In this document: one piece after another, positions 1 to 56,320 of the stretch
Layout: the number at the start of each line of letters is the position of its first letter
Position numbering within the stretch: position 1 is the stretch's first letter
Assembly: GCA_002897675.1 (NCBI GenBank)
Contig: BDSU01000031.1
Location: 1-56,320 of the forward strand
Direction of reading: 5' to 3'
DNA length: 56,320 bases
DNA from: a bacterium BMS3Abin02
GTDB taxonomy: Bacteria; Actinomycetota; Acidimicrobiia; Spongiisociales; UBA4744
The notes under the pieces: generated by a model
Database searches by the model: none
What the model saw: the letters and a program-made list of their open reading frames with translations, nothing else
Told to the model about the DNA's origin: nothing
Made by a program: the position numbers and the translations under genes

Positions 1-1
1 A

Positions 2-106
2 GACACAGCGATGCGAATGTTCCGACTGGCCCTTGAGGAGGACGGCCATCCGCTGCCTACTCCAGCCGCCAAGCGATACGAGAGCAACTGGTCCTTCAAG
101 AGGTGA
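2..106 (+). CDS. C-terminal fragment of an unidentified protein (possibly HicB-like)
   Basis: An open frame enters from the left edge and ends at a TGA at 104-106, giving 34 residues that finish in YESNWSFKR. The stretch FRLALEEDGHPLPTP resembles the C-terminal pattern of HicB-type antitoxins, in which a helix is followed by an acidic, proline-rich tail. This is only a resemblance, and the rest of the gene lies outside the window. A neighbouring toxin-antitoxin pair makes the idea plausible. Confidence 0.35.
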   Translation, partial: DTAMRMFRLALEEDGHPLPTPAAKRYESNWSFKR

Positions 107-267
107 GCGACGCTTCGTGACTAATACCGTCCTGACCAAACCAGTTTGCTGGTCGGCCGGATCGTCGGTCGAGCGACGAATGACTCCCGAGAATGGCTCC
201 CAAACGTCAGACGGTCGAGGTACCTCTGTCATGCGATAGCCCTTGCAGTGCAAGGGCTATCAGAGTA

Positions 268-338
268 CGCCCGGAGGGACTCGAACCCCCAACCTTCTGA
301 TCCGTAGTCAGAATCGGGGGGTTTGAGCTACCTGGGCG
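268..338 (-). pseudogene. Degenerate tRNA-Arg(ACG), probable fossil attachment site
   Basis: On the minus strand the 3' half is well formed: anticodon stem-loop TTCTGACTACGGATCAGAA with anticodon ACG, T-arm GGGGGTTCGAGTCCCTC and acceptor strand CCGGGCG. The 5' acceptor CGCCCAG pairs with it apart from one mismatch. The D-arm is wrecked: after TAGCTC there is a C-run in place of the normal loop and GAGC strand. A sound 3' half with a foreign 5' half is what a tRNA-targeted insertion leaves behind. It is unlikely to be a working tRNA. Confidence 0.6.
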
Positions 339-382
339 AATGGCCATAAATGAGGCTTGACCTGCGGTTTTGTCCTGCAACA

Positions 383-439
383 GTTCTCACCGTTTCGCGG
401 TGTTTCCGATCCTCTCGCGGACCAAATGCGGACCAAACC
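383..439 (-). repeat. Diverged repeat next to the tRNA-Arg remnant, copy 1
   Basis: On the minus strand this reads TTTGGTCCGCATTTGGTCCG followed by a purine-rich tail with CACCGCGAAACGG. It aligns along its length with 1975-2030 on the same strand. In one frame it reads WSAFGPREDRKHRETV, so it could be the decayed 3' end of an integrase gene that once faced the tRNA-Arg site. That reading is an inference. Confidence 0.4.
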
Positions 440-469
440 GGGCGGCCGGTCTCTCGCACGGGTCTGCAC

Positions 470-835
470 TCAGTCAGTTTCGTAGCGGGGTGGGTGATAC
501 GCGATACCTGTCCGCCTCACGTCGAACACACCGATATGGTGACGCTCCACTTGGGTGACCAGGTCCTCCATGTGCATCTCGAGCAGCTCGACGGCTTCAA
601 GCTGATGGCACCTGAGGAAGACATGGCGACCGAACGTGAACTTGCGGCGCCGGCGGGTCGCGTCCGCATCGTGGGTGATCAGAACTGCGTTGCGATCATC
701 GGCATAGGCAGCGACCGCGTCGTCGTCTGCCCCACCAAGGCCCGCATCGACAACGCTCCAACATTCATGTCCAGACTGGCGGAGAAACGAACCGACCGCT
801 TGGGCATCGACGTCCTCATCGAGTACGAAGCGCAT
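470..835 (-). CDS. DUF5615 PIN-like toxin
   Basis: The 121-residue protein opens with MRFVLDEDVDAQAV and has VLITHDAD near residues 51-58. These are the acidic motifs of the DUF5615 (Mut7-C-like) PIN-fold nuclease family, which act as predicted ribonuclease toxins. Its ATG at 833-835 abuts the stop codon of the DUF433 gene upstream with no gap, so the two are translated together. DUF433-DUF5615 pairs are a known toxin-antitoxin arrangement. The C-terminal third is longer than many relatives and shows no further motif. It probably serves to stabilise the element; activity is not shown by the sequence. Confidence 0.72.
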   Translation of the reverse strand: MRFVLDEDVDAQAVGSFLRQSGHECWSVVDAGLGGADDDAVAAYADDRNAVLITHDADATRRRRKFTFGRHVFLRCHQLEAVELLEMHMEDLVTQVERHHIGVFDVRRTGIAYHPPRYETD

Positions 836-1468
836 CTACGCGACCGATGACGAACTCACCTCCGTCGCCTGGATGTCGTCCTCGGTCAGGCTTGGAAAAG
901 CATCCAGGATCTCCTGCGTGGTCTTCCCAGCCTTCAGGTAGCGTCTTACCGCCTCCACGGGCACCCTTGTCCCACGAAAGACCGGCTTGGATGCCTGAAC
1001 CTTGCGGCGCTTCTCGACCACACCAGCGTGCGCAGCGCTGCGCCGTAGACGTCCCTGAACCCGGGAGCGGATCGCCTGGAGGTCGATCACCTGCCACATC
1101 ACCCCCTGGAAGGGACGACGCGAATCCTCCCACGTTCCGTCCCCGTGCTGGAACAGCACCCTCTCCCCTGACAGAGCGAAACGCACCTCCCGTAGAGGGG
1201 ATGCGTAACCCCGTTGTCGTAGGTAGTCGATGATCCGTCGGATGTGCTGCAGGGACACCCCCTGGTGCCGCAGCTCCGACGCAACAACCAGCTCAACAAG
1301 GCGCGACAGCGAGTACAGACGCACCACATTGCGCGAGCTGATCTCCCGTTCGATGTCGGGCTTGATCAGATCGGTCTTCTCCCAATAGCGGAGCCGCTGG
1401 CGACTGACCCCCGCGATCCCGGCTGCCCGCTTATCCGGGACCATCATGTCATCGTCGGAATGACTCAT
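836..1468 (-). CDS. MerR-type HTH / DUF433 antitoxin
   Basis: From the ATG at 1468 the product is 210 residues beginning MSHSDDDMMVPDKRAAG. Residues about 13-80 form a MerR-like winged helix (GVSRQRLRYWEKTDLI, then LVELVVASELRHQGVSL). The last 50 carry the DUF433 pattern VFRGTRVPVEAVRRYLKAG and LDAFPSLTEDDI. DUF433 proteins are the antitoxins of DUF5615 toxins, and the toxin gene follows immediately. The fused DNA-binding domain suggests it represses its own promoter. A longer frame reaches 1588, but its extra residues look random, so the inner ATG is preferred. Confidence 0.7.
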   Translation of the reverse strand: MSHSDDDMMVPDKRAAGIAGVSRQRLRYWEKTDLIKPDIEREISSRNVVRLYSLSRLVELVVASELRHQGVSLQHIRRIIDYLRQRGYASPLREVRFALSGERVLFQHGDGTWEDSRRPFQGVMWQVIDLQAIRSRVQGRLRRSAAHAGVVEKRRKVQASKPVFRGTRVPVEAVRRYLKAGKTTQEILDAFPSLTEDDIQATEVSSSSVA

Positions 1469-1974
1469 CTCGGCTCCATTCGCGCCAACGATCCCAGGAT
1501 AATGCCGACCTCGGACAGAAGCGGCGCAATCCCACCATCGCAAACCGACCACTGTCGTGCGGTCGGCCGGTAGGCGCAGCAGCCACATGTTGAAGAAGAT
1601 TCGCGCACGACAGGATACGGGACAGTCTGCAGCCGGGTTTCCCGGTGGCTCGCGAGTGGCTCCCCCACCGTCTCAACCGGCAGTTCGGGCTGGAAGTCGG
1701 GACCATCGACCCTCAGGTACACGCCTTCGGCGAGCGGTGCCTCGGGTGACCCCTTTCGGAAGAAGATGCCAATCCCCTCCCCTGGCGGCACCAACCCAGG
1801 CCCCGGCCAAGGCGGAGACGAACGCTCGCCCTCTAGAAGTCGAGATGTAGACGACTCGCCCAAGTCTCCCAACATTGAGCGAGCCCAGGGACCCGAAGTG
1901 CCCTCCGGGCGTTTATGCGCCGTGGGTCGATCCGCCGAATACCCCCATAAACATTGATGTTTTGGCTTCCAGCA

Positions 1975-2030
1975 CTTCGCGTCGTTTCGCGTCGTTCTCG
2001 GTTCTCCCGCGGCCCAGGCGCGGCCCAAGT
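1975..2030 (-). repeat. Diverged repeat, copy 2
   Basis: On the minus strand it reads TTGGGCCGCGCCTGGGCCGC and then GGGAGAACCGAGAACGACGCGAAAC in two steps. This matches copy 1 (383-439) at most positions with no large gap. The paired GG(G/T)CCGC blocks ten bases apart are the clearest shared feature. It is non-coding as far as can be seen. Confidence 0.4.
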
Positions 2031-2283
2031 GTGTAGGGAGGTGCTGCCGTTCTGGCTGAACCGGGCCGTCGTCGCCCATTCACATTCGAGGGTTCGGGCT
2101 CCGATCGTGGCGATTGGGAGTTCTGTCCGCAAGCCCAGGGATGGTGGGCAGCCTGTCCTGCCCGCCCACGCATGCGCAACCAAGTCACGACACCACTGCA
2201 CATCTGGCCCACCTTTCTGCTGAACCCGTCACACCGCGAACCGAAGGGGGGAGCTGCACTCTCGTCGTCGAGGAGATTGTCTC

Positions 2284-2314
2284 TTGACGTCCCCCCCCCC
2301 TGTGAACGTATCAT
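2284..2314 (+). promoter_or_regulatory. Candidate promoter of the transpeptidase operon
   Basis: TTGACG at 2284-2289 and TATCAT at 2309-2314 lie 19 bases apart, with a C-run between them. They sit about 55 bases upstream of the GTG at 2369. The boxes resemble sigma-70 type elements, but the spacing is long, so this is tentative. Confidence 0.35.
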
Positions 2315-2368
2315 ATACTATGTGTGGACGGCAGAAGGGCCGTTCCATGGCACGAGAGGAGGTGTGCG

Positions 2369-3295
2369 GTGAAACGCCTCAGCGTGTTCATCGTCTTTCT
2401 GTTCATCGTTGGCGTCCTGCCAACCCTCGCCTCAGGGTCCCCGGTCGCAGCCGCGGGCGAGTTCCATGCGGTCGACCAGGCGTCCGTCTCTGACCCGTGT
2501 GACGAGCATGGCGACAATGGGCCGATCTCGGCCGCAGAGGCAGCACGCGAAGCAGCGCTGTGTGCGGCCCGGCCGGCTCCGCCGGAACCTCCCCCGGCAC
2601 CCTTGACGTGTGTCGGAGCCGTGTTGTGTATGGCTTCGGAGGCCGAAGTGCGGGCTGCTGGCTTGGACGTGGACGCTATGCGGCGGGACGACCGGGCCGA
2701 GCTAGCCTCAATTCAGGCGCGAGTGCACTCGTCGGGGACGCTGTCTTCGTCGTACTACGGCGGGTGGGTGAACTTCTATCTGTACTACAACAGCCACTGC
2801 AGCGGGACGAAGTACTACAACGGGTACTGCGGGTGGTTGTACCATCGGTACTATGACGACGGGTCGGGGTGGGTGTATACGACGTCGTTCCCGGCTCGGT
2901 CGGGCAACAACGTACCGGCAGACGATTGGAAGCCCTCCAAGGGGCCGATCCCAAACGATCATCAGCCCCCGGGATCGTCGGTAACGAACCGATACACGTG
3001 GGGGTTCATGTACGGCGCATATCGTGGCTATGAGCCCGACAGCAGCTCCTCCTTCGATCCGGGGAAGTGGCGGCTCGACCCGTGGAGTGTGAACAAGCCG
3101 GGAACCGATACCTACACCTACGAACGGAGCGAGTTCGAGATTCATGGGGGTAGCGGCAGCCACGATTTCTGGGTGATGTACACCCACGGGTGTGTCCGGC
3201 TTCCCAAGACGTCGATCACGAGCCTCAAGAGCCTGTGGGACAACCGGACCGACAACAAGTACTCGGGCGCCCACGTGTACGTGTACTACCCGTAG
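2369..3295 (+). CDS. Secreted L,D-transpeptidase-like protein (YkuD fold)
   Basis: The GTG start at 2369 follows GAGGAGGT by about six bases. The first 30 residues (VKRLSVFIVFLFIVGVLPTL and an Ala-rich stretch) form a signal peptide. Two proline/alanine-rich spacers follow, then a Tyr/Gly-rich middle. The C-terminus has the YkuD signature: IHGG, then MYTHGCVRLPK about 15 residues later, supplying the catalytic His and Cys. Such enzymes make 3-3 peptidoglycan crosslinks. A lipoprotein gene follows after 10 bases. Carriage on a conjugative element may relate to wall remodelling during transfer, which is an inference. Confidence 0.7.
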   Translation: MKRLSVFIVFLFIVGVLPTLASGSPVAAAGEFHAVDQASVSDPCDEHGDNGPISAAEAAREAALCAARPAPPEPPPAPLTCVGAVLCMASEAEVRAAGLDVDAMRRDDRAELASIQARVHSSGTLSSSYYGGWVNFYLYYNSHCSGTKYYNGYCGWLYHRYYDDGSGWVYTTSFPARSGNNVPADDWKPSKGPIPNDHQPPGSSVTNRYTWGFMYGAYRGYEPDSSSSFDPGKWRLDPWSVNKPGTDTYTYERSEFEIHGGSGSHDFWVMYTHGCVRLPKTSITSLKSLWDNRTDNKYSGAHVYVYYP

Positions 3296-3305
3296 GATTC
3301 GACGC

Positions 3306-4535
3306 GTGAGACGCCTTCTGGTTGTGATGTTCGTGATGACGTGGGTGGCGGATGCGTGTAGCCCGGCCACCCAGCCGCCAACGTCGACCGTCCAGCCTGT
3401 GTCGACGGTCACGTCGATGGTTGCGACGACAACTACGGCTTCGATGGTGCCGCTCGCCACCACGACGTTCGTACAGCCTGACGTGGGTCCGTTGGCGGGG
3501 TTGTCGTGGCCGGGCGGCCGGGTGCCGGTGGGTGCGTTGTTGCATGACGACGGGACGACATTGTGGTCGATCACCCTGGATGGGGAACGTACCGCGCTGT
3601 GGGAGCATCCGCAGGTGAAGCCGGAGGCGTTGGCGGCGGGCCCTGACGGCGCCAGGGTGGCGATGACAGTGCTGTTGCCAGCCCAGAGCACCGACGACTG
3701 GTCGTCGGTGCTCTATGTGTTGGAGGAGGATGGCACGGTGGGCACCGTCGATGCCGTCGATCGGTTCCTTACGTTGGAGTCCCCGATGTTCATCCGCCCG
3801 CCGACCGAACCCGACGAACCTGTGCTCCTCTACTGGCTCCGGTTCGGTGAGACAGTATCCACCGCGACGGGTCGGATGGACACCCATGTGATCGTCGAGA
3901 CCGACACCGGTCCCGCCGAGGTGACCGTCCCGCTACGCCACCACGAGGAGGTGTTCGCCTTCCACTCCTACCCCGGAGCCGCCGTCTTCACCATCACCCT
4001 GTCACGCCAGGGAGACTCGCCTACCCGGCTCGAGATTCTGAAGAACAGGGACTACTGGAGGACCGCCAAGGACGCGTCGCCACTCCTGTGGTCCGACAAC
4101 GAGTTTCGATCCAACACGGACATCTTCGATGGAGTCGCCTGGCCCACCCCCGACCTGTATGTGATTCCCGTCGCCCAGAGGTTCTTCCTGAACGACTACA
4201 GCCTGCGCCTGCTCAAAGACGGCTGCGAGTACTACGGCAGCCACGTTGTCTACCAGGGCACAGACATCGGCAGAGGCTACGCCGAGTACCCCTGGCCGCT
4301 GCTCCCCGGCGGACCCGGCCAGGTCCTCGTCGTCAGCGCCAAAGACGAACAAGCGCTCCTCGACGGCCGAGCCACCGACGTTCCATGGACCGCCGTCGAC
4401 ATTGACTCGGGAAAGCTCACCCCCACCGGCGCCCGCTACGAGCTCGGCACCTGGACCTGGGTCGCCCCCCGAGACGACACCAACCCCACCACTCAACCAC
4501 CGGACTGCACCGCCTGGACCTGGAGCTGGCCGTAG
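3306..4535 (+). CDS. Lipoprotein of unknown function
   Basis: The GTG start at 3306 begins VRRLLVVMFVMTWVADACSP, a short signal peptide with a lipobox-like VADAC, so the mature protein should be lipid-anchored outside the membrane. A Thr/Val/Pro-rich linker follows for about 50 residues. The remaining 350 residues are rich in Asp, Tyr and Trp with repeating hydrophobic strands such as GTTLWSITLDGERTALW, suggesting a beta-propeller-like fold. No catalytic motif is recognised. It lies 10 bases downstream of the transpeptidase gene and probably forms an operon with it. Confidence 0.6.
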   Translation: MRRLLVVMFVMTWVADACSPATQPPTSTVQPVSTVTSMVATTTTASMVPLATTTFVQPDVGPLAGLSWPGGRVPVGALLHDDGTTLWSITLDGERTALWEHPQVKPEALAAGPDGARVAMTVLLPAQSTDDWSSVLYVLEEDGTVGTVDAVDRFLTLESPMFIRPPTEPDEPVLLYWLRFGETVSTATGRMDTHVIVETDTGPAEVTVPLRHHEEVFAFHSYPGAAVFTITLSRQGDSPTRLEILKNRDYWRTAKDASPLLWSDNEFRSNTDIFDGVAWPTPDLYVIPVAQRFFLNDYSLRLLKDGCEYYGSHVVYQGTDIGRGYAEYPWPLLPGGPGQVLVVSAKDEQALLDGRATDVPWTAVDIDSGKLTPTGARYELGTWTWVAPRDDTNPTTQPPDCTAWTWSWP

Positions 4536-5090
4536 CCGCGAACTCCCTTGCTGCTGGTGCTGAGGCCAGGAACGATCGGGCGGACGGGTTGTGCGGTATT
4601 GAGGATGGTCGACCCGGGTGCTGTCGAACCCGCAGGAGTCGTCATGATCGTCGACAAGTCGGTCGTTGCCACGATGTGCGACGAGGCGGCGGGCTTGGCT
4701 GATCGTGGGCAGCCAACCAACACCCCACGAACGCGAGGAGCGTGGTCGCGAGGGCGTGACGCGGATTCGGTCGTGCTGGAGTCATGGTCGATGTCGTCTG
4801 GTCGGGTCTCTTCGGTCACATGTTGCGCAACTTGGGTGATCGGTTCAGGAAGTGAAGATCCGGGGCCGATACGGCGGCCGACATGGTTCCTGGCACCGTG
4901 AAGACCGGCCGGAGGGTGGGTGGGATCGTCATCTGGCGGCTCACCAACGCTACCCCCGACCTCGCGGGCACCGCTGCGATCGCTGCCCTCCCCCGGCATG
5001 GTTGCCGCTTGCCGCGCCCACATCACCTCCATGGAAACAGAGAACTGTGTGGCAATTGAGAAGGCATCCGTATGCCGTTCTCCGTGGCTG
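4536..5090. other. Stretch without a recognisable gene
   Basis: Frames here are low in recognisable motifs and overlap the relaxase 3' end. No RNA gene, repeat or terminator with a T-run was seen. The lipoprotein gene and the relaxase gene converge on this stretch, so it may hold terminators that are not evident by eye. Confidence 0.35.
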
Positions 5091-7826
5091 TCACGAACCT
5101 GCCGCGAGTTGGATCCCGGGCGATCGAGGGTCGGGTTCGCTGTGTTCAGCCTGGCCTCGGGCGGCCGGCTCAAGGACATCGGTGCTCGATGAGGGCGGTC
5201 GCGCGAGGTGGTCGATGACGGCGGTCTGGGCTCGGCTGTGTTCGAGTGACATTGCCAGAGTGTCGAGATCTCCCTTCCAATCCGGATGGGTGAGGTGGGT
5301 GCACTGTTCGTTCGCTGGTTGGGGGTTGGTGAGGTAGAGGGTGTTGGTTTGCCGGCCGCGGCTCATGGCGACGTAGACCCATTCCCGGTCGGTAGCACCC
5401 TCGATCACGGTGAACGTGCGGTCGGTGGTGACGCCTTGCGCTTTGTGACCGGTCATTGCGTAGCCGTAGTCGACGTGCCCTTGATCGAGGTACCAGACAG
5501 GCAGGTCTCTTCTCTCGGGGTCACGGTCGAGCTGCACGTCAAGCGTGCCGTGGTCTGGGTCGACGGAGACGACGATGCCGAGGTCACCGTTGAGTATCCC
5601 GAGCCGACTCTGGTTTTGGCGGCACAGGATCCGGTCACCAGCCTGGAAGACCCGTTCTCCTGTTTCAAGGGCGGGTCCGTGGAGTCGGTTGGATGCGGCC
5701 AGGTGGGTGCGGGCCCTTTGGTTGAGTTCGGTGACGGTGTCGTTGTCGTAGGCGATGAGCAACCCTGAGGTGAGGTCACCGGTAGCTGCAACGTAGCGAT
5801 ACCAGTCGTCCACTGCTCGTGTGATCGTGTTGTCTCGGTCCTGTCCGATGATCAGACGTCGATGCTGTTGGTAGGCGTTGATCGCTTGGTCGACGGACCC
5901 GTTTCGGAGTTGGGTGAGGGCGACACGCTCCCACATCTCGTGTTGACGAACATTCTCGGTCAGCTCGGCCGCCGGGAGCCGGTTGACCAGGGCCCGAAAG
6001 AGGCCTCCGGCTTCGATCTCGGGTAGCTGACGGTCGTCACCGATCAGGATCAGCTTCCCTTGCGCCTGTTCTACGAGGTCGGTGACGGCGGCGAGTTGGC
6101 GGGTGCCTACCATGGCTGCCTCGTCGACCACCACGATCGCACCGTCGGGGAGACCACCGTCTCGGTTTTCTCCTATCAGTCGGGTGAGGGTGACAGACGG
6201 GATCCCAGTGGCTGCTTGGAGGCCGGCGGCGGTCCTGCCGGCCAGCGCCGCCCCGAGAATCGGGGTGCCGGTCATGGCGGCGAGCTGGCTGATCACGGCC
6301 ATGACTGCGGTTTTGCCGGTTCCTGCCGGCCCGATGCCGACGTCGATAGTGTCGCTCGAGGTGGCGAACCGTCGCACCATCTCGGCCTGTCCTTCGGTGA
6401 GGTGCCGGTGGCGTCGCAACCTGCCTTCGACCAGACGGTCGGGTGCGCCCCATCGTCCGGCACCGATCCCGGCGATGGCCTGTTCGATGGTCCGCTGCTC
6501 GGTGGCCAACAGTTCGACGGTCGTGTACTGGCGAGCCACGGTGCCGGGGAACAGGGTGCCGTCGCGACGTCGCATCGGACGGGACACCGCCTCCGTGGCT
6601 GGCTCGACGCTCGTTTCGAGCTCGACCGGATCCTGATCCTCGACGTCGCGTCCGGGTAGGAGCGGTACAACGTCGGATGTGTTGAGGAACGTCTCGGCGA
6701 GGGATTCAATCTGGCTTCGTGTGCCCCCCTCCGGCAAGGCCGCCGCTACCTGCTTGACCACTTCGGCTCGCCCGAACGTGGAGGCCCGTTCGGTGAGCCC
6801 GGCGGGCGAGGCAAGCCGTTTGAACAGCACCTCGGGATCGGCCGGCGGGACATCCCTGCCGCCACCCATCAGCCGGACGATCCGTCCGGGGGTGAGACCC
6901 ACCTCGACGGCCCGCTGTTTCCATTCGACCTCGAGGTCGGCGAGTGGATGATCCTGCTTTGGGCTGCGGGTGGCCAACACTGCTACCTGTCGCGCCGTCG
7001 CGGTGTCCGGCAGGCCTTGTTCTTGGCGCCACTCCTCGAGTTGGTGACGTCTCCGGGAGAACGCTTCGATCTGGGGGCGGGTGAACCCGGCAATGTCGGC
7101 CATCCCGTTGCGGATCGGCTGCCAGCGAACCCCCAAGCGTTCGGTCAGTTCTTTTCGTAGGACGGCTTCGTGGAGGTACCCGGCAGCCAGCTGATACCGA
7201 TACAGCAACCTGCCGTCCACCGTCCGCCACACCCCATCTGTCCCTTTGACCTTGTTGGCGACCACCACATGAGTATGCAGCTGAGGGTCGTCGGCACGAG
7301 ACGTGAACTCGGTGAACGACGCCGCCACATACCCTGACGTCTTGATCGACCAGGTCTCCACCCGAAACCTCCGACTGTCGTTCTCGTTGCGGATCGGGTC
7401 GCCGTTGACGTCGAGAACCGGGGTCTTGGTAGCGCCCCTGGTTGACGACGCGACCGACTCCAAATACCGAAACGCCGCCCCGGTGGCCTCCTCGAACGCC
7501 GACACCACCTGCTGACGGGTCTCGAGATCTCCCAAAGCCCACAGCAGTGACACGGACTTGTCCGCCGAGAACGTCACATCCCACGCCGCCACCCCATCCC
7601 TCCGCAAACACCGTCCCAACCGCTCACCGGTGCCGGGATGCTGACCATCAAACAGGCGGACCAGACTATCTGCGGTCACTGTCCCCGACAGGCCCATCTC
7701 GGCGGCGCCTTTCCCTCGCCAGATGCCGGTGGCGGTGCCACCGCGCAGGTAGTAGTCCTCCCCGGGGGAGATCTCCCCCAACTTGCGCAGGTAATAGTCC
7801 TTGGCGGCCTTGGCCAAACTCAACAC
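5091..7826 (-). CDS. MobF-family conjugative relaxase with helicase domain
   Basis: The product is 911 residues from a GTG start. The N-terminal TrwC-type relaxase domain has tandem tyrosines (DYYLRKL near residue 11 and DYYLRGG near 25) as nicking candidates and a three-histidine metal motif, DDPQLHTHVVV, near residue 180. A RecD/TraI-like helicase follows: Walker A GPAGTGKT near 497, Walker B VVVDEAAM near 565, GDDRQLPEIEAGG, and the late motif TGHKAQGVT with YVAMSRGR. It would nick oriT, bind the 5' end and unwind the strand for transfer. Its GTG overlaps the stop of the small gene upstream. A close relative starts at 54887. Confidence 0.9.
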   Translation of the reverse strand: MLSLAKAAKDYYLRKLGEISPGEDYYLRGGTATGIWRGKGAAEMGLSGTVTADSLVRLFDGQHPGTGERLGRCLRRDGVAAWDVTFSADKSVSLLWALGDLETRQQVVSAFEEATGAAFRYLESVASSTRGATKTPVLDVNGDPIRNENDSRRFRVETWSIKTSGYVAASFTEFTSRADDPQLHTHVVVANKVKGTDGVWRTVDGRLLYRYQLAAGYLHEAVLRKELTERLGVRWQPIRNGMADIAGFTRPQIEAFSRRRHQLEEWRQEQGLPDTATARQVAVLATRSPKQDHPLADLEVEWKQRAVEVGLTPGRIVRLMGGGRDVPPADPEVLFKRLASPAGLTERASTFGRAEVVKQVAAALPEGGTRSQIESLAETFLNTSDVVPLLPGRDVEDQDPVELETSVEPATEAVSRPMRRRDGTLFPGTVARQYTTVELLATEQRTIEQAIAGIGAGRWGAPDRLVEGRLRRHRHLTEGQAEMVRRFATSSDTIDVGIGPAGTGKTAVMAVISQLAAMTGTPILGAALAGRTAAGLQAATGIPSVTLTRLIGENRDGGLPDGAIVVVDEAAMVGTRQLAAVTDLVEQAQGKLILIGDDRQLPEIEAGGLFRALVNRLPAAELTENVRQHEMWERVALTQLRNGSVDQAINAYQQHRRLIIGQDRDNTITRAVDDWYRYVAATGDLTSGLLIAYDNDTVTELNQRARTHLAASNRLHGPALETGERVFQAGDRILCRQNQSRLGILNGDLGIVVSVDPDHGTLDVQLDRDPERRDLPVWYLDQGHVDYGYAMTGHKAQGVTTDRTFTVIEGATDREWVYVAMSRGRQTNTLYLTNPQPANEQCTHLTHPDWKGDLDTLAMSLEHSRAQTAVIDHLARPPSSSTDVLEPAARGQAEHSEPDPRSPGIQLAAGS

Positions 7827-8155
7827 CAGCCACCCCCGGGAGCAACTGGTTGCAGATGCGTGTGTCGCGAAGGACGGTGGTTTTGGAGGTGGTCAATCCT
7901 GGTTGGGGTGTGTTGGTCGACGAGGCCTCGGTGTTCATGGATCGTGGTTGTTCTGGATCGGGTGATCTCGCCTTCAGCAGCTATTGAGAATCCGCACTCG
8001 TCCAGAAGGGCTGGTTCGGTCGGTTCCCGGTCTGTGTCCGGAATCGGTGCCATCCGCGTTTCGATGCGGGAGTTCCGAAGACCCGTCCAGACGATGGCCA
8101 GACCTGCGATGAGGTCGCGGTCTTCGCTGTGGTCGACGCTGCGTGCAGGCTCCAT
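7820..8155 (-). CDS. Small conserved protein coupled to the relaxase gene
   Basis: The 111-residue frame starts MEPARSVDHSEDRDLIAGLA and ends RHTHLQPVAPGGGWC. Its stop overlaps the relaxase GTG by seven bases (GTGTTGA), so translation is coupled. Element 2 has the same gene at 54561-54893 in the same relation. The proteins stay in register across many substitutions with one residue length difference, which supports real coding. No known domain was recognised; conserved parts are the GL.IVWT.LR segment and the C-terminal HTHLQPVA.GG.WC. A longer start (TTG at 8176) is possible. A role as a relaxase accessory protein or translational leader is an inference. Confidence 0.55.
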   Translation of the reverse strand: MEPARSVDHSEDRDLIAGLAIVWTGLRNSRIETRMAPIPDTDREPTEPALLDECGFSIAAEGEITRSRTTTIHEHRGLVDQHTPTRIDHLQNHRPSRHTHLQPVAPGGGWC

Positions 8156-8176
8156 GTCGGCCAGTAGACAGCCCAA

Positions 8177-8222
8177 CCCTCTCAGCAGAGTTTCAGTAAC
8201 CCTCTCACCAGAGTGTCAGTAG
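8177..8222. repeat. Two 23-bp tandem repeats (control region, element 1)
   Basis: The units at 8177-8199 and 8200-8222 begin CCCTCTCA(G/C)CAGAGT and end TCAGTA, with a partial third unit CCCTCC at 8223-8228. Element 2 carries two equivalent units in inverted orientation at 54494-54539. They lie just upstream of the small gene and relaxase. Iterons of this kind usually bind an initiator or regulator, or form part of oriT. Confidence 0.7.
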
Positions 8223-8315
8223 CCCTCCAACCGCACCGCCGACAGCCACGGAGTAAACCGGTGTGCGCTGGTTTCGAACATTTCCAAAGAGCTCGTTGAC
8301 CAGGCGAAACAGCCG

Positions 8316-8371
8316 AAATGGCAACCAAATAACAGGCCTGTTGACACTCAAATGGCATCGAGATGAAAGGG
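8316..8371. promoter_or_regulatory. Paired 21-22 bp repeats around a palindrome (element 1)
   Basis: The units at 8316-8336 and 8350-8371 both begin AAATGGCA and end in ACAGG or AAAGGG, 34 bases apart, on the same face of the helix. Between them is the palindrome AACAGGCCTGTT (8331-8342). The arrangement recurs in element 2 at 54344-54399, where the palindrome is TGACAGGCCTGTCA. It lies between the divergent excisionase and small-gene/relaxase units, so it is probably a shared operator. A TTGACA at 8341-8346 could be a -35 box for the excisionase gene. Confidence 0.6.
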
Positions 8372-8391
8372 TCCCATCGCACACTCGGAGG

Positions 8392-8583
8392 ATGAACAAT
8401 CTTGATCCGCTGCTCTCGGCCCAAGAACTCGCCAACTACCTCGAAGTCCCCATCGCAACGATCTACGCCTGGCGCTGTCGCGGAGAGGGCCCACCAGGGT
8501 TCCGCGCCGGCAGACACCTCCGCTACCGGTGGGCCGACGTCGAGCGTTGGATCAGAGGCCGAATCAGCGAGCGTACTGGCTGA
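8392..8583 (+). CDS. Excisionase-type helix-turn-helix protein
   Basis: From the ATG at 8392 the product is 63 residues: MNNLDPLLSAQELANYLEVP, then TIYAWRCRGEGPPGFRAG and a basic tail. This is the MerR-like fold of the HTH_17/AlpA excisionase family, which bends DNA at att sites and steers the integrase to excision. GGAGG ends directly at the ATG with no spacing, so initiation may be weak or leaderless. It faces away from the relaxase unit and converges with the integrase gene. Repeats of one family flank it at 8341-8372 and 8624-8655. Confidence 0.78.
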   Translation: MNNLDPLLSAQELANYLEVPIATIYAWRCRGEGPPGFRAGRHLRYRWADVERWIRGRISERTG

Positions 8584-8623
8584 CCTTGCGAGATTCACCG
8601 GAGAAGACGTAATAGCGGCTCTG

Positions 8624-8655
8624 CTGACACACAGATGGCATCGAGATGACAGGGT
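8624..8655. repeat. Third copy of the excisionase-flanking repeat
   Basis: CTGACACACAGATGGCATCG and the bases following it match 8341-8372 almost base for base (TTGACACTCAAATGGCATCG and on), both ending GATGA(A/C)AGGGT. The copy lies 40 bases beyond the excisionase stop, before the integrase 3' end. It may be a further binding site of the same regulator. Confidence 0.55.
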
Positions 8656-8698
8656 GCCGACGAGAAGCCGCTCCGGGCAGGGGAGAAGCCTTGTTCGC

Positions 8699-9847
8699 CT
8701 ATCTGGCCTCGAGTTCGGCAGTGCCCTCCCTGTACAGATTCTCGAGCAGGCCCCTGGTTGTGTCGAAGGCGTCGGGAAAGAGGTGCCCGTAGCGATCAAG
8801 TGTGACTTTCGCAGAACTGTGGCCGGCATGGATCTGGATCTGCAGGGCGGGTGCTCCTGCAGCGATCAGGAACGCGACGGAAGTATGTCGAAGGTCGTGA
8901 GGGGTGACATTCTCTAGGCCAGCCACGTCTAGGGCGGGCTTCCAGTACCGGCGATTGAAGTTTGAACGGCGCAAGGGCCGGCCCTCCCTGGACGTGAAGA
9001 CCAAGTCCTCCGGATCATCTGAGATGCCCGACAAGTGTCTCACCAATCGATCGACGACCCCCGGAGGCACCGCAGCCGTTCGGGCCCGATCTGTCTTCGT
9101 CCCCTTGAACATGAATCCGCCACCCGGCTTCTCGACGAGCGAACGGGACACCATCAGACGTCCCCGCTGGATATCGATGTCGCGGCGACGCAACGCCACG
9201 GCTTCTCCCCACCGCAGCCCGCCGAACGCCATGACCAGCACCAGGGCGTCGTACACAGGAGTCAGCGCGTCGGCCAATCGTGCCACCTCGAAAGGAGTGA
9301 GGTATCGGTCTCGCTTGGGAGGTTCAGGAAGTGTGATCCCTTCCGCAGGGTTCTTGGCTATGTAGCTGTTCCTAATTGCCAATCGGAGGACCGCAGTGAC
9401 GACCCTGAACGCCTGGCGGCGCCGCGACAGCGACAAGGGAAGCTCAGCCAGCCACTCTGATAGTCCGAGGTTGTCAATGTCGCCGAGGGGTACCACACCC
9501 CATCGCGGCAGCACGTGGACGTCCAACAACGAGCGGTAGCCGGCGATCGTGTTCGGCGACTTGTCCCGGAGAGTACGGAACCATCTCTCTGCCAGCCTCC
9601 CGAAAGTAGTGAGCGCTCGTCGCGGGTCGGTGTAGGAGCCGCTAACCAGATCGGCGGTGACGTGCTCTAGAAACCGATCCGCCGCTGCCTTGGTCGGAAA
9701 GCCGGCCTTCGTCTGCCGCTGCCCGGCTGGATCCTTCCAGACCGCTCGCCAGGAGATGTTGTTGCGGCTGGCGCTCTTCGTGGGATCCCGCTTGTACTTG
9801 TGCGTGTGGCTCACGGTCGGATTGTACGAGCGAGCATCTGTGAGCAC
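8699..9847 (-). CDS. Tyrosine integrase of element 1
   Basis: The 382-residue protein has an N-terminal arm-binding part (VWKDPAGQRQTKAGFPTKAA), a SAM-like core-binding domain around residues 80-170, and a catalytic domain. Catalytic residues are Arg212 (FGGLRWGE), His317/Arg320 (HDLRHT), His343 (HAGH) and Tyr353 (LDRYGHL). The GTG at 9847 is used here. A GTG at 9814 (VSHTHKYKRD) is equally possible because neither has a clear ribosome site. The gene start lies 40 bases from the tRNA-Phe 3' half, the expected place for the integrase of a tRNA-targeted element. It is not close in sequence to the element 2 integrase. Confidence 0.92.
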   Translation of the reverse strand: MLTDARSYNPTVSHTHKYKRDPTKSASRNNISWRAVWKDPAGQRQTKAGFPTKAAADRFLEHVTADLVSGSYTDPRRALTTFGRLAERWFRTLRDKSPNTIAGYRSLLDVHVLPRWGVVPLGDIDNLGLSEWLAELPLSLSRRRQAFRVVTAVLRLAIRNSYIAKNPAEGITLPEPPKRDRYLTPFEVARLADALTPVYDALVLVMAFGGLRWGEAVALRRRDIDIQRGRLMVSRSLVEKPGGGFMFKGTKTDRARTAAVPPGVVDRLVRHLSGISDDPEDLVFTSREGRPLRRSNFNRRYWKPALDVAGLENVTPHDLRHTSVAFLIAAGAPALQIQIHAGHSSAKVTLDRYGHLFPDAFDTTRGLLENLYREGTAELEAR

Positions 9848-9886
9848 AAACGGGGCACAGGAAGTACTATCTAGCTGGGATTATGC

Positions 9887-9936
9887 CAGGTCTGAAAAAC
9901 CTGGGGTCGGCAGTTCGATTCTGCCCCTGGCCACCA
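9887..9936 (+). other. att site: 3' half of tRNA-Phe(GAA)
   Basis: The sequence holds a tRNA-Phe anticodon arm (CAGGT, loop CTGAAAA with anticodon GAA, ACCTG), T-arm GGCAGTTCGATTCTGCC, acceptor strand CCTGGCC, discriminator A and encoded CCA. Upstream there is no GGCCAGG partner, and the D-arm is absent or eroded, so no complete tRNA can fold. A sound 3' half beside an integrase is the usual attachment-site scar. The core probably includes the anticodon loop onwards. The intact gene is predicted beyond the left edge. Confidence 0.75.
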
Positions 9937-10377
9937 AGATGAGTACCCGGTCACGGACCTGCGGGCGACAACCTCGTACCCGCACCGGTTCGGAAAGGAC
10001 TCCCGCCCACACGTTCCACTCGCCGACTCGACGTCGACTAACCACTGAGTAGGCTCGCGCCGTCAGTCCGTTCCTGGATGGACTGTCTGCGACGACGGCG
10101 ACTTTCTCCCTGGCAGGTCGCCGTTCTCGCGTCCGCTTTCCGGCTGACGCCGGCCCCCCTCCCGGCTTCGCCGTACTCCCCCCAACGCTCGCTTCGCTCG
10201 CTGAGGGGAGAAACGTTGGTCCCCTCCCCCCAGGGCCGACCATCTCCTCCCCCAGCAAGGGCTCTGCCGAGCGTCGGGGGAGGTGGCCCGCCAGGGCCGG
10301 AGTGGGTCCTGAGAGGTGTCCCCTTTGAGATCGGTGCGGGTTCGCGGATCTCCGAACCGGCATCACTCGGCAAACTC
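9937..10377. other. Non-coding stretch with GC-rich dispersed repeat
   Basis: No supported gene was found. Around 10153-10290 is a C-rich repeat containing CCCCCCTCCCGGCTTCGCCG and short self-complementary pieces such as GCTCGCTTCGCTCGC. The same CCCCCCTCCCGGCTTCGCCG occurs at about 31630-31649 in a similar stretch, again with GGGGAGA and CGTTGG nearby. This looks like a genome-wide intergenic repeat rather than a gene. Confidence 0.45.
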
Positions 10378-11148
10378 CTAATTGCTGTGGATGACCGCCA
10401 TCAACGGCGCCCAGCGGGCCACCGCTTCCCCGTAGCGGTCCCCCGCCGTCTTGAGGTCACCCACATCCAGGGCCTCCAAAGACGCATGCACGTCACCGGC
10501 CGTCTCATCGAACACGACCTCGGCATCCCCGAAGAGGCCTGCGACAGACCCGTAGTCCAACTCCACCATCGACACCGCAGGAAAGTCCTCCAGCCAGCTT
10601 CGCAACTCGTCGAGTTCCTCCGTAACCACGTCGTCGAATCCGGCCCCCCGCAGCGTGTCGAGTGCGGAAGCCACCCGGTCGGTCGCCTGCACCAACGAAG
10701 TCCGATACCGGATCGACGTGCCGTCGGGTCGGGATACCAGTTCGCGTTCCGTCGAATCGAAGGCCACGAACCAGCGCAAAGGCACATGCCACGCCGCCGT
10801 GAGGATGTGCGACCGGACCGACGGCTGGCGATCGTGGAGACGCGCAAGCTCATCGGCAGCCCTGGCAGCCACCCGCTCGGGAACGATCATGTCACCGCCG
10901 ATATCCGAATACGCATTGTGAAAAGCGAGCAAACCTTCCAACACGCGAAGTCGAGGAAAACGCGGGCAGAGGAACCGGGTCCCCTGCCACTCGGCGAGCA
11001 GCGCGTCGTCCTGCATCGGTTCCCCGAGGAGTCCGAAAGCTCCTGCAGACATCTGCGGCATCGGCGGATGGTCGACGACGACCTGCCCCGGCAACGTCCG
11101 CTCGGGGAGGTACACACGTAGGGAGGCCGTCCGAATCACAGTCGGCAT
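10378..11148 (-). CDS. Conserved actinobacterial protein of unknown function
   Basis: The 256-residue protein starts MPTVIRTASLRVYLPERTLP. It is soluble, mixed alpha/beta, without a signal peptide, membrane segment or recognisable catalytic motif. Motifs such as RFLCPRFPRLRVLEGLLAF and WHVPLRWFVAF recall a family of uncharacterised actinobacterial proteins, but no function can be assigned. It is transcribed alone, divergent from the dehydrogenase unit, with about 110 bases between this gene and the next ribosome site. Confidence 0.65.
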   Translation of the reverse strand: MPTVIRTASLRVYLPERTLPGQVVVDHPPMPQMSAGAFGLLGEPMQDDALLAEWQGTRFLCPRFPRLRVLEGLLAFHNAYSDIGGDMIVPERVAARAADELARLHDRQPSVRSHILTAAWHVPLRWFVAFDSTERELVSRPDGTSIRYRTSLVQATDRVASALDTLRGAGFDDVVTEELDELRSWLEDFPAVSMVELDYGSVAGLFGDAEVVFDETAGDVHASLEALDVGDLKTAGDRYGEAVARWAPLMAVIHSN

Positions 11149-11261
11149 GTTACTCAGCCGCGGCCGCCGAAAGGCACAGGTTTCACGCGCCGTTCCCCGG
11201 AAGAGAGATTCCGTCAGCCACTAGACTGATAGGACTGGACAATCGGAAGGAGTAGTCGCAA

Positions 11262-11438
11262 ATGCGCGTAGCGGTCTACGATGAAACTCTCCTCGGCGTC
11301 GAGGTCGTCCTACGACTTCGTACCATCCGCACAACCCGCTCCACAGCATCAGGTCCCGCCGCAGGCGGGATCAAGTCTTTTCTTGGATATCAATGCACAC
11401 CCGTCACCGTTGGACGTGGCGGGATCGACGGCGACTGA
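11262..11438 (+). CDS. Possible 58-residue leader ORF upstream of the E1 gene
   Basis: An ATG at 11262 follows GGAAGGAG by about nine bases. It opens a 58-residue frame (MRVAVYDETLLGVEVVLRLR onward, Arg/Gly-rich at the end) that stops at 11436-11438, 11 bases before the GTG of the dehydrogenase gene. The good ribosome site and tight spacing suggest a leader peptide or coupled small gene. The composition is not persuasive, so it could be chance. Confidence 0.35.
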   Translation: MRVAVYDETLLGVEVVLRLRTIRTTRSTASGPAAGGIKSFLGYQCTPVTVGRGGIDGD

Positions 11439-11449
11439 AGGGAGAAACG

Positions 11450-13480
11450 GTGGAAGTCGTGGCCGAGCTACAGGACAACCACAAGACCTTGGGCTTAACC
11501 GACGAGCAGGTCGTCAAAATGTATCGGGGAATCCTGCTCGCCCGAAGACTCGACGAGCGGATCTGGGCACTGAACCGCCAGGGACGGGCCGCCTTCATCG
11601 TTTCCGCTTCCGGGCAGGAGGGATCACAGGTTCCTCCAGTGATGGCGATGAACCCCGACATCGACTGGGCCCTCCCGTACTACCGGGACCTCGGCACCGT
11701 GCTCGCATGGGGCTTGACGCCCGAACAGGTGCTTCTCGGTGTCATGGCCAAAGCCGGCGACCCCTCGAGCGGAGGCCGGCAAATGCCGGCGCACTGGTCC
11801 CTACGCGAGCGTCGTATCTTCTCCCACTCCTCACCCATCGCGACGCAGTACCCGCATGCTGCAGGCATCGCCAAGGTGGTCCAGCGAGACGGCACCGGAG
11901 CGATCGTGTTCGTGTCCGGCGGCGAAGGCTCCACGTCTGAAGGCGACTGGCACGAAATGATGAACTTCGCCGGGATCCACGGCCTGCCGCTGATCGTCCT
12001 CATCGAAAACAACCAATACGCCATCTCCGTGCCCGAACGAGAGGAAGTCGGGGGGAACATCGCAGCCAGAGCGGCCGGATACGGTGTGCACGGAGTCGTC
12101 GTCGACGGCAACGATCCCCTCGCGATGTACAAAGTCACCAAAGACGCCGTGGATCGTGCTCGTCGGGGTGACGGGTCGACCCTGATCGAAGCCAGAACAT
12201 ATCGTTACTACGCGCACACGTCCGACGACGACGACACCCTTTACCGCAGTCGCGAAGAAGTCGAGATGTGGAAGCGACGCGACCCACTCGGCAAACTCCG
12301 GCAATATCTCATCGAGGCCCGCCTGCTGAGCGACGAGGACGACGAGCGCATGGAGGCCGAGATCGCCCTGGAGATCAGACAGGCCGTCGACAAGGTCGAA
12401 GCTGCTGCAGAACCCGACGATCCGTTCTCGACGGTGTACCTCAATCCGATCACTCCGACGCAGCCGGCCGTGGCACCCGAACCGCCAATCGAAGGCGAGG
12501 AGACCAATCTCATCTCGGCCATCAATCTCACGCTGCATGAGATCATGGCGCGCCATCCGGACACAGTGGTCTTCGGTGAGGACGTCGCCGACCCGAAGGG
12601 TGGCGTGTTCAAGGCCACACGGGGGCTCGAGGTCGCCTTCGGAAACGACCGCAGTTTCAACATGCCGCTCGCCGAATCTCTGATCGTCGGTCTCGGCGTC
12701 GGCATGGCAGCGGCCGGAAAGAAGCCGCTCGTCGAGATCGAGTTCGCAGACTTCATCCATCCTGCCTTCGACCAGATCGTCTCGGAAGTCGCCCGCATCC
12801 ACTACCGCACCAAAGGCAGGTGGCAATGTCCGATGGTGATCCGTGCGCCATACGGCGGCGGCATCCGCGGTGCCCTCTACCACTCGCAATCGATCGAGGC
12901 GTTCTACACGCACGTTCCCGGGCTGAAGGTGGTCATCCCATCGACACCGGCGGACGCCAAAGGCCTGCTCTGGTCTGCGGTCGAGGATCCGGATCCGGTG
13001 ATGTTCCTCGAACCGAAGAAGCTATATCGGCTGGCGACGGGTCCGTTCCCTCCCGGGGAGTATCGCGTCCCGCTCGGCAAGGCCGCTATTCGCAGGGCGG
13101 GCACCGATCTCACGATCCTCGCCTACGGGACCATGGCGCTGTACGCCCTCGAGGCCGCAGATCAGCTCGCAGAGCAGGGCGTCTCTGCCGAGATCATCGA
13201 CCTGAGGACGCTGAAACCCCTCGACTGGCCGACGATCGAGGCCTCCATCGAGAAGACCGCACGGGTACTCATCGTGCATGAGGACAACGAGTTCGGTGGC
13301 TATGGGGCCGAGCTCGCGGCACAGATCGTCGACAAGGCGTTCGAGCACCTGGATGCGCCGGTCCGCCGCTACGCCAGCCCCGATGTGCCGACGTTCCCGT
13401 TCAATGCGAAACTCGAGGCGATGGTCATGCCCAACGCGGCCGGCATCGTCGAACACGCCTTGGAGCTGTCCAAGTACTGA
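11450..13480 (+). CDS. 2-oxoacid dehydrogenase E1, fused alpha and beta subunits
   Basis: The GTG at 11450 lies six bases after AAGGGAG and gives 676 residues. The first half is an E1-alpha: MYRGILLARRLDERIW, then a thiamine diphosphate motif FVSGGEGSTSEGDWHE and IENNQYAIS. After an acidic/proline linker near residue 345 comes an E1-beta: GEDVADPKGGVFKATRGL, NMPLAESLIVGLGVGMA, APYGGGIRGALYHSQ and a transketolase C-terminal part. It resembles branched-chain 2-oxoacid dehydrogenase E1, which decarboxylates valine-, leucine- and isoleucine-derived acids. Separate alpha and beta genes are more usual. No E2 or E3 gene is in view, and substrate choice among 2-oxoacids is uncertain. Confidence 0.85.
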   Translation: MEVVAELQDNHKTLGLTDEQVVKMYRGILLARRLDERIWALNRQGRAAFIVSASGQEGSQVPPVMAMNPDIDWALPYYRDLGTVLAWGLTPEQVLLGVMAKAGDPSSGGRQMPAHWSLRERRIFSHSSPIATQYPHAAGIAKVVQRDGTGAIVFVSGGEGSTSEGDWHEMMNFAGIHGLPLIVLIENNQYAISVPEREEVGGNIAARAAGYGVHGVVVDGNDPLAMYKVTKDAVDRARRGDGSTLIEARTYRYYAHTSDDDDTLYRSREEVEMWKRRDPLGKLRQYLIEARLLSDEDDERMEAEIALEIRQAVDKVEAAAEPDDPFSTVYLNPITPTQPAVAPEPPIEGEETNLISAINLTLHEIMARHPDTVVFGEDVADPKGGVFKATRGLEVAFGNDRSFNMPLAESLIVGLGVGMAAAGKKPLVEIEFADFIHPAFDQIVSEVARIHYRTKGRWQCPMVIRAPYGGGIRGALYHSQSIEAFYTHVPGLKVVIPSTPADAKGLLWSAVEDPDPVMFLEPKKLYRLATGPFPPGEYRVPLGKAAIRRAGTDLTILAYGTMALYALEAADQLAEQGVSAEIIDLRTLKPLDWPTIEASIEKTARVLIVHEDNEFGGYGAELAAQIVDKAFEHLDAPVRRYASPDVPTFPFNAKLEAMVMPNAAGIVEHALELSKY

Positions 13481-13532
13481 CCTGATCGATCCACAGTGCC
13501 CCGGGGACCGTCAGCGGGTACGCTTCTGTCCC

Positions 13533-15299
13533 ATGTCTCTGCTCGCGCGTCTCTCAGAAACCGTCGGTGACGCCTTCGAAGCCGCCGGAGTGGACCGTTC
13601 CTATGGGACCGTGGTCGTCTCCAAACGCCCCGACCTGGGCCAATTCCAATGCACCGGCGCCCTGGCGGCTGCCCGCAGCGTCGGCAGAAACCCACGCGAG
13701 ATCGCCCAGACCGTCATCAATGCCCTCACAGCCACGGAGATGTTCGCCGCAGTGTCGATCGCCGGGCCCGGATTCATCAACCTGACACTGACCGATGCTG
13801 CAATCACAGCGGTGACCCAGGCGGCCGTGGATGACGAGCGGTGCGGATGCACCCTGGTGGAGCGTCCCGTCCGTTACATCGTCGACTTTGGTGGTCCCAC
13901 CGTTGCAAAGGCGATGCACGTCGGTCACCTTCGGTCCACGATCATCGGCGACTCTCTCCAGCGCCTCCTTCGATTCCTCGGTCACGACGTCACCAGCGAT
14001 ATCCATATGGGCGACTGGGGAACACAGATGGGAATGCTGATCATCGAGGTGGAGCGCCGATACCCGGACCTTCCCTACTTCGACGCATCCTTCAGTGGCC
14101 CCTACCCGACCGAGTCGCCCGTGACCCTCGATGACCTTCACGAGATGTATCCGACAGTGGCGGCGCGCGTCGCAGAAGACGAAGCCGAAGCGGAGCGTGC
14201 TCGCCGGGCAACCACCGAGCTGCAGAACGGGCGGCCCGGCTATCGGGCACTTTGGCAACATTTCGCGAATGTCTCCATCAGCGCACAACGTGCCGACTTC
14301 GAGGCCCTGGGAGTGAAGTTCGACCTGTGGTACGGCGAGAGCACCGTCCACGATCGAATCGCACCGCTACTCGAACGCATCAAGTCGTCCGGTCGCGCCG
14401 TGATAAGTGACGGTGCTCTCGTGGTGCCGGTCGCAGAGGAGGGCGACCAGATGGACATCCCTCCCATGCTCCTGACGAAGTCCGACGGTTCCTACCTATA
14501 CACCACGACCGACCTCGCCACGCTCGACCAGCGGATCACCGAGCTGAAGGCTGAAGACATCCTCTATGTCGTCGACGCGAGGCAGGCCCTGCATTTCATC
14601 CAGGTGTTCCGGGCTGCGAGGCTCACAGGAATCGTTCCCGACGACGTGGCCCTCGAGCACATCGCCTTCGGCACGATGAACGGCACCAACGGCAAGCCGT
14701 TCAAGACACGAGAAGGTGGGGTCCTCAAACTCAAGGATCTCATCGCGATGGTGACCGATGCCGCCCTCGCGCGCCTCGCCGAGGCGCGCATCGCGGAGAG
14801 CTACCCGGATGAGGAACGCGCAGCGATCGCGAAGGCAGTCGGCCTCGCCGCACTGAAGTTCGGCGACCTGAGCAACCACCGCACCTCCAACTACGTCTTC
14901 GATCTGGACCGGTTCAGCTCGTTCGAGGGGAAGACCGGGCCGTATCTGCTGTACGGTGCGGTCAGGATCAGGTCGATCCTTCGCAAGGCCGCCGAGCACG
15001 CGTTCCTTCCCGGGCCGATCACGGATCCTGCCACCGACGTCGAGCGCGACCTGATGCTCTTCCTGGCTCGCCTGCCCGACTCGCTCGCGAGGGCAGCCGA
15101 GTTGCGGGCGCCGAACCACATCGCCGAGTTCGCCTACGATCTCACCACTCGCTTCAACCGTTTCTACGAGCAGTGCCACATCCTCAGTGAGCAGGACCCC
15201 AAGCGCCGCGGTTCCTGGCTGAGTCTGGTCGCCGTAACCCTTCGGGAGCTCATCCTCACGCTCGACCTTCTCGGCATCTCGGTTCCGGAGCGAATGTAG
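13533..15299 (+). CDS. argS: Arginyl-tRNA synthetase
   Basis: The ATG at 13533 gives 588 residues, normal for ArgS. The N-terminal additional domain carries RPDLGQFQCTGALAAAR. The HIGH-type signature is GGPTVAKAMHVGHLRSTIIG. The KMSKS-equivalent loop is KTREGGVLKLKDL. The C-terminal anticodon-binding domain has the family feature YVFDLDRFSSFEGKTGPYLL and ends LDLLGISVPERM. It charges tRNA-Arg in the cytoplasm. It starts 52 bases after the E1 gene and is followed at 17 bases by an acetyltransferase gene, so the three may be cotranscribed. Confidence 0.96.
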   Translation: MSLLARLSETVGDAFEAAGVDRSYGTVVVSKRPDLGQFQCTGALAAARSVGRNPREIAQTVINALTATEMFAAVSIAGPGFINLTLTDAAITAVTQAAVDDERCGCTLVERPVRYIVDFGGPTVAKAMHVGHLRSTIIGDSLQRLLRFLGHDVTSDIHMGDWGTQMGMLIIEVERRYPDLPYFDASFSGPYPTESPVTLDDLHEMYPTVAARVAEDEAEAERARRATTELQNGRPGYRALWQHFANVSISAQRADFEALGVKFDLWYGESTVHDRIAPLLERIKSSGRAVISDGALVVPVAEEGDQMDIPPMLLTKSDGSYLYTTTDLATLDQRITELKAEDILYVVDARQALHFIQVFRAARLTGIVPDDVALEHIAFGTMNGTNGKPFKTREGGVLKLKDLIAMVTDAALARLAEARIAESYPDEERAAIAKAVGLAALKFGDLSNHRTSNYVFDLDRFSSFEGKTGPYLLYGAVRIRSILRKAAEHAFLPGPITDPATDVERDLMLFLARLPDSLARAAELRAPNHIAEFAYDLTTRFNRFYEQCHILSEQDPKRRGSWLSLVAVTLRELILTLDLLGISVPERM

Positions 15300-15316
15300 T
15301 TCGGTACGCTCGGACT

Positions 15317-16201
15317 GTGGAAATCAGGATTCGTGCCGCCGTTGCCTCCGACAAGGAAGCCATTGCAGCGTTCACACAGACCACGTTCACCTGGGGCGAC
15401 TATGTGGCCGACGAGTTCGATCGGTGGCTGGACGATCCGCGAGGCCAGACGGCCGTTGCCGTCGGTCCGGATGACATACCCATCGCCATGGCGCGATGGA
15501 GCCTGCTTTCTCCCACCGAGGTGTGGGGCCAGGGAGCGAGGGTGCATCCCGACCACCGCAGAAAGGGGATCTCGTCTCGCCTCACCGAGGCCTGCGAGCA
15601 GTGGGCGAGAGAGCGGGGCGCCCTGGTCCTGCGACTCGTCACCGAAGATTGGAACACCGCCGCTCAGGCCCAGGTGACACGATCGGGATTCCGGAACGTG
15701 TGCAAGTGGACGATGTGGGAACGCACCATCGGCAATGCCGCGCCGAGCGTCGCCGGCAACGGAGGCAGTCGCGTTCCGTCCGACGAGCGCCTCACGCTTG
15801 CAGGCGCACCGGAGGCCGGACCGGCCTACCTTGCATGGTCTGTCGGAGCGATCGCGGCCGCGAGCCACGGGTTCATCACCGAACGCTGGACCTGGCGCCG
15901 CATGCACGTGCAAGACCTCGTCGCCGCGGCCCGGCGGCGGGCGCTGTGGGTCTGCCCGGCAGGATGGCTCATCGGTGAGGTCGACGACGACCGGCCGGAT
16001 ACGTTCTGGGTTTCGTGGTTGATGGCCGCCCCCGATGATGCGCATCGGCTCCTCCGGGCGGCAATCGACAGGGCATCGTCGGAGGCCGCCGAGCGAATCG
16101 TGTTCCTCCTGCCGAAGGTGGCCTGGTTGGATCAGGCGGCGAGAAGGGCCGGTCTCGACGCGGCCCACAACCTTCTCGTCTACGAACGCCCCATCACCTG
16201 A
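15317..16201 (+). CDS. GNAT-family N-acetyltransferase
   Basis: The GTG-started, 294-residue protein has an N-terminal GNAT domain. The acetyl-CoA loop is seen in VWGQGARVHPDHRRKGISSR (Q/RxxGxG/A type, slightly altered), followed by LVLRLVTEDWNTAAQAQVTRSGFRNV. The C-terminal half (from about residue 155) looks like a second, degenerate GNAT-like domain without a clear CoA loop, as in tandem-GNAT proteins. The acceptor substrate cannot be told. It ends before the hairpin at 16233-16291. Confidence 0.8.
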   Translation: MEIRIRAAVASDKEAIAAFTQTTFTWGDYVADEFDRWLDDPRGQTAVAVGPDDIPIAMARWSLLSPTEVWGQGARVHPDHRRKGISSRLTEACEQWARERGALVLRLVTEDWNTAAQAQVTRSGFRNVCKWTMWERTIGNAAPSVAGNGGSRVPSDERLTLAGAPEAGPAYLAWSVGAIAAASHGFITERWTWRRMHVQDLVAAARRRALWVCPAGWLIGEVDDDRPDTFWVSWLMAAPDDAHRLLRAAIDRASSEAAERIVFLLPKVAWLDQAARRAGLDAAHNLLVYERPIT

Positions 16202-16232
16202 TACGGTATCACCCCCACGCAGCGTGACCCAT

Positions 16233-16291
16233 CCCCCGAACCCAGGGCTCGTAGATACCCTGAGCGCACCTGCGAGCCCTGGGTTCGGGGG
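16233..16291. terminator. Long perfect hairpin between convergent genes
   Basis: A 19-bp perfect stem (16233-16251 with 16273-16291, arm CCCCCGAACCCAGGGCTCG) surrounds a 21-base loop. It abuts the stop codon of the methyltransferase gene and lies 31 bases past the acetyltransferase stop, so it probably ends both transcripts. There is no T-run. A related hairpin occurs at 17701-17750, so this is also a dispersed repeat. Confidence 0.6.
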
Positions 16292-16846
16292 TTAGGGGCG
16301 GCGCGTGGCCACGAGACGGGCCTCGTGGTGGTCGTCGAACCAGGCTTCTTCGTAGCGGACCACCGCCAGGCCCTCCACCAATCCCGGCAACTCGCCTTCG
16401 TCGAGGACGTGTTCACGAGGAGGTCGCGGGTGTCGCTCCAGGTTCCGAACCGTCGCGATTGCGCATACGAGAACACCACCCGGCGCGAGAGCCTCGATCA
16501 TCTTCGGGAAGAGGCCCCTCTGCAGGTAATGGAAGCAGAGAATCAGGTCCCACGGTCCAACAGGAAGGGCATCGCGCTGCAGGTCGGCGTTGATCAGATC
16601 CAGGGTGAGTCCGCGAGCTCGGGCGGCGTCGGCGGCAATCGTCAATGCCGCGTCGGAAACATCGACAACGGTCACACTCAGCCCGCGATCGGCCAGCCAA
16701 AGGGCGTTGCGACCATTCCCCCCTGCAACGTCGAGGGCGCGACCCGATCGAGGAAGAAGATCTGCAATCGACTCCAGAAACGGTGACGGTTCCATCGGCC
16801 ATCCTTCGGCGTATCGCCGGTTCCACCGCTCGCGATCATCGCTCAT
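16292..16846 (-). CDS. Class I SAM-dependent methyltransferase
   Basis: The product is 184 residues from the ATG at 16846, starting MSDDRERWNRRYAEGWPMEP. SAM-binding motif I is ALDVAGGNGRNALWLADRG. Motif II is VTVVDVSDAAL, followed by INADLQRDALP and WDLILCFHYLQRGLFPKM, then a Gly-rich turn ALAPGGVLVCAI. This pattern matches small TehB/UbiE-like methyltransferases; the substrate is unknown. A longer frame to 17476 overlaps the crotonase gene and is rejected. It is divergent from the crotonase gene with about 55 bases between the starts. Confidence 0.85.
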   Translation of the reverse strand: MSDDRERWNRRYAEGWPMEPSPFLESIADLLPRSGRALDVAGGNGRNALWLADRGLSVTVVDVSDAALTIAADAARARGLTLDLINADLQRDALPVGPWDLILCFHYLQRGLFPKMIEALAPGGVLVCAIATVRNLERHPRPPREHVLDEGELPGLVEGLAVVRYEEAWFDDHHEARLVATRRP

Positions 16847-16900
16847 GGCAACCGATGCTAGGTGACACGTGCTTTCATCGTTGTAGCGAAGGAGGGAACC

Positions 16901-17647
16901 ATGCCGGTCGGCTACGAACAAACAGGACAAATCGTGGTCATCACGATCGACCGTCCGCATCGACGCAATGCCATCAACCGAGAAACCGCCGATGCGCTCC
17001 TCGACGCGTGGCGGCGCTTCGATGCCGACGACACCGCCGCAGTCGGGATCCTCACGGGCGCCGGTGGCCACTTCTCCGCCGGAGCCGACCTCACGGACTT
17101 CGACCTCTTCGACCGGCCCGAGGGATTCCTTGGATTCACCCGGCTCGAAGTCACGAAACCGACGGTCGCCGCCGTCGATGGATTCTGTGTGGCCGGAGGA
17201 TTGGAGATGGCCTTGTGGTGCGATCTCCGCGTTGCGGGCGAAGACGCAGTCTTCGGTTGCTTCGAGCGGCGGTGGGGGGTGCCACTCGTCGATGGTGGCA
17301 CTCAGCGTCTCCCTCGGCTGATCGGCGTCGGGCGCGCCCTCGACATGATCCTCACGGGACGGTCGGTTGCCGCAGACGAGGCGCACCGAATGGGCCTGGT
17401 CGATCGCGTCACACCCGCAGGAAACCATCTCGACGCAGCAATCCGACTCGCCAACGAGATCGCCTCGTTCCCGCAAGTGACAGTCCGCTCTGATCGTGCC
17501 GCACTCCTCGGAGGATTCGGGATGCCTCTTGCAGATGGCCTCGATCTCGAGCGCCGACTCGGCGTCGAGGCGCTGGGCACCGCAGCCGAAGGGGCAGCCC
17601 GCTTCCGATCAGAACGCGCCGATCGACATAAGGAGTCCGCTGAGTGA
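16901..17647 (+). CDS. Enoyl-CoA hydratase/isomerase (crotonase) family protein
   Basis: The ATG at 16901 lies four bases after AAGGAGGG. The product is 248 residues. Crotonase features are seen in order: VITIDRPHRRNAINRETADA, the first oxyanion-hole loop ILTGAGGHFSAGADLTDFD, the second loop AVDGFCVAGGLEMALWCDLR, and FGCFERRWGVPLVDGGTQRL. The second catalytic Glu position can be matched by the ERRWGV segment. It acts on an acyl-CoA thioester; hydratase and isomerase roles cannot be separated by eye. It is followed by a hairpin repeat. Confidence 0.85.
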   Translation: MPVGYEQTGQIVVITIDRPHRRNAINRETADALLDAWRRFDADDTAAVGILTGAGGHFSAGADLTDFDLFDRPEGFLGFTRLEVTKPTVAAVDGFCVAGGLEMALWCDLRVAGEDAVFGCFERRWGVPLVDGGTQRLPRLIGVGRALDMILTGRSVAADEAHRMGLVDRVTPAGNHLDAAIRLANEIASFPQVTVRSDRAALLGGFGMPLADGLDLERRLGVEALGTAAEGAARFRSERADRHKESAE

Positions 17648-17700
17648 TGCCGGTGCGCAGATCGGCGCGGCCATGGTGATGAGTTCCTGGTCCTCTCTCT

Positions 17701-17750
17701 GAACCCTGGGCTCGTGGGTACCCTGTGGGTATCCCTGAGCCCTGGGTTCG
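17701..17750. repeat. Hairpin repeat related to 16233-16291
   Basis: GAACCCTGGGCTC (17701-17713) and GAGCCCTGGGTTC (17737-17749) pair with a central mismatch around a 23-base loop. The loop shares GTACCCTG-type sequence with the hairpin at 16233-16291. It sits between the crotonase stop and the aminotransferase start and could terminate the former. Confidence 0.5.
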
Positions 17751-17769
17751 CAGCGTCTAGTCTGCGCGG

Positions 17770-18918
17770 ATGCAGACTGCACGACGTCTTCAGGCCTTCG
17801 GCCAGACGATCTTCACCGAGATAAGCCGTCTGGCACTCGACCACGATGCCGTGAACCTGGGGCAGGGGTTCCCCAACTTCGACGGTCCGGACTTCGTCAA
17901 AGACGCTGCGATCACGGCTATTCGCGACGGTCGGAACCAGTACGCGCCGCTCTCCGGAGTATCTCGCCTCCGCAGTGCCATCGCCGACCGTTTCTCGCGC
18001 AGAACCGGGATCCACGTCGATCCCGACCGGCACGTCACGGTGACTTCCGGCTGCACCGAGGCGCTCACGTCTGCGTTCCTGGGCCTGGTGGACGCCGGCG
18101 ACGAAGTCGTGTTGATCGAACCGTTCTATGACTCCTACCCCGCAGACCTGGCACTCGCAGGCGCAACTCCCCGGTTCGTAACCCTGCGGCCTCCGGATTT
18201 CGCTCTGGAGGAGATGGCTCTGCGTGCCGCCTTCAGTCCCAAGACGCGCGCCATTCTGCTCAACACGCCTCACAATCCGACCGGGAGGGTGTTCTCGCGG
18301 CCAGAACTCGAAACCGTCGCTTCGCTCTGCAAAGAGTTCGATGCAATCGCCATCACCGACGAGGTCTATGAAGATCTCGTGTTCGAGGGCACCCACATCT
18401 CGCTCGCTCAGCTCGAGGGCATGTGGGAACGCACGATCACACTTTCGTCTCTCGGCAAGACGTTCTCGCTGACCGGATGGAAGGTCGGCTGGGCCGTCGG
18501 CCCGGACCAGCTGACCGCCGGCTTGAGGGCTGCCCACCAGTTCGTGACCTTCGCGACGGCCACACCGCTGCAACACGCGGCGGCCACAGCCCTGAGGGCG
18601 CCCGATGCGTTCTACTCCGACCTCGTCGCCGACTATCGACGGCGCCGCGATCTTCTCACCGGCGGCCTTGTCCGCCTGGGATTCGAGGTGTTCGTGCCAG
18701 AGGGCACGTATTTCATACTCGCCGACCACACCCGCTTCGGGTTCTCGGATGACGTGGCGTTCGCCCGGCATCTGGTCGCCGAGGTCGGCGTCGCGGTGAT
18801 CCCGCCGAGCGCTTTCTACCACCGGCGCGAGGACGGTTCCTCACTGGTACGTTTCGCCTTCTGCAAAGACGAAGCCACGATCGAGGAGGCGCTCCACAGG
18901 ATGGCTTCGCTCAGATGA
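17770..18918 (+). CDS. Class I/II PLP aminotransferase (methionine/kynurenine aminotransferase-like)
   Basis: The 382-residue fold-type I enzyme has NLGQGFPNFDGPDFVKDAA and NQYAPLSGVSRLRSAIADRF at the N-terminus, the substrate-loop motif LLNTPHNPTGRVFS, DEVYEDLVFEGT, and the PLP lysine in SSLGKTFSLTGWKVGWA. The start and the NQYAP/PFYDSY motifs match the YbdL/kynurenine-oxoglutarate transaminase group, which uses methionine, glutamine or aromatic amino acids. The exact donor is not determined. It converges on the membrane protein gene, overlapping its stop by eight bases. Confidence 0.88.
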   Translation: MQTARRLQAFGQTIFTEISRLALDHDAVNLGQGFPNFDGPDFVKDAAITAIRDGRNQYAPLSGVSRLRSAIADRFSRRTGIHVDPDRHVTVTSGCTEALTSAFLGLVDAGDEVVLIEPFYDSYPADLALAGATPRFVTLRPPDFALEEMALRAAFSPKTRAILLNTPHNPTGRVFSRPELETVASLCKEFDAIAITDEVYEDLVFEGTHISLAQLEGMWERTITLSSLGKTFSLTGWKVGWAVGPDQLTAGLRAAHQFVTFATATPLQHAAATALRAPDAFYSDLVADYRRRRDLLTGGLVRLGFEVFVPEGTYFILADHTRFGFSDDVAFARHLVAEVGVAVIPPSAFYHRREDGSSLVRFAFCKDEATIEEALHRMASLR

Positions 18919-19507
18919 GCACCCCGTAGACCACGGCCACACCGATCGCCCACACGATGTAGAGCAGCGGCAATTCGATCTGGTCGAGCCACGGTCGATC
19001 GGCGAACACGCGCCGAACACTCCACAGCGCCACAAGGCCGACGACGATGGTCCATGTGAATCCCGCAATGCCGGTCGCGACGACGACTTCGAGGGACTGG
19101 TCGAAGACCCGAGGAAGATCTCCGATGTAGCCGAGGCCTATCCGCCCGATCGCGAGCAGGACGATCCCCGTCACCAGCAACGCGACGCCTCTGGCAACGG
19201 CCAGTTCGATCTCGTGAGTCGAGTGTTCGCGGAGTTGGCGAACGGGACCCTCCACTGCGACACCGATCGCGAAAGCACCGAACACGGCGATGACGAGGCT
19301 GGAACCGAGCATGGCGCCGGTACTCGTCGTGAGACCGAGCTCGACGACGCCGAACCCGTCGAGGAGAACGACCGCCGCCACCGCGACAAGCGCACTGCCC
19401 ACCACCATCAGCCCGACGTCGAACGTCGTGCCGAGCACGCGCCAGAACAGGCGTAACCTCCGCTTGAGCGGACTCACATAGACCGTGGCCGTTTCGTACT
19501 CGTGCAC
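18911..19507 (-). CDS. Multi-pass membrane protein of unknown function
   Basis: The GTG at 19507 lies seven bases after GGAGGG and gives 198 residues beginning VHEYETATVYVSPLKRRLRL. About five hydrophobic helices follow: one after VLGTTFDVG, then VAVAAVVLLDGFG, LVIAVFGAFAIGV, GVALLVTGIVLLAIGRIGL, TWTIVVGLVALW and a C-terminal one. Loops are short. No transporter or enzyme motif was recognised. The longer frame to 19600 is an Arg-rich extension and unlikely. Confidence 0.65.
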   Translation of the reverse strand: MHEYETATVYVSPLKRRLRLFWRVLGTTFDVGLMVVGSALVAVAAVVLLDGFGVVELGLTTSTGAMLGSSLVIAVFGAFAIGVAVEGPVRQLREHSTHEIELAVARGVALLVTGIVLLAIGRIGLGYIGDLPRVFDQSLEVVVATGIAGFTWTIVVGLVALWSVRRVFADRPWLDQIELPLLYIVWAIGVAVVYGVLI

Positions 19508-19524
19508 GCAACCCTCCGAAGCGC

Positions 19525-20748
19525 TCAGCCTACCGTGCCTGTGGCGTCGTCGACTACTGCTTCCCAATACAACTCGACGGGATGAGCGACCCTGTACCAC
19601 CCTTCCAGGTGGGCACGCAGCTGCATTTCACAGCCGACATTGGCCGACGCGACGATCGTCGAACCCGCTTGGTGGACCTGGGAGGCCTTCGCCTCCGCGA
19701 GCGTGTCCGATGCCTCCGGATGGAGCAGGCCCCAAGCGCCGGCCGCGCCGCAGCACAGCCCATCCTCGTCGATCTCGACGATCCGATACCCGGCGGCCCT
19801 CAAGATGATTCGTGGTTCGTCGACAATGCGCTGGGCATGTCGAAGATGACATGGGTCTTGGACCGCAACCGGCCCGCGGTCGGTGTTCGAGACAGGAAGC
19901 CACCCCGCCTCGATGGCCTCTGCGACGATCTCGGTCACGTCCCTGACTCGCGAAGCCAGGTCCGCTCCGCCCTCTCCGGCCCAATGTCCGTACTCCTTCA
20001 GGTGGGAGCTGCATCCGGCGGCGTCGGCGATGACGAAGTCTGCTCCGGAGAACACGTCCACGTTGCGTTGGGCGAGCCGCCGGGCGTCGAGTGCGGCACC
20101 TTCGTGAGCGGCCAAGGCGCCACAGCACGCCTGGCCCGCGGACGTGACGACTCTGTACCCGGCCCGCTGGAGAGTCTCGATGGTCGCAACATGGATCTGA
20201 GGGAATCCCGACTCCATCACACACCCGAGCAGCAAGGCGGCAGTTCCTCGTTCGGGTCCGACCGCAGCGAACTCTCGCCCGCGCAACTCTACGCGGGCTG
20301 ATGGCCGAAGGCCTGCAAGGAGTCTCGGCATCCATCGACCCAGACCCGCGCGACGGACCAAAGCTGCCGCACCGATGCCCAACCTGACCAGCCCGGGCAT
20401 CGCGACCCATCGCCCAAGGACCCTGCTGCGCGCCCGGCGGGCAAGAGACGGTTTCTGCACCTTGATCTCTGCCCGCACTCCTTCGATCATTCTCCCGAAC
20501 GGAACGAGTGCAGGACACACGACCTGGCATGCCCGGCACTGGAGACAGAATCCGATGACGTCGTCGAAGATGCTGTCGATCGCAACGGTTCCATCGGCCA
20601 CCGCCGCCATGGCTGCCAGCCGACCTCGAGGCGATGCCGTCTCGTCTGCCGTGAGACGATAGGTGGGGCACACCGCGAGACAGAGGCCACATCCGACACA
20701 CTGGGCAAGTTCGAACGGTGCCGGTGCCTCCGGGGTGATCCAGACCAT
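19525..20748 (-). CDS. glcF: Glycolate oxidase iron-sulfur subunit
   Basis: The product is 407 residues starting MVWITPEAPAPFELAQ. Two 4Fe-4S motifs lie near the N-terminus: CVGCGLCLAVCP and CLQCRACQVVCP. Two CCG-type cysteine-rich domains follow (QACCGALAAHEG, DAAGCSSHLKEYG, QDPCHLRHAQ, GLCCGAAGAWG). This is the GlcF/LutA-like layout that passes electrons from the flavin subunits to the quinone pool. Its ATG overlaps the glcE stop by one base (TGATG), so it is third in the glcD-glcE-glcF operon. The longer frame to 21093 lies inside glcE and is rejected. Confidence 0.9.
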   Translation of the reverse strand: MVWITPEAPAPFELAQCVGCGLCLAVCPTYRLTADETASPRGRLAAMAAVADGTVAIDSIFDDVIGFCLQCRACQVVCPALVPFGRMIEGVRAEIKVQKPSLARRARSRVLGRWVAMPGLVRLGIGAAALVRRAGLGRWMPRLLAGLRPSARVELRGREFAAVGPERGTAALLLGCVMESGFPQIHVATIETLQRAGYRVVTSAGQACCGALAAHEGAALDARRLAQRNVDVFSGADFVIADAAGCSSHLKEYGHWAGEGGADLASRVRDVTEIVAEAIEAGWLPVSNTDRGPVAVQDPCHLRHAQRIVDEPRIILRAAGYRIVEIDEDGLCCGAAGAWGLLHPEASDTLAEAKASQVHQAGSTIVASANVGCEMQLRAHLEGWYRVAHPVELYWEAVVDDATGTVG

Positions 20749-21860
20749 CAGATCCCTCCGGGGAGACGACCGGGGTTCACGATCCCTGCCGGGTCGAAAG
20801 CGGCAACGAGACGCCGCTGGATGCCGACCGTCGACGGTGCGGTGCCCCACGGATCGAAGGCCAGATCGTCGGAAGCGGCTTCCACGACCAGTCTTCCACC
20901 GACGGACTCCGCCCACTCTCGTATCTTCGAGAGCGCGGCCACATCCGGATCTTCCGCGCCCATCCGCACCTCGCCCACGCCGAAGGCCGCTCGGTAGCTC
21001 CATCCCGGCGGCACATGCTCGACAGCTTGGCGAACAAGGCGTGCCGGCACTCTCAGGGCACAACGGAAGGGCGACTGCAATGGCGCCGGCCATACCGCGC
21101 CTGGCAGGGACTCTCCGCCGAGGACATCGACCTCGGCTTCTACCATTGCAGGGTGGCCTCCAACCACCACGGAACCCTGACCGTCGACCTCGAGGACCGC
21201 CAGGGGCCGATATGTGGCCTCCAAGGCCTTCTCGGGCAGCACACCGACGACCGTGGCGATCGACTGCGGTCGCGGCCAGAGCTTGAGGCTGACCGCGGTG
21301 ATGATGCCCAACCGTCCGAACGACCCCACGGCCAGCCGGGAGAGGTCGTAGCCGGAGACATTCTTGACGACCGTGCCTCCTGCGCGAACGATCCGTCCGT
21401 CTCCGGTGACCAGCGTCATGCCAAGCACCCGGTCGCGTGTCGGCCCGTACCGCAGGCGCCGGTAGCCCGAAATTCCCGCCGCGACGACCCCGCCGACGGT
21501 CGCTTCACCCGGATCCTCCGGCAGGACCGCGGTCTGTCCACCCTCGACGAGCCGTTGCTCCAGATCGGCCACGCCAACTCCCGCTCCGACTGTGGCGGTC
21601 AGGTCGTCGGGACGCCACTCCAGCGTCTGCAGGTTGTGGGTCGAGACCACGATCACCGGGTCCACCGGTGCTCCGTAGCCCTGGTGGGTTCCGCCGCCAA
21701 GAACGAGCACCGGCAACCGGTACTCGCTCGCCACCTCCATGATGCGGGCGGCCTCCTGTTCCGACGCGGGAGCGACGCTCAGCGCACCCGCTGGTGCTCC
21801 GGGAACCGGAGCAACCACGAGGCTCCCGAGGCGTTTGCGGACTGCGGCGATCGAAGTCAT
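20748..21860 (-). CDS. glcE: Glycolate oxidase FAD-binding subunit
   Basis: From the ATG at 21860 the product is 370 residues, MTSIAAVRKRLGSLVVAPVP. It has the FAD_binding_4 pattern LPVLVLGGGTHQGYG, LPEDPGEATVGGVVAAGISG, RDRVLGMTLVTGDGRIVRAG and KNVSGYDLSRLAVGSFGRLG. It is shorter than GlcD and lacks its full C-terminal catalytic cap, as expected for GlcE. It overlaps the glcD stop by four bases and glcF by one, showing tight translational coupling. With GlcD and GlcF it oxidises glycolate to glyoxylate at the membrane. Confidence 0.9.
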   Translation of the reverse strand: MTSIAAVRKRLGSLVVAPVPGAPAGALSVAPASEQEAARIMEVASEYRLPVLVLGGGTHQGYGAPVDPVIVVSTHNLQTLEWRPDDLTATVGAGVGVADLEQRLVEGGQTAVLPEDPGEATVGGVVAAGISGYRRLRYGPTRDRVLGMTLVTGDGRIVRAGGTVVKNVSGYDLSRLAVGSFGRLGIITAVSLKLWPRPQSIATVVGVLPEKALEATYRPLAVLEVDGQGSVVVGGHPAMVEAEVDVLGGESLPGAVWPAPLQSPFRCALRVPARLVRQAVEHVPPGWSYRAAFGVGEVRMGAEDPDVAALSKIREWAESVGGRLVVEAASDDLAFDPWGTAPSTVGIQRRLVAAFDPAGIVNPGRLPGGI

Positions 21861-23260
21861 CGCTTGCCGACCTGTCGGTCCGTCTTGCGCGAGCCGGGGG
21901 GCAGCACCTTGCCGGGATTGCACCGCTCGTCTGGATCGAAGGCTTCTTTGATGCATGCCTGTGCGTCGAGGTCGACGTCATTGAAGATCAGTGGCATCAG
22001 GTCTCGCTTCTCGAGTCCGATGCCGTGCTCACCGCTGAGCGTTCCTCCGGCTTCAACACAAACCGCGAGGATCTCTTTCGACGCCTGGCGGACACGATCG
22101 AGCACACCGGGTTCCGCTGCGTCGAAGGCAATGATGGGATGGAGGTTCCCGTCTCCCGCATGGAAGACGTTCATCATGACGAGGTTGCGCCGATGAGCGA
22201 TCTCGTAGATCTGCCGGACGACGTCGGGAAGCTTCGTGCGGGGAACCGATGTGTCTTGCAGGTAGTAGTCGGGAGCTATCTGGCTCACGGCGCCGAACGC
22301 CGACTTCCTCCCCTTCCAGAGTTCGGCTCGGTGTTGCTCGTCCGAGGCGGTGGCCACGTCGAAGGCCCCTTCGGCGATGAGGATCTCTTCGACGGCGACG
22401 AGTTCCGCGTCGACGGACGCTGCATGACCGGAGACGTCGACGAGGAGCAGCCCGCCGGCCTGGACCGGCAGACCTGCATGGAGGAAGTTCTCGAGAGCGA
22501 CCGTCATCTCATGATCGATCATCTCGAGCGCTGCGGGAACGATGCCGCTCCCGATGACCGCCGAGACCGCCAACGCCGCCTGCTCGATGCGTTCGAACGC
22601 TGCGAGCACCGTCCGCGTCTCCTGCGGATTCCGTGTGAGTTTGACGAGCACCTTCGTGACGATTCCGAGGGTGCCTTCCGAGCCGACCACAACCGCCCTG
22701 AGGTCCAGACCGATCGGGTCGGGAGCCTCCGACCCGATCGTGATCACCTCGCCGTCGGCGGTAACCATCTCCACAGCGAGAACGTGGCCGATCGTCGTCC
22801 CATCCGCCAGACAGTGCGGGCCACCGGCGCCCGTGGAAACATTGCCGCCGATCGTCGACACCGACTGCGACGATGGGTCGGGAGCGAAGTGCAGGCCGAG
22901 TGACTGTGTCTCTTTCGACAGGTCGAGGTTGACGACGCCTGGCTCGACCCATGCCGTTGCTCCGATCGGATCGACTTTCAAGATCCGGTTCATCTTGGTG
23001 ACGGCGACCATGATCGCCGGGCCGATGGCGATCGCTCCCGACGCAAGACCGGTACCGGCGCCCCGTGGAACGACAGGAATGTCGTGCGACGCCGCGATGC
23101 GCATGACGTCGACGACTTCCCCGGTCGTCTCCGCCAAAACCACCACGGTCGGGTCGCCGCGCCTCATCCCCGAGTCCTTGCCGTAGATGTGCAGCCGCAG
23201 TGGGTCGGCGAGGACACGCTCCGGGTCGAGCGCCGACTGAAGATCCGCGACGAGTGTCAT
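21857..23260 (-). CDS. glcD: Glycolate oxidase catalytic FAD subunit
   Basis: The 467-residue protein starts MTLVADLQSALDPERVLADP. FAD-binding motifs are VVPRGAGTGLASGAIAI and FAPDPSSQSVSTIGGNVSTG, and the C-terminal domain carries NVFHAGDGNLHPIIAFD and GTLSGEHGIGLEKRDLMP, which hold the metal/substrate-binding His residues of the GlcD/D-lactate dehydrogenase family. Length and motifs fit GlcD. D-lactate dehydrogenase is the main alternative, but the glcE-glcF neighbours and the divergent glyoxylate aminotransferase favour glycolate. It is first gene of the operon. Confidence 0.92.
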   Translation of the reverse strand: MTLVADLQSALDPERVLADPLRLHIYGKDSGMRRGDPTVVVLAETTGEVVDVMRIAASHDIPVVPRGAGTGLASGAIAIGPAIMVAVTKMNRILKVDPIGATAWVEPGVVNLDLSKETQSLGLHFAPDPSSQSVSTIGGNVSTGAGGPHCLADGTTIGHVLAVEMVTADGEVITIGSEAPDPIGLDLRAVVVGSEGTLGIVTKVLVKLTRNPQETRTVLAAFERIEQAALAVSAVIGSGIVPAALEMIDHEMTVALENFLHAGLPVQAGGLLLVDVSGHAASVDAELVAVEEILIAEGAFDVATASDEQHRAELWKGRKSAFGAVSQIAPDYYLQDTSVPRTKLPDVVRQIYEIAHRRNLVMMNVFHAGDGNLHPIIAFDAAEPGVLDRVRQASKEILAVCVEAGGTLSGEHGIGLEKRDLMPLIFNDVDLDAQACIKEAFDPDERCNPGKVLPPGSRKTDRQVGKR

Positions 23261-23374
23261 GGACAGGATCGTACCCGGTGCCCGGGAGTCGCAGCGCTAC
23301 GAATCCCGGGTTTCCTGCCGCGATTCCCGTGGCCGGGACCCATGGTCGGTGGCGACCCGGGTATCGTGGACGCC

Positions 23375-24478
23375 ATGGACCGCATCCAGCCTCCGCACCG
23401 CTATCTCATGGGCCCCGGTCCCTCGCCGGTCGAACCGTCTGTCCTCGCCGCCATGGCCAAGCCGGTTCTCGGACATCTCGACCCGGTCTTCATCGAGATC
23501 ATGGATGAGGTCACGATTGCGTTGCGCGAGGTATTCCAAACCGCCAACCGTCTCACGTTTCCGATCTCGGGCACCGGGTCGGCGGGAGCGGAAGCGGCGA
23601 TCGTGAACATGGTCGAGCCAGGCGACCGGGTAGTCGTTGGTGTCGCGGGCGTGTTCGGAGCCCGTCTCGCCGAGATGGCGAGGCGCGCAGGTGGAATCGT
23701 CAGTGAGATCCACGCTCCTTGGGGAACGCCGGTACCTGCGGACGAGATTGCGGACGCGGCCGCGCAAAGGGGAGCCAAGGTCGTGGCAATCGTCCATGCG
23801 GAGACCTCTACGGGCATGCGCCAGCCGGTGGACGAGCTGCGCGCAGCGATCGGCGACGACCCGATCCTGATCGTCGACGCGGTCACGTCCCTCGGTGGCA
23901 TCGAGGTCGACGTCGACTCGTGGGGGATCGACGTGTGTTTCTCGGGCACACAGAAATGCCTCAGCGTTCCGCCGGGCCTGGCGCCGATCACGTTCTCGTC
24001 ACGTGCCGAGTGGAAACTCGAGACCCGATCCGCCCCGGTCCAGTCCTGGTACCTGGACGCTCGACTTCTGCGTTCCTACTGGGAAGACGGAGAGAAGCGT
24101 CGCGCCTACCATCACACCGCACCGATCTCAATGATCTACGGCCTCCACGAAGGTCTCCGCCTCGTTCTCGACGAGGGTTTGGATGCCCGTTGGGCCCGCC
24201 ACCACGACGCCGGCCGCTTTCTGCGCAACGCCCTGATCGAGCGCGGCTTCAAACCGTTCGCCGCTGACGGGTACCGGCTCCCTCAGCTCACCTCTGTCCG
24301 CCTCCCCAAGGGTGTCGACGACGCCGTGCGCCACGACCTCCTCAACGAGTTCGACATCGAGATCGGCGCCGGTCTCGGTGACCTGGCCGGGAAGGTCTGG
24401 CGCATCGGGCTCATGGGTCTTGGGGCGCGCCGCGAACATGCCCTGCGCCTGATCCAGGCACTCGACGCCTTGACCTGA
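23375..24478 (+). CDS. Class V aminotransferase (alanine/serine-glyoxylate type)
   Basis: The ATG at 23375 gives 367 residues, MDRIQPPHRYLMGPGPSPVE. Family features are FPISGTGSAGAEAAIVNMVE, IVHAETSTGMRQPV, the Asp motif LIVDAVTSLGGIEVDVD, and the PLP lysine in FSGTQKCLSVPPGLAP. This is the alanine-glyoxylate/serine-glyoxylate aminotransferase group, which converts glyoxylate to glycine. It is divergent from glcDEF with about 110 bases between starts. The pair therefore makes a glycolate to glyoxylate to glycine route. Confidence 0.88.
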   Translation: MDRIQPPHRYLMGPGPSPVEPSVLAAMAKPVLGHLDPVFIEIMDEVTIALREVFQTANRLTFPISGTGSAGAEAAIVNMVEPGDRVVVGVAGVFGARLAEMARRAGGIVSEIHAPWGTPVPADEIADAAAQRGAKVVAIVHAETSTGMRQPVDELRAAIGDDPILIVDAVTSLGGIEVDVDSWGIDVCFSGTQKCLSVPPGLAPITFSSRAEWKLETRSAPVQSWYLDARLLRSYWEDGEKRRAYHHTAPISMIYGLHEGLRLVLDEGLDARWARHHDAGRFLRNALIERGFKPFAADGYRLPQLTSVRLPKGVDDAVRHDLLNEFDIEIGAGLGDLAGKVWRIGLMGLGARREHALRLIQALDALT

Positions 24479-24656
24479 CGGTCTCAGGAGGGTGTAGGCC
24501 GTATTCGTGGTCTCGACGTGCCGGGGGCCGGCTCTGTTGGCGGCAGCAGTCGTCGTGGCTTCCTGCGCAGGTTCTCCTCCTTCGACGGCAAGCCGACCGA
24601 TTCCCACAGCCGCCGTTCGAGAAGAGGCCTCCCCGCTGGGGGGGGGATGACCAACC

Positions 24657-26195
24657 CTACGCCTTCCCCCAACCGCCCCCGCCCGGAGTCAACACGCGCA
24701 GCCGGTCTCCTGCCCGCACCTCGAACGTGACCTTTCCGGGGAGTCGTTCCGGTGCCGATCCCGGCCGAATCAGCCAGTCCTCACCGACTGCGCCGGGCTC
24801 ACCGCCGGCGAGCCCCCACGGCGGCACCCTTCGCCGCTCCCCCATCAACGACACGGTCGCGTCGGCGAGGAATTCGATCTCTCGTTCGATGCCTTCCCCA
24901 CCGGGAAAACGACCTGCTCCTCCACTGGCGCGACGCAGCCGTGTGGTGATGACTCGCAGCGGGTAGGCAACTTCCAGCGCTTCGATCGGCGTGTTCTTCG
25001 TGTTGGTCATCCCGGTGTGGACCCCGGACATGCCGCGCCTGCCGGGACGGCCGCCTTGTCCTCCGCCGACCGTCTCGTAGTAGGCGAAGTCGTCGTTGCC
25101 GGCGAGGATGTTGTTCATCGTTCCCTGTGATGCGGCAGGCACCCGGTCGGGGGCCGCCTGGGCCAGCGCTCCGAGCAGCACGTCGGCGATCCGCTGGCTG
25201 GTCTCGACGTTGCCTGCAGCCACCGCGGCGGGCGGCTCGGCGTTCACGAGTGTCCTCGGTGGGACCATCAACTCGAGAGGCCGGTAGCAGCCGCCGTTGG
25301 CCGGGATCGAAGGATCGGTTGCCACTCGTACCGCGTAGTAGAGACACGAACGGGTGACCGCCTCGACGGCATTGATGTTGCCTGCGACTTGGCCGGTCGT
25401 GCCGCTGAAATCGGCAACGAGGCCTTCCCCTTCGATGCGGACGGCGACCGAGATCGGGAGGTCCTCGTCGCCCCACTCCATCACGTCGGTGAACCGATAT
25501 TCGCCGTCGGGCAGTGCACCGAGTGCGGCGCGCATCCTGCGTTCCCCGTACGCGAGCAGCGCTCCGGTAACGGCCACGAATCGGTCGAGGCCTTCGGCTT
25601 CGACGAGCGCGCCGACCCGTGCCGCCCCAACCTCGTTGGCGCCGAGCTGGGCGGACAGGTCGCCGAGGCGTTCGGACCGTGTGCGGGTCGCGGCCAGGAA
25701 CGGGTCGAGGAACTCATCGATCCACACGCCGTTTCGAACCGCCGGGGTGGGGACGACGACATGGCCCTCCTGATCGATCGTCGTTGCGTCCGCAGGCATG
25801 GACCCGGGGGCCTCCCCGCCGACGTCGGCGTGGTGGGCCCGGTTGGCGACCCAGCCGATGAGAGTCCCTGACACGAACACTGGCCGGACGAGGGTGAGAT
25901 CGTTGAGATGGGTGCCACCATGGTACGGGTCGTTCACGGCGTACTGCACACCCGGTTCGGCGCCGAGACGCTCCAGGACCGCAGCAACGGAGGCGGGCAT
26001 TGAACCGAGGTGCACGGGGATGTGTTCGGCCTGGGCGAGCATCTCTCCGGAGGGGACGAACACGGCCGCCGAGCAGTCGGCTCGTTCCTTGATGTTCGGC
26101 GAGTACGAGGTGCGCCGAAGGACCAGTCCCATCTCGTCGGCGATCGCGGCGAGTTGGTTCCGGGCAACTTCGAGCGTGATCGGATCGACGGTCAC
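24657..26195 (-). CDS. Hydantoinase/oxoprolinase subunit B
   Basis: The GTG at 26195 gives 512 residues starting VTVDPITLEVARNQLAAIAD. HyuB signatures include RRTSYSPNIKERADCSAAVF, NDPYHGGTHLNDLTLVRPVF, ANRAHHADVGGEAPGSMP, the Gly-rich ETVGGGQGGRPGRRGMSG and the C-terminal RAGDRLRVLTPGGGGWG. With subunit A it performs ATP-dependent opening of a cyclic amide such as hydantoin or 5-oxoproline; the substrate is unknown. It overlaps the subunit A stop by four bases (GTGA). The longer frame to 26423 is within subunit A and rejected. Confidence 0.9.
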   Translation of the reverse strand: MTVDPITLEVARNQLAAIADEMGLVLRRTSYSPNIKERADCSAAVFVPSGEMLAQAEHIPVHLGSMPASVAAVLERLGAEPGVQYAVNDPYHGGTHLNDLTLVRPVFVSGTLIGWVANRAHHADVGGEAPGSMPADATTIDQEGHVVVPTPAVRNGVWIDEFLDPFLAATRTRSERLGDLSAQLGANEVGAARVGALVEAEGLDRFVAVTGALLAYGERRMRAALGALPDGEYRFTDVMEWGDEDLPISVAVRIEGEGLVADFSGTTGQVAGNINAVEAVTRSCLYYAVRVATDPSIPANGGCYRPLELMVPPRTLVNAEPPAAVAAGNVETSQRIADVLLGALAQAAPDRVPAASQGTMNNILAGNDDFAYYETVGGGQGGRPGRRGMSGVHTGMTNTKNTPIEALEVAYPLRVITTRLRRASGGAGRFPGGEGIEREIEFLADATVSLMGERRRVPPWGLAGGEPGAVGEDWLIRPGSAPERLPGKVTFEVRAGDRLRVLTPGGGGWGKA

Positions 26196-28102
26196 CACTC
26201 CACCTCCAGTGCCCCGGAAGGATGCACCGTGGCCCGCTCGCCGATATCGAGAAACACGGTGGCCTCCCGCTCTTCGATCACGGCGGGGCCTTCGATGGTC
26301 GTTCCCGGCGCGAGACCGTGTCGCCACCACACGTCGGCGTCGACGGCACCGCCCGAGGTGAGCACCTCGCGTGTCCCTCGCGCCGCCTCTCCTTCGGGGA
26401 CCGCATCGTCGAGATCGCTCCATCGCAGGGCCGGTGTCCCCAACGCGGCGGACCGGACGGTGACCACCTCGACGGGGTCTCCAACTCTGGCGAATCCGTT
26501 CCGGATCCGGTGGGCGTCGTGGAAGCGGGCCTCCAGCACCGCCGCTCCCTCGCCCGGCCGGTACGGAACCGTCGTCTCGTGTGATTGCCCCCGATAGCGA
26601 ACGTCGACCAAGGTGCGGACGTCCACCGGGGAAACGCCGGTCTCGGAGACAAGATGGCGCGCCGCGTCTGCACGAAGACTCCCGACGGCCTCGTCGACCA
26701 TCGCGTCGGGCCCGAGGCTCCGGGCAAGATCGACCCGTGGGGGGCTGAGCAGCAGGCCCAGCGCGCTGAACACTCCAGCGTGTGGGGGCACGACGACCCC
26801 CGCCATGTCGAGGCGCCGCGCCAACGCGGTGGCGTGCATGCCGCCGGCGCCACCGAATGCGACGAGTACCGAGCTTCTCGGATCGGCGCCTTCTTCGACG
26901 CTGACGGCGCGCACGGCGCGTTCCATGTGCGCCTCGACGACTTCGACGATTCCGAGCGCCGTCGCCTCACTGCTCAGATCCAGCGTCGCTGCCAACCGCC
27001 GAACGGCGCCCTTTGCGAGGTCGAGCCGGAGGGCCATGCCGCCGGCCAGATGCTTCGCGAGACGTCCGATCATCAGATCCGCGTCGCTGACGGTCGCCTC
27101 GGTACCACCATGACCGTACGAGGCGGGGCCGGGAGCGGCACCGGCTGAACGAGGCCCGACCCGTAACGCACCACCGGAGTCGACCCAGGCAACAGATCCG
27201 CCACCCGCCCCGACGGTGTGGACGGCAACGGACGGCAGCAGGCACGGATACCCTTCGATGCTGCGCCGATACGCGGACTCCGGACGTCCATGCTCGACAC
27301 GGCAGACGTCCGTGGAGGTACCGCCCATGTCGAAGGAGATCAACGAGTCGTGGCCGAGCGCCTTGCCGAGTTCCGCCGATGCGACCACGCCGCCTGCCGG
27401 ACCGGACAGGAGCACGGCGGCGGGAAGGTCGATGGCGGCAGCGAGGTCCATCAGACCGCCGGAAGAGCGCATGACGAGAATGTCGTCAGGGAGCCCCGCC
27501 TGGAGTGCCTTGCTCTCGAGGTGCTGGAGGTAGCGTCCGACGACCGGCGAGAGGTACGCGTTCAGGACGGTCGTCGAGGTTCGCTCGAACTCTCGAAACT
27601 CGGGAGCGACTCTGCTCGACAGCGACACGGGAACGTCCGGAGCGATCGACCGTATCTCTTCGAGAATCTCCTCTTCCTCGCCGGGATGCCGAAACGACCA
27701 CAGCAGTGCCACAGCGACCGCCTCGGCATCGGCGAGCGCTGCCAGATCGCCGCCGTCCGGCAGACGCAACGACCGCGGTACGAGTGGCTCCGGCCTGTCC
27801 TTGAATGCGTCGTACAGCGAGGGACGATCCTGTCGCCCGATCTCGATCACGTCGGTGAACCCGGCGGACGTGACGAGCGCCGTCCTGGCTCCCTTGCGTT
27901 CCAGGAGAGCGTTCGTGGCAACCGTGGTCCCATGGAGCAGGATGCCGGCAGGTTCGTGAAGGATTCGACGGGAACCGTCGATGACTCCGTCGCTCTGATC
28001 GGCGGTCGTCGAAGTCTTGCCTGCCACCAGACGGCTCCCATCCCATGCGGCGAAGTCGGTGAACGTGCCCCCGACATCGACCCCCAGCGCGTTGGCTACC
28101 AT
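26192..28102 (-). CDS. Hydantoinase/oxoprolinase subunit A
   Basis: From the ATG at 28102 the product is 636 residues, MVANALGVDVGGTFTDFAAW. The actin-like ATPase motifs of HyuA are visible: DVGGTFTD phosphate loop, LLHGTTVATNALLERKGART, a second loop FDMGGTSTDVCRVEHGRPES, and the adenosine-site glycines AVHTVGAGGGSVAWVDSGG and GPRSAGAAPGPASYG. It is somewhat shorter than many HyuA proteins. It supplies the ATP-using half of the hydantoinase/oxoprolinase pair. Its start lies only six bases from the divergent Nfu-N gene. Confidence 0.9.
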   Translation of the reverse strand: MVANALGVDVGGTFTDFAAWDGSRLVAGKTSTTADQSDGVIDGSRRILHEPAGILLHGTTVATNALLERKGARTALVTSAGFTDVIEIGRQDRPSLYDAFKDRPEPLVPRSLRLPDGGDLAALADAEAVAVALLWSFRHPGEEEEILEEIRSIAPDVPVSLSSRVAPEFREFERTSTTVLNAYLSPVVGRYLQHLESKALQAGLPDDILVMRSSGGLMDLAAAIDLPAAVLLSGPAGGVVASAELGKALGHDSLISFDMGGTSTDVCRVEHGRPESAYRRSIEGYPCLLPSVAVHTVGAGGGSVAWVDSGGALRVGPRSAGAAPGPASYGHGGTEATVSDADLMIGRLAKHLAGGMALRLDLAKGAVRRLAATLDLSSEATALGIVEVVEAHMERAVRAVSVEEGADPRSSVLVAFGGAGGMHATALARRLDMAGVVVPPHAGVFSALGLLLSPPRVDLARSLGPDAMVDEAVGSLRADAARHLVSETGVSPVDVRTLVDVRYRGQSHETTVPYRPGEGAAVLEARFHDAHRIRNGFARVGDPVEVVTVRSAALGTPALRWSDLDDAVPEGEAARGTREVLTSGGAVDADVWWRHGLAPGTTIEGPAVIEEREATVFLDIGERATVHPSGALEVEW

Positions 28103-28108
28103 CGGTAC

Positions 28109-28366
28109 ATGGCTATCACTATCGAAGGAACCCCGAATCCCAACGCCCTGAAGTTCGGCGTCGGACGCGATGTCGGAGGACCGAAGACGTTTGTGGCCGG
28201 TCGTACGGCCGACGACCCGATGGCAGAGAGTCTTCTGTCGCTCCCGGGTGTGACGAGTGTGTTCATGACCGCCGATTTCGTGACACTGACCAAGACTCCC
28301 GATGCGGACTGGGCCTCGCTCGCCGAGCAGGCACGGCAAATCCTAGAGGGGTATTTCGGCGCGTAG
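28109..28366 (+). CDS. Nfu/NifU N-terminal domain protein
   Basis: The 85-residue protein starts MAITIEGTPNPNALKFGVGR. The TPNPNALKF motif and the end LPGVTSVFMTADFVTLTKTP match the Nfu N-terminal domain. The C-terminal CxxC Fe-S scaffold domain is absent, so it may be an accessory or stand-alone form rather than a full scaffold. Its ATG is six bases from the start of hyuA on the opposite strand, so each promoter must lie inside or across the neighbour. Confidence 0.82.
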   Translation: MAITIEGTPNPNALKFGVGRDVGGPKTFVAGRTADDPMAESLLSLPGVTSVFMTADFVTLTKTPDADWASLAEQARQILEGYFGA

Positions 28367-28428
28367 CCTGAGCCTGCCCGATGGCTCCGATCGGCATCGC
28401 TGCCGCAGCGCCTGCCGATACCGGCCGA

Positions 28429-28932
28429 TCAGCGGCCGATGGGAGCCCAGGTGGCATCCGCCGTCCTGATCAACTCGGCGATCGAGATCGCAAACACCGT
28501 CGTCGGCGTCCCTGCGGCCGCCCACACGGTGTCGTGACGGGTCAGTTCCGGGTCGGCAAAGACCCGACAACCGTGACCGAATGGTGGCGTCCCGCCGGCC
28601 GCGTAGCCGGTGGCAGCCCGAACCTCGTCGAGCGATGCCCGCCGGCTCTTGTTCCCGCCGGCCGCTTCCGCCAGCTTATCGGGGTCGAGGCGCATGTCTC
28701 CTGGGACCAGCGCCACCACGGGTGCATCATCGACCATGAAGACGAGCGACTTCACGATGGCGGCGACGTCACAGCCGACCGCACCCGCCGCGTCGCCGGC
28801 CGTCTTCGTGCCTTCGGGAAACACACGAACATCGAGGTCGAGCCCCACACCGGCAGCCCAGCGAACCAGACGCAGCGACGCGGGAGGAAGATCCATGGAG
28901 GCATCGTAGGACGCGTCGCCGGTGGCCGTCAC
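28429..28932 (-). CDS. YbaK/EbsC-family aminoacyl-tRNA deacylase
   Basis: The 167-residue protein has the YbaK pattern: VFPEGTKTAGDAAGAVGC, AAIVKSLVFMVDDAPVVALV, LDPDKLAEAAGG, ATGYAAGGTPPFGHG and a late TVWAAAGTPTTVFAIS. The invariant Lys in IVKSLVF and the GGTPPFGH motif are present. Family members hydrolyse mischarged Cys-tRNA-Pro or related species. A GTG at 28932 overlaps the vapC stop by four bases; an internal ATG at 28896 (MDLPPASLRL) is an alternative. The overlap makes it the third gene of a vapB-vapC-deacylase operon. Confidence 0.85.
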   Translation of the reverse strand: MTATGDASYDASMDLPPASLRLVRWAAGVGLDLDVRVFPEGTKTAGDAAGAVGCDVAAIVKSLVFMVDDAPVVALVPGDMRLDPDKLAEAAGGNKSRRASLDEVRAATGYAAGGTPPFGHGCRVFADPELTRHDTVWAAAGTPTTVFAISIAELIRTADATWAPIGR

Positions 28933-29363
28933 TCGAACGGGTCGACTGCTTCGATGCCGTCGAACTTGCGGAAGTCCCGATCACGCGTCCAGATCGTCCT
29001 CACACCATGCTCCCGCATCAGGGCCACGAGGTGGGCGTCGGACACCAGGTTGCCGCGCACAGGTATGCGGTCCGTCACGTCGCGGTACAGATCCCAGAAT
29101 CTGCGTCCTTCGCCCGGCATGCGGACATGCGGCCGGTCGATGAGGTCGGCGATGTTGTCCCTGGCGGCAGCGGGCTCGAGTGGATTGACGAACACGGCCG
29201 GATGTGTCGTGATCCGAAGGTACCCCATCACCACCGGCCAGAAGACGTAGACGAGATCGGGGCCTTTGGCGAGATCCGCCAGGAGCCCTCTGGCACGACC
29301 ATGGAGCGGACTCTCTGTGTCCGATGCGTAGACGAGCAGGTTGGTGTCGACGGTCAGGCTCAC
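28929..29363 (-). CDS. vapC: VapC-type PIN-domain toxin
   Basis: From the GTG at 29363 the product is 144 residues, VSLTVDTNLLVYASDTESPL. PIN-domain acidic residues are seen in VDTNLLVYASD, in VFWPVVMGYLRI at the usual Glu position (here replaced, V/M/G), in NLVSDAHLVALM and in TIWTRDRDFRKFDG. It would act as a ribonuclease. The usual second acidic residue around 45-50 is hard to assign, so activity may be altered. It overlaps vapB by four bases (GTGA). Confidence 0.85.
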   Translation of the reverse strand: MSLTVDTNLLVYASDTESPLHGRARGLLADLAKGPDLVYVFWPVVMGYLRITTHPAVFVNPLEPAAARDNIADLIDRPHVRMPGEGRRFWDLYRDVTDRIPVRGNLVSDAHLVALMREHGVRTIWTRDRDFRKFDGIEAVDPFE

Positions 29364-29587
29364 GTCTCGTCCAACGCCTGATAGAGCCGGTCCTTGTCCT
29401 CGAGGTCGAACCGGGCGCCCATGTCTTGGCTCGTCCACGACAGTTCACGTGGGCCGGCCTCGGGTTCGAAGAGCGCTCGCGCCAACAGTTCCGACACGAG
29501 CCTGCTGAGCGTCTTTCCTTCCGCGGCCTGCCTCTTCTTCAGTTCTTCCAGCAAGGAGCTGTCGAGATCGATCGTCGTTCGGGGCAT
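29360..29587 (-). CDS. vapB: VapB-type ribbon-helix-helix antitoxin
   Basis: The product is 75 residues from the ATG at 29587, MPRTTIDLDSSLLEELKKRQ. The N-terminal TTIDLDSSLLEELKKRQAAE with GKTLSRLVSELLARAL is a ribbon-helix-helix DNA-binding fold; the acidic C-terminus (WTSQDMGARFDLEDKDRL) would wrap the toxin. The toxin gene overlaps by four bases. A palindrome covers its own start codon region. The longer frame to 29653 crosses that operator and is unlikely. Confidence 0.87.
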   Translation of the reverse strand: MPRTTIDLDSSLLEELKKRQAAEGKTLSRLVSELLARALFEPEAGPRELSWTSQDMGARFDLEDKDRLYQALDET

Positions 29588-29627
29588 GACACACCTGATG
29601 TTACCCAATATTGCATCAGATGTGTCA
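29587..29627. promoter_or_regulatory. Operator palindrome of vapBC
   Basis: TGACACACCTGATG (29587-29600) and CATCAGATGTGTCA (29614-29627) form an inverted repeat with one mismatch, around a 13-base AT-rich centre TTACCCAATATTG. It overlaps the vapB start codon. Ribbon-helix-helix antitoxins bind such sites to repress their own operon. Confidence 0.75.
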
Positions 29628-30524
29628 CCCATCGACATCCCACGGCGGAGCATCGAGGACGGTCGAGCCGTCCATCCACAGCGAGAGCGGCCAGCGGTTC
29701 CCGGCCATGTCGGCGACCAACACCACGACCCGCCAGCCGGTGTCGCCGCGCATCGCCGCCACGACCTCCGGGTCGGACCCCCACGCGGCTGCCTGGGTTT
29801 TCGCGGCGGTCACCACGGTGGCCGGCACGTCTTCGTCGGGATCGGGCCACACCGCAGCTTTCGAAGTCCCCGGCAGCTCGGCGGGCATCGGCAGATCGAC
29901 CACCCCGGCGCCGCCTTCCGTATCGACCTGCACGACTACATCGACCGCACTGGGATCGAGTCGATTCAACGTGGAGGTGTCCGGCCCGGCCAACATCCTG
30001 AACACCACCCCGACCCGGTACAGCGAATCGCCCAACGGTTCCACCCGGAACACCGAGGCCCACTCCACATACGACACACCGCCATCGCCGGCCGGCACCT
30101 CGGCTCCGTCGGGAAGCGCCGCAACAACGCCGAGGACCTGATCCGGACGGCCACCACTGCCGAAGTAGTCCCGCACGAACCCCTCCGCCCGAACTGCGGC
30201 AAGCTGCTCCTGAGAGCCGGGTACGAGTGCCATCAGGTCGGCCTCCGAGTACAGAGGCACCGTCGTCGACACGACGGTCGGGACGACTGTCGGTGCAACT
30301 GGCGGCGTCGTCGACACCACGCTCATTGCAGCCTCGGAAGGCGCCTGTGCACCACTCGGAAGTGCCCGCGCCACGACAACACCGAGAGCAGCCATGGCGA
30401 GCACACCGGAGGCCACGTAAGCGACCCATCGCGGAAACGGACGCTGCTGAACCACGAGCTCGGACCACGGGATGCTCTCCAATTGCTCGTCGAGTGCGTC
30501 GTGCTCATCGATGTGCAGATCCAC
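29625..30524 (-). CDS. Single-pass membrane protein with extracytoplasmic domain
   Basis: The GTG at 30524 follows GAAGGAG by six bases; the product is 299 residues. After about 35 cytoplasmic residues (VDLHIDEHDALDEQLESIPW) comes one helix (WVAYVASGVLAMAALGVVV), then a Pro/Thr/Val-rich linker. The outer domain contains GFVRDYFGSGGRPDQ, WASVFRVEPLGDSLYRVGVV and WRVVVLVADMAGNRWPLSLW. The layout recalls TcpC/VirB8-like NTF2-fold transfer proteins, but no signature is firm. A longer frame to 31385 is rejected. It diverges from the next gene by about 105 bases. Confidence 0.6.
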   Translation of the reverse strand: MDLHIDEHDALDEQLESIPWSELVVQQRPFPRWVAYVASGVLAMAALGVVVARALPSGAQAPSEAAMSVVSTTPPVAPTVVPTVVSTTVPLYSEADLMALVPGSQEQLAAVRAEGFVRDYFGSGGRPDQVLGVVAALPDGAEVPAGDGGVSYVEWASVFRVEPLGDSLYRVGVVFRMLAGPDTSTLNRLDPSAVDVVVQVDTEGGAGVVDLPMPAELPGTSKAAVWPDPDEDVPATVVTAAKTQAAAWGSDPEVVAAMRGDTGWRVVVLVADMAGNRWPLSLWMDGSTVLDAPPWDVDG

Positions 30525-30629
30525 AGCGTCTCCTTCGTCCGGGGGCAAGGCGAACGTACGCCGCCGTGAAGGCCCAAACAAGGGGTTTGCTGCCAGAACT
30601 TGCTCCCGGTCCGCTAACGTTGAACCGCG

Positions 30630-31241
30630 ATGAGCAACCCCGACCCGAAGCCTGGACGCTGGATTCTCCCTCTGATCATCATCGGGATGGTTGGTTTCAC
30701 CTACTTCTTCGTCAGCAGCCTCCCCGCACCCCAGCCTGAGGGCACGACGACGACCACCTCTGCGCATACGACAACCTCGACGACGGAAGCTGGAACCACC
30801 AGTTCCACCACGACCACGACAATCCCTGACGACGTGCAGGCCTACCTCGACAAGATGGCGGAGAAGAAGGCCGAACTGGATGCGCTCTCGAAAGACCTCC
30901 TGGCAGCGAACGACCAGTGGAACAACAGAGCCGATACCGGTGTCACCTACACGGACACAAAGACCGCCTTCCAGAAGGCGATCGACGACGCCACGGTCTT
31001 CTCGGACAGCATCGAGGCCACGACCCTGCCCGCCGGCTATTCGGATCTCGCGAGCTTGCATGCCGACCTCTCGACCGCGGCTTCCAAGATCCTGGGAGCA
31101 ACGGTCGCAGCCCTCGACGGCCTCCAGTCCTCGGATACGGGTGAAGCGCGGGCAACTGCGATCGAGGAGTTCAACACGGCGGTTGCCGAGTTCAACGCCG
31201 TCTACGACAGCCTTGCTGCGGCGGCAACGGCGCCGTCCTAG
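30630..31241 (+). CDS. Membrane-anchored protein with Thr-rich linker and helical domain
   Basis: The 203-residue protein opens MSNPDPKPGRWILPLIIIGM with one N-terminal membrane helix, then a 35-residue Thr/Ser linker (TTTTTSAHTTTSTTEAGTTS) and a C-terminal alpha-helical, Ala-rich domain (AYLDKMAEKKAELDALSKDL onward). No enzyme motif is visible. Its stop codon TAG (31239-31241) lies inside the terminal repeat of a MITE-like unit, so that insertion may have trimmed or supplied the gene's end. Confidence 0.65.
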   Translation: MSNPDPKPGRWILPLIIIGMVGFTYFFVSSLPAPQPEGTTTTTSAHTTTSTTEAGTTSSTTTTTIPDDVQAYLDKMAEKKAELDALSKDLLAANDQWNNRADTGVTYTDTKTAFQKAIDDATVFSDSIEATTLPAGYSDLASLHADLSTAASKILGATVAALDGLQSSDTGEARATAIEEFNTAVAEFNAVYDSLAAAATAPS

Positions 31242-31521
31242 CGCCTTGGCCGGTAACGTTCGGGGTGTCGATGCCGGGGCAGGGGCGTCGCATCGACACG
31301 GATCGACCCGTCCCTTTCGTTCGAGTCGACTTGTCGGGTCGATCCGATATCGATCACAAGACCCGCACAACGAGGGCGCACCCAACCCTTCTTGCGTGAG
31401 AACACCACTTGAAACCGCCCCGCGCTATGGGCAGCCGGCTCACGCAAGAACCGGGGGGAAGGGGGCTGCTCGGCGTTCCTGGCCGTCAGAACACCGCAAA
31501 GGTTGCCGGTCGAGGCACTAG
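31238..31521 (+). mobile_element. MITE-like repeat unit, copy 1
   Basis: The left end CTAGCGCCTTGGCCGGTAAC and right end GTTGCCGGTCGAGGCACTAG form imperfect terminal inverted repeats. An inner hairpin pairs TTCTTGCGTGAG (31389-31400) with CTCACGCAAGAA (31439-31450). The reverse complement matches 44215-44409 closely along its length. This copy has an extra block of about 85 bases (roughly 31291-31370). It has no coding capacity, so if mobile it would need a transposase elsewhere. Confidence 0.65.
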
Positions 31522-31599
31522 CCGTCCCGGCCCTGGCACGGGCTCCGGATTGTGAGAGTGGAAGCGCCGAGGCAGCCGAGGATGGAGAAGACACGTTCC

Positions 31600-31727
31600 C
31601 TCCCCCGGCGAAGCGTTGGGCAAGACCCCCCTCCCGGCTTCGCCGAGCTCTCCCCCGGGGAGCGGAGCGACCGTTGGGGAGAGAAAAGGTCGCTTCGCTC
31701 CCTGGGGAGAGGAATGCTCCGAAACCC
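31600..31727. repeat. GC-rich dispersed intergenic repeat
   Basis: It contains CCCCCCTCCCGGCTTCGCCG, shared with the stretch near 10157-10176, and self-complementary pieces such as GGTCGCTTCGCTCC and GGAGCGGAGCGACC that can pair with each other. It lies between the MITE-like unit and the glutamine synthetase stop codon at 31728. Its pairing pieces could end transcription. Confidence 0.4.
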
Positions 31728-33152
31728 TCAGATGTCGTAGTACAGGTGGAACTCGTACGGGTGTGGCCGCAGGCGCATCACATCGATCTCGCTGGAGCGC
31801 TTGTAGTCGATCCACGTATCGATGAGGTCTTCGCTGAACACGTCACCTTTCAGCAGGAAGTCGTGGTCGGCTTCCAGTGCGGCGAGCGCTTCCTCGAGGC
31901 TTCCCGGGACCGACGGCAGATTCGACAGCTCCTCCGGCGGCAGATCGTAGATGTCCTTGTCGACCGGCGGTGGCGGTTCGATCCGATTCTGAATCCCGTC
32001 GAGACCGGCCATCAGCATCGCCGAGAACGCCAGGTACGGGTTCGCCGACGGGTCGGGACAGCGGAACTCGAGGCGCTTCGCGGCCGGCTCCTGTGAATAC
32101 AACGGAATGCGCACGGCCGCCGACCGATTCCTCTGGCTGTACACCAGGTTCACCGGCGCCTCGAAACCGGGCACCAGTCGCCGGTAGGAGTTCGTTGTCG
32201 GTGCGGCGAACGCGAGCACGGCGTCGGCATGCTTCAAGAGACCTCCGATGTACCAGCGAGCCATGTCGGACAGGCCTGCATAGCCACTCTCGTCGTAGAA
32301 CAGCGGCTTGCCGTCGGTCCATAGCGACTGGTGGGTATGCATCCCGGACCCGTTGTCCTCGAAGATCGGTTTCGGCATGAACGTCACCGTCTTGCCTGCT
32401 CGCCATGCGGTGTTCTTGACGAGATACTTGAAGAGTGTGACGTGGTCGGCCTGCTTCAGGAGGGTCTCGTAGCGAATGTCGATCTCGGCCTGGCCGGCGG
32501 TGCCGACCTCGTGATGATGGACCTCGACCTCGATGTCGGCGGCTTCGAGCAAGGCGGTCATCTCCGAGCGTAGGTCCTGGAAGTGATCGGTCGGCGGTAC
32601 CGGGAAGTAGCCCTCCTTGTACCCGGGCTTGTAGCCGAGGTTGCCATCTGGCTCGTCTGCCCCGCTGTTCCAGGCACCCTCGACCGAGTCGACCTCGTAG
32701 AACGCGGAGTGCTGCGTCTGATCGAACCGGACGGAGTCGAAGATGTAGAACTCGGCTTCCGGGCCCCAGTAGGACGTCTCGGCGATCCCCGTACCTCGCA
32801 GGTACGCCTCGGCCTTCTTCGCGATGTACCGAGGGTCTCGGTCGTAGGGCTCACCGGTGGTCGGATCATGTACGAAGCAGTAGATGAGCAGCGTCTTGCG
32901 CTCCATGAACGGATCGGCCGTCGCCGTCGAGGCATCGGGGCGCAACAGCATGTCGGATTCCTGGATCTCGCGAAAACCGCGGATCGACGACCCGTCGAAC
33001 CCGAACCCCTCTTCGAAGCCGGCCTCGGTCAACGTCCTGGCCGGAATCGTGAAGTGCTGTACCTGGCCAGGCAGGTCACAGAAACGAAGGTCGACGAACT
33101 CGAAACCTTCTTCTTCGATGTATCGGATCAGCTCCGCGGGTGTGTATGACAA
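31728..33152 (-). CDS. glnA: Glutamine synthetase type I
   Basis: The product is 474 residues from a TTG at 33152, chosen because GGAGGAG lies five to six bases upstream and the length then equals that of standard GlnA. Motifs are [72 protein letters not shown] and NRSAAVRIP. The adenylylation site is [11 protein letters not shown] with the modifiable Tyr, so it should be regulated by GlnE. It makes glutamine from glutamate and ammonia using ATP. It is divergent from a second glutamine synthetase gene, 142 bases apart. Confidence 0.95.
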
Positions 33153-33190
33153 AAAACTCCTCCGGAAGACATAAGGTTTATACCCGAGGA

Positions 33191-33243
33191 GCGTTTCGCG
33201 CCGGTTGCCGAAATGTGAACGCCGTGTTTCGTCCCGTGTTTCG
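33191..33243. promoter_or_regulatory. Repeated G(C/T)GTTTCG boxes between glutamine synthetase genes
   Basis: GCGTTTCG (33191-33198) and GTGTTTCG (33224-33231, 33236-33243) recur at spacings of 33 and 12 bases, close to whole helix turns. They lie in the shared control region of two divergent glutamine synthetases, one of which is followed by a GlnR-like regulator. GlnR sites of actinobacteria contain GAAAC/GTTTC halves with similar spacing, so these may be its operators. Confidence 0.45.
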
Positions 33244-33294
33244 AGTCGATGCCCGGCCGCGGCTCCGCTACCTTCTGTGGAGAAAGGAGCCCCA

Positions 33295-34620
33295 ATGGAC
33301 AGACAAGCCGAATATGTGCTCCGGACCGTCGAGGAACGAGGAATCCGTTTCATTCGCCTGTGGTTCACGGACGTACAGGGATTCCTGAAGTCGGTCGCGA
33401 TCAATCCCGCCGAACTGGAAGTCGCATTCTCCGAAGGAATGACCTTCGACGGGTCGTCCATCGACGGATACGCGCGCATCCAAGAAGCCGACATGATCGC
33501 CAAGCCCGATCCGTCCACGTTTCAGATCATCCCGTGGCGACCCGAGCAGCAGGTCGCACGGATGTTCTGCGACATTCTCACTCCGGACGGTGAACCCTTC
33601 GAGGGTGATCCACGCTGGGTCTTGAAACGCAACCTTCGCCGGGCGGCCGACCTCGGCTTCACGTTCTACGTCGGACCCGAATTGGAGTGGTTCTACTTCG
33701 AAGACTCGGGTCCGAATCCGAAAGTCCTCGACCGGGGCGGCTATTTCGACCTGACGCCGCTCGACGTCGCCCAGGAGTACCGGCGCACGACGATCAACGC
33801 GCTCGAGCAACTCGGCATCCCTGTCGAATCGTCGCACCACGAAGTCGCTCCCAGTCAGCATGAGATCGACCTGCGCTATACGGACGCGCTCACGATGGCG
33901 GACAACGTGATGACGTACCGCCTCGCCGTCAAGGAGGTCGCCATCGAGCACGGCATCTACGCGACGTTCATGCCCAAGCCCCTTGCCGACCACGACGGCA
34001 ACGGAATGCACGTGCACCTGTCGCTCTTCGAAGGAGATCGCAACGCGTTCTACGAGGCCGGCTCCGATCTGGGCCTTTCAAAGGTTGCCCAGAGCTTCAT
34101 CGCCGGACTCATCAAGCACGGCCCGGAAATCACCGGAGTCACCAATCAGTGGGTCAACTCGTACAAGCGGCTCGTGTCCGGATTCGACGCCCCCCTCTAC
34201 CTGACATGGGCACGGAACAACCAGTCCGCGTTGGTGAGAGTGCCGTCGGTCAAAGCGGGCAAACAGGCTTCGACCCGTGTCGAGTACCGGGCGCCGGACG
34301 CCGCATGCAACCCGTACATGGCCTTCTCGGTGCTGCTGGCAGCGGGTCTGACAGGAATCGAGAACGCGTACGAGCTCTCCCCTGAGATGCCCCGCAACGT
34401 ATACGACCTGACCAAGGCCGAGCGTGCGGCCGCGGACATCGGGAAACTGCCCTCGAACCTGTCGGAGGCCCTGGACCTGATGGAGGACTCAGAACTGGTG
34501 GCCGAGGCGCTCGGTGAGCACATGTTCGGTTGGTTCCTCAAGAACAAGCGCAAGGAGTGGGACCGCTATCAGCGCCACGTCTCACTGTTCGAACTCGAGG
34601 AGTACCTGCCGATTCTCTGA
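33295..34620 (+). CDS. Second glutamine synthetase-family protein
   Basis: The ATG at 33295 gives 441 residues, [20 protein letters not shown]. Catalytic motifs are [65 protein letters not shown] and [13 protein letters not shown]. The adenylylation region reads [16 protein letters not shown]: a Tyr is present but the following residues differ from the usual LPPEE, so GlnE control is unlikely. It may be a GlnA2/GlnA3-type isoenzyme or use another amine. The regulator gene overlaps its stop by one base. Confidence 0.88.
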
Positions 34621-35246
34621 TGCTGGTTGCCGTCATCCCCGCCGAACCGTCGAAGGGCCTCACCGAGGCTCTCCTCGTCGCGGGCGTTACGTGGCGCCCG
34701 GCGCGCGACTCGAACGACGAGTGGAACGAAGCCGGCGTGCTCCTCGTCGAATTGGGAAACGACCCGCAGGGCCGCCTCGCGTCGGCACGACGAATCTACG
34801 AGCGGTCGGGCCTCCCGACGATCGCCGTGACCGATCGCTCCGCCGCCGCGGAGCTGGAGACCGCAGGTTTCCTCATGGACTTCGTCTTCGACCCGCCGGA
34901 TCCTGTGGAGTTGCGACTCCGGCTCCGCAGACTGGCCGACGGGGCCGACGAGACGGAGGTGCTGCGGTTCAAGGAACTCGAGATGAACACGGCCACCTAT
35001 CAGGCGCGCCTCGACGGAGTCCCACTCGACATGGCCTACATGGAGTACGAACTGCTCCGCTTCTTCGTCCAGCATCCGGGGAGGGTGTGGAGTCGCGAGC
35101 AGCTTCTCTCGCGGGTATGGGGGTATGACTACTTCGGCGGGGCACGCACCGTCGACGTTCACGTGCGACGGCTCCGGGCCAAGCTGGGCGAGCAGCGTGC
35201 CCGTTGGATCTCCACGGTTCGTTCGGTCGGCTACCGGTTCGGCTGA
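34620..35246 (+). CDS. GlnR-like orphan response regulator (OmpR-type)
   Basis: The product is 208 residues, [20 protein letters not shown], starting inside the glutamine synthetase stop (TGATG). The N-terminal receiver-like domain lacks the phosphoacceptor: the equivalent strand reads GVLLVELGND. The C-terminal winged helix is typical: MAYMEYELLRFFVQHPGRVW, LLSRVWGYDYFGGARTVDVH, VRRLRAKLG and TVRSVGYRFG. Actinobacterial GlnR is a known phosphorylation-independent regulator of nitrogen genes with this layout. The coupling to a glutamine synthetase supports a nitrogen role; the assignment remains inference. Confidence 0.75.
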   Translation: MLVAVIPAEPSKGLTEALLVAGVTWRPARDSNDEWNEAGVLLVELGNDPQGRLASARRIYERSGLPTIAVTDRSAAAELETAGFLMDFVFDPPDPVELRLRLRRLADGADETEVLRFKELEMNTATYQARLDGVPLDMAYMEYELLRFFVQHPGRVWSREQLLSRVWGYDYFGGARTVDVHVRRLRAKLGEQRARWISTVRSVGYRFG

Positions 35247-35300
35247 CCGTTCCCGTGACGCCCGACGGGGATTATTCCGCTGAAGCATCACGAGAACGGT
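35246..35300. terminator. Inverted repeat between convergent genes
   Basis: ACCGTTCCCGTGA (35246-35258) and TCACGAGAACGGT (35288-35300) pair with one mismatch around a 29-base loop. It begins at the last base of the regulator gene and lies just past the 3' end of the large ATPase gene on the other strand, so it may end both transcripts. There is no T-run. Confidence 0.45.
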
Positions 35301-35342
35301 GGGGTGAGCGACGCGGCTCTTGCCGAATGCCGGCGGCTGGAT

Positions 35343-38300
35343 TCAGCCGCACTCCGGCGGGTCCGAACAGCCGATCGCCACGATCGTGCCACTCAGGTCG
35401 CCCACGATGACCGCACCGTCCAGGATCGCAGGCCGGCTTACTACCCGCCCATCCAACAAGTACCTCCAGAGCTCTTGGTGTGTCTCGAGATCGACCGCAT
35501 AGAGATACGGCTCGTCGGTCGTGAAGTAGAGCACACCATCGCCGACGACCGGCCATCCGACTCTTCCCTCGAGAGGCGAGACCGTATCTGTACTCGGGAA
35601 CTGCCAGAGCTGCCGGCGCGAGACCGCATCCCACGCCTGGATGAAGTTGTCGTTGGCGATGTAAAGGACACCATCCGCGTACGCGGGTGGCGACGTGACT
35701 GTGATGCTGAGCAGGATGCCCGCTTCCGGGTTGCACGATCCGACCTGGACCGCATACAGATTCTGGGCATCCCGAGCGGGAATGAACACCGTGTCACCTG
35801 CGATCACCGGCGGAGAAACGATCGTGTCTCCGGTATCGAAGCACTCTCTGGCCTCGCCCGTCAACGAATCAACAGCCCACAAGATCCCCCCCTCCGTGGG
35901 AACGTACAGGATGCCATCGGCCGCGGCGGACGCCGCCCTGATCGGACTGGCGAGGTCGATATGCCAGCGCTCGTCGAACGGATCTGCCGTATCTACTGCA
36001 TACAGGACACCCCGATTCGTCCCGAAGTAGACGGTGTCACCGAGTACGAGCGGCGCGCTGACGATCTCTCCGTCTGCGACACGCTCTGCCGGAAACTGCC
36101 ACACCTGGGCGGTTCGCTTGCGGGCATCGCTGCGAATTCGAAGCACACCGTCCTTGCTCCCGTAGTAGATCCGCATCCCACTCGTCGGATCGAGTCCACT
36201 CTCGCTCGTCAAGAATGCCAGGGTGGGCGGGCCGAGGATTCCGTCTCCGGCGGAATCCTCGATCCACAACGGCGGGACCCCGGAGGGCATCGCGATTCCG
36301 TAGAGACTGCCGTCCTCGCTCCCAAAGATCACGCTCTCGCCGAACACGGCAGGCGAGGACTCGATCCTGCCACCGGCGGTGTATTTCCAGTAGTAGCCGT
36401 CTGCCGAACGCACACCTGTCCGTTTCGACGCACCGGTATTGTGCGCGAATTGTTCCTGATCGTCCAGATCGCCCGCGAACGTCCACTGGCCGACAACTGT
36501 GTTCTTGCTCGGAGGTCCGAGTTCGGTCTCCCAAATCTCCGGTGGACGAGTCGTCGTCGTGGTCGTTGGAGCGATCACGACAGGAGCGGTCGTCGTCGTC
36601 GTTGGCGGCGGATTGACGACCCTGGCGAGGAAACCGCCACCGAGACCGATCGCCGTCACCGCGACCACGGCGGCGGCAACGCGAATCGGAGTCCATCGGA
36701 AGGGACGTTTGCGCCGCTTCAGACCTCTCGCACGCCGCTGTGCCGGGCTGACCAGCCTGCCTTCGACACCGAGGCCGGCGTCTTGGAGTGCCTGCTCCAA
36801 CTCCATCGAGAGCCGCTCGGATGCCTGGTGGTACGCCTCATCCCCGACTTCGGGCGCTGCAAGCGCGGTCGCGATCTCCGGAAGCGCCTCCCATGCCTCT
36901 CGCCAGTCTTCGGGGATGTGCCCCGCCCTCGCCTTGACCGATGCGACCACTGCTGCCGCTCCCGGCGTATTCCAGAGCCGTCCCGCTTCAGCGGCTTCTG
37001 CAGCGACCCCTGCCACTCCGAGCTGATCGGCGAGTGCCATCGCCTCGGCTGCCAGGGTTGGGTCCTGATCGGCTTTCGATCGAACGATGAGTAGCCGCGC
37101 CGAGGTGAGATACCACTCCGATTGCAGCAACTCGTCAGTGAGGTCGAACGCCTCATCGGCATTCCATGCGTCTCCATTCGCCACACCGATGGCGAGCTGC
37201 ACAACTCGAATCCGCAGACGCCATCTGCGCCCATTGACACCCTCCGGACAGCTGTCGAGTGCCAGCTGTGCCTCCACTTTCGCCTCTGTGGTCCGTCCCG
37301 CACCGAACAAGGCTCTGGCCCGCAGATATCGGGCACTGTTCTCCCAGGCAGGCAGTTGCTGGAGGACCAGTGCCAGCGTTTCGTCGGCAGCTTCGAGTGC
37401 CGTGTCCCATACACCGAAGCGGATCGCGCCCTCGGCAAGCGCCATGTGCGCCAGGAAGACGGGACCGGCGCTCACATCTGCATGCTCGATCGACCGTCGC
37501 CTTGCAGCGAGAGCCTGGTCCGGGCGCCCGGCCATGAACAGTGCTCGAGACCACCACGCTTCCCTGTCCGCCATCAGGGCCGGTCCGCCGGCGCCTCTCG
37601 CCTCGTCGACGAGCCTCGCGAAGCCGGTCTCTGCGTCGCGCGCTCTCCCTCGGTCGAAGGCCACCCACGCCTCGTTGTAGCGCCCTCGCTGCTGTTGCTG
37701 CGCCGTGCCGTGGGAAGAGAGAATCTCCAATCCCTTGTCGAGTTCTGCGTCGGCCTCCTGAGCGAATCCGAGTCGGGCGAGAGTCCTCGCGTGCAGTGTC
37801 AAGAGTGATCCCAGCATCCCGAGCTCACCGGCGATGACGGCTTCCAGAAGGCCTCCCGCCAGCAGCCGCTCCGCTTCTTGGGGAAGCTGCCGGTCGTCCG
37901 CAACCTGTCCTGCGTAGCCGAGCGCGTGGACACGATCAACACCAGACAATCGGTCTGCAGCCACCGTGAGGTCCTCCGCCGCCAGTTCCGACCAACCGGC
38001 AAGCCGGTAGCAGGTAGCTCGCGCCAGACGCAGCCTCCCCTCCAGTTCGGGGTCTTCCGCGCCAGATGCCTCGTATGCACGAAGCGCACCGTCGAGCAAC
38101 GGATACGCCTCCGCGAGATGCTGCCGGTCCGCTCGCTCCAGGCCTGCGCGGGCGAGCAGCGGAAGTGCGTCTCCCCATCGGGCAGCATCGAGGTAATAGC
38201 CGCCGACGAGACCGGGATTCCGCTCTGCGATTCCCACGCGAAGGCCGGCATCGGCAAGAGTGCCATACAGTGCGGCTGTCCGCACGGGACCCAGATACTC

Positions 38301-39158
38301 CCTGAGCCGATCTCTGCCCGGGAGGAAACCCTCCGCCGATTCCGTGGCCAATCCCGCAGCGACGAGGCGCTCACCGATGTCCAGGACATCGTCCTCGGGA
38401 AGGAGAAGGGCCGCCGCTGCGACGGCGATCGTGACGGGCCGGCGAGCGACAGCCAGCAGCTCTGCAAGCCTTCGTTCCGGACCTTCGAGACGGGCGACTC
38501 GTTCCGGGACCCCGATCTCTGCGGGGATCGGGGTTCCGGTGGCCACCAGCGTGCCGCCCTCCCACCGGACGGCACCGGCCGCCTCCCATGCCTCGAGTGT
38601 CTCCACCACGTTCCCTGCGAGTCCGCCCGATGAGCTGATCAGTTGTGTGGCAAGCCGGTCTGCGTCGCTCCCACCGAACAACGCCTCCACGTCGCCCAGG
38701 TTCAGTCGGTCGAGAGTGAGCTCCCAGGACCGCCCCAGTCTGTTCGCGGCCTCCATGAGATTCGCGTAGGCAAACCGTCGATACCCGAAGACTTCTGAAT
38801 GAGCGAGAACGATGATCAGCCCCGAGGATGCCCGCGCCATCCCTGCTCTGAGCAGCGCGAGCGACGTCGCATCGGCCCACTGGGCGTCGTCGATGAGAAG
38901 GGCGCCTTCGAGCTCTCCACCGAGGTCGAGCGCCTCACCGATGCTGCCGGGTTCGGTCTCGGTAGCCTTGAACGCGGCCGTTCGACGAACGGGAATCCCG
39001 TCCTGTTCGAGGTGGCGTTCGAATTCGTCGAGGAGACGGGTGCGACCGCTGCCCGCCTCACCCAGGACCGAGAGCAGTGCGACGCCACCGCCGCGAGCCA
39101 CGTGTTCGGCTTGCGTCAGCGCTTCGAGGTGCTTGCCACGTCCGAGGAACACGTCCAT
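35343..39158 (-). CDS. ATPase - TPR - membrane - PQQ propeller fusion protein
   Basis: A 1271-residue protein. Residues 1-230 are a STAND/AAA_16-like ATPase: GEAGSGRT at 33-40, with Arg39 where the Walker A lysine belongs, and LLIDDAQW at 87-94 as Walker B. About 250-800 are helical TPR-like repeats. Near 825-848 is one membrane helix (RVAAAVVAVTAIGLGGGFLA), then a Thr/Pro linker. From about 890 to the end is an outer beta-propeller with PQQ-type repeats (YYWKYTAGGRIESSPAVFGE, GTVWQF-like strands, LYAVDLETHQELWRYLLDG). It could pass an outside binding signal to an inner oligomerising switch. A DUF1028 gene lies 45 bases upstream. Function is unknown. Confidence 0.8.
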   Translation of the reverse strand: MDVFLGRGKHLEALTQAEHVARGGGVALLSVLGEAGSGRTRLLDEFERHLEQDGIPVRRTAAFKATETEPGSIGEALDLGGELEGALLIDDAQWADATSLALLRAGMARASSGLIIVLAHSEVFGYRRFAYANLMEAANRLGRSWELTLDRLNLGDVEALFGGSDADRLATQLISSSGGLAGNVVETLEAWEAAGAVRWEGGTLVATGTPIPAEIGVPERVARLEGPERRLAELLAVARRPVTIAVAAAALLLPEDDVLDIGERLVAAGLATESAEGFLPGRDRLREYLGPVRTAALYGTLADAGLRVGIAERNPGLVGGYYLDAARWGDALPLLARAGLERADRQHLAEAYPLLDGALRAYEASGAEDPELEGRLRLARATCYRLAGWSELAAEDLTVAADRLSGVDRVHALGYAGQVADDRQLPQEAERLLAGGLLEAVIAGELGMLGSLLTLHARTLARLGFAQEADAELDKGLEILSSHGTAQQQQRGRYNEAWVAFDRGRARDAETGFARLVDEARGAGGPALMADREAWWSRALFMAGRPDQALAARRRSIEHADVSAGPVFLAHMALAEGAIRFGVWDTALEAADETLALVLQQLPAWENSARYLRARALFGAGRTTEAKVEAQLALDSCPEGVNGRRWRLRIRVVQLAIGVANGDAWNADEAFDLTDELLQSEWYLTSARLLIVRSKADQDPTLAAEAMALADQLGVAGVAAEAAEAGRLWNTPGAAAVVASVKARAGHIPEDWREAWEALPEIATALAAPEVGDEAYHQASERLSMELEQALQDAGLGVEGRLVSPAQRRARGLKRRKRPFRWTPIRVAAAVVAVTAIGLGGGFLARVVNPPPTTTTTAPVVIAPTTTTTTRPPEIWETELGPPSKNTVVGQWTFAGDLDDQEQFAHNTGASKRTGVRSADGYYWKYTAGGRIESSPAVFGESVIFGSEDGSLYGIAMPSGVPPLWIEDSAGDGILGPPTLAFLTSESGLDPTSGMRIYYGSKDGVLRIRSDARKRTAQVWQFPAERVADGEIVSAPLVLGDTVYFGTNRGVLYAVDTADPFDERWHIDLASPIRAASAAADGILYVPTEGGILWAVDSLTGEARECFDTGDTIVSPPVIAGDTVFIPARDAQNLYAVQVGSCNPEAGILLSITVTSPPAYADGVLYIANDNFIQAWDAVSRRQLWQFPSTDTVSPLEGRVGWPVVGDGVLYFTTDEPYLYAVDLETHQELWRYLLDGRVVSRPAILDGAVIVGDLSGTIVAIGCSDPPECG

Positions 39159-39203
39159 CGCTTCACCCTACGCCGCCATCGGGACTCATGTTGAGAGGAA
39201 CCC

Positions 39204-40049
39204 TCAGCGACTCGAGAGAATCTCCAGCACCTTCCGCTCGATCTCCGCCGCGTCGGACCATCGGGCCTCCAGGTTCTCGGCGCCGATCCACGCAAACAGG
39301 GCCTGGCGCAGATCCTCGTCGTAGCCGGAACCACGCCCGCAGTCGTACCCGCGTTCCGAGAGTGCATCCCGCATCACGCGTGCCAACCCGGCATGAATCG
39401 GGACGAACTCGAGATCCTCGGGCCTCGGCAGGAGCACTCGATGGATCTCCACCAACCGGCGCAGTTCTGCGACGGGATCGCGGTGGTCGTCCACCCGGAG
39501 ATCGACGGCCACATCGCTGCCGGCCAGGTACCCGCCGCCTTGGCGCACGACGAGGAGCGCGGCCGACTGGCGACCGCGTCGATCTCCCCCGGCGGCGTCA
39601 CCGGCGCTCAGAGCGGCGAGCAGTCGCGTTGTGAGGTCGCCGGACGCTGCCTCGAACGCTTCCACCATCTGGTCGACGACGTGGGGCCCCGTGAGGATGT
39701 TGCCCTGGCAGGCGTACCCGTCACCCGTGCGGCCTCCCGCCCAGTCGAAACACTCTGCACCGGTGAACGAGGCTGCCCGCCCGATGGCGTCGATCATGCC
39801 GACTTGACGAAGCGCACGCTTGTCGTCGGTACTCGTCAACCTCCGGATCGTCGCCTCGGCCGACTCGCCGGACTCCATCGCCCGCAGCCCGTCTGGCCCA
39901 TACGCCACGTTCGCGTACGACTGGGTTGCAACGGCACCGGTTCCTGCACGGGCCCACGGCACGACCGATCCGACGGCCAGGAACTTCGACGCGACGGCGA
40001 CGCCCCACTCCTGGGCTGCCGGGTCATGAGCCACAATCGAGAAAGTCAT
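39204..40049 (-). CDS. DUF1028 family protein (Ntn-hydrolase-like)
   Basis: From the ATG at 40049 the product is 281 residues, MTFSIVAHDPAAQEWGVAVA. DUF1028 features are the N-terminal TFSIVAHD, GVAVASKFLAVGSVVPWARA, GAVATQSYANVAYGPDGL and the ECFDWAGGRTGDGYACQGNI motif. The fold is related to Ntn-hydrolases; the enzyme reaction is not established. It is transcribed with the large ATPase-propeller gene 45 bases downstream. A start at 40070 is less likely because it lacks the family's N-terminal alignment. Confidence 0.85.
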   Translation of the reverse strand: MTFSIVAHDPAAQEWGVAVASKFLAVGSVVPWARAGTGAVATQSYANVAYGPDGLRAMESGESAEATIRRLTSTDDKRALRQVGMIDAIGRAASFTGAECFDWAGGRTGDGYACQGNILTGPHVVDQMVEAFEAASGDLTTRLLAALSAGDAAGGDRRGRQSAALLVVRQGGGYLAGSDVAVDLRVDDHRDPVAELRRLVEIHRVLLPRPEDLEFVPIHAGLARVMRDALSERGYDCGRGSGYDEDLRQALFAWIGAENLEARWSDAAEIERKVLEILSSR

Positions 40050-40124
40050 ATCAGCATCCCAGCCTCCCACTCTCGAGACGTTTCAGGGCATTAATCCCCG
40101 TCAACCGTCACGAGAACGAGAGAG

Positions 40125-41636
40125 TCATCCGAATTCGATGCCCTGGGCAAGCGGCATCTCGCCGCTCCAGTTGATCGTGGTGGTCTGGCGGCGCATGTAC
40201 GCCTTCCACGCATCCGATCCGGCCTCTCTACCTCCGCCGGTCTCCTTCTCACCGCCGAACGCCCCCCCGATCTCGGCACCCGAGGTACCGATGTTCACAT
40301 TGGCGATACCGCAGTCGGAGCCCTCGTGAGAAAGGAACTTCTCCGCATTCCTCACCGAGTCGGTGAAGATCGCCGATGACAGCCCCTGACGAACACCATT
40401 CTGGATTTCGATCGCTTCCTCGACAGACGACACTTCGATGATGTAGAGCAACGGCGCGAAGGTCTCCTCTTGAAGGATCGGGGCGTCTTTGGGCATCTTC
40501 ATGATCGTTGGCTGGATGAAGTTCGCACCGAGACCCTCGAGACGATCGCCACCGTAGAGCAGTTCACCACCCTGCTGCTTGGCGAGATCGATCGCCGTGA
40601 GCATGTTGAACACCGCCGCCTCATTGACGAGTGGACCCATCAAGATCCCCGAATCGAGAGGATCACCGACCGGAACCTGACGGTATGCATCGACCATGCG
40701 TCTGGCGACTTCATCGACCACTGCTTCGTGCACGATGAGCCTGCGCAATGAAGTGCACCGCTGCCCGGCGGTGCCGACCGCCGCGAACAGGGCAGCCCGC
40801 GTCACGAGGTCCAGATCCGCGTCGTCCATCACGATCATGGCGTTGTTGCCGCCAAGCTCGAGCAGCGACCTCCCCAGACGCCGTGCGACGCCGACGCCCA
40901 CCTTGTAGCCCATGTCGCATGAGCCGGTTGCCGACACGAGCGGCACGCGGTTGTCCTTGACCATGAGGTCGCCGACGTCGGCCCCGCTACCGAACGCCAG
41001 GTTGAAGACCCCCTCGAATCCGCTTCCCTCCATCACCAAATGCGTGATGTTCGTTACGGCGATCGCAGTGAGCGGCGTCGAGCTGGACGGTTTCCACACG
41101 TTCGTATCACCACAGACGGCGGCGATCAGAGCGTTCCACGACCACACGGCGGTCGGGAAGTTGAACGAAGAGATGATGCCGATCGGTCCCAGCGGATGCC
41201 ACTGTTCGTACATGCGGTGTCGTGGCCGCTCCGACGCCATGGTGACGCCGTACAGTTGGCGGGAAAGACCGACTGCGAAGTCGGAAATGTCGACCATCTC
41301 CTGAACTTCTCCCTCGCCTTCGAGAAGGATCTTGCCCATTTCCATGGTGACCAGCACACCGAGAGCGCTCTTCTTCTCCCGTAGCGCGTCGCCGATCCTG
41401 CGCACGTACTTTCCCCGCTCCGGTGCGGGGACCATCCGCCAGCGCTCGAACGTCTTCACAGAGTCCTGGATGACAGCCTCATAGTCTTCAGCCGAGGCGC
41501 GGACCACTTTCGCGATCACCTCGCCGGTTGCGGGGTTGACCGACTCCAGGGTCTTGCCGTGGGCCTGCCTCCAGCCGCTCGAATAGACACCCGAGTTGAC
41601 CTCGGAGAGTCCGAGCGTTTCGAGGATCTCCTTCAT
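40125..41636 (-). CDS. Aldehyde dehydrogenase, antiquitin (ALDH7) type
   Basis: The ATG at 41636, eight bases after GAAGGAGG, gives 503 residues. NAD-binding and catalytic motifs are SFNFPTAVWSWN, VWKPSSSTPLTAIA, catalytic Glu in LLELGGNNAMIVMDD, catalytic Cys in GTAGQRCTSLRRLIVHE, and EETFAPLLYIIE. The N-terminal STP/SSFNFP pattern and QRCTSLRR match alpha-aminoadipic semialdehyde dehydrogenases of lysine catabolism. The exact aldehyde is uncertain. It lies 11 bases after ridA, suggesting joint transcription. Confidence 0.9.
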   Translation of the reverse strand: MKEILETLGLSEVNSGVYSSGWRQAHGKTLESVNPATGEVIAKVVRASAEDYEAVIQDSVKTFERWRMVPAPERGKYVRRIGDALREKKSALGVLVTMEMGKILLEGEGEVQEMVDISDFAVGLSRQLYGVTMASERPRHRMYEQWHPLGPIGIISSFNFPTAVWSWNALIAAVCGDTNVWKPSSSTPLTAIAVTNITHLVMEGSGFEGVFNLAFGSGADVGDLMVKDNRVPLVSATGSCDMGYKVGVGVARRLGRSLLELGGNNAMIVMDDADLDLVTRAALFAAVGTAGQRCTSLRRLIVHEAVVDEVARRMVDAYRQVPVGDPLDSGILMGPLVNEAAVFNMLTAIDLAKQQGGELLYGGDRLEGLGANFIQPTIMKMPKDAPILQEETFAPLLYIIEVSSVEEAIEIQNGVRQGLSSAIFTDSVRNAEKFLSHEGSDCGIANVNIGTSGAEIGGAFGGEKETGGGREAGSDAWKAYMRRQTTTINWSGEMPLAQGIEFG

Positions 41637-41647
41637 ATCCGCCTCCT

Positions 41648-42028
41648 TCACCGGCTTGCCACGACTTCGATCTCGACCAGAAAACCGCCGGGCAGCGCGG
41701 CAACCTCCACGGTCGCTCTGGCCGGCGGGTCGCCTTCGAACCGCTTGCCATACACCTCGTTCACGATCGGAAAGTCGGCCATGTTGGCAAGGAAGATCGT
41801 CGTCTTCACCACATCGGGGAACCCGAGACCGATATCGCCGAGAATCGCACCGACATTCGCCATGATCTGTCCGGTCTGGGCGGCGACATCGTCGGGCGCA
41901 CGGTCCCCGGTCGCCGGATCGATCGCGACCTGACCGGAGATGAACACCAGGCCGCCTGCCTCCACGGCCACCGAATATGGTCCCAACGCCGCCGGTGCGC
42001 TGGGTGTTTCGAGAACTCGCTTCGCCAT
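41648..42028 (-). CDS. RidA-family reactive imine deaminase
   Basis: The 126-residue protein from the ATG at 42028 reads MAKRVLETPSAPAALGPYSV. RidA hallmarks are APAALGPYSVAVEAGGLVFI, the SGQVAIDPATG loop, MANVGAILGDIG, VKTTIFLANMADFPIVNEVY and the arginine-containing PPARATVEVAALPGG that binds the imine carboxylate. It hydrolyses reactive enamine/imine intermediates from amino-acid degradation. Its place before an aldehyde dehydrogenase suggests a shared amino-acid catabolic unit. Confidence 0.9.
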   Translation of the reverse strand: MAKRVLETPSAPAALGPYSVAVEAGGLVFISGQVAIDPATGDRAPDDVAAQTGQIMANVGAILGDIGLGFPDVVKTTIFLANMADFPIVNEVYGKRFEGDPPARATVEVAALPGGFLVEIEVVASR

Positions 42029-42070
42029 GACTGCTCCTCGTTGTGTTGTGGAATCAAGGCTACCTCCCCC

Positions 42071-42119
42071 AGTCTCGTCAATGCTGGCAGCACCAGGTAC
42101 GGCCAGCATTGACGAGACT
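42071..42119. terminator. Perfect 18-bp hairpin after the hydrolase gene
   Basis: AGTCTCGTCAATGCTGGC (42071-42088) pairs perfectly with 42102-42119, loop 13 bases. The right arm ends at the stop codon of the minus-strand hydrolase gene, which it may terminate. There is no T-run. Confidence 0.5.
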
Positions 42120-42985
42120 CAGTGAAGGTGCTCCGAGAGGAACCCGATGACCTCGCCGATCTGAGATCCGAACGACGCGAGATCGCTGTGACCCGCCCCC
42201 GGGACGATCAGCACACGTCGTGTCGGCATGCGTTCGGCGAGGTCATACACATTGGATACCGGGACGATCTGGTCGGCATCGCCATGCACGAGGAGCAATG
42301 GAGCCTGCACGTGACCGATCCGGTTGCGGGGGGCAATCTCATCGAAGTCGTAGCCGATGATGCGCTCAGTCGTGTGTAGGGCGAGGTTGGCCAGGGGCCC
42401 GGGAAGAACGTTGAAGGGCTTCGACGATCCCATGAGTTCTCCGGGGTGTGCGAACGCGGACAGCGAGACGACCGCACCGAGATCGCCCCGCCGAGAAGCG
42501 GCCAGGATCGAAGCGCCGGCGCCGACCGAATGACCGACGACGCCCACCGAAGTGACGTCTTCACGGGCGAGGAGCCAGTCGACGGCGACGTCCAGGTCCT
42601 CGGCGAACCTCGGCATCGAGGAGTGGTCATCGTGATCGCTCAGACCGTGATTGCGTGCATCCACAAACAGCGTGTGGAAGCCCGCCCGGTGCAGCGGCGG
42701 GGCGAACGGAAGCATCAAACCCGCATTGCCTCCCCATCCGTGGAGTACGACCACGGCCGGAGCGGCACCCTGAGCTCTGATGAACCATGCGTGCAGCCGC
42801 TTGCCTCTGGGACCGTCGAGCCACACCTCCTCTTCGGGCAGGTCGAGATCCTTCGGAGTCTGGGGAATCGGACGCTGCGGCGGTCGAAACGCAAACTTCA
42901 GCGCGGCAGGAAACAGATAGACGAGCCCTGCACCGGCAAGCAGAGGCATGAGGAGCTTTCGTTTCATCGGGATGATGGTAGGCAT
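42119..42985 (-). CDS. Alpha/beta hydrolase with N-terminal membrane anchor
   Basis: The 288-residue protein begins MPTIIPMKRKLLMPLLAGAG with an uncleaved membrane helix or signal. The hydrolase domain has VVVLHGWGGNAG (oxyanion loop), the nucleophile elbow VGHSVGAGAS, the acid in LLVHGDADQIVPV and catalytic His in VPGAGHSDL. This is the BAAT/abhydrolase_6-like layout; it could be an esterase or thioesterase. An ATG at 42967 (MKRKLLMPL) would also serve. The gene is divergent from the Mrp gene. Confidence 0.82.
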   Translation of the reverse strand: MPTIIPMKRKLLMPLLAGAGLVYLFPAALKFAFRPPQRPIPQTPKDLDLPEEEVWLDGPRGKRLHAWFIRAQGAAPAVVVLHGWGGNAGLMLPFAPPLHRAGFHTLFVDARNHGLSDHDDHSSMPRFAEDLDVAVDWLLAREDVTSVGVVGHSVGAGASILAASRRGDLGAVVSLSAFAHPGELMGSSKPFNVLPGPLANLALHTTERIIGYDFDEIAPRNRIGHVQAPLLLVHGDADQIVPVSNVYDLAERMPTRRVLIVPGAGHSDLASFGSQIGEVIGFLSEHLH

Positions 42986-43048
42986 GGTTCAGATGACATC
43001 CCTCGGAGGTGTACCTCATATTCCGCATTCCGCATCTACGATGTCCCC

Positions 43049-44188
43049 GTGACCGAGGACCGGATTCTGACCGCGCTGCGCGGGGTGCTCGACCCAGAGC
43101 TCGGTGGCGACATCGTCGAGTTGGGGATGGTGCAGTCCGTCGACGCCGATCCCGACGGTTCGGTCACCATCGGCATTGCGCTGACCATCGCCGCATGCCC
43201 CATGCGCGATCGGATCGAACAGGATGTGATCAGGAAGGTCTCCGCACTCGAAGGGGTGACGGGCGTCAAGGTGGAGACTCGCGCGATGGACGCCGAGCAG
43301 CGCTCCCAGCTCATGGCCGTTGCCCGCCGGCGGGCTCGCGACAACGCCAAGCCAACCAACGTGAGCCCACTGACCAGAGTGGTGGCGGTCGGCAGCGGCA
43401 AAGGAGGTGTCGGGAAATCATCGGTCAGCGTCAACCTCAGTCTCGCTCTCGCCGACCTCGGCCACCGCGTCGGTCTCCTCGATGCCGACATCTGGGGGTT
43501 CTCGATTCCGAGGCTCATCGGTACGCACGCACGGCTTTCGGCAGGAGAAGATCGCCTCCTCATTCCGGTGAACGTCTCAGGTATCCAAGTGGTCTCCACC
43601 GGACTGATCGTCGAGTCCGAGGATACGGCCCTCATGTGGAGGGGACTCATGCTCTCGAAGGCACTCGAGCAGTTCCTCAACCAGGTCGCCTGGGCGGACG
43701 ACCTCGGCTACCTCGTCATCGACCTGCCCCCGGGCACCGGGGATGTGCAAATGGCGCTCTCACGCATGCTCCCCCAGGCGGAGCTCGTCGTCGTCACAAC
43801 GCCGCAGATCGCCGCCCGGAATGTCGCAGCGCGCGCAGCCAACATGGCCCGGCGGTCCTTTCTCCCGCTGCTCGGCGTGATCGAGAACATGGCAGGCTTC
43901 ACCTGCGAGCACGGAACGACCTACGACCTGTTCGGCAAAGGTGGCGGCCAGACCCTGGCGGATGACCTCGGCGTGCCGCTGATCGGGCAGATCCCCCTCG
44001 ACCCGCTGGTCGTTGCAGACGGCGACGCCGGTTTGCCCATCGTCCGTGCCCACCCGGAGTCACCCGCCGCGGCGGCGTTTCGTGACGCCGCCGCGCGACT
44101 CGCCGATGCCTTCCCACCGGCCGGGGACGAAACGTGCGTCGGTCGGATCGCCCGCATCCTGGAGGATCTCGAAGTTCCCGCCCGCTGA
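43049..44188 (+). CDS. Mrp/ApbC/NBP35-type iron-sulfur carrier ATPase
   Basis: The GTG at 43049 gives 379 residues. An N-terminal MIP18/DUF59 domain (VLDPELGGDIVELGMVQSVD, TIAACPMRD) is followed by the P-loop domain: deviant Walker A GSGKGGVGKSSVSVNLSLAL, DADIWGFSIPRLIG, LMWRGLMLSKALEQFL, IDLPPGTGDVQMAL and FTCEHGTTYDLFGKGGG. The C-terminal CxxC typical of Mrp is not obvious: one Cys is seen in FTCEH. It carries Fe-S clusters to target proteins. The longer upstream frame crosses the hydrolase promoter and is rejected. Confidence 0.88.
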   Translation: MTEDRILTALRGVLDPELGGDIVELGMVQSVDADPDGSVTIGIALTIAACPMRDRIEQDVIRKVSALEGVTGVKVETRAMDAEQRSQLMAVARRRARDNAKPTNVSPLTRVVAVGSGKGGVGKSSVSVNLSLALADLGHRVGLLDADIWGFSIPRLIGTHARLSAGEDRLLIPVNVSGIQVVSTGLIVESEDTALMWRGLMLSKALEQFLNQVAWADDLGYLVIDLPPGTGDVQMALSRMLPQAELVVVTTPQIAARNVAARAANMARRSFLPLLGVIENMAGFTCEHGTTYDLFGKGGGQTLADDLGVPLIGQIPLDPLVVADGDAGLPIVRAHPESPAAAAFRDAAARLADAFPPAGDETCVGRIARILEDLEVPAR

Positions 44189-44214
44189 CGCTTGGCATCG
44201 CGAGCCGAGAAGGC

Positions 44215-44409
44215 ACTAGTGCCTCGACCGGCAACCTCTGCAGTGTTCTGCCGACCAGGAACGCCGAGCAGCCCCCTTCCCCCCGGTTCTTGCGTGAGCC
44301 GGCTGCCCATGGCGCGGGCGGCCTCACGCAAGAAGGGTTGGGTGCGCCTTCGTTCAGACGCCCCTGCCTCGGCAACGACACCCTGAACGTCACCGGCCAA
44401 AGCACTAGT
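44215..44409 (-). mobile_element. MITE-like repeat unit, copy 2
   Basis: The ends ACTAGTGCCTCGACCGGCAA (left) and, on the other strand, ACTAGTGCTTTGGCCGGTGA (right) form inverted repeats with 16 of 21 matching. An inner hairpin pairs TTCTTGCGTGAG (44287-44298) with CTCACGCAAGAA (44323-44334), loop 24. It is the reverse complement of the unit at 31238-31521 with few differences and lacks that copy's extra block. It lies in the intergenic space after the Mrp gene. No target-site duplication is evident. Confidence 0.65.
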
Positions 44410-44520
44410 CACTGCGAGGGAACCGACAACACACCCCAGGTCGCGAGGGTCCATGGTCGATACTTCAGATAGAACGTGCCTGACCGCTGGGAGGCGCACC
44501 GTACGAACGCTGGGAGCATG

Positions 44521-44550
44521 AGGGCCGGCATTGCCGGCCCTCTTTTTCTT
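44521..44550 (+). terminator. Intrinsic terminator
   Basis: The stem AGGGCCGGC/GCCGGCCCT with loop ATT (44521-44541) is followed by TTTTTCTT-type bases (44542-44550). It reads on the plus strand, 330 bases after the Mrp stop and past the MITE-like unit. It ends at the stop codon of the convergent peptidase gene. It may terminate Mrp read-through or a small transcript made from about 44410-44520. Confidence 0.8.
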
Positions 44551-45763
44551 ATCCGCAGAGTCCCTTCACCAACGGGTACGGGTTGACCGCGTCGCCCTCG
44601 TCGGGATGGAACTCGAAGTGGAGGTGCGGCAACGAGTCGGGAGCATTCCCGGATGAACCGACGTAGCCGATGAGCTCGCCCGTCGAGACGACCTGCCCGA
44701 CGTCGAGGCCGTCCGCCCAGGCCTGAAGGTGCGCGTAGTAGTAGGAGTCGCCCGAGTCCGAGTGCAGCCAGATCGTGATTCCCCCAAGGCCCCCTTCCCT
44801 GAGTTGATAGATCGAACCGGACTCGATCGCCACGACGGGTGTCCATCGTTCGGCCATCATGTCCACCCCCTCGTGGGTCCGACCGCCTGAGCGGGCAGCA
44901 CCCCACGTATCACTGAACGCCGTGAATCCGTCGATCGGACACACCTGGGTGGCACCGGGCGGTGGGACGGTAGTGGACGTCGTCGTGGCGGTAGACGTCG
45001 TCGTCGTGGCGGTAGACGTCGTCGTCGTGGCGGTAGACGTCGTCGTCGTGGTCGCAGATGTCGTCGTCGTGGTCGCAGATGTCGTCGTCGTGGTCGCAGA
45101 TGTCGTCGTCGTGGCGGTAGACGTCGTCGTCGTGGTGGCGCGCCGGGCAGCCTCCTCGGCGCGCCGGGCAGCCTCCTCGGCCGCCCGCCGAGCTTCCTCT
45201 TCGGCACGCCGAACCTTCAGGGCCTCGTAGGTGACTTGGGCATTGGCGATCTTCTCGGTGAGATCGGCGGCGAGCGCCTGCATGTCCTGAGTCACTGCGT
45301 CCTGGTCCAGACGGGCGATCTCGAGATCCGAGAGCCGGCGCTCGTACACGCCCTTGAGGATGCCCAAATCGTTGACGAGGCGCTGATCTGCAGATGCCGC
45401 CTCCTCGAGGTACCCGTACTCCGGGCTCACGCCGCCGTCCAGCACCATCAACGCGAACATCTCCGATCCGCGTGCATTCATGTACATCTGCACTGCTCGA
45501 TCCTGGACCTTGCGTGTCGCTAGGCTCACTTCGACTCGCGAGCTCGCCACCATCTGCTCCAAGGATGCCACCTGATCCTCCAACTCCGCAGACCTTGCCC
45601 ATGCGTCCCCGTACTGAACGGCGAGTACCTCGGCCTCTCGTCTCAACTGTTCGAGTTGGCGGGCAGCGCCATCGAGATCTTCCTGTTCGACCTCTGCGAA
45701 CGCCGGCGCCGCGAGCCCTACGAGGAGGATGACGGTCGCTGCGATTCGTACCCAACGCCTCAT
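44549..45763 (-). CDS. Secreted M23 (LytM) peptidase with coiled coil
   Basis: The 404-residue protein starts with a signal peptide (MRRWVRIAATVILLVGLAAP, cut near AFA). Residues 25-205 are coiled coil of EnvC/NlpD style, Ala/Glu/Arg-rich. A Thr/Ser/Ala tandem linker follows (about 210-268). The LytM domain has THEGVDMM (metal His and Asp), and LPHLHFEFH with the HxH motif, so it looks catalytically intact. It would cut peptidoglycan crosslinks or activate an amidase. Its ATG overlaps the metallo-beta-lactamase stop by four bases; the three genes form one operon. Confidence 0.88.
   Translation of the reverse strand: MRRWVRIAATVILLVGLAAPAFAEVEQEDLDGAARQLEQLRREAEVLAVQYGDAWARSAELEDQVASLEQMVASSRVEVSLATRKVQDRAVQMYMNARGSEMFALMVLDGGVSPEYGYLEEAASADQRLVNDLGILKGVYERRLSDLEIARLDQDAVTQDMQALAADLTEKIANAQVTYEALKVRRAEEEARRAAEEAARRAEEAARRATTTTTSTATTTTSATTTTTSATTTTTSATTTTTSTATTTTSTATTTTSTATTTSTTVPPPGATQVCPIDGFTAFSDTWGAARSGGRTHEGVDMMAERWTPVVAIESGSIYQLREGGLGGITIWLHSDSGDSYYYAHLQAWADGLDVGQVVSTGELIGYVGSSGNAPDSLPHLHFEFHPDEGDAVNPYPLVKGLCG
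44971..45180 (-). repeat. 21-bp tandem repeats coding the Thr linker
   Basis: Units of 21 bases built on GTAGACGTCGTCGTCGTGGC and a variant with CAGATGTCGTCGTCGTGGTC run through the peptidase gene, coding seven-residue blocks rich in Thr with Ser and Ala. A second 21-base unit beginning GCGCGCCGGGCAGCCTCCTC occurs twice just beyond. All are multiples of three, so copy-number change would vary linker length without a frameshift. Confidence 0.7.
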
Positions 45764-46524
45764 CGCGATCTCACAGAGTCTGTTTCGATATCGAACTGCA
45801 CACTTCGCTCATCGTCGAGTTTGGTGAGATGTGCCCGCACTGCAACCGCGGCGAGAGGATGCAGTTGCGGGTCGACCTGCGCGTAGACGTCTTCCACGAT
45901 GGCCGAGACCGATGTCGCACCCGATCGCACCGCCGCGAGAATCTGACCCTCTCTCTCCAGGCGATGGGACAGATAGTCTGCGATGACCACCTGAGGATCG
46001 TGCATCGGCGGTCCGTGCCCCGGATACAACGTGCGCAGCGACAGCTCCTGCAACCTGCGCAGTGATGCCATGTAGGCGCTCATGTCTTCCACGAATACCG
46101 AAGATCCACCCATGATGTGATCTCCGGTGAAGAGCACCTCACCGGCCAGGTAGCAGAGATGGTCCCGGCTGTGTCCGGGTGTGGCCACGACATGCACCTC
46201 AGCGCTCCCGAACGGAACAACGTCGTTATCGGACAGCGTCCGGTCCGGCTTGAATCCGGGGCCTGGTCCGAAGCCCGCGGCCGGCACGCCCAGATGCCTC
46301 GCAAGCGAATTGGCGAGCGGCGCATGATCGGAGTGCGTGTGGGTGACCAGCACCATCACCGGAACACGATCTCCGAGCGTCTCGAGGATCGTCGAGCGAT
46401 GCTGCTCGTCGATAGGACCCGGGTCGATCACGAGTGCCTCGGTACCAGAGCCGATCACGTAGGTATTGGTGCCTTCGCCCGTGTAGGGACCGGGGTTCGG
46501 AGCGAGGACGCGCCGGACGTTCAT
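45760..46524 (-). CDS. Metallo-beta-lactamase fold hydrolase
   Basis: The product is 254 residues from the ATG at 46524, MNVRRVLAPNPGPYTGEGTN. Metal motifs are VTHTHSDHAPLANSLA (HxHxDH), ATPGHSRDHLCYL, FTGDHIMGG and TLYPGHGPPMHDP. The NPGPYTGEGTNTYVIG start and a C-terminal winged-helix part (from about 205) match the LACTB2-like group, which includes nucleases and thioesterases. Substrate unknown. It overlaps both neighbours by four bases, between NUDIX and M23 genes. Confidence 0.88.
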   Translation of the reverse strand: MNVRRVLAPNPGPYTGEGTNTYVIGSGTEALVIDPGPIDEQHRSTILETLGDRVPVMVLVTHTHSDHAPLANSLARHLGVPAAGFGPGPGFKPDRTLSDNDVVPFGSAEVHVVATPGHSRDHLCYLAGEVLFTGDHIMGGSSVFVEDMSAYMASLRRLQELSLRTLYPGHGPPMHDPQVVIADYLSHRLEREGQILAAVRSGATSVSAIVEDVYAQVDPQLHPLAAVAVRAHLTKLDDERSVQFDIETDSVRSR

Positions 46525-47246
46525 TCGCCTGCCTCGTCGTATCCGGGGTCGCCCGGCATGAGAAGCCGAAGAGATCCAAAGCGCATCACGATGCGAGGTT
46601 CGATCCGCGGTACGGAAACCTGCCTTTCGGCGAATGCCAGCACTGCTCCGGGATCCTCGTAGGCGCCGAGCAGCTTCAGGGTTGCGACTGTCGGGTCGAT
46701 GAGTGTCCACCCCCGCTCCCTGCGGTAGGCAAGGGCATCATGGGGAGTCACCCAGACCGCCTCAGTCACCTCTGCGGCGTCCGGCGCAGCCTCGAGGCCG
46801 GCAGGCGCGTCGGTCACGAAAAACCGGGTATCGAACCGGCGTGGTTGGCCTTTCGGTGTCACCCAGTTCGATAGGTAGGCGAACCGTCTCTCGTCGAATA
46901 CATACCCGTCATGGTCGAGCATCCCAAGAAGCCGCGACCCTTTGACACCCCTCGGGATGGCGGGTTGTCCGGGACCGGCAGGGATGACTACGCCGGCTTC
47001 CTCGGCAGTCTCCCTCACGCCGGCCGACAGCCACGGCGAGGTCTCTCCGTCGCCGAAGATCCGGCGTGCCGTGTCGCTGCGGTCCGCCGCATCGACGGCG
47101 CCTCCCGGAAACACATAGGCACCACCGACGAACGCAGAGGAGACGGCCCTCCGCACCATCAGAACTTCCAAACCCTCGGCGCCCGGACGGAGCACACAGA
47201 CCGTCGATGCTTCCCGAATCGGCTGATCGGCATAAGGAAGGTCCAT
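46521..47246 (-). CDS. NUDIX hydrolase
   Basis: The 241-residue protein starts MDLPYADQPIREASTVCVLR. The Nudix box is split: VFPGGAVDAAD, then an insert, then SAGVRETAEEAGVVIPAG with the catalytic Glu residues. This longer spacing is typical of the NUDT19/coenzyme A pyrophosphatase-like group, so a CoA or nucleotide-linked substrate is likely. It is first gene of the NUDIX-MBL-M23 operon, whose products do not have an evident shared pathway. Confidence 0.87.
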   Translation of the reverse strand: MDLPYADQPIREASTVCVLRPGAEGLEVLMVRRAVSSAFVGGAYVFPGGAVDAADRSDTARRIFGDGETSPWLSAGVRETAEEAGVVIPAGPGQPAIPRGVKGSRLLGMLDHDGYVFDERRFAYLSNWVTPKGQPRRFDTRFFVTDAPAGLEAAPDAAEVTEAVWVTPHDALAYRRERGWTLIDPTVATLKLLGAYEDPGAVLAFAERQVSVPRIEPRIVMRFGSLRLLMPGDPGYDEAGE

Positions 47247-47264
47247 GCGAGAAGATTAGGCACC

Positions 47265-47315
47265 CGTTCTCGTAACGTCTCGCGCGGATAGACCCTTTCA
47301 AGCGGCACGAGAACG
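47265..47315. promoter_or_regulatory. Inverted repeat in the selA/NUDIX divergent region
   Basis: CGTTCTCGT (47265-47273) and ACGAGAACG (47307-47315) pair perfectly around a 33-base gap. It lies between divergent starts at 47246 and 47332. The same ACGAGAACG occurs in intergenic regions at 35290-35298 and near 40110-40118. It might be an operator or part of a small repeat family. Confidence 0.35.
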
Positions 47316-47331
47316 TGAGTACCCTTTCTCC

Positions 47332-48678
47332 ATGGCGCTGCGCGATCTGCCCTCTGTCGACACGCTCGTTCGATCCCTCGAGGGCGAGGGACTTCCGCGG
47401 CTTCTCGTCGTGGACCTCGCCCGTGACGCCATCGACCAAGCCAGGAAGATCACGGCAGCAGGCGGAACCGCCGATCCGCACCAGACGGCAGACGCTGCAC
47501 TCCAGGCGCTCCGCTCCCTTCGTCATCGCCCCGTGTTGAACGCAACAGGAGTTCTCCTACACACGAACCTCGGAAGAGCACCGTTCGTTCCCGCGGCCGC
47601 CGACGCCGCTCGGGCGGTGGCAACCTCCTACGGGAATCTCGAATTCGACCTCGACAAGGCGAGCAGGGGTGGCAGGAGCGAATACGTACATCGCCTCGTT
47701 TGCGCACTCGTCGGAGCGCAGGCCGCGCTCGTCGTCAACAACAACGCCGGCGCGCTGCTCCTGGCTCTTGCGACTCTTGGCCGTCACCACCCGGTGGCCA
47801 TCTCGAGAGGTGAGCTGATCGAAATCGGTGGGTCGTATCGACTCCCCGAACTCATGGCCGCTTCCGGAGCACGCATGCTCGAGATCGGAACGACGAACCG
47901 AACTCGCCTTGCAGATTACGAGCAGGCACTCGATGACGGCGCCGGGATGATCCTGAAGGTGCATCCTTCCAACTACCGGGTCGTCGGTTTCACCGACTCG
48001 GTGCCACTCGACAAGCTCGTCGCCCTGGCGCGCCAAAGAAACGTTCCTCTGGTCTATGACGTCGGTAGTGGCCTGCTGGACGAGAGTGCCCCATGGCTCG
48101 ATGGTCCGCCGCCCCGCTGGCTCCGTGGCGAGCCGGGCATCCGCCAGGTCCTCGATGTCGGAGCGGACCTGGTGACGTTCTCCGGCGACAAGCTCCTCGG
48201 AGGCCCGCAGGCCGGCATCATCACCGGGACAGCTCACCTGGTCTCCGAACTGGCGCATCACCCGATGGCGCGCGCTCTGCGGATCCCCGGTCCGACGATC
48301 GCCGCGCTGACGGTGACGCTCGAGATGTACGCCGATGGAAAGGGTTCGGAGATTCCATTCTGGGCAATGGCATCAGCCTCCTACGACTCTTTGGAGCGTC
48401 GAAGCGAAGCCGTGCTCGACGCATCACACGTTGAGGCGGAAGTGGTCCCCGGAGCATCGGTACCTGGTGCCGGCTCCGTTCCCGGTGCGGAAGTTCCCTC
48501 TCCGCTCATCAAGATCAGCGAGCCGGGCGCGGCCGTCCTCTGGCCGAGGCTCCTCCGCGCCACTCCACCGATCATCAGCCGGCGAGACGCAGGAAGAGTC
48601 GTTCTCGACCTCCGAGCAATCTCCCCCGAGGACGACGAACGTCTGGCCGCGGCGCTGGAATCCGCATGCCGGTCATAG
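47332..48678 (+). CDS. selA: L-seryl-tRNA(Sec) selenium transferase
   Basis: The 448-residue protein starts MALRDLPSVDTLVRSLEGEG. SelA features include VLNATGVLLHTNLGRAPFVP, ALVVNNNAGALLLALATLG, SRGELIEIGGSYRLPELMAA, GTTNRTRLADYEQAL, VHPSNYRVVGFT and the PLP lysine in FSGDKLLGGPQAGIITG. It turns Ser-tRNA(Sec) into Sec-tRNA(Sec) with selenophosphate. The selB gene overlaps its end by 13 bases. A Gly/Val/Pro repeat (EVVPGASVPGAGSVPGAEV) near residue 385 is unusual and looks like a small tandem expansion. Confidence 0.95.
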   Translation: MALRDLPSVDTLVRSLEGEGLPRLLVVDLARDAIDQARKITAAGGTADPHQTADAALQALRSLRHRPVLNATGVLLHTNLGRAPFVPAAADAARAVATSYGNLEFDLDKASRGGRSEYVHRLVCALVGAQAALVVNNNAGALLLALATLGRHHPVAISRGELIEIGGSYRLPELMAASGARMLEIGTTNRTRLADYEQALDDGAGMILKVHPSNYRVVGFTDSVPLDKLVALARQRNVPLVYDVGSGLLDESAPWLDGPPPRWLRGEPGIRQVLDVGADLVTFSGDKLLGGPQAGIITGTAHLVSELAHHPMARALRIPGPTIAALTVTLEMYADGKGSEIPFWAMASASYDSLERRSEAVLDASHVEAEVVPGASVPGAGSVPGAEVPSPLIKISEPGAAVLWPRLLRATPPIISRRDAGRVVLDLRAISPEDDERLAAALESACRS

Positions 48679-50456
48679 GGACCGCCGGCCACGTCGATCA
48701 CGGCAAGTCCACCCTCATCCAGGCGCTCACGGGCCGAGACCCGGACCGCTGGGAAGAAGAGAAGCTGCGGGGCCTGACGATCGATCTTGGTTTTGCCTGG
48801 ACGACACTTCCCGACGGGACAGAAGTCTCCTTCGTGGATGTTCCCGGCCACCAGCGTTTCATCAAGAACATGCTTTCGGGGATCGAGGCCATCGATGTCG
48901 CGCTTTTCGTCGTTGCCGCCGATGAAGGCTGGATGCCACAGTCCGAGGAACACCTGGCAGTCCTGGACCTCCTCGGTGTCCGCCACGGTGTCGTCGCAAT
49001 CACCAAGACCGACCGCGTCGACTCGGACCTCGTGACACTCGCCGCCCTGGAGGTCGAGGATCGCCTCGAAGGGACGACTCTCGAGGGATCGACGATCGTC
49101 CCCGTCGCGCCGCCCACCGGACTTGGCGTCGCTGCACTCGAAGCTGCTCTGGTCGAGGCGGTCGGGGCGGCAACACGAACATTCTGCGACGGAGGCCAGG
49201 CGCGAATGTGGATCGATCGTTCGTTCACTATCGCCGGTTCCGGCACCGTGGTCACTGGTACGCTGCTCGACGGCCCCCTCTCCGTCGACGACAAGGTCAT
49301 GCTCTGGCCCGGCCGAATCAGTGCGCGTATTCGCTCGCTGCAGAGCCACGAACGCAGCCACACGACCATCCAACCTCATACGAGGGCCGCAGCCAACCTC
49401 GTCGGCATCGATCATCATGAAGTTTCACGCGGTGCCATGCTCGGCGCCCCCGACGCGTGGTCGACGACAAGGCGCTTCCTCGCTTCGATCGACTCCGCCC
49501 GCTATGTCGAAGAACCCCTCACGGCCAAAGGAGCGTTCCATCTGCATCTCGGAAGCGGAACGAGGCCCGTTCGCCTCCGACCCCTCGGTGGCACCGGGAT
49601 CCTGGGTTCGTCGTATGCACTCCTCTCGGTCGACGAACCGGTTGTGGTCAAGATGGGGGATCGATTCATCATCCGAGAGGTCGGGCGAAGGCAGGTCGTC
49701 GCAGGTGGGCGAGTCCTCGATCCGGATCCCGCCGGCCGAGACCGAGACACTCTGGCGACCGGACCGGCTCTGTCGGCCGTCCTCGATCGATCTCCGGCAG
49801 AGATGGCCACCGCCCTGTTACAGGCACGGGGCACCGACGAGATCGAGCACATCGCACGCCACACCGGAGGCGGCACACCCATCGGCCTTCTGGCAGGCGG
49901 ACTGGCGATCTCCAACGACACCGCGCACGACCTGATCGGCAGAATCTCACACGAGGTGCAGACCTTCCATGGCGACAACCCACTCCGTCCCGGTTTGCCC
50001 AAAGCCGACCTCGCGAGCCGTCTCGGGGTCTCGGTGACGACTCTCGATGCGCTCATCGCCCTTTCTTCCGCCGTACGTGACGATGGCCCGGTCATCGCAG
50101 CGATTACGTTCTCACCCGCTTTTGGACCGGCGGAGGACGCTGCTCGCACAGCAGTGATCGCCACCCTGGAAAGCGCCGGCCTGACCGTGCCACGAGTTCA
50201 AGATCTCGAGATCGATCGGGAACTGCTTCATGCGCTCCTACGAGGAGGAGATCTCATCCAGGTGTCCGAAGATCTCGTCTTCCTGCCGGCGCAGATCGAC
50301 ACGATCAGGACGGGCCTGACCGATCTCCCCAATCCCTTCACCGTCGCCGAGTTCAGAGACCGTTTCGAGATCTCACGCAAATACGCGGTGCCGCTCCTCG
50401 AGTGGCTCGATGCTGCCGCGGTGACGAAGCGCAGCGGGAACGTTCGCACGTATTGA
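48666..50456 (+). CDS. selB: Selenocysteine-specific elongation factor
   Basis: The 596-residue protein starts MPVIGTAGHVDHGKSTLIQA with G1; G3 is VDVPGHQRFIKNM; the NKxD motif is ITKTDRVD. Domains II and III follow (FTIAGSGTVVTGTLLDGPLS). The C-terminal part holds winged-helix repeats for binding the SECIS hairpin (LPKADLASRLGVSVTTLDAL; FTVAEFRDRFEISRKYAVPL). It delivers Sec-tRNA to in-frame UGA codons. No selC, selD or clear selenoprotein was seen in the window, so those must lie elsewhere. Confidence 0.95.
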   Translation: MPVIGTAGHVDHGKSTLIQALTGRDPDRWEEEKLRGLTIDLGFAWTTLPDGTEVSFVDVPGHQRFIKNMLSGIEAIDVALFVVAADEGWMPQSEEHLAVLDLLGVRHGVVAITKTDRVDSDLVTLAALEVEDRLEGTTLEGSTIVPVAPPTGLGVAALEAALVEAVGAATRTFCDGGQARMWIDRSFTIAGSGTVVTGTLLDGPLSVDDKVMLWPGRISARIRSLQSHERSHTTIQPHTRAAANLVGIDHHEVSRGAMLGAPDAWSTTRRFLASIDSARYVEEPLTAKGAFHLHLGSGTRPVRLRPLGGTGILGSSYALLSVDEPVVVKMGDRFIIREVGRRQVVAGGRVLDPDPAGRDRDTLATGPALSAVLDRSPAEMATALLQARGTDEIEHIARHTGGGTPIGLLAGGLAISNDTAHDLIGRISHEVQTFHGDNPLRPGLPKADLASRLGVSVTTLDALIALSSAVRDDGPVIAAITFSPAFGPAEDAARTAVIATLESAGLTVPRVQDLEIDRELLHALLRGGDLIQVSEDLVFLPAQIDTIRTGLTDLPNPFTVAEFRDRFEISRKYAVPLLEWLDAAAVTKRSGNVRTY

Positions 50457-50475
50457 GACTCGGCGCTCGGATCCG

Positions 50476-50733
50476 TCAGACCGAACGGAGCACGAACTCG
50501 CGCCGCTCACCCTCGGTGAGGCCTCCCCATATCCCGTACGGCTCCTTGATGTCCAGTGCCGCACGCAGACACTCTTCGCGCACAGGACAGACCTTGCAGA
50601 TCGCTCTCGCTCGTGCTTCTCGACGTTCTCGCTCGTCCTTGCGTTCAAAGGCACTCGGCGGAAAGAACAAATGCGAATGGTTGCCACAGCACAGCGCGCG
50701 GGGCTGCCAAACATCACGAGAAGGTGCGAGCAC
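50476..50733 (-). CDS. WhiB-family iron-sulfur transcriptional regulator
   Basis: The GTG at 50733 lies five bases after GGAGGG and gives 85 residues, VLAPSRDVWQPRALCCGNHS. Cluster cysteines are in ALCCGNHSH, CKVCPVREEC; the G(I/V)WGG turn is YGIWGGLTEGERREFV. WhiB proteins bind a 4Fe-4S cluster and sigma factor and are restricted to actinobacteria and their phages. The longer frame to 51054 overlaps the response regulator and is rejected. It lies between selB (convergent) and a divergent regulator gene. Confidence 0.9.
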   Translation of the reverse strand: MLAPSRDVWQPRALCCGNHSHLFFPPSAFERKDERERREARARAICKVCPVREECLRAALDIKEPYGIWGGLTEGERREFVLRSV

Positions 50734-50895
50734 GAAATCCCTCCAATGGTCAACGAGCGTAATGAACTTAGTACCCCGGCGAGGGAGCAGCCAGGAAGCA
50801 TTTGCCAAATCAAGGAGGTTTTTCGCGCTCCGAGTCTGGGGCAAAGACCGATTCCGCGGGAAGCGACGTTGCGACAACCGACTAAGGTTCTGGCC

Positions 50896-51264
50896 ATGAA
50901 AGTGCTGGTCATCGCCGACGCTCCATGGGTTCGAAACGAGGTTGCCGCAGCAGCAAGCAGTTCTGGTTTCGAACTGGTCGAGGAAGCGGATCCGCGATCG
51001 GCGGTCGACGCCTGTGCGAAATACGAGCCCGACATCGTCATCGTTGATCTTCAAGTGGGCAGCATGGGTGGCATGGCGATAACGAGGTCGCTGCGAGACG
51101 CCATCCTCTCCGGAGCAATCGAAGACACGACCTTGGTGCTGCTGCTGGACCGACAGGCAGACACGTTCCTCGCCGGCCGATCAGGCGCCGACGCCTGGCT
51201 GGTCAAACCGTTCACCACCCAACACCTGAGGGCACTACTCACCCCCGTCACGGCAAAGGGGTGA
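50896..51264 (+). CDS. Single-domain response regulator
   Basis: The 122-residue protein starts MKVLVIADAPWVRNEVAAAA. The receiver fold is complete: phosphoacceptor Asp in DIVIVDLQVGSMGG, and the conserved Lys in DAWLVKPFTTQHL. The usual acidic pair near residues 7-8 is ADAP, with only one Asp, so metal binding may be weaker. There is no output domain. It may act by protein contact. It is divergent from whiB and 19 bases ahead of the transporter gene. Confidence 0.8.
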   Translation: MKVLVIADAPWVRNEVAAAASSSGFELVEEADPRSAVDACAKYEPDIVIVDLQVGSMGGMAITRSLRDAILSGAIEDTTLVLLLDRQADTFLAGRSGADAWLVKPFTTQHLRALLTPVTAKG

Positions 51265-51283
51265 TCTCCCGGGAGACCGGCAC

Positions 51284-52540
51284 ATGATGACCCCCCTCCA
51301 GGTAGTCCTCCTCGTGGTTCTCGGTCTCTGCATCGCCTCCTCCGGTTTTCTGTCAGGCTCCGAGACGGCAATCGTTCGGGTTCCGCGAGAACGAGCCCAT
51401 CAGTTCGCAGAGCAAGGAAGAAGAGGCCGGCACCTCGAGGAGCTCCTCGCCGACCTGGAAGGCACGATCGGGACGCTGCTCGTCGCCAACAACTTCGTGA
51501 ACATCCTCGCTGCGTCGGTGGCGACGGCGCTCGCCATCGCCCTCGTGGGCGCGACATGGGGGCCATGGCTGGCCACTGCCGCCGTCACTGCGATCATCCT
51601 CATCGTCGGTGAGATCACTCCCAAGACCCTGGCCACGCGCCGACCCGACCAATACGCCCTTGCAGTTGCGGGAGTTCTCTTTCGCCTCACTCGGATCCTC
51701 GATCCGATCACCGCGGTGTTCGTAGCGATCAGCAGAGGGATCCTTCGCGTCTTCAAAGTCTCCCAGGACAATCATGCGGCGATGGTCACCGAGGAAGATA
51801 TTCGGGCGCTCGCCGTGCTCGGAGAGCGCTCCGGCGAGATCGAGTCCGCCGAACGAGAGATCATCGATTCGCTCTTCGAAGTGACCGACCGGCCCGTGCG
51901 GGAGGTGATGACCCCGCGAGTCGACATCGTCACACTCGGAACTTCACTGACAGCCGAGACGATTCGTCAGGCCGTCATCGAGACCGGCCATTCCCGCTAC
52001 CCGGTCGTCGAACGCGAGGGGGACCTCGATCACATGCTGGGAGTCCTCAACGTCAAGGATGTCCTGCGGGCGCCGGGAGATCCCACGCACGAAGATCTCC
52101 TCGAACTCTTGCGCGAACCCCTCTACATACCGGAAAGCGCGTCGGTCCTCGAGGCGCTCCAACTCTTGCGCCTGAAGCGGTCCGGATTTGCGGCGGTCCT
52201 CGACGAGCATGGCGGCGTCGAGGGGATTCTGACGATCAAGGATCTCGTCTCGGAGCTTGTCGGTGAGCTCCAAGACGAGTTCGACCCTGGAGTGCCCGTC
52301 ACCGTGAGTCTCGGCGACAACGGCTGGATCACCGACGGTCGCGTCACCGTGGAGGACCTCGCAGAGCAGACCGGAGCCGACCTCCCCGAGGGGCCCTATG
52401 GAACGGTGGGAGGCCTCTATCTGTTCGTCTCGGGCGACATCCCCCGCGAAGGCGACTCGATCGTCATCGCCGGTCTTCGCTTTACCGTGCTGCACATGGA
52501 GGGCAGGCGCATCGATCGGCTGCGGATTCAACGTGCCTGA
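51284..52540 (+). CDS. CNNM/CorC-type transporter (DUF21-CBS-CorC_HlyC)
   Basis: The 418-residue protein has an N-terminal DUF21 domain with about four membrane helices (VVLLVVLGLCIASSGFLSGS, SETAIVRVPRERA, NNFVNILAASVATALAIALV, ILIVGEITPKTLATRRP). A CBS pair follows (VREVMTPRVDIVTLG; SRYPVVEREGDLDHMLGVLN; FAAVLDEHGGVEGILTIKDL). A C-terminal CorC_HlyC domain ends GLRFTVLHMEGRRIDRLRIQ. Relatives move Mg2+ or are called hemolysin C-like. Start could be Met1 or Met2. Confidence 0.88.
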   Translation: MMTPLQVVLLVVLGLCIASSGFLSGSETAIVRVPRERAHQFAEQGRRGRHLEELLADLEGTIGTLLVANNFVNILAASVATALAIALVGATWGPWLATAAVTAIILIVGEITPKTLATRRPDQYALAVAGVLFRLTRILDPITAVFVAISRGILRVFKVSQDNHAAMVTEEDIRALAVLGERSGEIESAEREIIDSLFEVTDRPVREVMTPRVDIVTLGTSLTAETIRQAVIETGHSRYPVVEREGDLDHMLGVLNVKDVLRAPGDPTHEDLLELLREPLYIPESASVLEALQLLRLKRSGFAAVLDEHGGVEGILTIKDLVSELVGELQDEFDPGVPVTVSLGDNGWITDGRVTVEDLAEQTGADLPEGPYGTVGGLYLFVSGDIPREGDSIVIAGLRFTVLHMEGRRIDRLRIQRA

Positions 52541-52577
52541 TCCGGCCCTCCCACCGGCTGGTATCATCTCGGGCCTT

Positions 52578-52651
52578 CGGGACGTGGCGCAGTTTGGCAG
52601 CGCGCAGCGTTCGGGACGCTGAGGTCGCCGGTTCAAATCCGGCCGTCCCGA
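52578..52651 (+). tRNA. tRNA-Pro(CGG), attachment site of element 2
   Basis: Acceptor CGGGACG pairs with CGTCCCG; the anticodon arm is CAGCG, loop TTCGGGA with anticodon CGG, CGCTG; the T-arm is GCCGGTTCAAATCCGGC; the discriminator is A and CCA is encoded (52652-52654). C1-G72 is typical of tRNA-Pro. A -10-like TATCAT is at 52562-52567. The gene is intact, and the integrase begins just beyond, so element 2 has rebuilt its 3' end. Confidence 0.93.
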
Positions 52652-52834
52652 CCAGAAAGGTGCTGGTCAGGGCTCTGTCACCAGGGTTCTGGCCAGTACC
52701 CGATTCTTTTCATCCCGCGTTTATCCCGCGATCGTTCCTTGACATTCCTCGACGACAACTCATTGCTCATGAGCGGAGACCCCAGCGGCTTTCTCGATCA
52801 GCATCGGCACACGGTCAGAGATGCCGGCGAACTG

Positions 52835-53965
52835 TCATGAACCTTCTGGCCCGGCCACCGCGCTCCCAGAATCGGTGGTCGATGGCATCAACCTCGCCCC
52901 CAGCTTCTGCGCAGCCGACCGGTCTCCCTCCGCTGTCGCCTGGGCGTAGATGGCCAGGGTCAACCGTGGATCGGAGTGCCCGAGCCGGGCCTGCGCCGTC
53001 TTGACATCCACTCCGTCGAGGACCATCGCCGTCGCATTGGTCCGCCTCAAGTCGTGGAACCCGAGGCCCGTCAGGTCGGCACTCTCCACGGCTGGCAGCC
53101 ACACCCGCCGCCTCCAATTGGAATAGTCCAGCGGTCCGCCGTCCGCATTGGCAAACAAGAAGGCGTCAGGCTCGGCACCCGTCAGTCCACGATGCGCAAG
53201 ATGGATGCTCAGAAGGTTTGCCAACGCCACTGGGATGGTCAGAGTTCGGTGCCCAGCAGCGGACTTCGGCGGACTCACGAAGCCCACGCCGCCCATGCCC
53301 CGCGTCACCTGTTCGGCCACAGTCACTGTCCTGCGCAACAGGTCGATGCGTCCAACCCGCAGCCCGGCGACCTCACCCCATCGAAGCCCTAGCACCGCCC
53401 CCAGCCACACCATCGGCGCGAATTCCTCCGGCATCGAATCCGCCAGGCGAATGAGGTCTCGAGGCTCCACGATCCTCACCGCTGCAGGCTCGACTGCCGG
53501 AAGCCGGATCCCCCTGCACGGTGACCGCAAGATCAGATCAGTTTCGACCCCGTAATTGAGGACCGCCCGTACAGTTCCGTACATGCGACGAACGGTCCGA
53601 GGCGCCATCCTGAGCGACCAGTCGGTTACCAACGCGCGGATGTCACCCGGTGTCAACGATCCGATCTTTCGCTGCCCCAGAGCCGGCAGCACATGCACCC
53701 GAAGAGCACTCTCGTCACGTGCGAGGGTGGATTGCCGCTTGGCCGGGTTGCTCTGCAACCACTCCATGGAGAGCTCGGCCAACGAGACGTTCGCCCCTCG
53801 CGGATCGACCCATGCTCCCCTCGCCTTCGCCGTACGCTGAGCCGCCTCGTACTCAACGGCCTCTCGCTTGGTTCGGAACGTTCGTGACACCTCGCGTCCG
53901 TCGGGGCCGCGCAAGCGCACCTCATAGACCTTGCCTTTTTGGGTGCTGCGTTGATGGATACTCAT
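52835..53965 (-). CDS. Tyrosine integrase of element 2
   Basis: The ATG at 53965 follows AAGGAGG closely and gives 376 residues, MSIHQRSTQKGKVYEVRLRG. Arm-type and core-binding domains lead to the catalytic part: Arg195 (GLRWGEVAGL), His304/Arg307 (HDLRRT), His330 (LGHSD) and Tyr340 (AIYAQAT). The 3' end of the gene faces the tRNA-Pro, 184 bases away. It differs throughout from the element 1 integrase, as expected for a different tRNA target. Confidence 0.93.
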   Translation of the reverse strand: MSIHQRSTQKGKVYEVRLRGPDGREVSRTFRTKREAVEYEAAQRTAKARGAWVDPRGANVSLAELSMEWLQSNPAKRQSTLARDESALRVHVLPALGQRKIGSLTPGDIRALVTDWSLRMAPRTVRRMYGTVRAVLNYGVETDLILRSPCRGIRLPAVEPAAVRIVEPRDLIRLADSMPEEFAPMVWLGAVLGLRWGEVAGLRVGRIDLLRRTVTVAEQVTRGMGGVGFVSPPKSAAGHRTLTIPVALANLLSIHLAHRGLTGAEPDAFLFANADGGPLDYSNWRRRVWLPAVESADLTGLGFHDLRRTNATAMVLDGVDVKTAQARLGHSDPRLTLAIYAQATAEGDRSAAQKLGARLMPSTTDSGSAVAGPEGS

Positions 53966-54081
53966 GGCGCCTCCTTGTGACGTCCCGTCAAGAAACATAC
54001 AACCCATCTCTGACAGCACGACTCCAGCGATGTCTATGCCGGCTACTCGGGCGAGACAAAAGGAGGTCCACGGATCGGAAC

Positions 54082-54276
54082 CTACCCAGCCCGCGAGGTT
54101 TCATGCTGCTCTTGCAGTCGGTCTACGAACTCGGCCAACGCCCGAGCAGGAACGCGCCTGCTCGTGTCGATCCGAACGGATGCCAGCCGACCGTCGCCGA
54201 TTAACTCATACACTTTCGAGCGGCCGATCGACAGCACCGTGGCCGCTTCCTCCGGCGTCAAGAGCAGCTTGTCCAC
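54082..54276 (-). CDS. Excisionase-type helix-turn-helix protein
   Basis: From a GTG at 54276 after AAAGGAGGAA, the 64-residue protein reads VDKLLLTPEEAATVLSIGRS, then KVYELIGDGRLASVRID, an HTH_17/excisionase fold with a basic end. It is transcribed with the integrase, 116 bases ahead of it. Unlike element 1, it points the same way as the integrase. Just upstream lies the abandoned start of a different excisionase gene. Confidence 0.8.
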   Translation of the reverse strand: MDKLLLTPEEAATVLSIGRSKVYELIGDGRLASVRIDTSRRVPARALAEFVDRLQEQHETSRAG

Positions 54277-54296
54277 CAGTTCCTCCTTTCGGCTTC

Positions 54297-54323
54297 TGAG
54301 AGCAGCGGATCGGGGTTGTTCAT
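54297..54323 (-). pseudogene. 5' remnant of an element-1 type excisionase gene
   Basis: Read on the minus strand from the ATG at 54323 it encodes MNNPDPLLS, matching MNNLDPLLS of the element 1 excisionase (8392). Upstream, the operator region matches too. After about nine codons the match stops and unrelated sequence leading to the other excisionase begins. This is the breakpoint of a module exchange. Confidence 0.7.
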
Positions 54324-54343
54324 GGCCCGAGTGTGCGATGGGA

Positions 54344-54399
54344 CCCTGTTATTTCGTTGCCATTTGGGTGTTGACAGGCCTGTCATTCGGATGTCATTT
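54344..54399. promoter_or_regulatory. Paired repeats around a palindrome (element 2)
   Basis: Units at 54344-54365 and 54379-54399, read on the minus strand, begin AAATG(G/A)CA and end ACAGG, 35 bases apart. The palindrome TGACAGGCCTGTCA is at 54372-54385. It is the counterpart of 8316-8371 in element 1 in inverted orientation, and probably a shared operator. Confidence 0.6.
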
Positions 54400-54493
54400 C
54401 GAATGTTTCACCTGGTCAACGGCCTTTCTTGAAGATTCTCAAATCGGGCGCACACCGGTTGGTTCCGTGGCTGCCGGCGGTGCGGTTGGAGGG

Positions 54494-54539
54494 TTTCTGA
54501 AACTCTGGTGAGAGGGTTTCTGACACTCTGGTGACAGGG
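54494..54539. repeat. Two 23-bp tandem repeats (control region, element 2)
   Basis: Units at 54494-54516 and 54517-54539 both begin TTTCTGA(A/C)ACTCTGGTGA and end AGGG. They equal the units at 8177-8222 of element 1 read on the other strand. The second ends 21 bases before the ATG of the coupled small gene. Confidence 0.7.
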
Positions 54540-54560
54540 TTGTTCTGTCTACTGGCCGTC

Positions 54561-54893
54561 ATGGAGCCTGTCCGCAACGTCGAGCACAGCACCGGTAGGG
54601 GCCTCGTCGCAGGTCTGGTCGTCGTCTGGACGGACCTCCGGGACTCCTCCATCAGAGAGCCGGCGACGACCCCGGATACGAACCGGGAACCAACCGAACC
54701 AACACTTCACGACCGGCACGAATGCTCAGCAGCCCCCAAAGGCGCACTCACCCGACCTATCACCACCGCGATCCACGATCACCAAGACCTGATCGACCGA
54801 AACGCCTGCACCAGGATCAGCCGCCTCCAACACCATCGTCCTTGGCGACACACGCATCTGCAACCAGTTGCTACCGGAGGTGCTTGGTGTTGA
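54561..54893 (+). CDS. Small conserved protein coupled to the relaxase gene (element 2)
   Basis: The 110-residue frame reads MEPVRNVEHSTGRGLVAGLV and ends RHTHLQPVATGGAWC. It is homologous to the gene at 7820-8155, kept in register over its length with scattered substitutions. Its stop overlaps the relaxase GTG by seven bases, as in element 1. A GTG at 54531 would add ten residues. No domain was recognised. Confidence 0.55.
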   Translation: MEPVRNVEHSTGRGLVAGLVVVWTDLRDSSIREPATTPDTNREPTEPTLHDRHECSAAPKGALTRPITTAIHDHQDLIDRNACTRISRLQHHRPWRHTHLQPVATGGAWC

Positions 54894-56320
54894 GTTTGGC
54901 CAAGGCTGCCAAGGACTATTACCTGCGCAAGTTGGGGGAGATCTCCCCTGGGGAGGACTACTACCTGCGCGGTGGCACCGCCACCGGCATCTGGCGGGGC
55001 AGCGGCGCCGCCGAGCTGGGTCTGTCGGGGACGGTGTCGACGGAGGGTTTGGTGCGCCTGTTTGATGGTCAACATCCCGCAACGGGTGAGCGGCTGGGAC
55101 GCAGCCTGCGGAGGGATGGGGTGGCGGCGTGGGATGTGACGTTCTCGGCGGACAAGTCGGTGTCATTGCTGTGGGCTCTCGGCGACGAGAACACCCGGGA
55201 GCAAGTGCTGTCGGCGTTCGAGGAGGCCACCGGGGCGGCGTTGGGGTATTTGGAGGCGGTAGCCTCATCGACCAGGGGTGCCACCAAAACCCCGGTCCTT
55301 GATGAGAGTGGCGACCCGATGCTCAACGAGAATGGGACACCCAAGTTCCGAGTCCAGACGTGGCCGATCGCTACGACGGGGTATGTGGCGGCGTCGTTCA
55401 CGGAGTTCACGTCTCGCGCCGACGACCCGCAGTTGCACACCCATGTGGTGGTCGCCAACAAGGTCAAAGGCACCGACGGGGTATGGCGGACCATCGACGG
55501 CAGGTTGCTATACCGGCATCAGCTCGCCGCCGGCTACCTCCACGAAGCCGTCCTCAGACACGAGTTGACGGAGCGCCTGGGGGTGGGTTGGCAGCCGGTC
55601 CACAACGGGATGGCCGACATCGCCGGGTTCACCCGCCCTCAGATCGAAGCGTTCTCCAGGAGACGCCACCAACTCGAGGAGTGGCGGGAGACCCAGGGCC
55701 TTGCGGACACCGCAGCGGCACGACAAGTAGCGGTGCTGGCCACCCGCACCCCAAAGACAGACCATCCCCTCGAAGACCTCGAAACCGGATGGAAACAGCG
55801 GGCCGTCGAGGTCGGTCTCACCCCCGACCGGATCGGCCAGATGTTGGGTGACGGCAGCGGCGTGACACCGGCCGATCCCGAGGTGCTGTTCAAACGTCTG
55901 GCCTCACCTGTCGGGCTCACCGAACGCGCCGCCACGTTCGGGCAGGCCGAGGTGATCAAGGAGATCGCCGGGGCACTCCCCGAAGGTGGTACTCGCGACC
56001 AGATCGAACACCTCGCTGAGACGTTCCTCGACACCCGGGATGTCGTACCGCTCCTACCCAATCCCAACACCGAACAGGCCGAAGAACTGGATCCCCTCGT
56101 TGGTGTCGAAGGTGACCAGGCCGCCGAGCTGGTCGGCGACGAGGAGGGTAGGCGGCTGATGCGTCGCCGGGACGGGAGCCTTTTCCCCGGTGTGCGACAC
56201 GAACACCGCTACACCACCGCCGAGCTGCTGGTCACCGAGCAGCGGATCATCGAACAGGCCATCTCCGGGATCGGTGCCGGCCGATGGACCGCACCCGACC
56301 GTCTGGTCGAAGCCAGGTTG
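54887..56320 (+). CDS. MobF-family relaxase (element 2), cut by the window edge
   Basis: The GTG at 54887 opens a frame that runs to the window end, 478 residues without a stop. It follows the element 1 relaxase closely from the first residue: tandem tyrosines in KDYYLRKL and EDYYLRGG, DVTFSADKSVSLLWALGD, the three-histidine motif DDPQLHTHVVVANK, and GMADIAGFTRPQIEAFSRRR. Differences include a small insertion near DESGDPMLNENGTPK. The helicase part would lie beyond the edge. It would nick the transfer origin of element 2. Confidence 0.9.
   Translation, partial: MLSLAKAAKDYYLRKLGEISPGEDYYLRGGTATGIWRGSGAAELGLSGTVSTEGLVRLFDGQHPATGERLGRSLRRDGVAAWDVTFSADKSVSLLWALGDENTREQVLSAFEEATGAALGYLEAVASSTRGATKTPVLDESGDPMLNENGTPKFRVQTWPIATTGYVAASFTEFTSRADDPQLHTHVVVANKVKGTDGVWRTIDGRLLYRHQLAAGYLHEAVLRHELTERLGVGWQPVHNGMADIAGFTRPQIEAFSRRRHQLEEWRETQGLADTAAARQVAVLATRTPKTDHPLEDLETGWKQRAVEVGLTPDRIGQMLGDGSGVTPADPEVLFKRLASPVGLTERAATFGQAEVIKEIAGALPEGGTRDQIEHLAETFLDTRDVVPLLPNPNTEQAEELDPLVGVEGDQAAELVGDEEGRRLMRRRDGSLFPGVRHEHRYTTAELLVTEQRIIEQAISGIGAGRWTAPDRLVEARL

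Follow-up and report, generated by a model that had tools for sequence, protein, structure and literature searches.

A short reading frame crossing a putative oriT into MobF relaxase starts is kept in frame but not in residues and is probably a translated leader

Introduction

What is the role of a short open reading frame (ORF) that lies directly upstream of a conjugative relaxase gene and shares bases with its start? The question is raised by the window analysed here, a stretch of 56,320 nucleotides that contains two integrative elements, A and B, both of which carry a tyrosine integrase gene and a gene for a MobF relaxase. In both elements the relaxase is preceded by such an ORF, which the first-pass annotation of this DNA described as an unknown small protein coupled to the relaxase. 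The literature searched contained nothing pertinent on leader ORFs associated with relaxase genes. In the present study, comparison with relatives indicated that the ORF is probably a translated leader, selected for its frame and free in its sequence, which would couple ribosomes through the origin of transfer (oriT) into the next start; it probably does not encode a functional protein.

Organization of the window and of the leader ORF

The features of the two elements are listed in Table 1. The relaxase of element A matched the TrwC (2.3e-74) and AAA_30 (1.6e-50) profiles, that is, the TrwC domain plus SF1 helicase by which MOBF is defined. An excisionase-like HTH gene is present in at least element A, and element B adjoins a tRNA-Pro gene. 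A 38-bp stretch following the HTH gene (8621-8658) is repeated with 87% identity before that gene (about 8338-8375), and this flanking pair is possibly related to excision or attachment. Elsewhere in the window the selenocysteine genes selA and selB are adjacent (47332-50456), and no tRNA-Sec was reported by ARAGORN in the window.

Table 1. Positions of the leader ORFs, the putative oriT cores and neighbouring features in the window
Feature	Position	Strand	Remarks
Leader ORF, copy A	7820..8155	-	ATG 8153-8155, TGA 7820-7822; 111 codons
Leader ORF, copy B	54561..54893	+	110 codons from ATG
Putative oriT/nic core A, GCAACTGGTTGCAGATGCGTGTG	7842..7864	+	inside leader ORF; strand antisense to relaxase gene
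Putative oriT/nic core B	54849..54871	-	same 23 bp as core A, identical
Two 23-bp direct repeats (8175-8197, 8198-8220)	8175..8220	-	just 5' of leader ATG, copy A
MobF (TrwC-type) relaxase-helicase A, 911 aa	5091..7826	-	GTG start overlaps leader stop
MobF relaxase B	54887..56320	+	cut by window end
HTH_17 (excisionase-like) gene	8392..8583	+	divergent from leader ORF A
Tyrosine integrase, element A	8699..9847	-	–
Tyrosine integrase, element B	52835..54019	-	adjoins tRNA-Pro 52578-52654

Both frames were confirmed to be open and to abut the start of the MobF relaxase. From ATG to relaxase start the two copies share 75% DNA identity, and their DNA alignment holds a single 3-nt indel. The seven-base overlap GTGTTGA is, as first described, identical in both copies. 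However, GTG-TTG-AGT encodes the Met-Leu-Ser of the relaxase, and the TGA in the +1 frame was found there in 28 of the 29 relaxase starts compared, the sole exception (L063) being a distant relaxase. The identity of the overlap is thus dictated by the relaxase and provides no independent evidence for the ORF. No clear Shine-Dalgarno sequence was seen before the leader ATG when the alignment was judged by eye, and the relaxase has its own GGGGGTG or GGAGGTG.

Two further explanations of the region were considered and rejected. An N-terminal extension of the relaxase is contradicted by upstream stops in the relaxase frame of most relatives. An RNA hairpin sequestering the relaxase start was likewise discarded: among five stretches folded, no consistent sequestering structure was found near the start, four folding no better than shuffles and one (L013) folding better around the start (z -2.79). 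By record title the relatives are mostly Acidimicrobiia or Actinomycetes, with some Acidobacteria MAGs; no plasmid or viral relatives were found in the searches made.

A putative oriT core within the ORF

The upstream regions of the relaxase genes were compared after removal of eight duplicates between collections. Their alignment contained one near-invariant block, CACACGCATCTGCAACnAGTTGC, and most of the bases that vary in it occupy codon position 1 or 2 of the window ORF. Reversed, this block reads GCAACTnGTTGC-AnnTGCGTGTG, an inverted repeat and then a GT-rich stretch; the core so defined has 23 bp, with an inverted repeat of 5 bp. In MOBF systems an oriT is recognised by an inverted repeat 5' of nic, about 8-9 nt before the cut, beside the relaxase gene, and the block was found to have this layout. 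We infer that it is a putative oriT core with the nic site, which is predicted to lie in or just after GCGTGTG. In the orientation observed, the relaxase gene would be the last part to be transferred, as is the case in known systems. The possibility that the core forms a strong DNA hairpin was considered separately and rejected (z -0.46), the 5-bp stem being weak alone.

The core pattern occurs twice in the window, once per element, with none expected by chance. Within the order, 65 sites (counted by hand) were found in 39 of 138 genomes, and the reversed-pattern control gave none. A set of 41 genomes chosen around a different family of the same class contained no copy, and the core is absent at three distant MobF genes (L060, L061 and L063).

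Conservation of the frame before relaxase genes

The leader ATG was located by an automatic rule. In all 19 in-phase relatives so found, the ATG stands 19-20 nt past the AGGGTT/C end of the last upstream repeat. By this rule no start was detected in 6 of 26 relaxase loci, and in 19 of the 20 loci with a detected start the length from ATG to relaxase was 2 modulo 3. These 19 loci have 11 different lengths (161-350 nt), and in every one the frame stays open as far as the overlap codon, where it stops. Starts picked by eye, before the automatic rule was written, were in phase in 20 of 22 cases with 12 lengths.

The stop codons are in agreement with this phase. Between start and core, 21 sequences contained no stop in frame, and 22 and 24 stops in the other forward frames. 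When clusters of related sequences were taken as units, the choice of frame before relaxases gave P=0.0001. Column-shuffled alignments were never as stop-poor as the real one in group A (0/1000); the smaller groups gave P values of 0.02 (D), 0.17 (C), 0.09 (B) and 0.14 (E), three of the five groups being non-significant taken singly. Coding on the opposite strand was rejected, as the three reverse frames of the same sequences contained 23, 39 and 33 stops.

Insertions and deletions lead to the same conclusion. Within the leader ORF they are of 3, 6, 9 or 21 nt, or are compensated (2+1), whereas in the 200 nt 5' of the ATG they are mostly not multiples of three (1, 2, 7, 8, 10, 11, 13, 22 and others). 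The spacing from the core (end of GTTGC) to the relaxase start is 15, 24, 33 or 36 nt, and in L035 and L037 an extra base within the core is offset by one missing base after it. The exceptions are few: in L047 and L052 the leader is broken by an in-frame stop, together with a degenerate core; in L051 the start is lost (ATG to ATC); L026 and L036 have no recognised leader start; and the leader of L020, which adjoins a run of N, is not in phase. Frequent frameshifts in relatives, which the first-pass annotation had named as evidence against a gene, were looked for and not encountered. The frame itself stands as annotated, real and tied to the relaxase start, with one phase, no stops, indels in multiples of three and a stop overlapping the start. 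These comparisons indicate that the leader frame is NEVERTHELESS selected.

Several observations were made at single loci. One genome (G014) holds six related copies of the MobF relaxase, among which are L047 and L052. In L020, L048 and L057, the DNA upstream of the relaxase contains a run of N and a short piece of the N-terminus of a different relaxase (MLSLAKAHKDYYL), an arrangement that is probably an assembly join of two copies. In L014, L055 and others, copies of TGACAGGGT and of the inverted ACCCTGTCA flank the leader ORF upstream of the core, and may possibly form an operator for a regulator.

Recurrence of the frame bias upstream of an unrelated gene

All order-wide core sites not already among the relaxase relatives were examined, which gave 44 further sites. 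In at least 38 of these (one a duplicate), as judged by regular expression and inspection, the core is followed by a gene for a SEC-C protein and not by a relaxase (L099, L102-L110, L112-L123, L125-L135 and L137-L141, about 38). The protein has about 170 residues, begins with M-x-LDRG and ends in a SEC-C motif, following the pattern M-x-LDRG...WSTWKRYC..SMGRAI..LI..EL...GRNERCPCGSGLKYKHCHG. The motif was matched by Pfam in the one protein tested (E 2.1e-7), is visible in four others and is broken in L109; the middle of the protein looks ribbon-helix-helix-like from its sequence. An integrase was present nearby in all four SEC-C loci tested. The window relaxase was matched by tblastn in 2 of the 44 loci, a search in which this relaxase type alone was sought and many contigs were short; in L101 and L142 a relaxase start is present and is too short or too broken for a tblastn match. 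Most of the sites therefore look like relaxase-less elements sharing the oriT, and they are possibly satellites of the MobF elements.

At these sites the spacing from core to SEC-C start is 34 nt (15 sites), 35 (10), 32 (6) or another value (6) and thus falls in all phases, so that the relaxase-less elements read the core in other frames, giving unrelated peptides. Nevertheless, the frame leading into the downstream start is poor in stops. Over the last 40 codons before the core, 35 SEC-C sites contained 29/7/27 stops in the three frames, the coupled frame being lowest (24 clusters, P<5e-5), and over 100 codons 89/36/65 (P=0.0007); this test leaves out L103 and L111 and includes L139 and the duplicate L100. 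An ATG was detected by the automatic rule in just 10 SEC-C sites, of which 9 are in the coupled phase; examples of the distances from start to core and from core to SEC-C start are 301/35, 306/33, 241/32 and 124/35. A position-weight search for starts gave seven matches scoring above 15, four of them in phase and three, which have no ATG, out of phase. Since the core-to-start distance takes all phases and the coupled frame is still stop-poor, the frame tracks the downstream start and not the core or the peptide.

A coupled leader is recognised by a frame kept from its own start to the downstream start and by a stop that overlaps this start. Both features were found before both genes. The overlap is forced by Met-Leu-Ser at the relaxases, and at the SEC-C genes it takes the form TGATG, the stop lying over the ATG, at 30 of 37 starts (hand count; the 31 counted by script include the false case L103). 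The spacing and TGATG tallies leave out L100, L101, L124, L136, L139, L141 and L142.

This overlap bears on a rival explanation in which the leader is translated only to shield its transcript from Rho-dependent termination, its coupling to the relaxase start being incidental. We regard this as rather unlikely, although the leader sense strand has more C than G in 21 of 21 sequences and the four relaxase genes sampled have at least as much G as C. Shielding has no need of a stop placed exactly on the next start, yet TGATG stands at most SEC-C starts. Because the sense strand is so consistently C-rich and G-poor, protection from Rho may nonetheless add to coupling or replace it.

Constraint on the encoded residues

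If the ORF encoded a conserved protein, purifying selection and a domain or confident fold would be expected of a small-protein family, and neither was found. The comparison of codon positions proposed by the first-pass annotation gave 25/24/29 changes at positions 1/2/3 between copies A and B (108 codons); such equal change is the result that the annotation itself had said would speak against a gene. Relaxase genes of the elements compared, used as a control, showed a strong third-position excess, for example 37/17/88. The NG86 ratio between the copies was 0.65 and was nothing special, the other frames giving 0.63-1.08. A gene-like third-position excess was also absent in fourteen more pairs of relatives, the largest counts being 6/7/10 and 8/8/12. 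Under codon models, omega was about 0.8, 0.65 and 0.75 in three groups of ORFs and 0.05-0.1 in the relaxase, and omega=1 was not rejected in any of the three (2dlnL 1.50, 1.53 and 1.71). Values of 0.6-0.8 leave room for weak constraint on the residues.

The peptide had no match to a Pfam or PHROG family, and the AlphaFold2 model had no secondary structure (pLDDT 53.1, pTM 0.11). Among eight aligned peptides nine residues are invariant, and seven of these come from the DNA core; the sole conserved motif, the C-terminal HTHLQ.VA, is the putative oriT core itself. A conserved small protein was accordingly set aside as the principal explanation. These results do not bear out the claim of an unknown small protein, and that of a real gene needed for relaxase translation or function divides into two halves: its link to translation is favoured here, while a protein serving relaxase function is not. 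Because the codon positions are flat and yet frameshifts are infrequent, the frame is conserved above chance and the amino-acid sequence is not. What the sequences compared retain is an open frame that follows the downstream start; the residues it encodes are not retained.

A genuine small protein that evolves very rapidly, under weak or diversifying selection, and works together with the relaxase, perhaps as an accessory factor of the relaxosome, would account for the kept frame and start codon, for omega point estimates below 1 and for the codon composition of the leader, which is depleted in T at position 1 and enriched in C at position 3. It agrees poorly with the flat codon positions and an omega indistinguishable from 1, with the lack of a family or fold, with the origin of most invariant residues in the DNA core, with leader lengths of about 55 to 118 codons, and with the unrelated peptides of the relaxase-less elements; we consider it unlikely. 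Finally, a purely non-coding oriT region, with the ORF as a chance open frame in GC-rich DNA, would explain the equal codon-position change, the core conserved as DNA and the forced GTGTTGA, but is very improbable given the phase agreement over 11 lengths, the 21 sequences devoid of in-frame stops, the indels that come in multiples of three within the ORF but not beside it, and the recurrence of the frame bias upstream of an unrelated gene.

Discussion

The reading preferred here is a translated leader that couples ribosomes through the oriT into the next start. Ribosomes would start at the leader ATG, 19-20 nt past the conserved repeat, cross the putative oriT and terminate at the downstream start codon, where they would re-initiate to make the relaxase or, in relaxase-less elements, the SEC-C protein. 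Selection would then preserve an uninterrupted frame from the leader ATG to the downstream start, and the encoded residues would drift almost neutrally, save where the DNA is also the oriT core. Plausible benefits are that the C-rich transcript of the oriT is kept covered by ribosomes, and that synthesis of the relaxase comes to respond to proteins that occupy the repeats or the oriT. That the leader is translated, that the relaxase depends on it and that coupling is the reason for its conservation are suggested by sequence comparison. More tentatively, the oriT inside a sequence-free leader could serve as a conduit for ribosomes, in which proteins binding the oriT or the repeats would switch the synthesis of transfer proteins and so couple oriT occupancy to expression; this is possible, though somewhat doubtful.

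These findings illustrate that a reading frame can be strongly selected while its protein is not, a distinction that annotation of small ORFs usually conflates. Moreover, a candidate oriT is now available for a set of MOBF elements from one bacterial order and for the satellites that they may have, and a testable link is proposed between the oriT, translation of the leader and the supply of relaxase. If this is true, the oriT would be a DNA landing site and would also help to control expression of the very gene whose product acts there.

A coupled leader ORF is of a known kind; its placement across an oriT, its use in both relaxase-bearing and relaxase-less elements, and conservation of frame without sequence were not found described in the literature searched. 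In Escherichia coli, a leader ORF translationally coupled to iraD has been shown experimentally (PMC5574718). The stop of that leader overlaps the start of the downstream gene, as is the case here. Unlike the iraD leader so described, the present one spans a putative conjugation origin and precedes two unrelated genes, and the evidence for it is evolutionary and not experimental.

With respect to the core, the F plasmid TraI oriT, in the 49-mer and 30-mer substrates described in PMC5422253, has an inverted repeat GCAA..ACTTGT..TTGC and then a GT-rich stretch, and in the site given there as GCGTGGGGTGT / GCAAAAACTTGTTTTTGCGTGGGGTGT nic lies after 27 nt. Among the cores of the present study the most frequent, GCAACTTGTTGC followed by GCGTGTG, resembles a shortened form of the same layout, and the relaxase is likewise MOBF. 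For TrwC, with which the core layout was also compared, the distance is eight nucleotides before the cut. Unlike the F oriT of those substrates, the putative core has a stem of 5 bp instead of 8 and lies inside an ORF beside the relaxase start.

The candidate relaxase-less elements recall the iOriT, defined in PMC11389934 as integrative mobilizable elements with an oriT and without a relaxase. Like these, they appear to carry a tyrosine integrase, together with a putative oriT core that is the same as in the relaxase-bearing elements, and this type of relaxase was not found in most of the stretches searched (up to about 3 kb downstream). Unlike the iOriT as defined there, the candidate elements described here carry a conserved SEC-C protein right behind the oriT and the leader ORF.

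Follow-up and report, generated by a model that had tools for sequence, protein, structure and literature searches.

We found that the repeats in the control regions of two mobile elements, A and B, are copies of a single 11-bp half-site motif. In the reading that we consider fairly probable, they form divergent operator/promoter arrays that are read by the small protein XisA, whereas oriT is a separate hairpin block directly upstream of the relaxase gene. On the sequence evidence, there is one motif with 11-bp phasing, a fixed distance from the array to a -10 hexamer, several kinds of downstream gene, and independence from the relaxase clade. In the proposed mechanism, each phased half-site array ends with TGANAGGGT and is followed, after a gap of exactly 8 nt, by a -10 hexamer; of two back-to-back arrays, one would drive xis (plus int in most relatives) and the other would transcribe towards the relaxase. 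XisA, which is encoded next to the arrays and has the RdfS/BldC/Xis fold, would by analogy polymerize head-to-tail on the phased half-sites, and the filament next to the -10 hexamer would activate RNA polymerase. Excision and DNA processing would thereby be switched on together.

Elements A and B

The window analyzed here is an entire contig of 56,320 bases from a 2.5-Mb draft genome. Element A lies at its left end and element B, reversed, at its right end (Table 1). Both have the genes of an ICE (integrase, excisionase, and relaxase) and an att site; both run off the contig, the far att of each lying beyond its ends. The N-terminal parts of the two relaxases are 80% identical; a third element of the same genome (contig C7, L100) has the same units and a relaxase that is only 31% identical. 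The homology between A and B breaks off 26 bp into the xis ORF (8392-8417; 54323-54298), which an earlier, sequence-only reading of this DNA had overlooked. Element B has a 21-codon xisA stub (MNNPDPLLSEAERRNWWTSCS) behind an intact array, then a different HTH_17 gene, xisB, preceded by its own Shine-Dalgarno-like AGGAGG. Judged by this break, the xis-int cassette of B is swapped behind a retained promoter.

Table 1. Features of elements A and B in the window; promoter hexamers and oriT/nic blocks are predictions.
Feature	Position	Strand	Remarks
MobF relaxase-helicase of A	5091-7826	-	TrwC PF08751 + AAA_30
Control region of A	7827-8391		between relaxase and xisA
oriT/nic candidate of A	7842-7869 (pattern match 7842-7864)	+	GCAAC-TG-GTTGC hairpin 7842-7853, then AGATGCGTGTGTCGCG; 96% A/B identity
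Predicted -10 hexamer TCTACT of A, relaxase side	8163-8168	-	8 nt past array; ATG at 8155-8153
Relaxase-side promoter array of A	8177-8222	-	two 23-bp units (8177-8199, 8200-8222); four half-sites 11-12 bp apart, outward to left
xis-side promoter array of A	8316-8371	+	second family of the earlier reading; half-sites near 8319, 8330, 8342, 8353, 8364, spacing 11-12 bp
Predicted -10 hexamer CACACT of A, xis side	8380-8385	+	-12 to -7 of xis ATG; leaderless start predicted
xisA	8392-8583	+	63-aa HTH_17 protein, proposed array binder
Third array copy of A	8611-8658 (best 33 bp 8623-8655)	+	between xis and inverted int; no -10 hexamer
Tyrosine integrase of A	8699-9847	-	inverted relative to the usual order (relaxase leftward; xis, then int, rightward)
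tRNA-Phe 3' fragment	9887-9937	+	probable att end of A
tRNA-Pro	52578-52654		beside integrase of B
Tyrosine integrase of B	52835-54019	-	adjoins tRNA-Pro
xisB	54082-54276	-	HTH_17 protein differing from xisA, behind retained promoter
Predicted -10 hexamer CACACT of B, xis side	54330-54335	-	ATG of xisA stub ORF at 54323
xis-side promoter array of B	54344-54399	-	
Relaxase-side promoter array of B	54494-54539	+	two 23-bp units (54494-54516, 54517-54539); reads rightward
Predicted -10 hexamer TCTACT of B, relaxase side	54548-54553	+	ATG at 54561
oriT/nic candidate of B	54849-54871	+	CACACGCATCTGCAACCAGTTGC
MobF relaxase of B	54887-56320	+	runs off contig end

A single half-site motif

The sequence-only reading had described two repeat families, tandem pairs of 23-bp units and a second repeated stretch, kept in the same relative order in both elements. 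Both are present in A and B, in the same order, and the two tandem 23-mers of A are 91% identical. As judged from the alignments, the observation is real but misdescribed: there is one phased operator motif, forming divergent promoters. Each 23-bp unit consists of two 11-bp half-sites, TGACACTCTGG and TGAGAGGGT, and the repeats of the second stretch are a diverged copy of the 23-bp units facing the opposite way. The half-site core TGACA recurs once per helical turn, and the terminal half-site is TGANAGGGT. The palindrome CAGGCCTG, around which the second family had been drawn, is the junction between two half-sites and is not conserved, L035-L037 having CAGGGTAA at that place.

The bases between the repeats had been said to vary, but the control regions of A and B are homologous along their whole length (78% identity overall), with 85% identity in the tandem pair, 80% between, and 80% in the second stretch; the best-kept stretch is the 28-nt block adjoining the relaxase (96%). 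Because the repeats barely exceed the intervening identity in A versus B, the finding rests on additional relatives. Alignment of control regions from relatives, which the earlier reading had proposed as a check, bore out the repeats and brought to light the single motif, visible only with these relatives added. A 33-bp scoring matrix trained on relatives found 8 sites scoring at least 9 in the window compared with 0-3 in ten shuffled windows. The third array copy of A had been overlooked. A conserved box, TTGACCAGGCGAAACA, also lies upstream of xis (8296-8311), at a distance of about 80-95 nt; L033-L037, L041, L196, and L197 have near matches to it.

A 29-column matrix was based on 102 sites in the window and 38 extended loci, 39 sequences in all, and the shuffled control set yielded zero sites. 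When 395 genomes of the class were searched at the DNA level, 28 had matches, and many of the short ones coincide with the 23-bp units. When 55 distinct xisA-family genes were aligned at the start codon, TGnCA stood at -50 and -39, TGANAGGGT at -28 to -20, and CAnGAT at -12 to -7; TGANAGGGT was found at 7 of 9 positions or better, exactly at -28 to -20, in 39 of the 55. Matches to the motif or the control region had supplied most of these loci, so the sample is in part biased towards the motif. The TGnCA columns at -50, -39, and -28 thus repeat directly at a spacing of about one helical turn. The same register is kept in four loci of XisA relatives (L189, L190, L191, L194) with half-sites resembling TGACA, TGTCA, or CGACA, in which AGGGT is missing; the recognition helix differs there too, at residue 26. 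The changed half-sites together with residue 26 are a possible specificity switch.

Predicted promoter architecture

Among distinct terminal units from one actinobacterial order, 77 of 103 are separated by exactly 8 nt from a -10-like hexamer that follows them. At nt 9-14 past the unit, the form xAnnnT was found in 60 of the 103 and TnTAnT in 17, compared with at most 8 and 0, respectively, at other offsets; neither form was recognizable in the remaining 26. After removal of similar sequences (n = 53) the counts were 26 and 7, with at most 4 and 0 elsewhere. The relaxase-side hexamer TCTAsT is unlike the xis-side CAnnAT. A start codon lay exactly 20 nt past the unit in 46 of 155 units, a count that includes inner units. 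In several loci with only int, the hexamer kept its position despite a later int start, so the distance that looks constant is that from the array to the -10 hexamer and not to the ATG. The downstream genes vary: xis, int directly, an ArdC/DnaG-type primase, or the relaxase leader. This fixed spacing suits an activator better than a repressor, without proving it. The earlier suggestion of protein-binding sites, perhaps a transfer switch, agrees with promoter arrays at a fixed distance on the xis/int and relaxase sides, the binding itself being putative.

In five loci (L117, L119, L042, L106, L110), an ArdC-DnaG primase fusion of about 650 aa begins 20 nt after an array unit. A leader (window 7870-8155) separates the relaxase-side promoter from the nic-like block; it measures about 290-330 nt and is similar in length among elements with differing downstream genes. 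We considered it as a gene: A, B, L032, and L036 have an open frame there, but the mismatches between A and B fall evenly over the codon positions (25, 24, 29), in contrast to the relaxase (16, 6, 38), so a protein-coding role is unsupported.

The tandem 22-23-bp units are similar in size to plasmid iterons. A role as replication iterons is nonetheless hardly credible, as the units face outward to promoters at a fixed distance and recur at several genes per element, and no Rep gene was recognized beside the arrays of the window. It is also highly unlikely that the repeats are arm sites bound by Xis or integrase for excision at attP. An HTH_17 protein resembling excisionases would fit such sites, as would the third copy of A, close to the 3' end of int, but A is the only one of the 91 int loci listed with a convincing copy at that place, the att end of A lies on the opposite side of int, and integrases that are 30% identical have the same arrays. 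The third copy as an attP arm was accordingly dropped as unsupported.

The hairpin block beside the relaxase

A 23-nt hairpin block sits 15 nt upstream of the relaxase in both elements (7842-7864 in A), and its 28-nt extension in A is probably the oriT/nick site, a candidate assignment made from its sequence and position. A block of this CACACGC type ending in the GCAAC/GTTG hairpin (block 1) was present in 23 of 23 array clusters with a clade-1 relaxase. Of 15 more distant relaxase loci, 12 (clade 2) carry a second block, GACAGACGRGTGCACACCTGCGGT or nearly so, and three carry neither. The conserved block therefore follows the relaxase clade (block 1 in 23/23 clade-1 clusters, block 2 in 12/12 clade-2 loci), whereas the repeats do not: they occur with clade 1, with clade 2 (about 31% identity; L100, L113), and without a nearby relaxase. 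The letters of the hairpin stem hardly vary in the clade-1 rows, and so provide no compensatory evidence for or against pairing.

The sequence-only reading had offered oriT as one role for the repeats, which would then be relaxase or relaxosome-accessory sites for DNA processing. oriTs are described as rich in direct and inverted repeats (PMC4853378). A search of the order's 138 genomes found the nic-like pattern in 43 (control, 0); we examined 30 loci from 30 of these genomes, and among the 26 with at least 600 nt upstream, 23 have array units (score at least 15), often about 335-361 or 160 nt away. We nevertheless consider this role quite improbable. The units are phased to a -10 hexamer, recur several times per element, accompany two clades having different blocks as well as xis/int without a nearby relaxase, and are found without any nic-like block in 23 of 73 clusters; the repeats were thus rejected as oriT and the candidate was moved to the hairpin block. 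The earlier reading had also named related elements with the same relaxase but no repeats as evidence against it. Two such loci exist: L066, with a 65%-identical relaxase, retains the nic-like block and has no unit in 900 nt upstream, and L205 has none in 761 nt; on the other hand, units scoring at least 20 were found within 900 nt at 23 of the 25 clade-1 relaxase loci. With units near most clade-1 relaxases and nic-like blocks, the arrays lie in the control region that also holds the probable oriT, but they are distinct from it.

XisA as the candidate binder

XisA is a 63-aa protein consisting of an HTH_17 winged-helix domain without the MerR effector part (PF12728, E 1.1e-11). A profile search of solved chains with XisA ranked RdfS first (8dgl, E 5e-4) and BldC third. 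The predicted model (pLDDT 85.6) matches RdfS, BldC, GIsul2 excisionase, and Pukovnik Xis; RdfS was at Foldseek rank 1 with a VIA Z of 8.7, and the Foldseek search with the model gave no match at E ≤ 0.001. By analogy with these proteins, we infer that XisA is a filament-forming activator of the arrays: it would bind them and activate rather than repress. The transcripts are predicted to be leaderless and the hairpin block to be the nick site.

The strict motif pattern ACCCTNTCANCARAGTNTCA was searched in 138 genomes of the order and was found in 24, with 0 for the reversed-pattern control. A xisA homologue (E ≤ 1e-25) was present in 20 of the 24 motif genomes compared with 12 of the 114 others (Fisher p 2.6e-12), several of these 12 having diverged arrays. 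The clade-1 relaxase (E < 1e-100) was present in 14 of 24 compared with 4 of 114, an association that is also strong, so co-occurrence alone cannot single out XisA.

The arrays might instead be read by another protein, a host or element-encoded regulator, or XisA might be a repressor; we regard this as rather unlikely. In its favor, xisA is absent or broken in four of the 24 motif-bearing genomes: G180, G274, G306, and G243 (81-92% complete) gave no xisA match. In element B and its G038 relative, the array persists although xisB stands in place of xisA, and 12 of the 73 array clusters have an integrase with no nearby xisA or xisB. However, an all-against-all comparison of 31 array loci found no regulator besides XisA common to all, and the restriction of the motif to one order in the collections searched argues against a general host regulator. 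Moreover, the xisA-less G180 and G306 are also without a relaxase match, and their relaxase-less elements could depend on a helper. At L046 (G274), the relaxase is intact and has its array, next to a xisA-like fragment with about 15 residues matched. Should XisA be the binder, as we favor, B would have to rely on XisA supplied by A or by the C7 element.

Clusters without a nearby relaxase, and distribution

The 73 array clusters, among which the near-duplicates L102 and L103 are counted separately, comprise 23 with a clade-1 relaxase, 2 with a clade-2 relaxase, 20 with a small protein bearing a SEC-C motif at its C terminus, and 28 in none of these groups. L102 and L103 (G046 contig C59), about 22 kb apart, have near-identical control regions with seven units each and represent a duplicated element or a tandem pair. 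The SEC-C assignment was obtained by Pfam in 4 of 4 proteins examined. A ribbon-helix-helix fold for this protein had been suggested only by eye and was rejected, the sole strong Pfam match being SEC-C and the model being poor there. In 19 of the 20 SEC-C clusters, block 1 is present with no relaxase start within 900 nt, on contigs that are mostly short, so that a relaxase could lie elsewhere in the element; nine of the 20 have an integrase and no nearby xis. The SEC-C clusters are candidate hitchhikers copying both the operator and the nick site.

With a stricter motif pattern, a search of 84,980 species genomes gave 31 stretches. Several are labelled with other phyla (Acidobacteria, Armatimonadetes, Planctomycetota); these we read as mislabelled or contaminated drafts, and the motif was confined to one actinobacterial order in the collections searched. 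There was no match to the motif in viral contigs and none to the control region in plasmids, and in the literature searched on this array we recognized no paper describing such an array.

The arrays may be a switch common to many mobile elements of one order, in which elements without their own relaxase respond to the signal of another element. A more far-reaching version is put forward tentatively, as a possibility that we stop short of calling likely: an order-wide control code in which the xis/int and relaxase promoters of an ICE are turned on by its own Xis-like filament activator, which would also act in trans on the same phased arrays of co-resident elements, including relaxase-less copiers of the nick site, often without xisA. 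If true, the excision and transfer of several elements per cell would be synchronized by one 63-residue protein.

Comparison with known systems

The closest solved relative of XisA is RdfS of ICEMlSymR7A, likewise a small HTH_17 protein, which is described as an oligomeric wHTH RDF required for excision and transfer (PMC11963761; PDB 8DGL). RdfS is reported to bind its own promoter and to activate intS and other RDF promoters, with no apparent consensus described (PMC11963761). In contrast, the motif here is a sharp, 11-bp phased consensus, order-wide and facing the relaxase and ArdC-primase genes too. The XisA model also has no helix matching the extra N-terminal helix of RdfS. BldC of Streptomyces (PDB 6AMA, 6AMK) is described as assembling head-to-tail on direct repeats into filaments whose subunits are one DNA turn apart (PMC5859096). 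XisA and BldC share the HTH_17 fold and are 63 and 68 residues long, but BldC regulates development, is encoded on the chromosome, and has an AT-rich half-site, AATTNNNNC, whereas the half-sites here are of the TGACA type, about 11 bp, and belong to mobile elements. Control of the RdfS/BldC type is consistent with the fold of XisA and with the repeat geometry, and XisA would bind the arrays accordingly. If right, this provides a readable operator consensus, not findable for RdfS, for an HTH_17 recombination directionality factor and accounts for a possible coupling of excision and DNA processing in a MobF element family.

AcaCD and SetCD are FlhDC-like master activators. Relaxase-less islands are described as using a helper's activator together with an oriT look-alike, as for SGI1 with IncC (AcaCD) and for SXT-type ICEs (SetCD) (PMC11389934). 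The SEC-C clusters share the arrangement of such oriT-mimic islands driven by a helper's activator; here, however, the candidate activator is HTH_17 Xis-like, the order is a mostly uncultured actinobacterial one, and the mobilization is putative. If right, the array and hairpin block together would be a sequence handle on relaxase-less hitchhikers in this order. As to the nick itself, the R388 oriT/TrwC nic sequence is GCACCGAAAGGTGCGTATTGTCT (PMC4176350). Both systems have a MobF relaxase and a hairpin followed by a TGCGT..GTC stretch, here GCAACTGGTTGCAGATGCGTGTGTCG (clade-1 block, other strand), but spacing and most bases differ, and the nick site here is predicted. If right, nick sites would be predicted for two relaxase clades.

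Follow-up and report, generated by a model that had tools for sequence, protein, structure and literature searches.

A gene in the window (the whole 56,320-nucleotide stretch of DNA that was analysed) encodes a protein that starts with an AAA_16/STAND-like P-loop domain, continues through a winged-helix segment and a TPR solenoid to one transmembrane (TM) helix, and ends, after a Thr/Pro linker, in an eight-bladed PQQ/BamB-type propeller (Table 1). At about even confidence, we read it as a single-pass membrane receptor built from an AfsR/SARP-type STAND body, working through contacts, with no ATP switching and no direct DNA binding. A literature search covering this layout, SPAQRR and DUF1028 returned nothing relevant, and the combination of ATPase, TPR, TM helix and propeller appears undescribed in the literature searched, as the initial annotation of this DNA had suspected.

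Table 1. Features of the gene, its product and its neighbours in the window
Feature	Position	Strand	Basis
Complete ORF, 1271 aa, ATG start	35343..39158	-	genus copy 92% identical, dN/dS 0.18
Degenerate AAA_16/STAND P-loop domain, residues 1-205	38544..39158	-	Pfam AAA_16; P-loop a/b secondary structure in model
Walker A variant GEAGSGRT, residues 33-40, with R39 instead of K	39039..39062	-	alignment of 13 ATPase-bearing members, K in 0
Walker B region ALLIDDAQWAD, residues 86-96, kept	38871..38903	-	alignment
Winged-helix-like segment, residues 206-300; start of shorter family members	38259..38543	-	model; member alignment
TPR solenoid, residues 301-795, best conserved large part	36774..38258	-	model m998db145f446, fold matches, median identity 42%
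Juxtamembrane motif VSPAQRRARGLKRRK, residues 803-817; P805-R808 and G812 invariant	36708..36752	-	alignment
Single TM helix, residues 827-845, N-terminus inside by charge	36624..36680	-	charge
Thr/Pro-rich linker, residues 850-873	36540..36611	-	sequence
Eight-bladed PQQ/BamB-type propeller, residues 916-1265	35364..36413	-	Pfam, model, fold matches
Span C1142 to C1106, conserved propeller cysteine pair	35733..35843	-	invariant and nearly invariant columns
DUF1028 + PG_binding_2 gene on the same strand, 45 bases upstream; linkage not general	39204..40070	-	Pfam; locus comparison
OmpR/PhoB-type regulator, convergent with the gene; together with glutamine synthetase genes it anchors the shared locus	34530..35246	+	profile matches; locus comparison
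RidA gene, other side of shared locus	41648..42109	-	profile match; locus comparison

The gene is a minus-strand open reading frame (ORF) running from 39158 down to 35343 without internal stops. The plus-strand reading of this interval was rejected, as the frames there are interrupted or spurious. The gene is present once in its own genome. It is not a chance ORF, since a same-genus copy is 92% identical with a dN/dS of 0.18 and the window's order has homologues in 33 of its 138 genomes. These members are spread over seven families of the order and their distribution is patchy; three of the five genomes in the window's own family carry the gene. A sample of the class (395 genomes) yielded a single match, to the propeller only, and a sample of the phylum (396 genomes) had no match beyond the order at 1e-15. 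One true member, from an Acidimicrobiia metagenome genome already in the order's list, was retrieved in a scan of GTDB contigs, together with generic AAA_16 proteins. Within the genomes searched, the family is small and found only in one order of uncultured Acidimicrobiia. A role in anti-phage defence was rejected, as no PADLOC model matched the window protein.

Domain searches detected both an ATPase and a propeller. Pfam AAA_16 matched residues 4-55 with an E-value of 5e-7 and 30.7 bits, slightly below the gathering score of 32.6, and rose above the cut-off in the genome search once a second stretch was added. PQQ_2/Beta-prop matched at about residues 922-1262 (E-value 1e-21). Pfam called no TPRs in the window protein, but did so in its relatives. 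We predicted the structure in two pieces (residues 1-850 and 815-1271) from alignments of family members, and both models were confident. In the first (mean pLDDT 87.6), a P-loop a/b domain and a winged helix precede a long TPR-like solenoid of helical hairpins, and the top Foldseek match of this model is the STAND-TPR crystal structure 6mfv. Domain III of MalT aligned with the TPR model over 347 residues (Z 20.6, rmsd 4.4), and several other TPR solenoids scored as high or higher; a PDB sequence search with the cytoplasmic profile gave TPR matches only, and these were weak. The second model is a propeller (pLDDT 83.8 overall, low in the TM and linker part) that superimposes on the designed eight-bladed Cake8 over 311 residues at 1.7 A (Z 40.3) and also matches Rv3035 (Z 39), YxaL and BamB. 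The TM helix is preceded by RRARGLKRRKRPFR, which is rich in Arg and Lys and therefore places the N-terminus inside and the propeller outside. The initial annotation had described an ATPase and TPRs of STAND-like origin inside the cell, joined by one helix and a Thr linker to an outer PQQ-type propeller; Pfam, the models (with the Foldseek match) and the charge around the TM helix bear this out, and its idea of a membrane sensor gains support.

We assessed whether the propeller belongs to a known functional class. The model for PQQ-dependent dehydrogenases scored 38.6 bits against a cut-off of 480 and the BamB equivalog 72.6 bits against 285.2. An enzymatic quinoprotein was rejected, as the scores lie far under the family cut-offs. 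The propeller carries a conserved pair of cysteines, one in an invariant column and the other in a column that only a single cut-off row lacks, and its cysteine count is even in all 24 members. This pattern fits a disulfide and would be compatible with an exported, oxidised domain. Genomes of family f4 (L022 1510-2871 and L025 1285-2709) encode short, separate proteins in which a basic tail and one TM helix accompany a related propeller; they have neither a TPR body nor the juxtamembrane PAQR motif.

The P-loop fold, Walker B, winged helix and repeat region expected of a STAND/AAA_16 protein are present in order in the window protein, and the Walker A lysine (GxxxxGK[ST]) is not. The lysine had been noted as replaced by arginine (GEAGSGRT), and R39 is indeed found there, in the window protein and the genus copy. 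We surveyed the 13 ATPase-bearing members, comprising nine propeller-type proteins, some of them truncated at contig ends, and four SARP-type proteins (described below). The lysine is lost in all 13; arginine is not the general replacement, as glutamine, threonine or no motif at all also occur. Other variants read GDAASGRS, GSSGSGRE, GGTGSGTE and GASGPDQE, the SARP-type proteins have GEPEAGVG, GEAEAGIE or GDAEAGIE, and in three members (L008, L010 and L048) the motif is unrecognisable. Walker B and the QWAD stretch are retained in most propeller-type members; the SARP-type proteins read IVQSAHHA instead. As a control, all 10 outside-family proteins that matched the family ATPase profile (E ≤ 0.01) have GxxxxGK[ST]. 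At least 16 members lack the ATPase domain altogether and begin at the winged helix; no separate upstream ATPase gene was seen for them, and the upstream genes were unrelated where looked at. In a tree of the winged helix/TPR region, which is unrooted and has a long SARP branch, ATPase-bearing and ATPase-less members fall on both sides of a branch with 100/99 support (the window protein and its kin on one side, L008, L010 and L048 on the other). If the domain is ancestral, it was thus lost at least twice. On the aligned motifs, the altered Walker A is part of a family-wide decay and not a special or tuned nucleotide switch.

A comparison of the two same-genus copies gives dN/dS values of 0.25 for the ATPase, 0.39 for the winged helix, 0.16 for the TPRs, 0.08 for the juxtamembrane/TM part and 0.10 for the propeller, the short parts containing few substitutions. 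The value for the ATPase indicates that this domain is under some selection, yet is constrained less than the rest of the protein. We therefore read the window's domain as a putative pseudo-ATPase that may serve a structural role, within a family able to do without it. Two points speak against a receptor free of ATP switching: P-loops with arginine in place of lysine can still bind nucleotide, and four members, including the window's, retain an otherwise fair Walker A motif plus Walker B. A nucleotide-switched membrane STAND receptor, in which R39 permits ATP binding with slow hydrolysis and the propeller signal leads to ATP-driven assembly, would accord with the retention of the P-loop fold and Walker B in the window protein and genus copy, with purifying selection on the ATPase and with the ATP binding through which AfsR and MalT function (PMC10936776). 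We consider it improbable, however, because the lysine is absent in all members, the motif is lost in several and the domain in many, so that different mechanisms would be required inside one family. With the lysine missing throughout and at least 16 members devoid of the domain, nucleotide switching cannot be the general function of the family, and the initial suggestion of nucleotide binding with altered hydrolysis as the working principle is not supported.

The origin of the inside half is indicated by a second form of the protein. In one sister family (G008, G015, G022 and G029), a second member combines BTAD, Trans_reg_C, a degenerate ATPase and TPRs, as assigned by a Pfam run on L027, and has neither a TM helix nor a propeller. 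In the two loci examined with flanks (L075 and L076), this SARP-type gene occupies the position of the window gene, in the same order of glutamine synthetase, OmpR-type regulator, SARP-type gene, RidA and further shared neighbours. Canonical relatives elsewhere are BTAD-AAA_16-TPR proteins and LuxR-type AAA_16 regulators. Together with the SARP form at the same locus, they identify the inside half as an AfsR/SARP- or LAL-type body; the tree, being unrooted with a long SARP branch, sets no age order between the SARP and membrane forms. The window protein has the NOD followed by TPRs of SARP/AfsR proteins and lacks their N-terminal Trans_reg_C and BTAD, which are present in L027.

Every membrane member has kept the TPR body, the motif PAQR-x(3)-G, the TM helix and a propeller with the conserved cysteine pair. 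The strongest short conserved element, [ST]PAQR-x(3)-G[LM], lies just inside the membrane; P805, A806, Q807, R808 and G812 are identical in every propeller-type member that spans them, and a single protein (L039) has arginine after the glycine instead of L/M. No other ORF in the loci searched matched the pattern, and the SARP-type members end upstream of it. Between families, the median identity to the window protein is 42% for the TPRs, 28% for the ATPase and 26% for the propeller. The difference between TPRs and propeller is as expected for a shared partner inside and varying ligands outside.

What the protein retains, namely an outer propeller, a TM helix and an inner TPR surface, points to a receptor working by contacts; its independence from ATP switching is supported by the lysine kept in 0 of 13 members against 10 of 10 outside proteins and by the loss of the domain in at least 16. 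In this mechanism, the propeller would bind an envelope protein or wall component, binding would alter how the TM helix and juxtamembrane segment pack, and the TPR solenoid would thereupon capture or release a cytoplasmic partner. Output would pass through protein contact, with neither ATP-driven oligomerisation nor direct DNA binding. A broader claim, which we make only tentatively, is that the family is a new class of transmembrane receptor, in which a SARP/STAND body had its DNA-binding end removed, gained a TM helix and propeller and discarded its ATP switch, with PAQR-x(3)-G transmitting the signal. A pure scaffold would give the same features, which counts against the receptor reading. 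As an envelope scaffold, the main rival, the protein would hold envelope enzymes together through its propeller, like BamB or Rv3035, and tether machinery inside through its TPR body, with no signal. Its nearest propeller folds are BamB, YxaL and Rv3035, Rv3035 operates in an envelope complex that also includes FecB and AftB (PMC12802301), and Pfam finds no effector domain in the window protein; the Rv3035 precedent speaks for the receptor reading as well. We regard a scaffold as rather unlikely, since the body is that of a signalling family and the same locus encodes, in a sister form, a transcription factor, and since invariance is strongest at the inner membrane face, a site for coupling.

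We compared the neighbourhoods of the family members. In 20 loci, no conserved operon or partner gene recurs between families other than the glutamine synthetase/OmpR/RidA locus, which is common to the window's family and the SARP-type copies. That no partner gene co-travels and neighbourhoods differ between families is a further point against the receptor reading, and it is from the architecture alone that we infer signalling. The OmpR regulator is present in 46 of 59 relatives and adjoins a glutamine synthetase gene in 20 extracted loci. The interval between it and the L-piperidine-6-carboxylate (P6C) dehydrogenase/RidA genes varies: besides the window gene and the SARP form, it can hold a cystathionine-synthase-like gene, methyltransferases or an ECF sigma/membrane-protein pair, or nothing at all (names assigned by eye, except those from Pfam/NCBIfam). 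Under a local alternative, the TPR body would hold the OmpR regulator at the membrane and control nitrogen metabolism through the adjacent OmpR gene and glutamine synthetases. The window's genus and the sister family, the latter with the SARP-type form, have the order glutamine synthetase, OmpR, gene, RidA in common; however, most genomes of the order retain the OmpR/glutamine synthetase locus without the window gene, and most family members are located elsewhere, which makes this alternative very doubtful.

A DUF1028 gene linked to the fusion had been proposed for survey. The link is limited to the window's genus, and elsewhere DUF1028 does not lie beside the gene. Two same-family genomes have DUF1028 at the same locus without the window gene; in one of them (L111), the OmpR gene and DUF1028 are 166 bases apart with nothing between. 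DUF1028 was rejected as a functional partner, as the linkage is not retained.

Further observations concern the locus itself. At 31728-35246 of the window, two different glutamine synthetase genes are divergent with overlapping ORF starts, followed by the OmpR-type regulator, which has a doubtful GlnR-like N-terminus (E-value 0.12). The DUF1028 protein at 39204-40070 bears its peptidoglycan-binding-like domain at the C-terminus. At 40125-42109, a P6C dehydrogenase gene (above the NCBIfam cut-off) overlaps RidA, and the pair is retained beside the glutamine synthetase/OmpR locus across much of the order, possibly tying lysine breakdown to nitrogen control. In L122 (G040:C22, about 4502-7658), the same variable site holds an ECF-sigma-like gene and then a gene for a protein of 882 aa, whose short N-terminal part is followed by a TM segment and, outside, by a repeat-like region; the two may form a sigma/anti-sigma pair with an outer sensor.

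Under the receptor reading, the family is an example of a soluble, nucleotide-switched regulator body put to use in a membrane receptor for which the switch has become dispensable. Stages of the decay are visible within one order, from a P-loop damaged at one residue through a destroyed motif to loss of the domain. The transcription-factor form at the same locus offers a comparison for the membrane form, and PAQR-x(3)-G, a short invariant motif at the inner membrane, is a candidate for signal transmission.

We compared the window protein with known systems. BamB, YxaL and Rv3035 share the eight-bladed PQQ-like fold of its propeller and lack a cytoplasmic part; Rv3035/MMAR_1667, a mycobacterial eight-bladed propeller, works with the envelope proteins FecB and AftB (PMC12802301). 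A BTAD-AAA_16-TPR-SBP_bac_5 protein from Anaerolineales (L035, 4528-8586) likewise has a STAND body with a C-terminal, normally extracellular domain, but no TM segment and an intact Walker A; its solute-binding domain, attached to a regulator, appears to be intracellular. AfsK-type Ser/Thr kinases with PQQ repeats also join a cytoplasmic signalling part to a PQQ-type propeller. The NCBIfam AfsK profile matches the window propeller (E-value 3e-14, 52.6 bits against a cut-off of 1300), whereas the kinase domain is absent, with no Pfam or NCBIfam kinase match. MalT and the LuxR-type STAND regulators (LAL) have the same STAND layout and a TPR-like domain; the window protein differs in having no LuxR HTH, no intact P-loop and a membrane anchor. 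In AfsR, the NOD and TPRs inhibit the SARP domain and ATP binding relieves the inhibition (PMC10936776). This mechanism cannot apply as such to the present family, in which the membrane form has no DNA-binding domain and its ATP switch is either damaged or gone. AfsR and the large SARPs, which are BTAD-NOD-TPR transcription factors, share the NOD/AAA_16, winged helix and TPRs with the window protein, and its family includes BTAD-bearing members at the same locus; the window protein lacks the BTAD/DNA-binding domain and the Walker A lysine, and has a TM helix and a propeller added.
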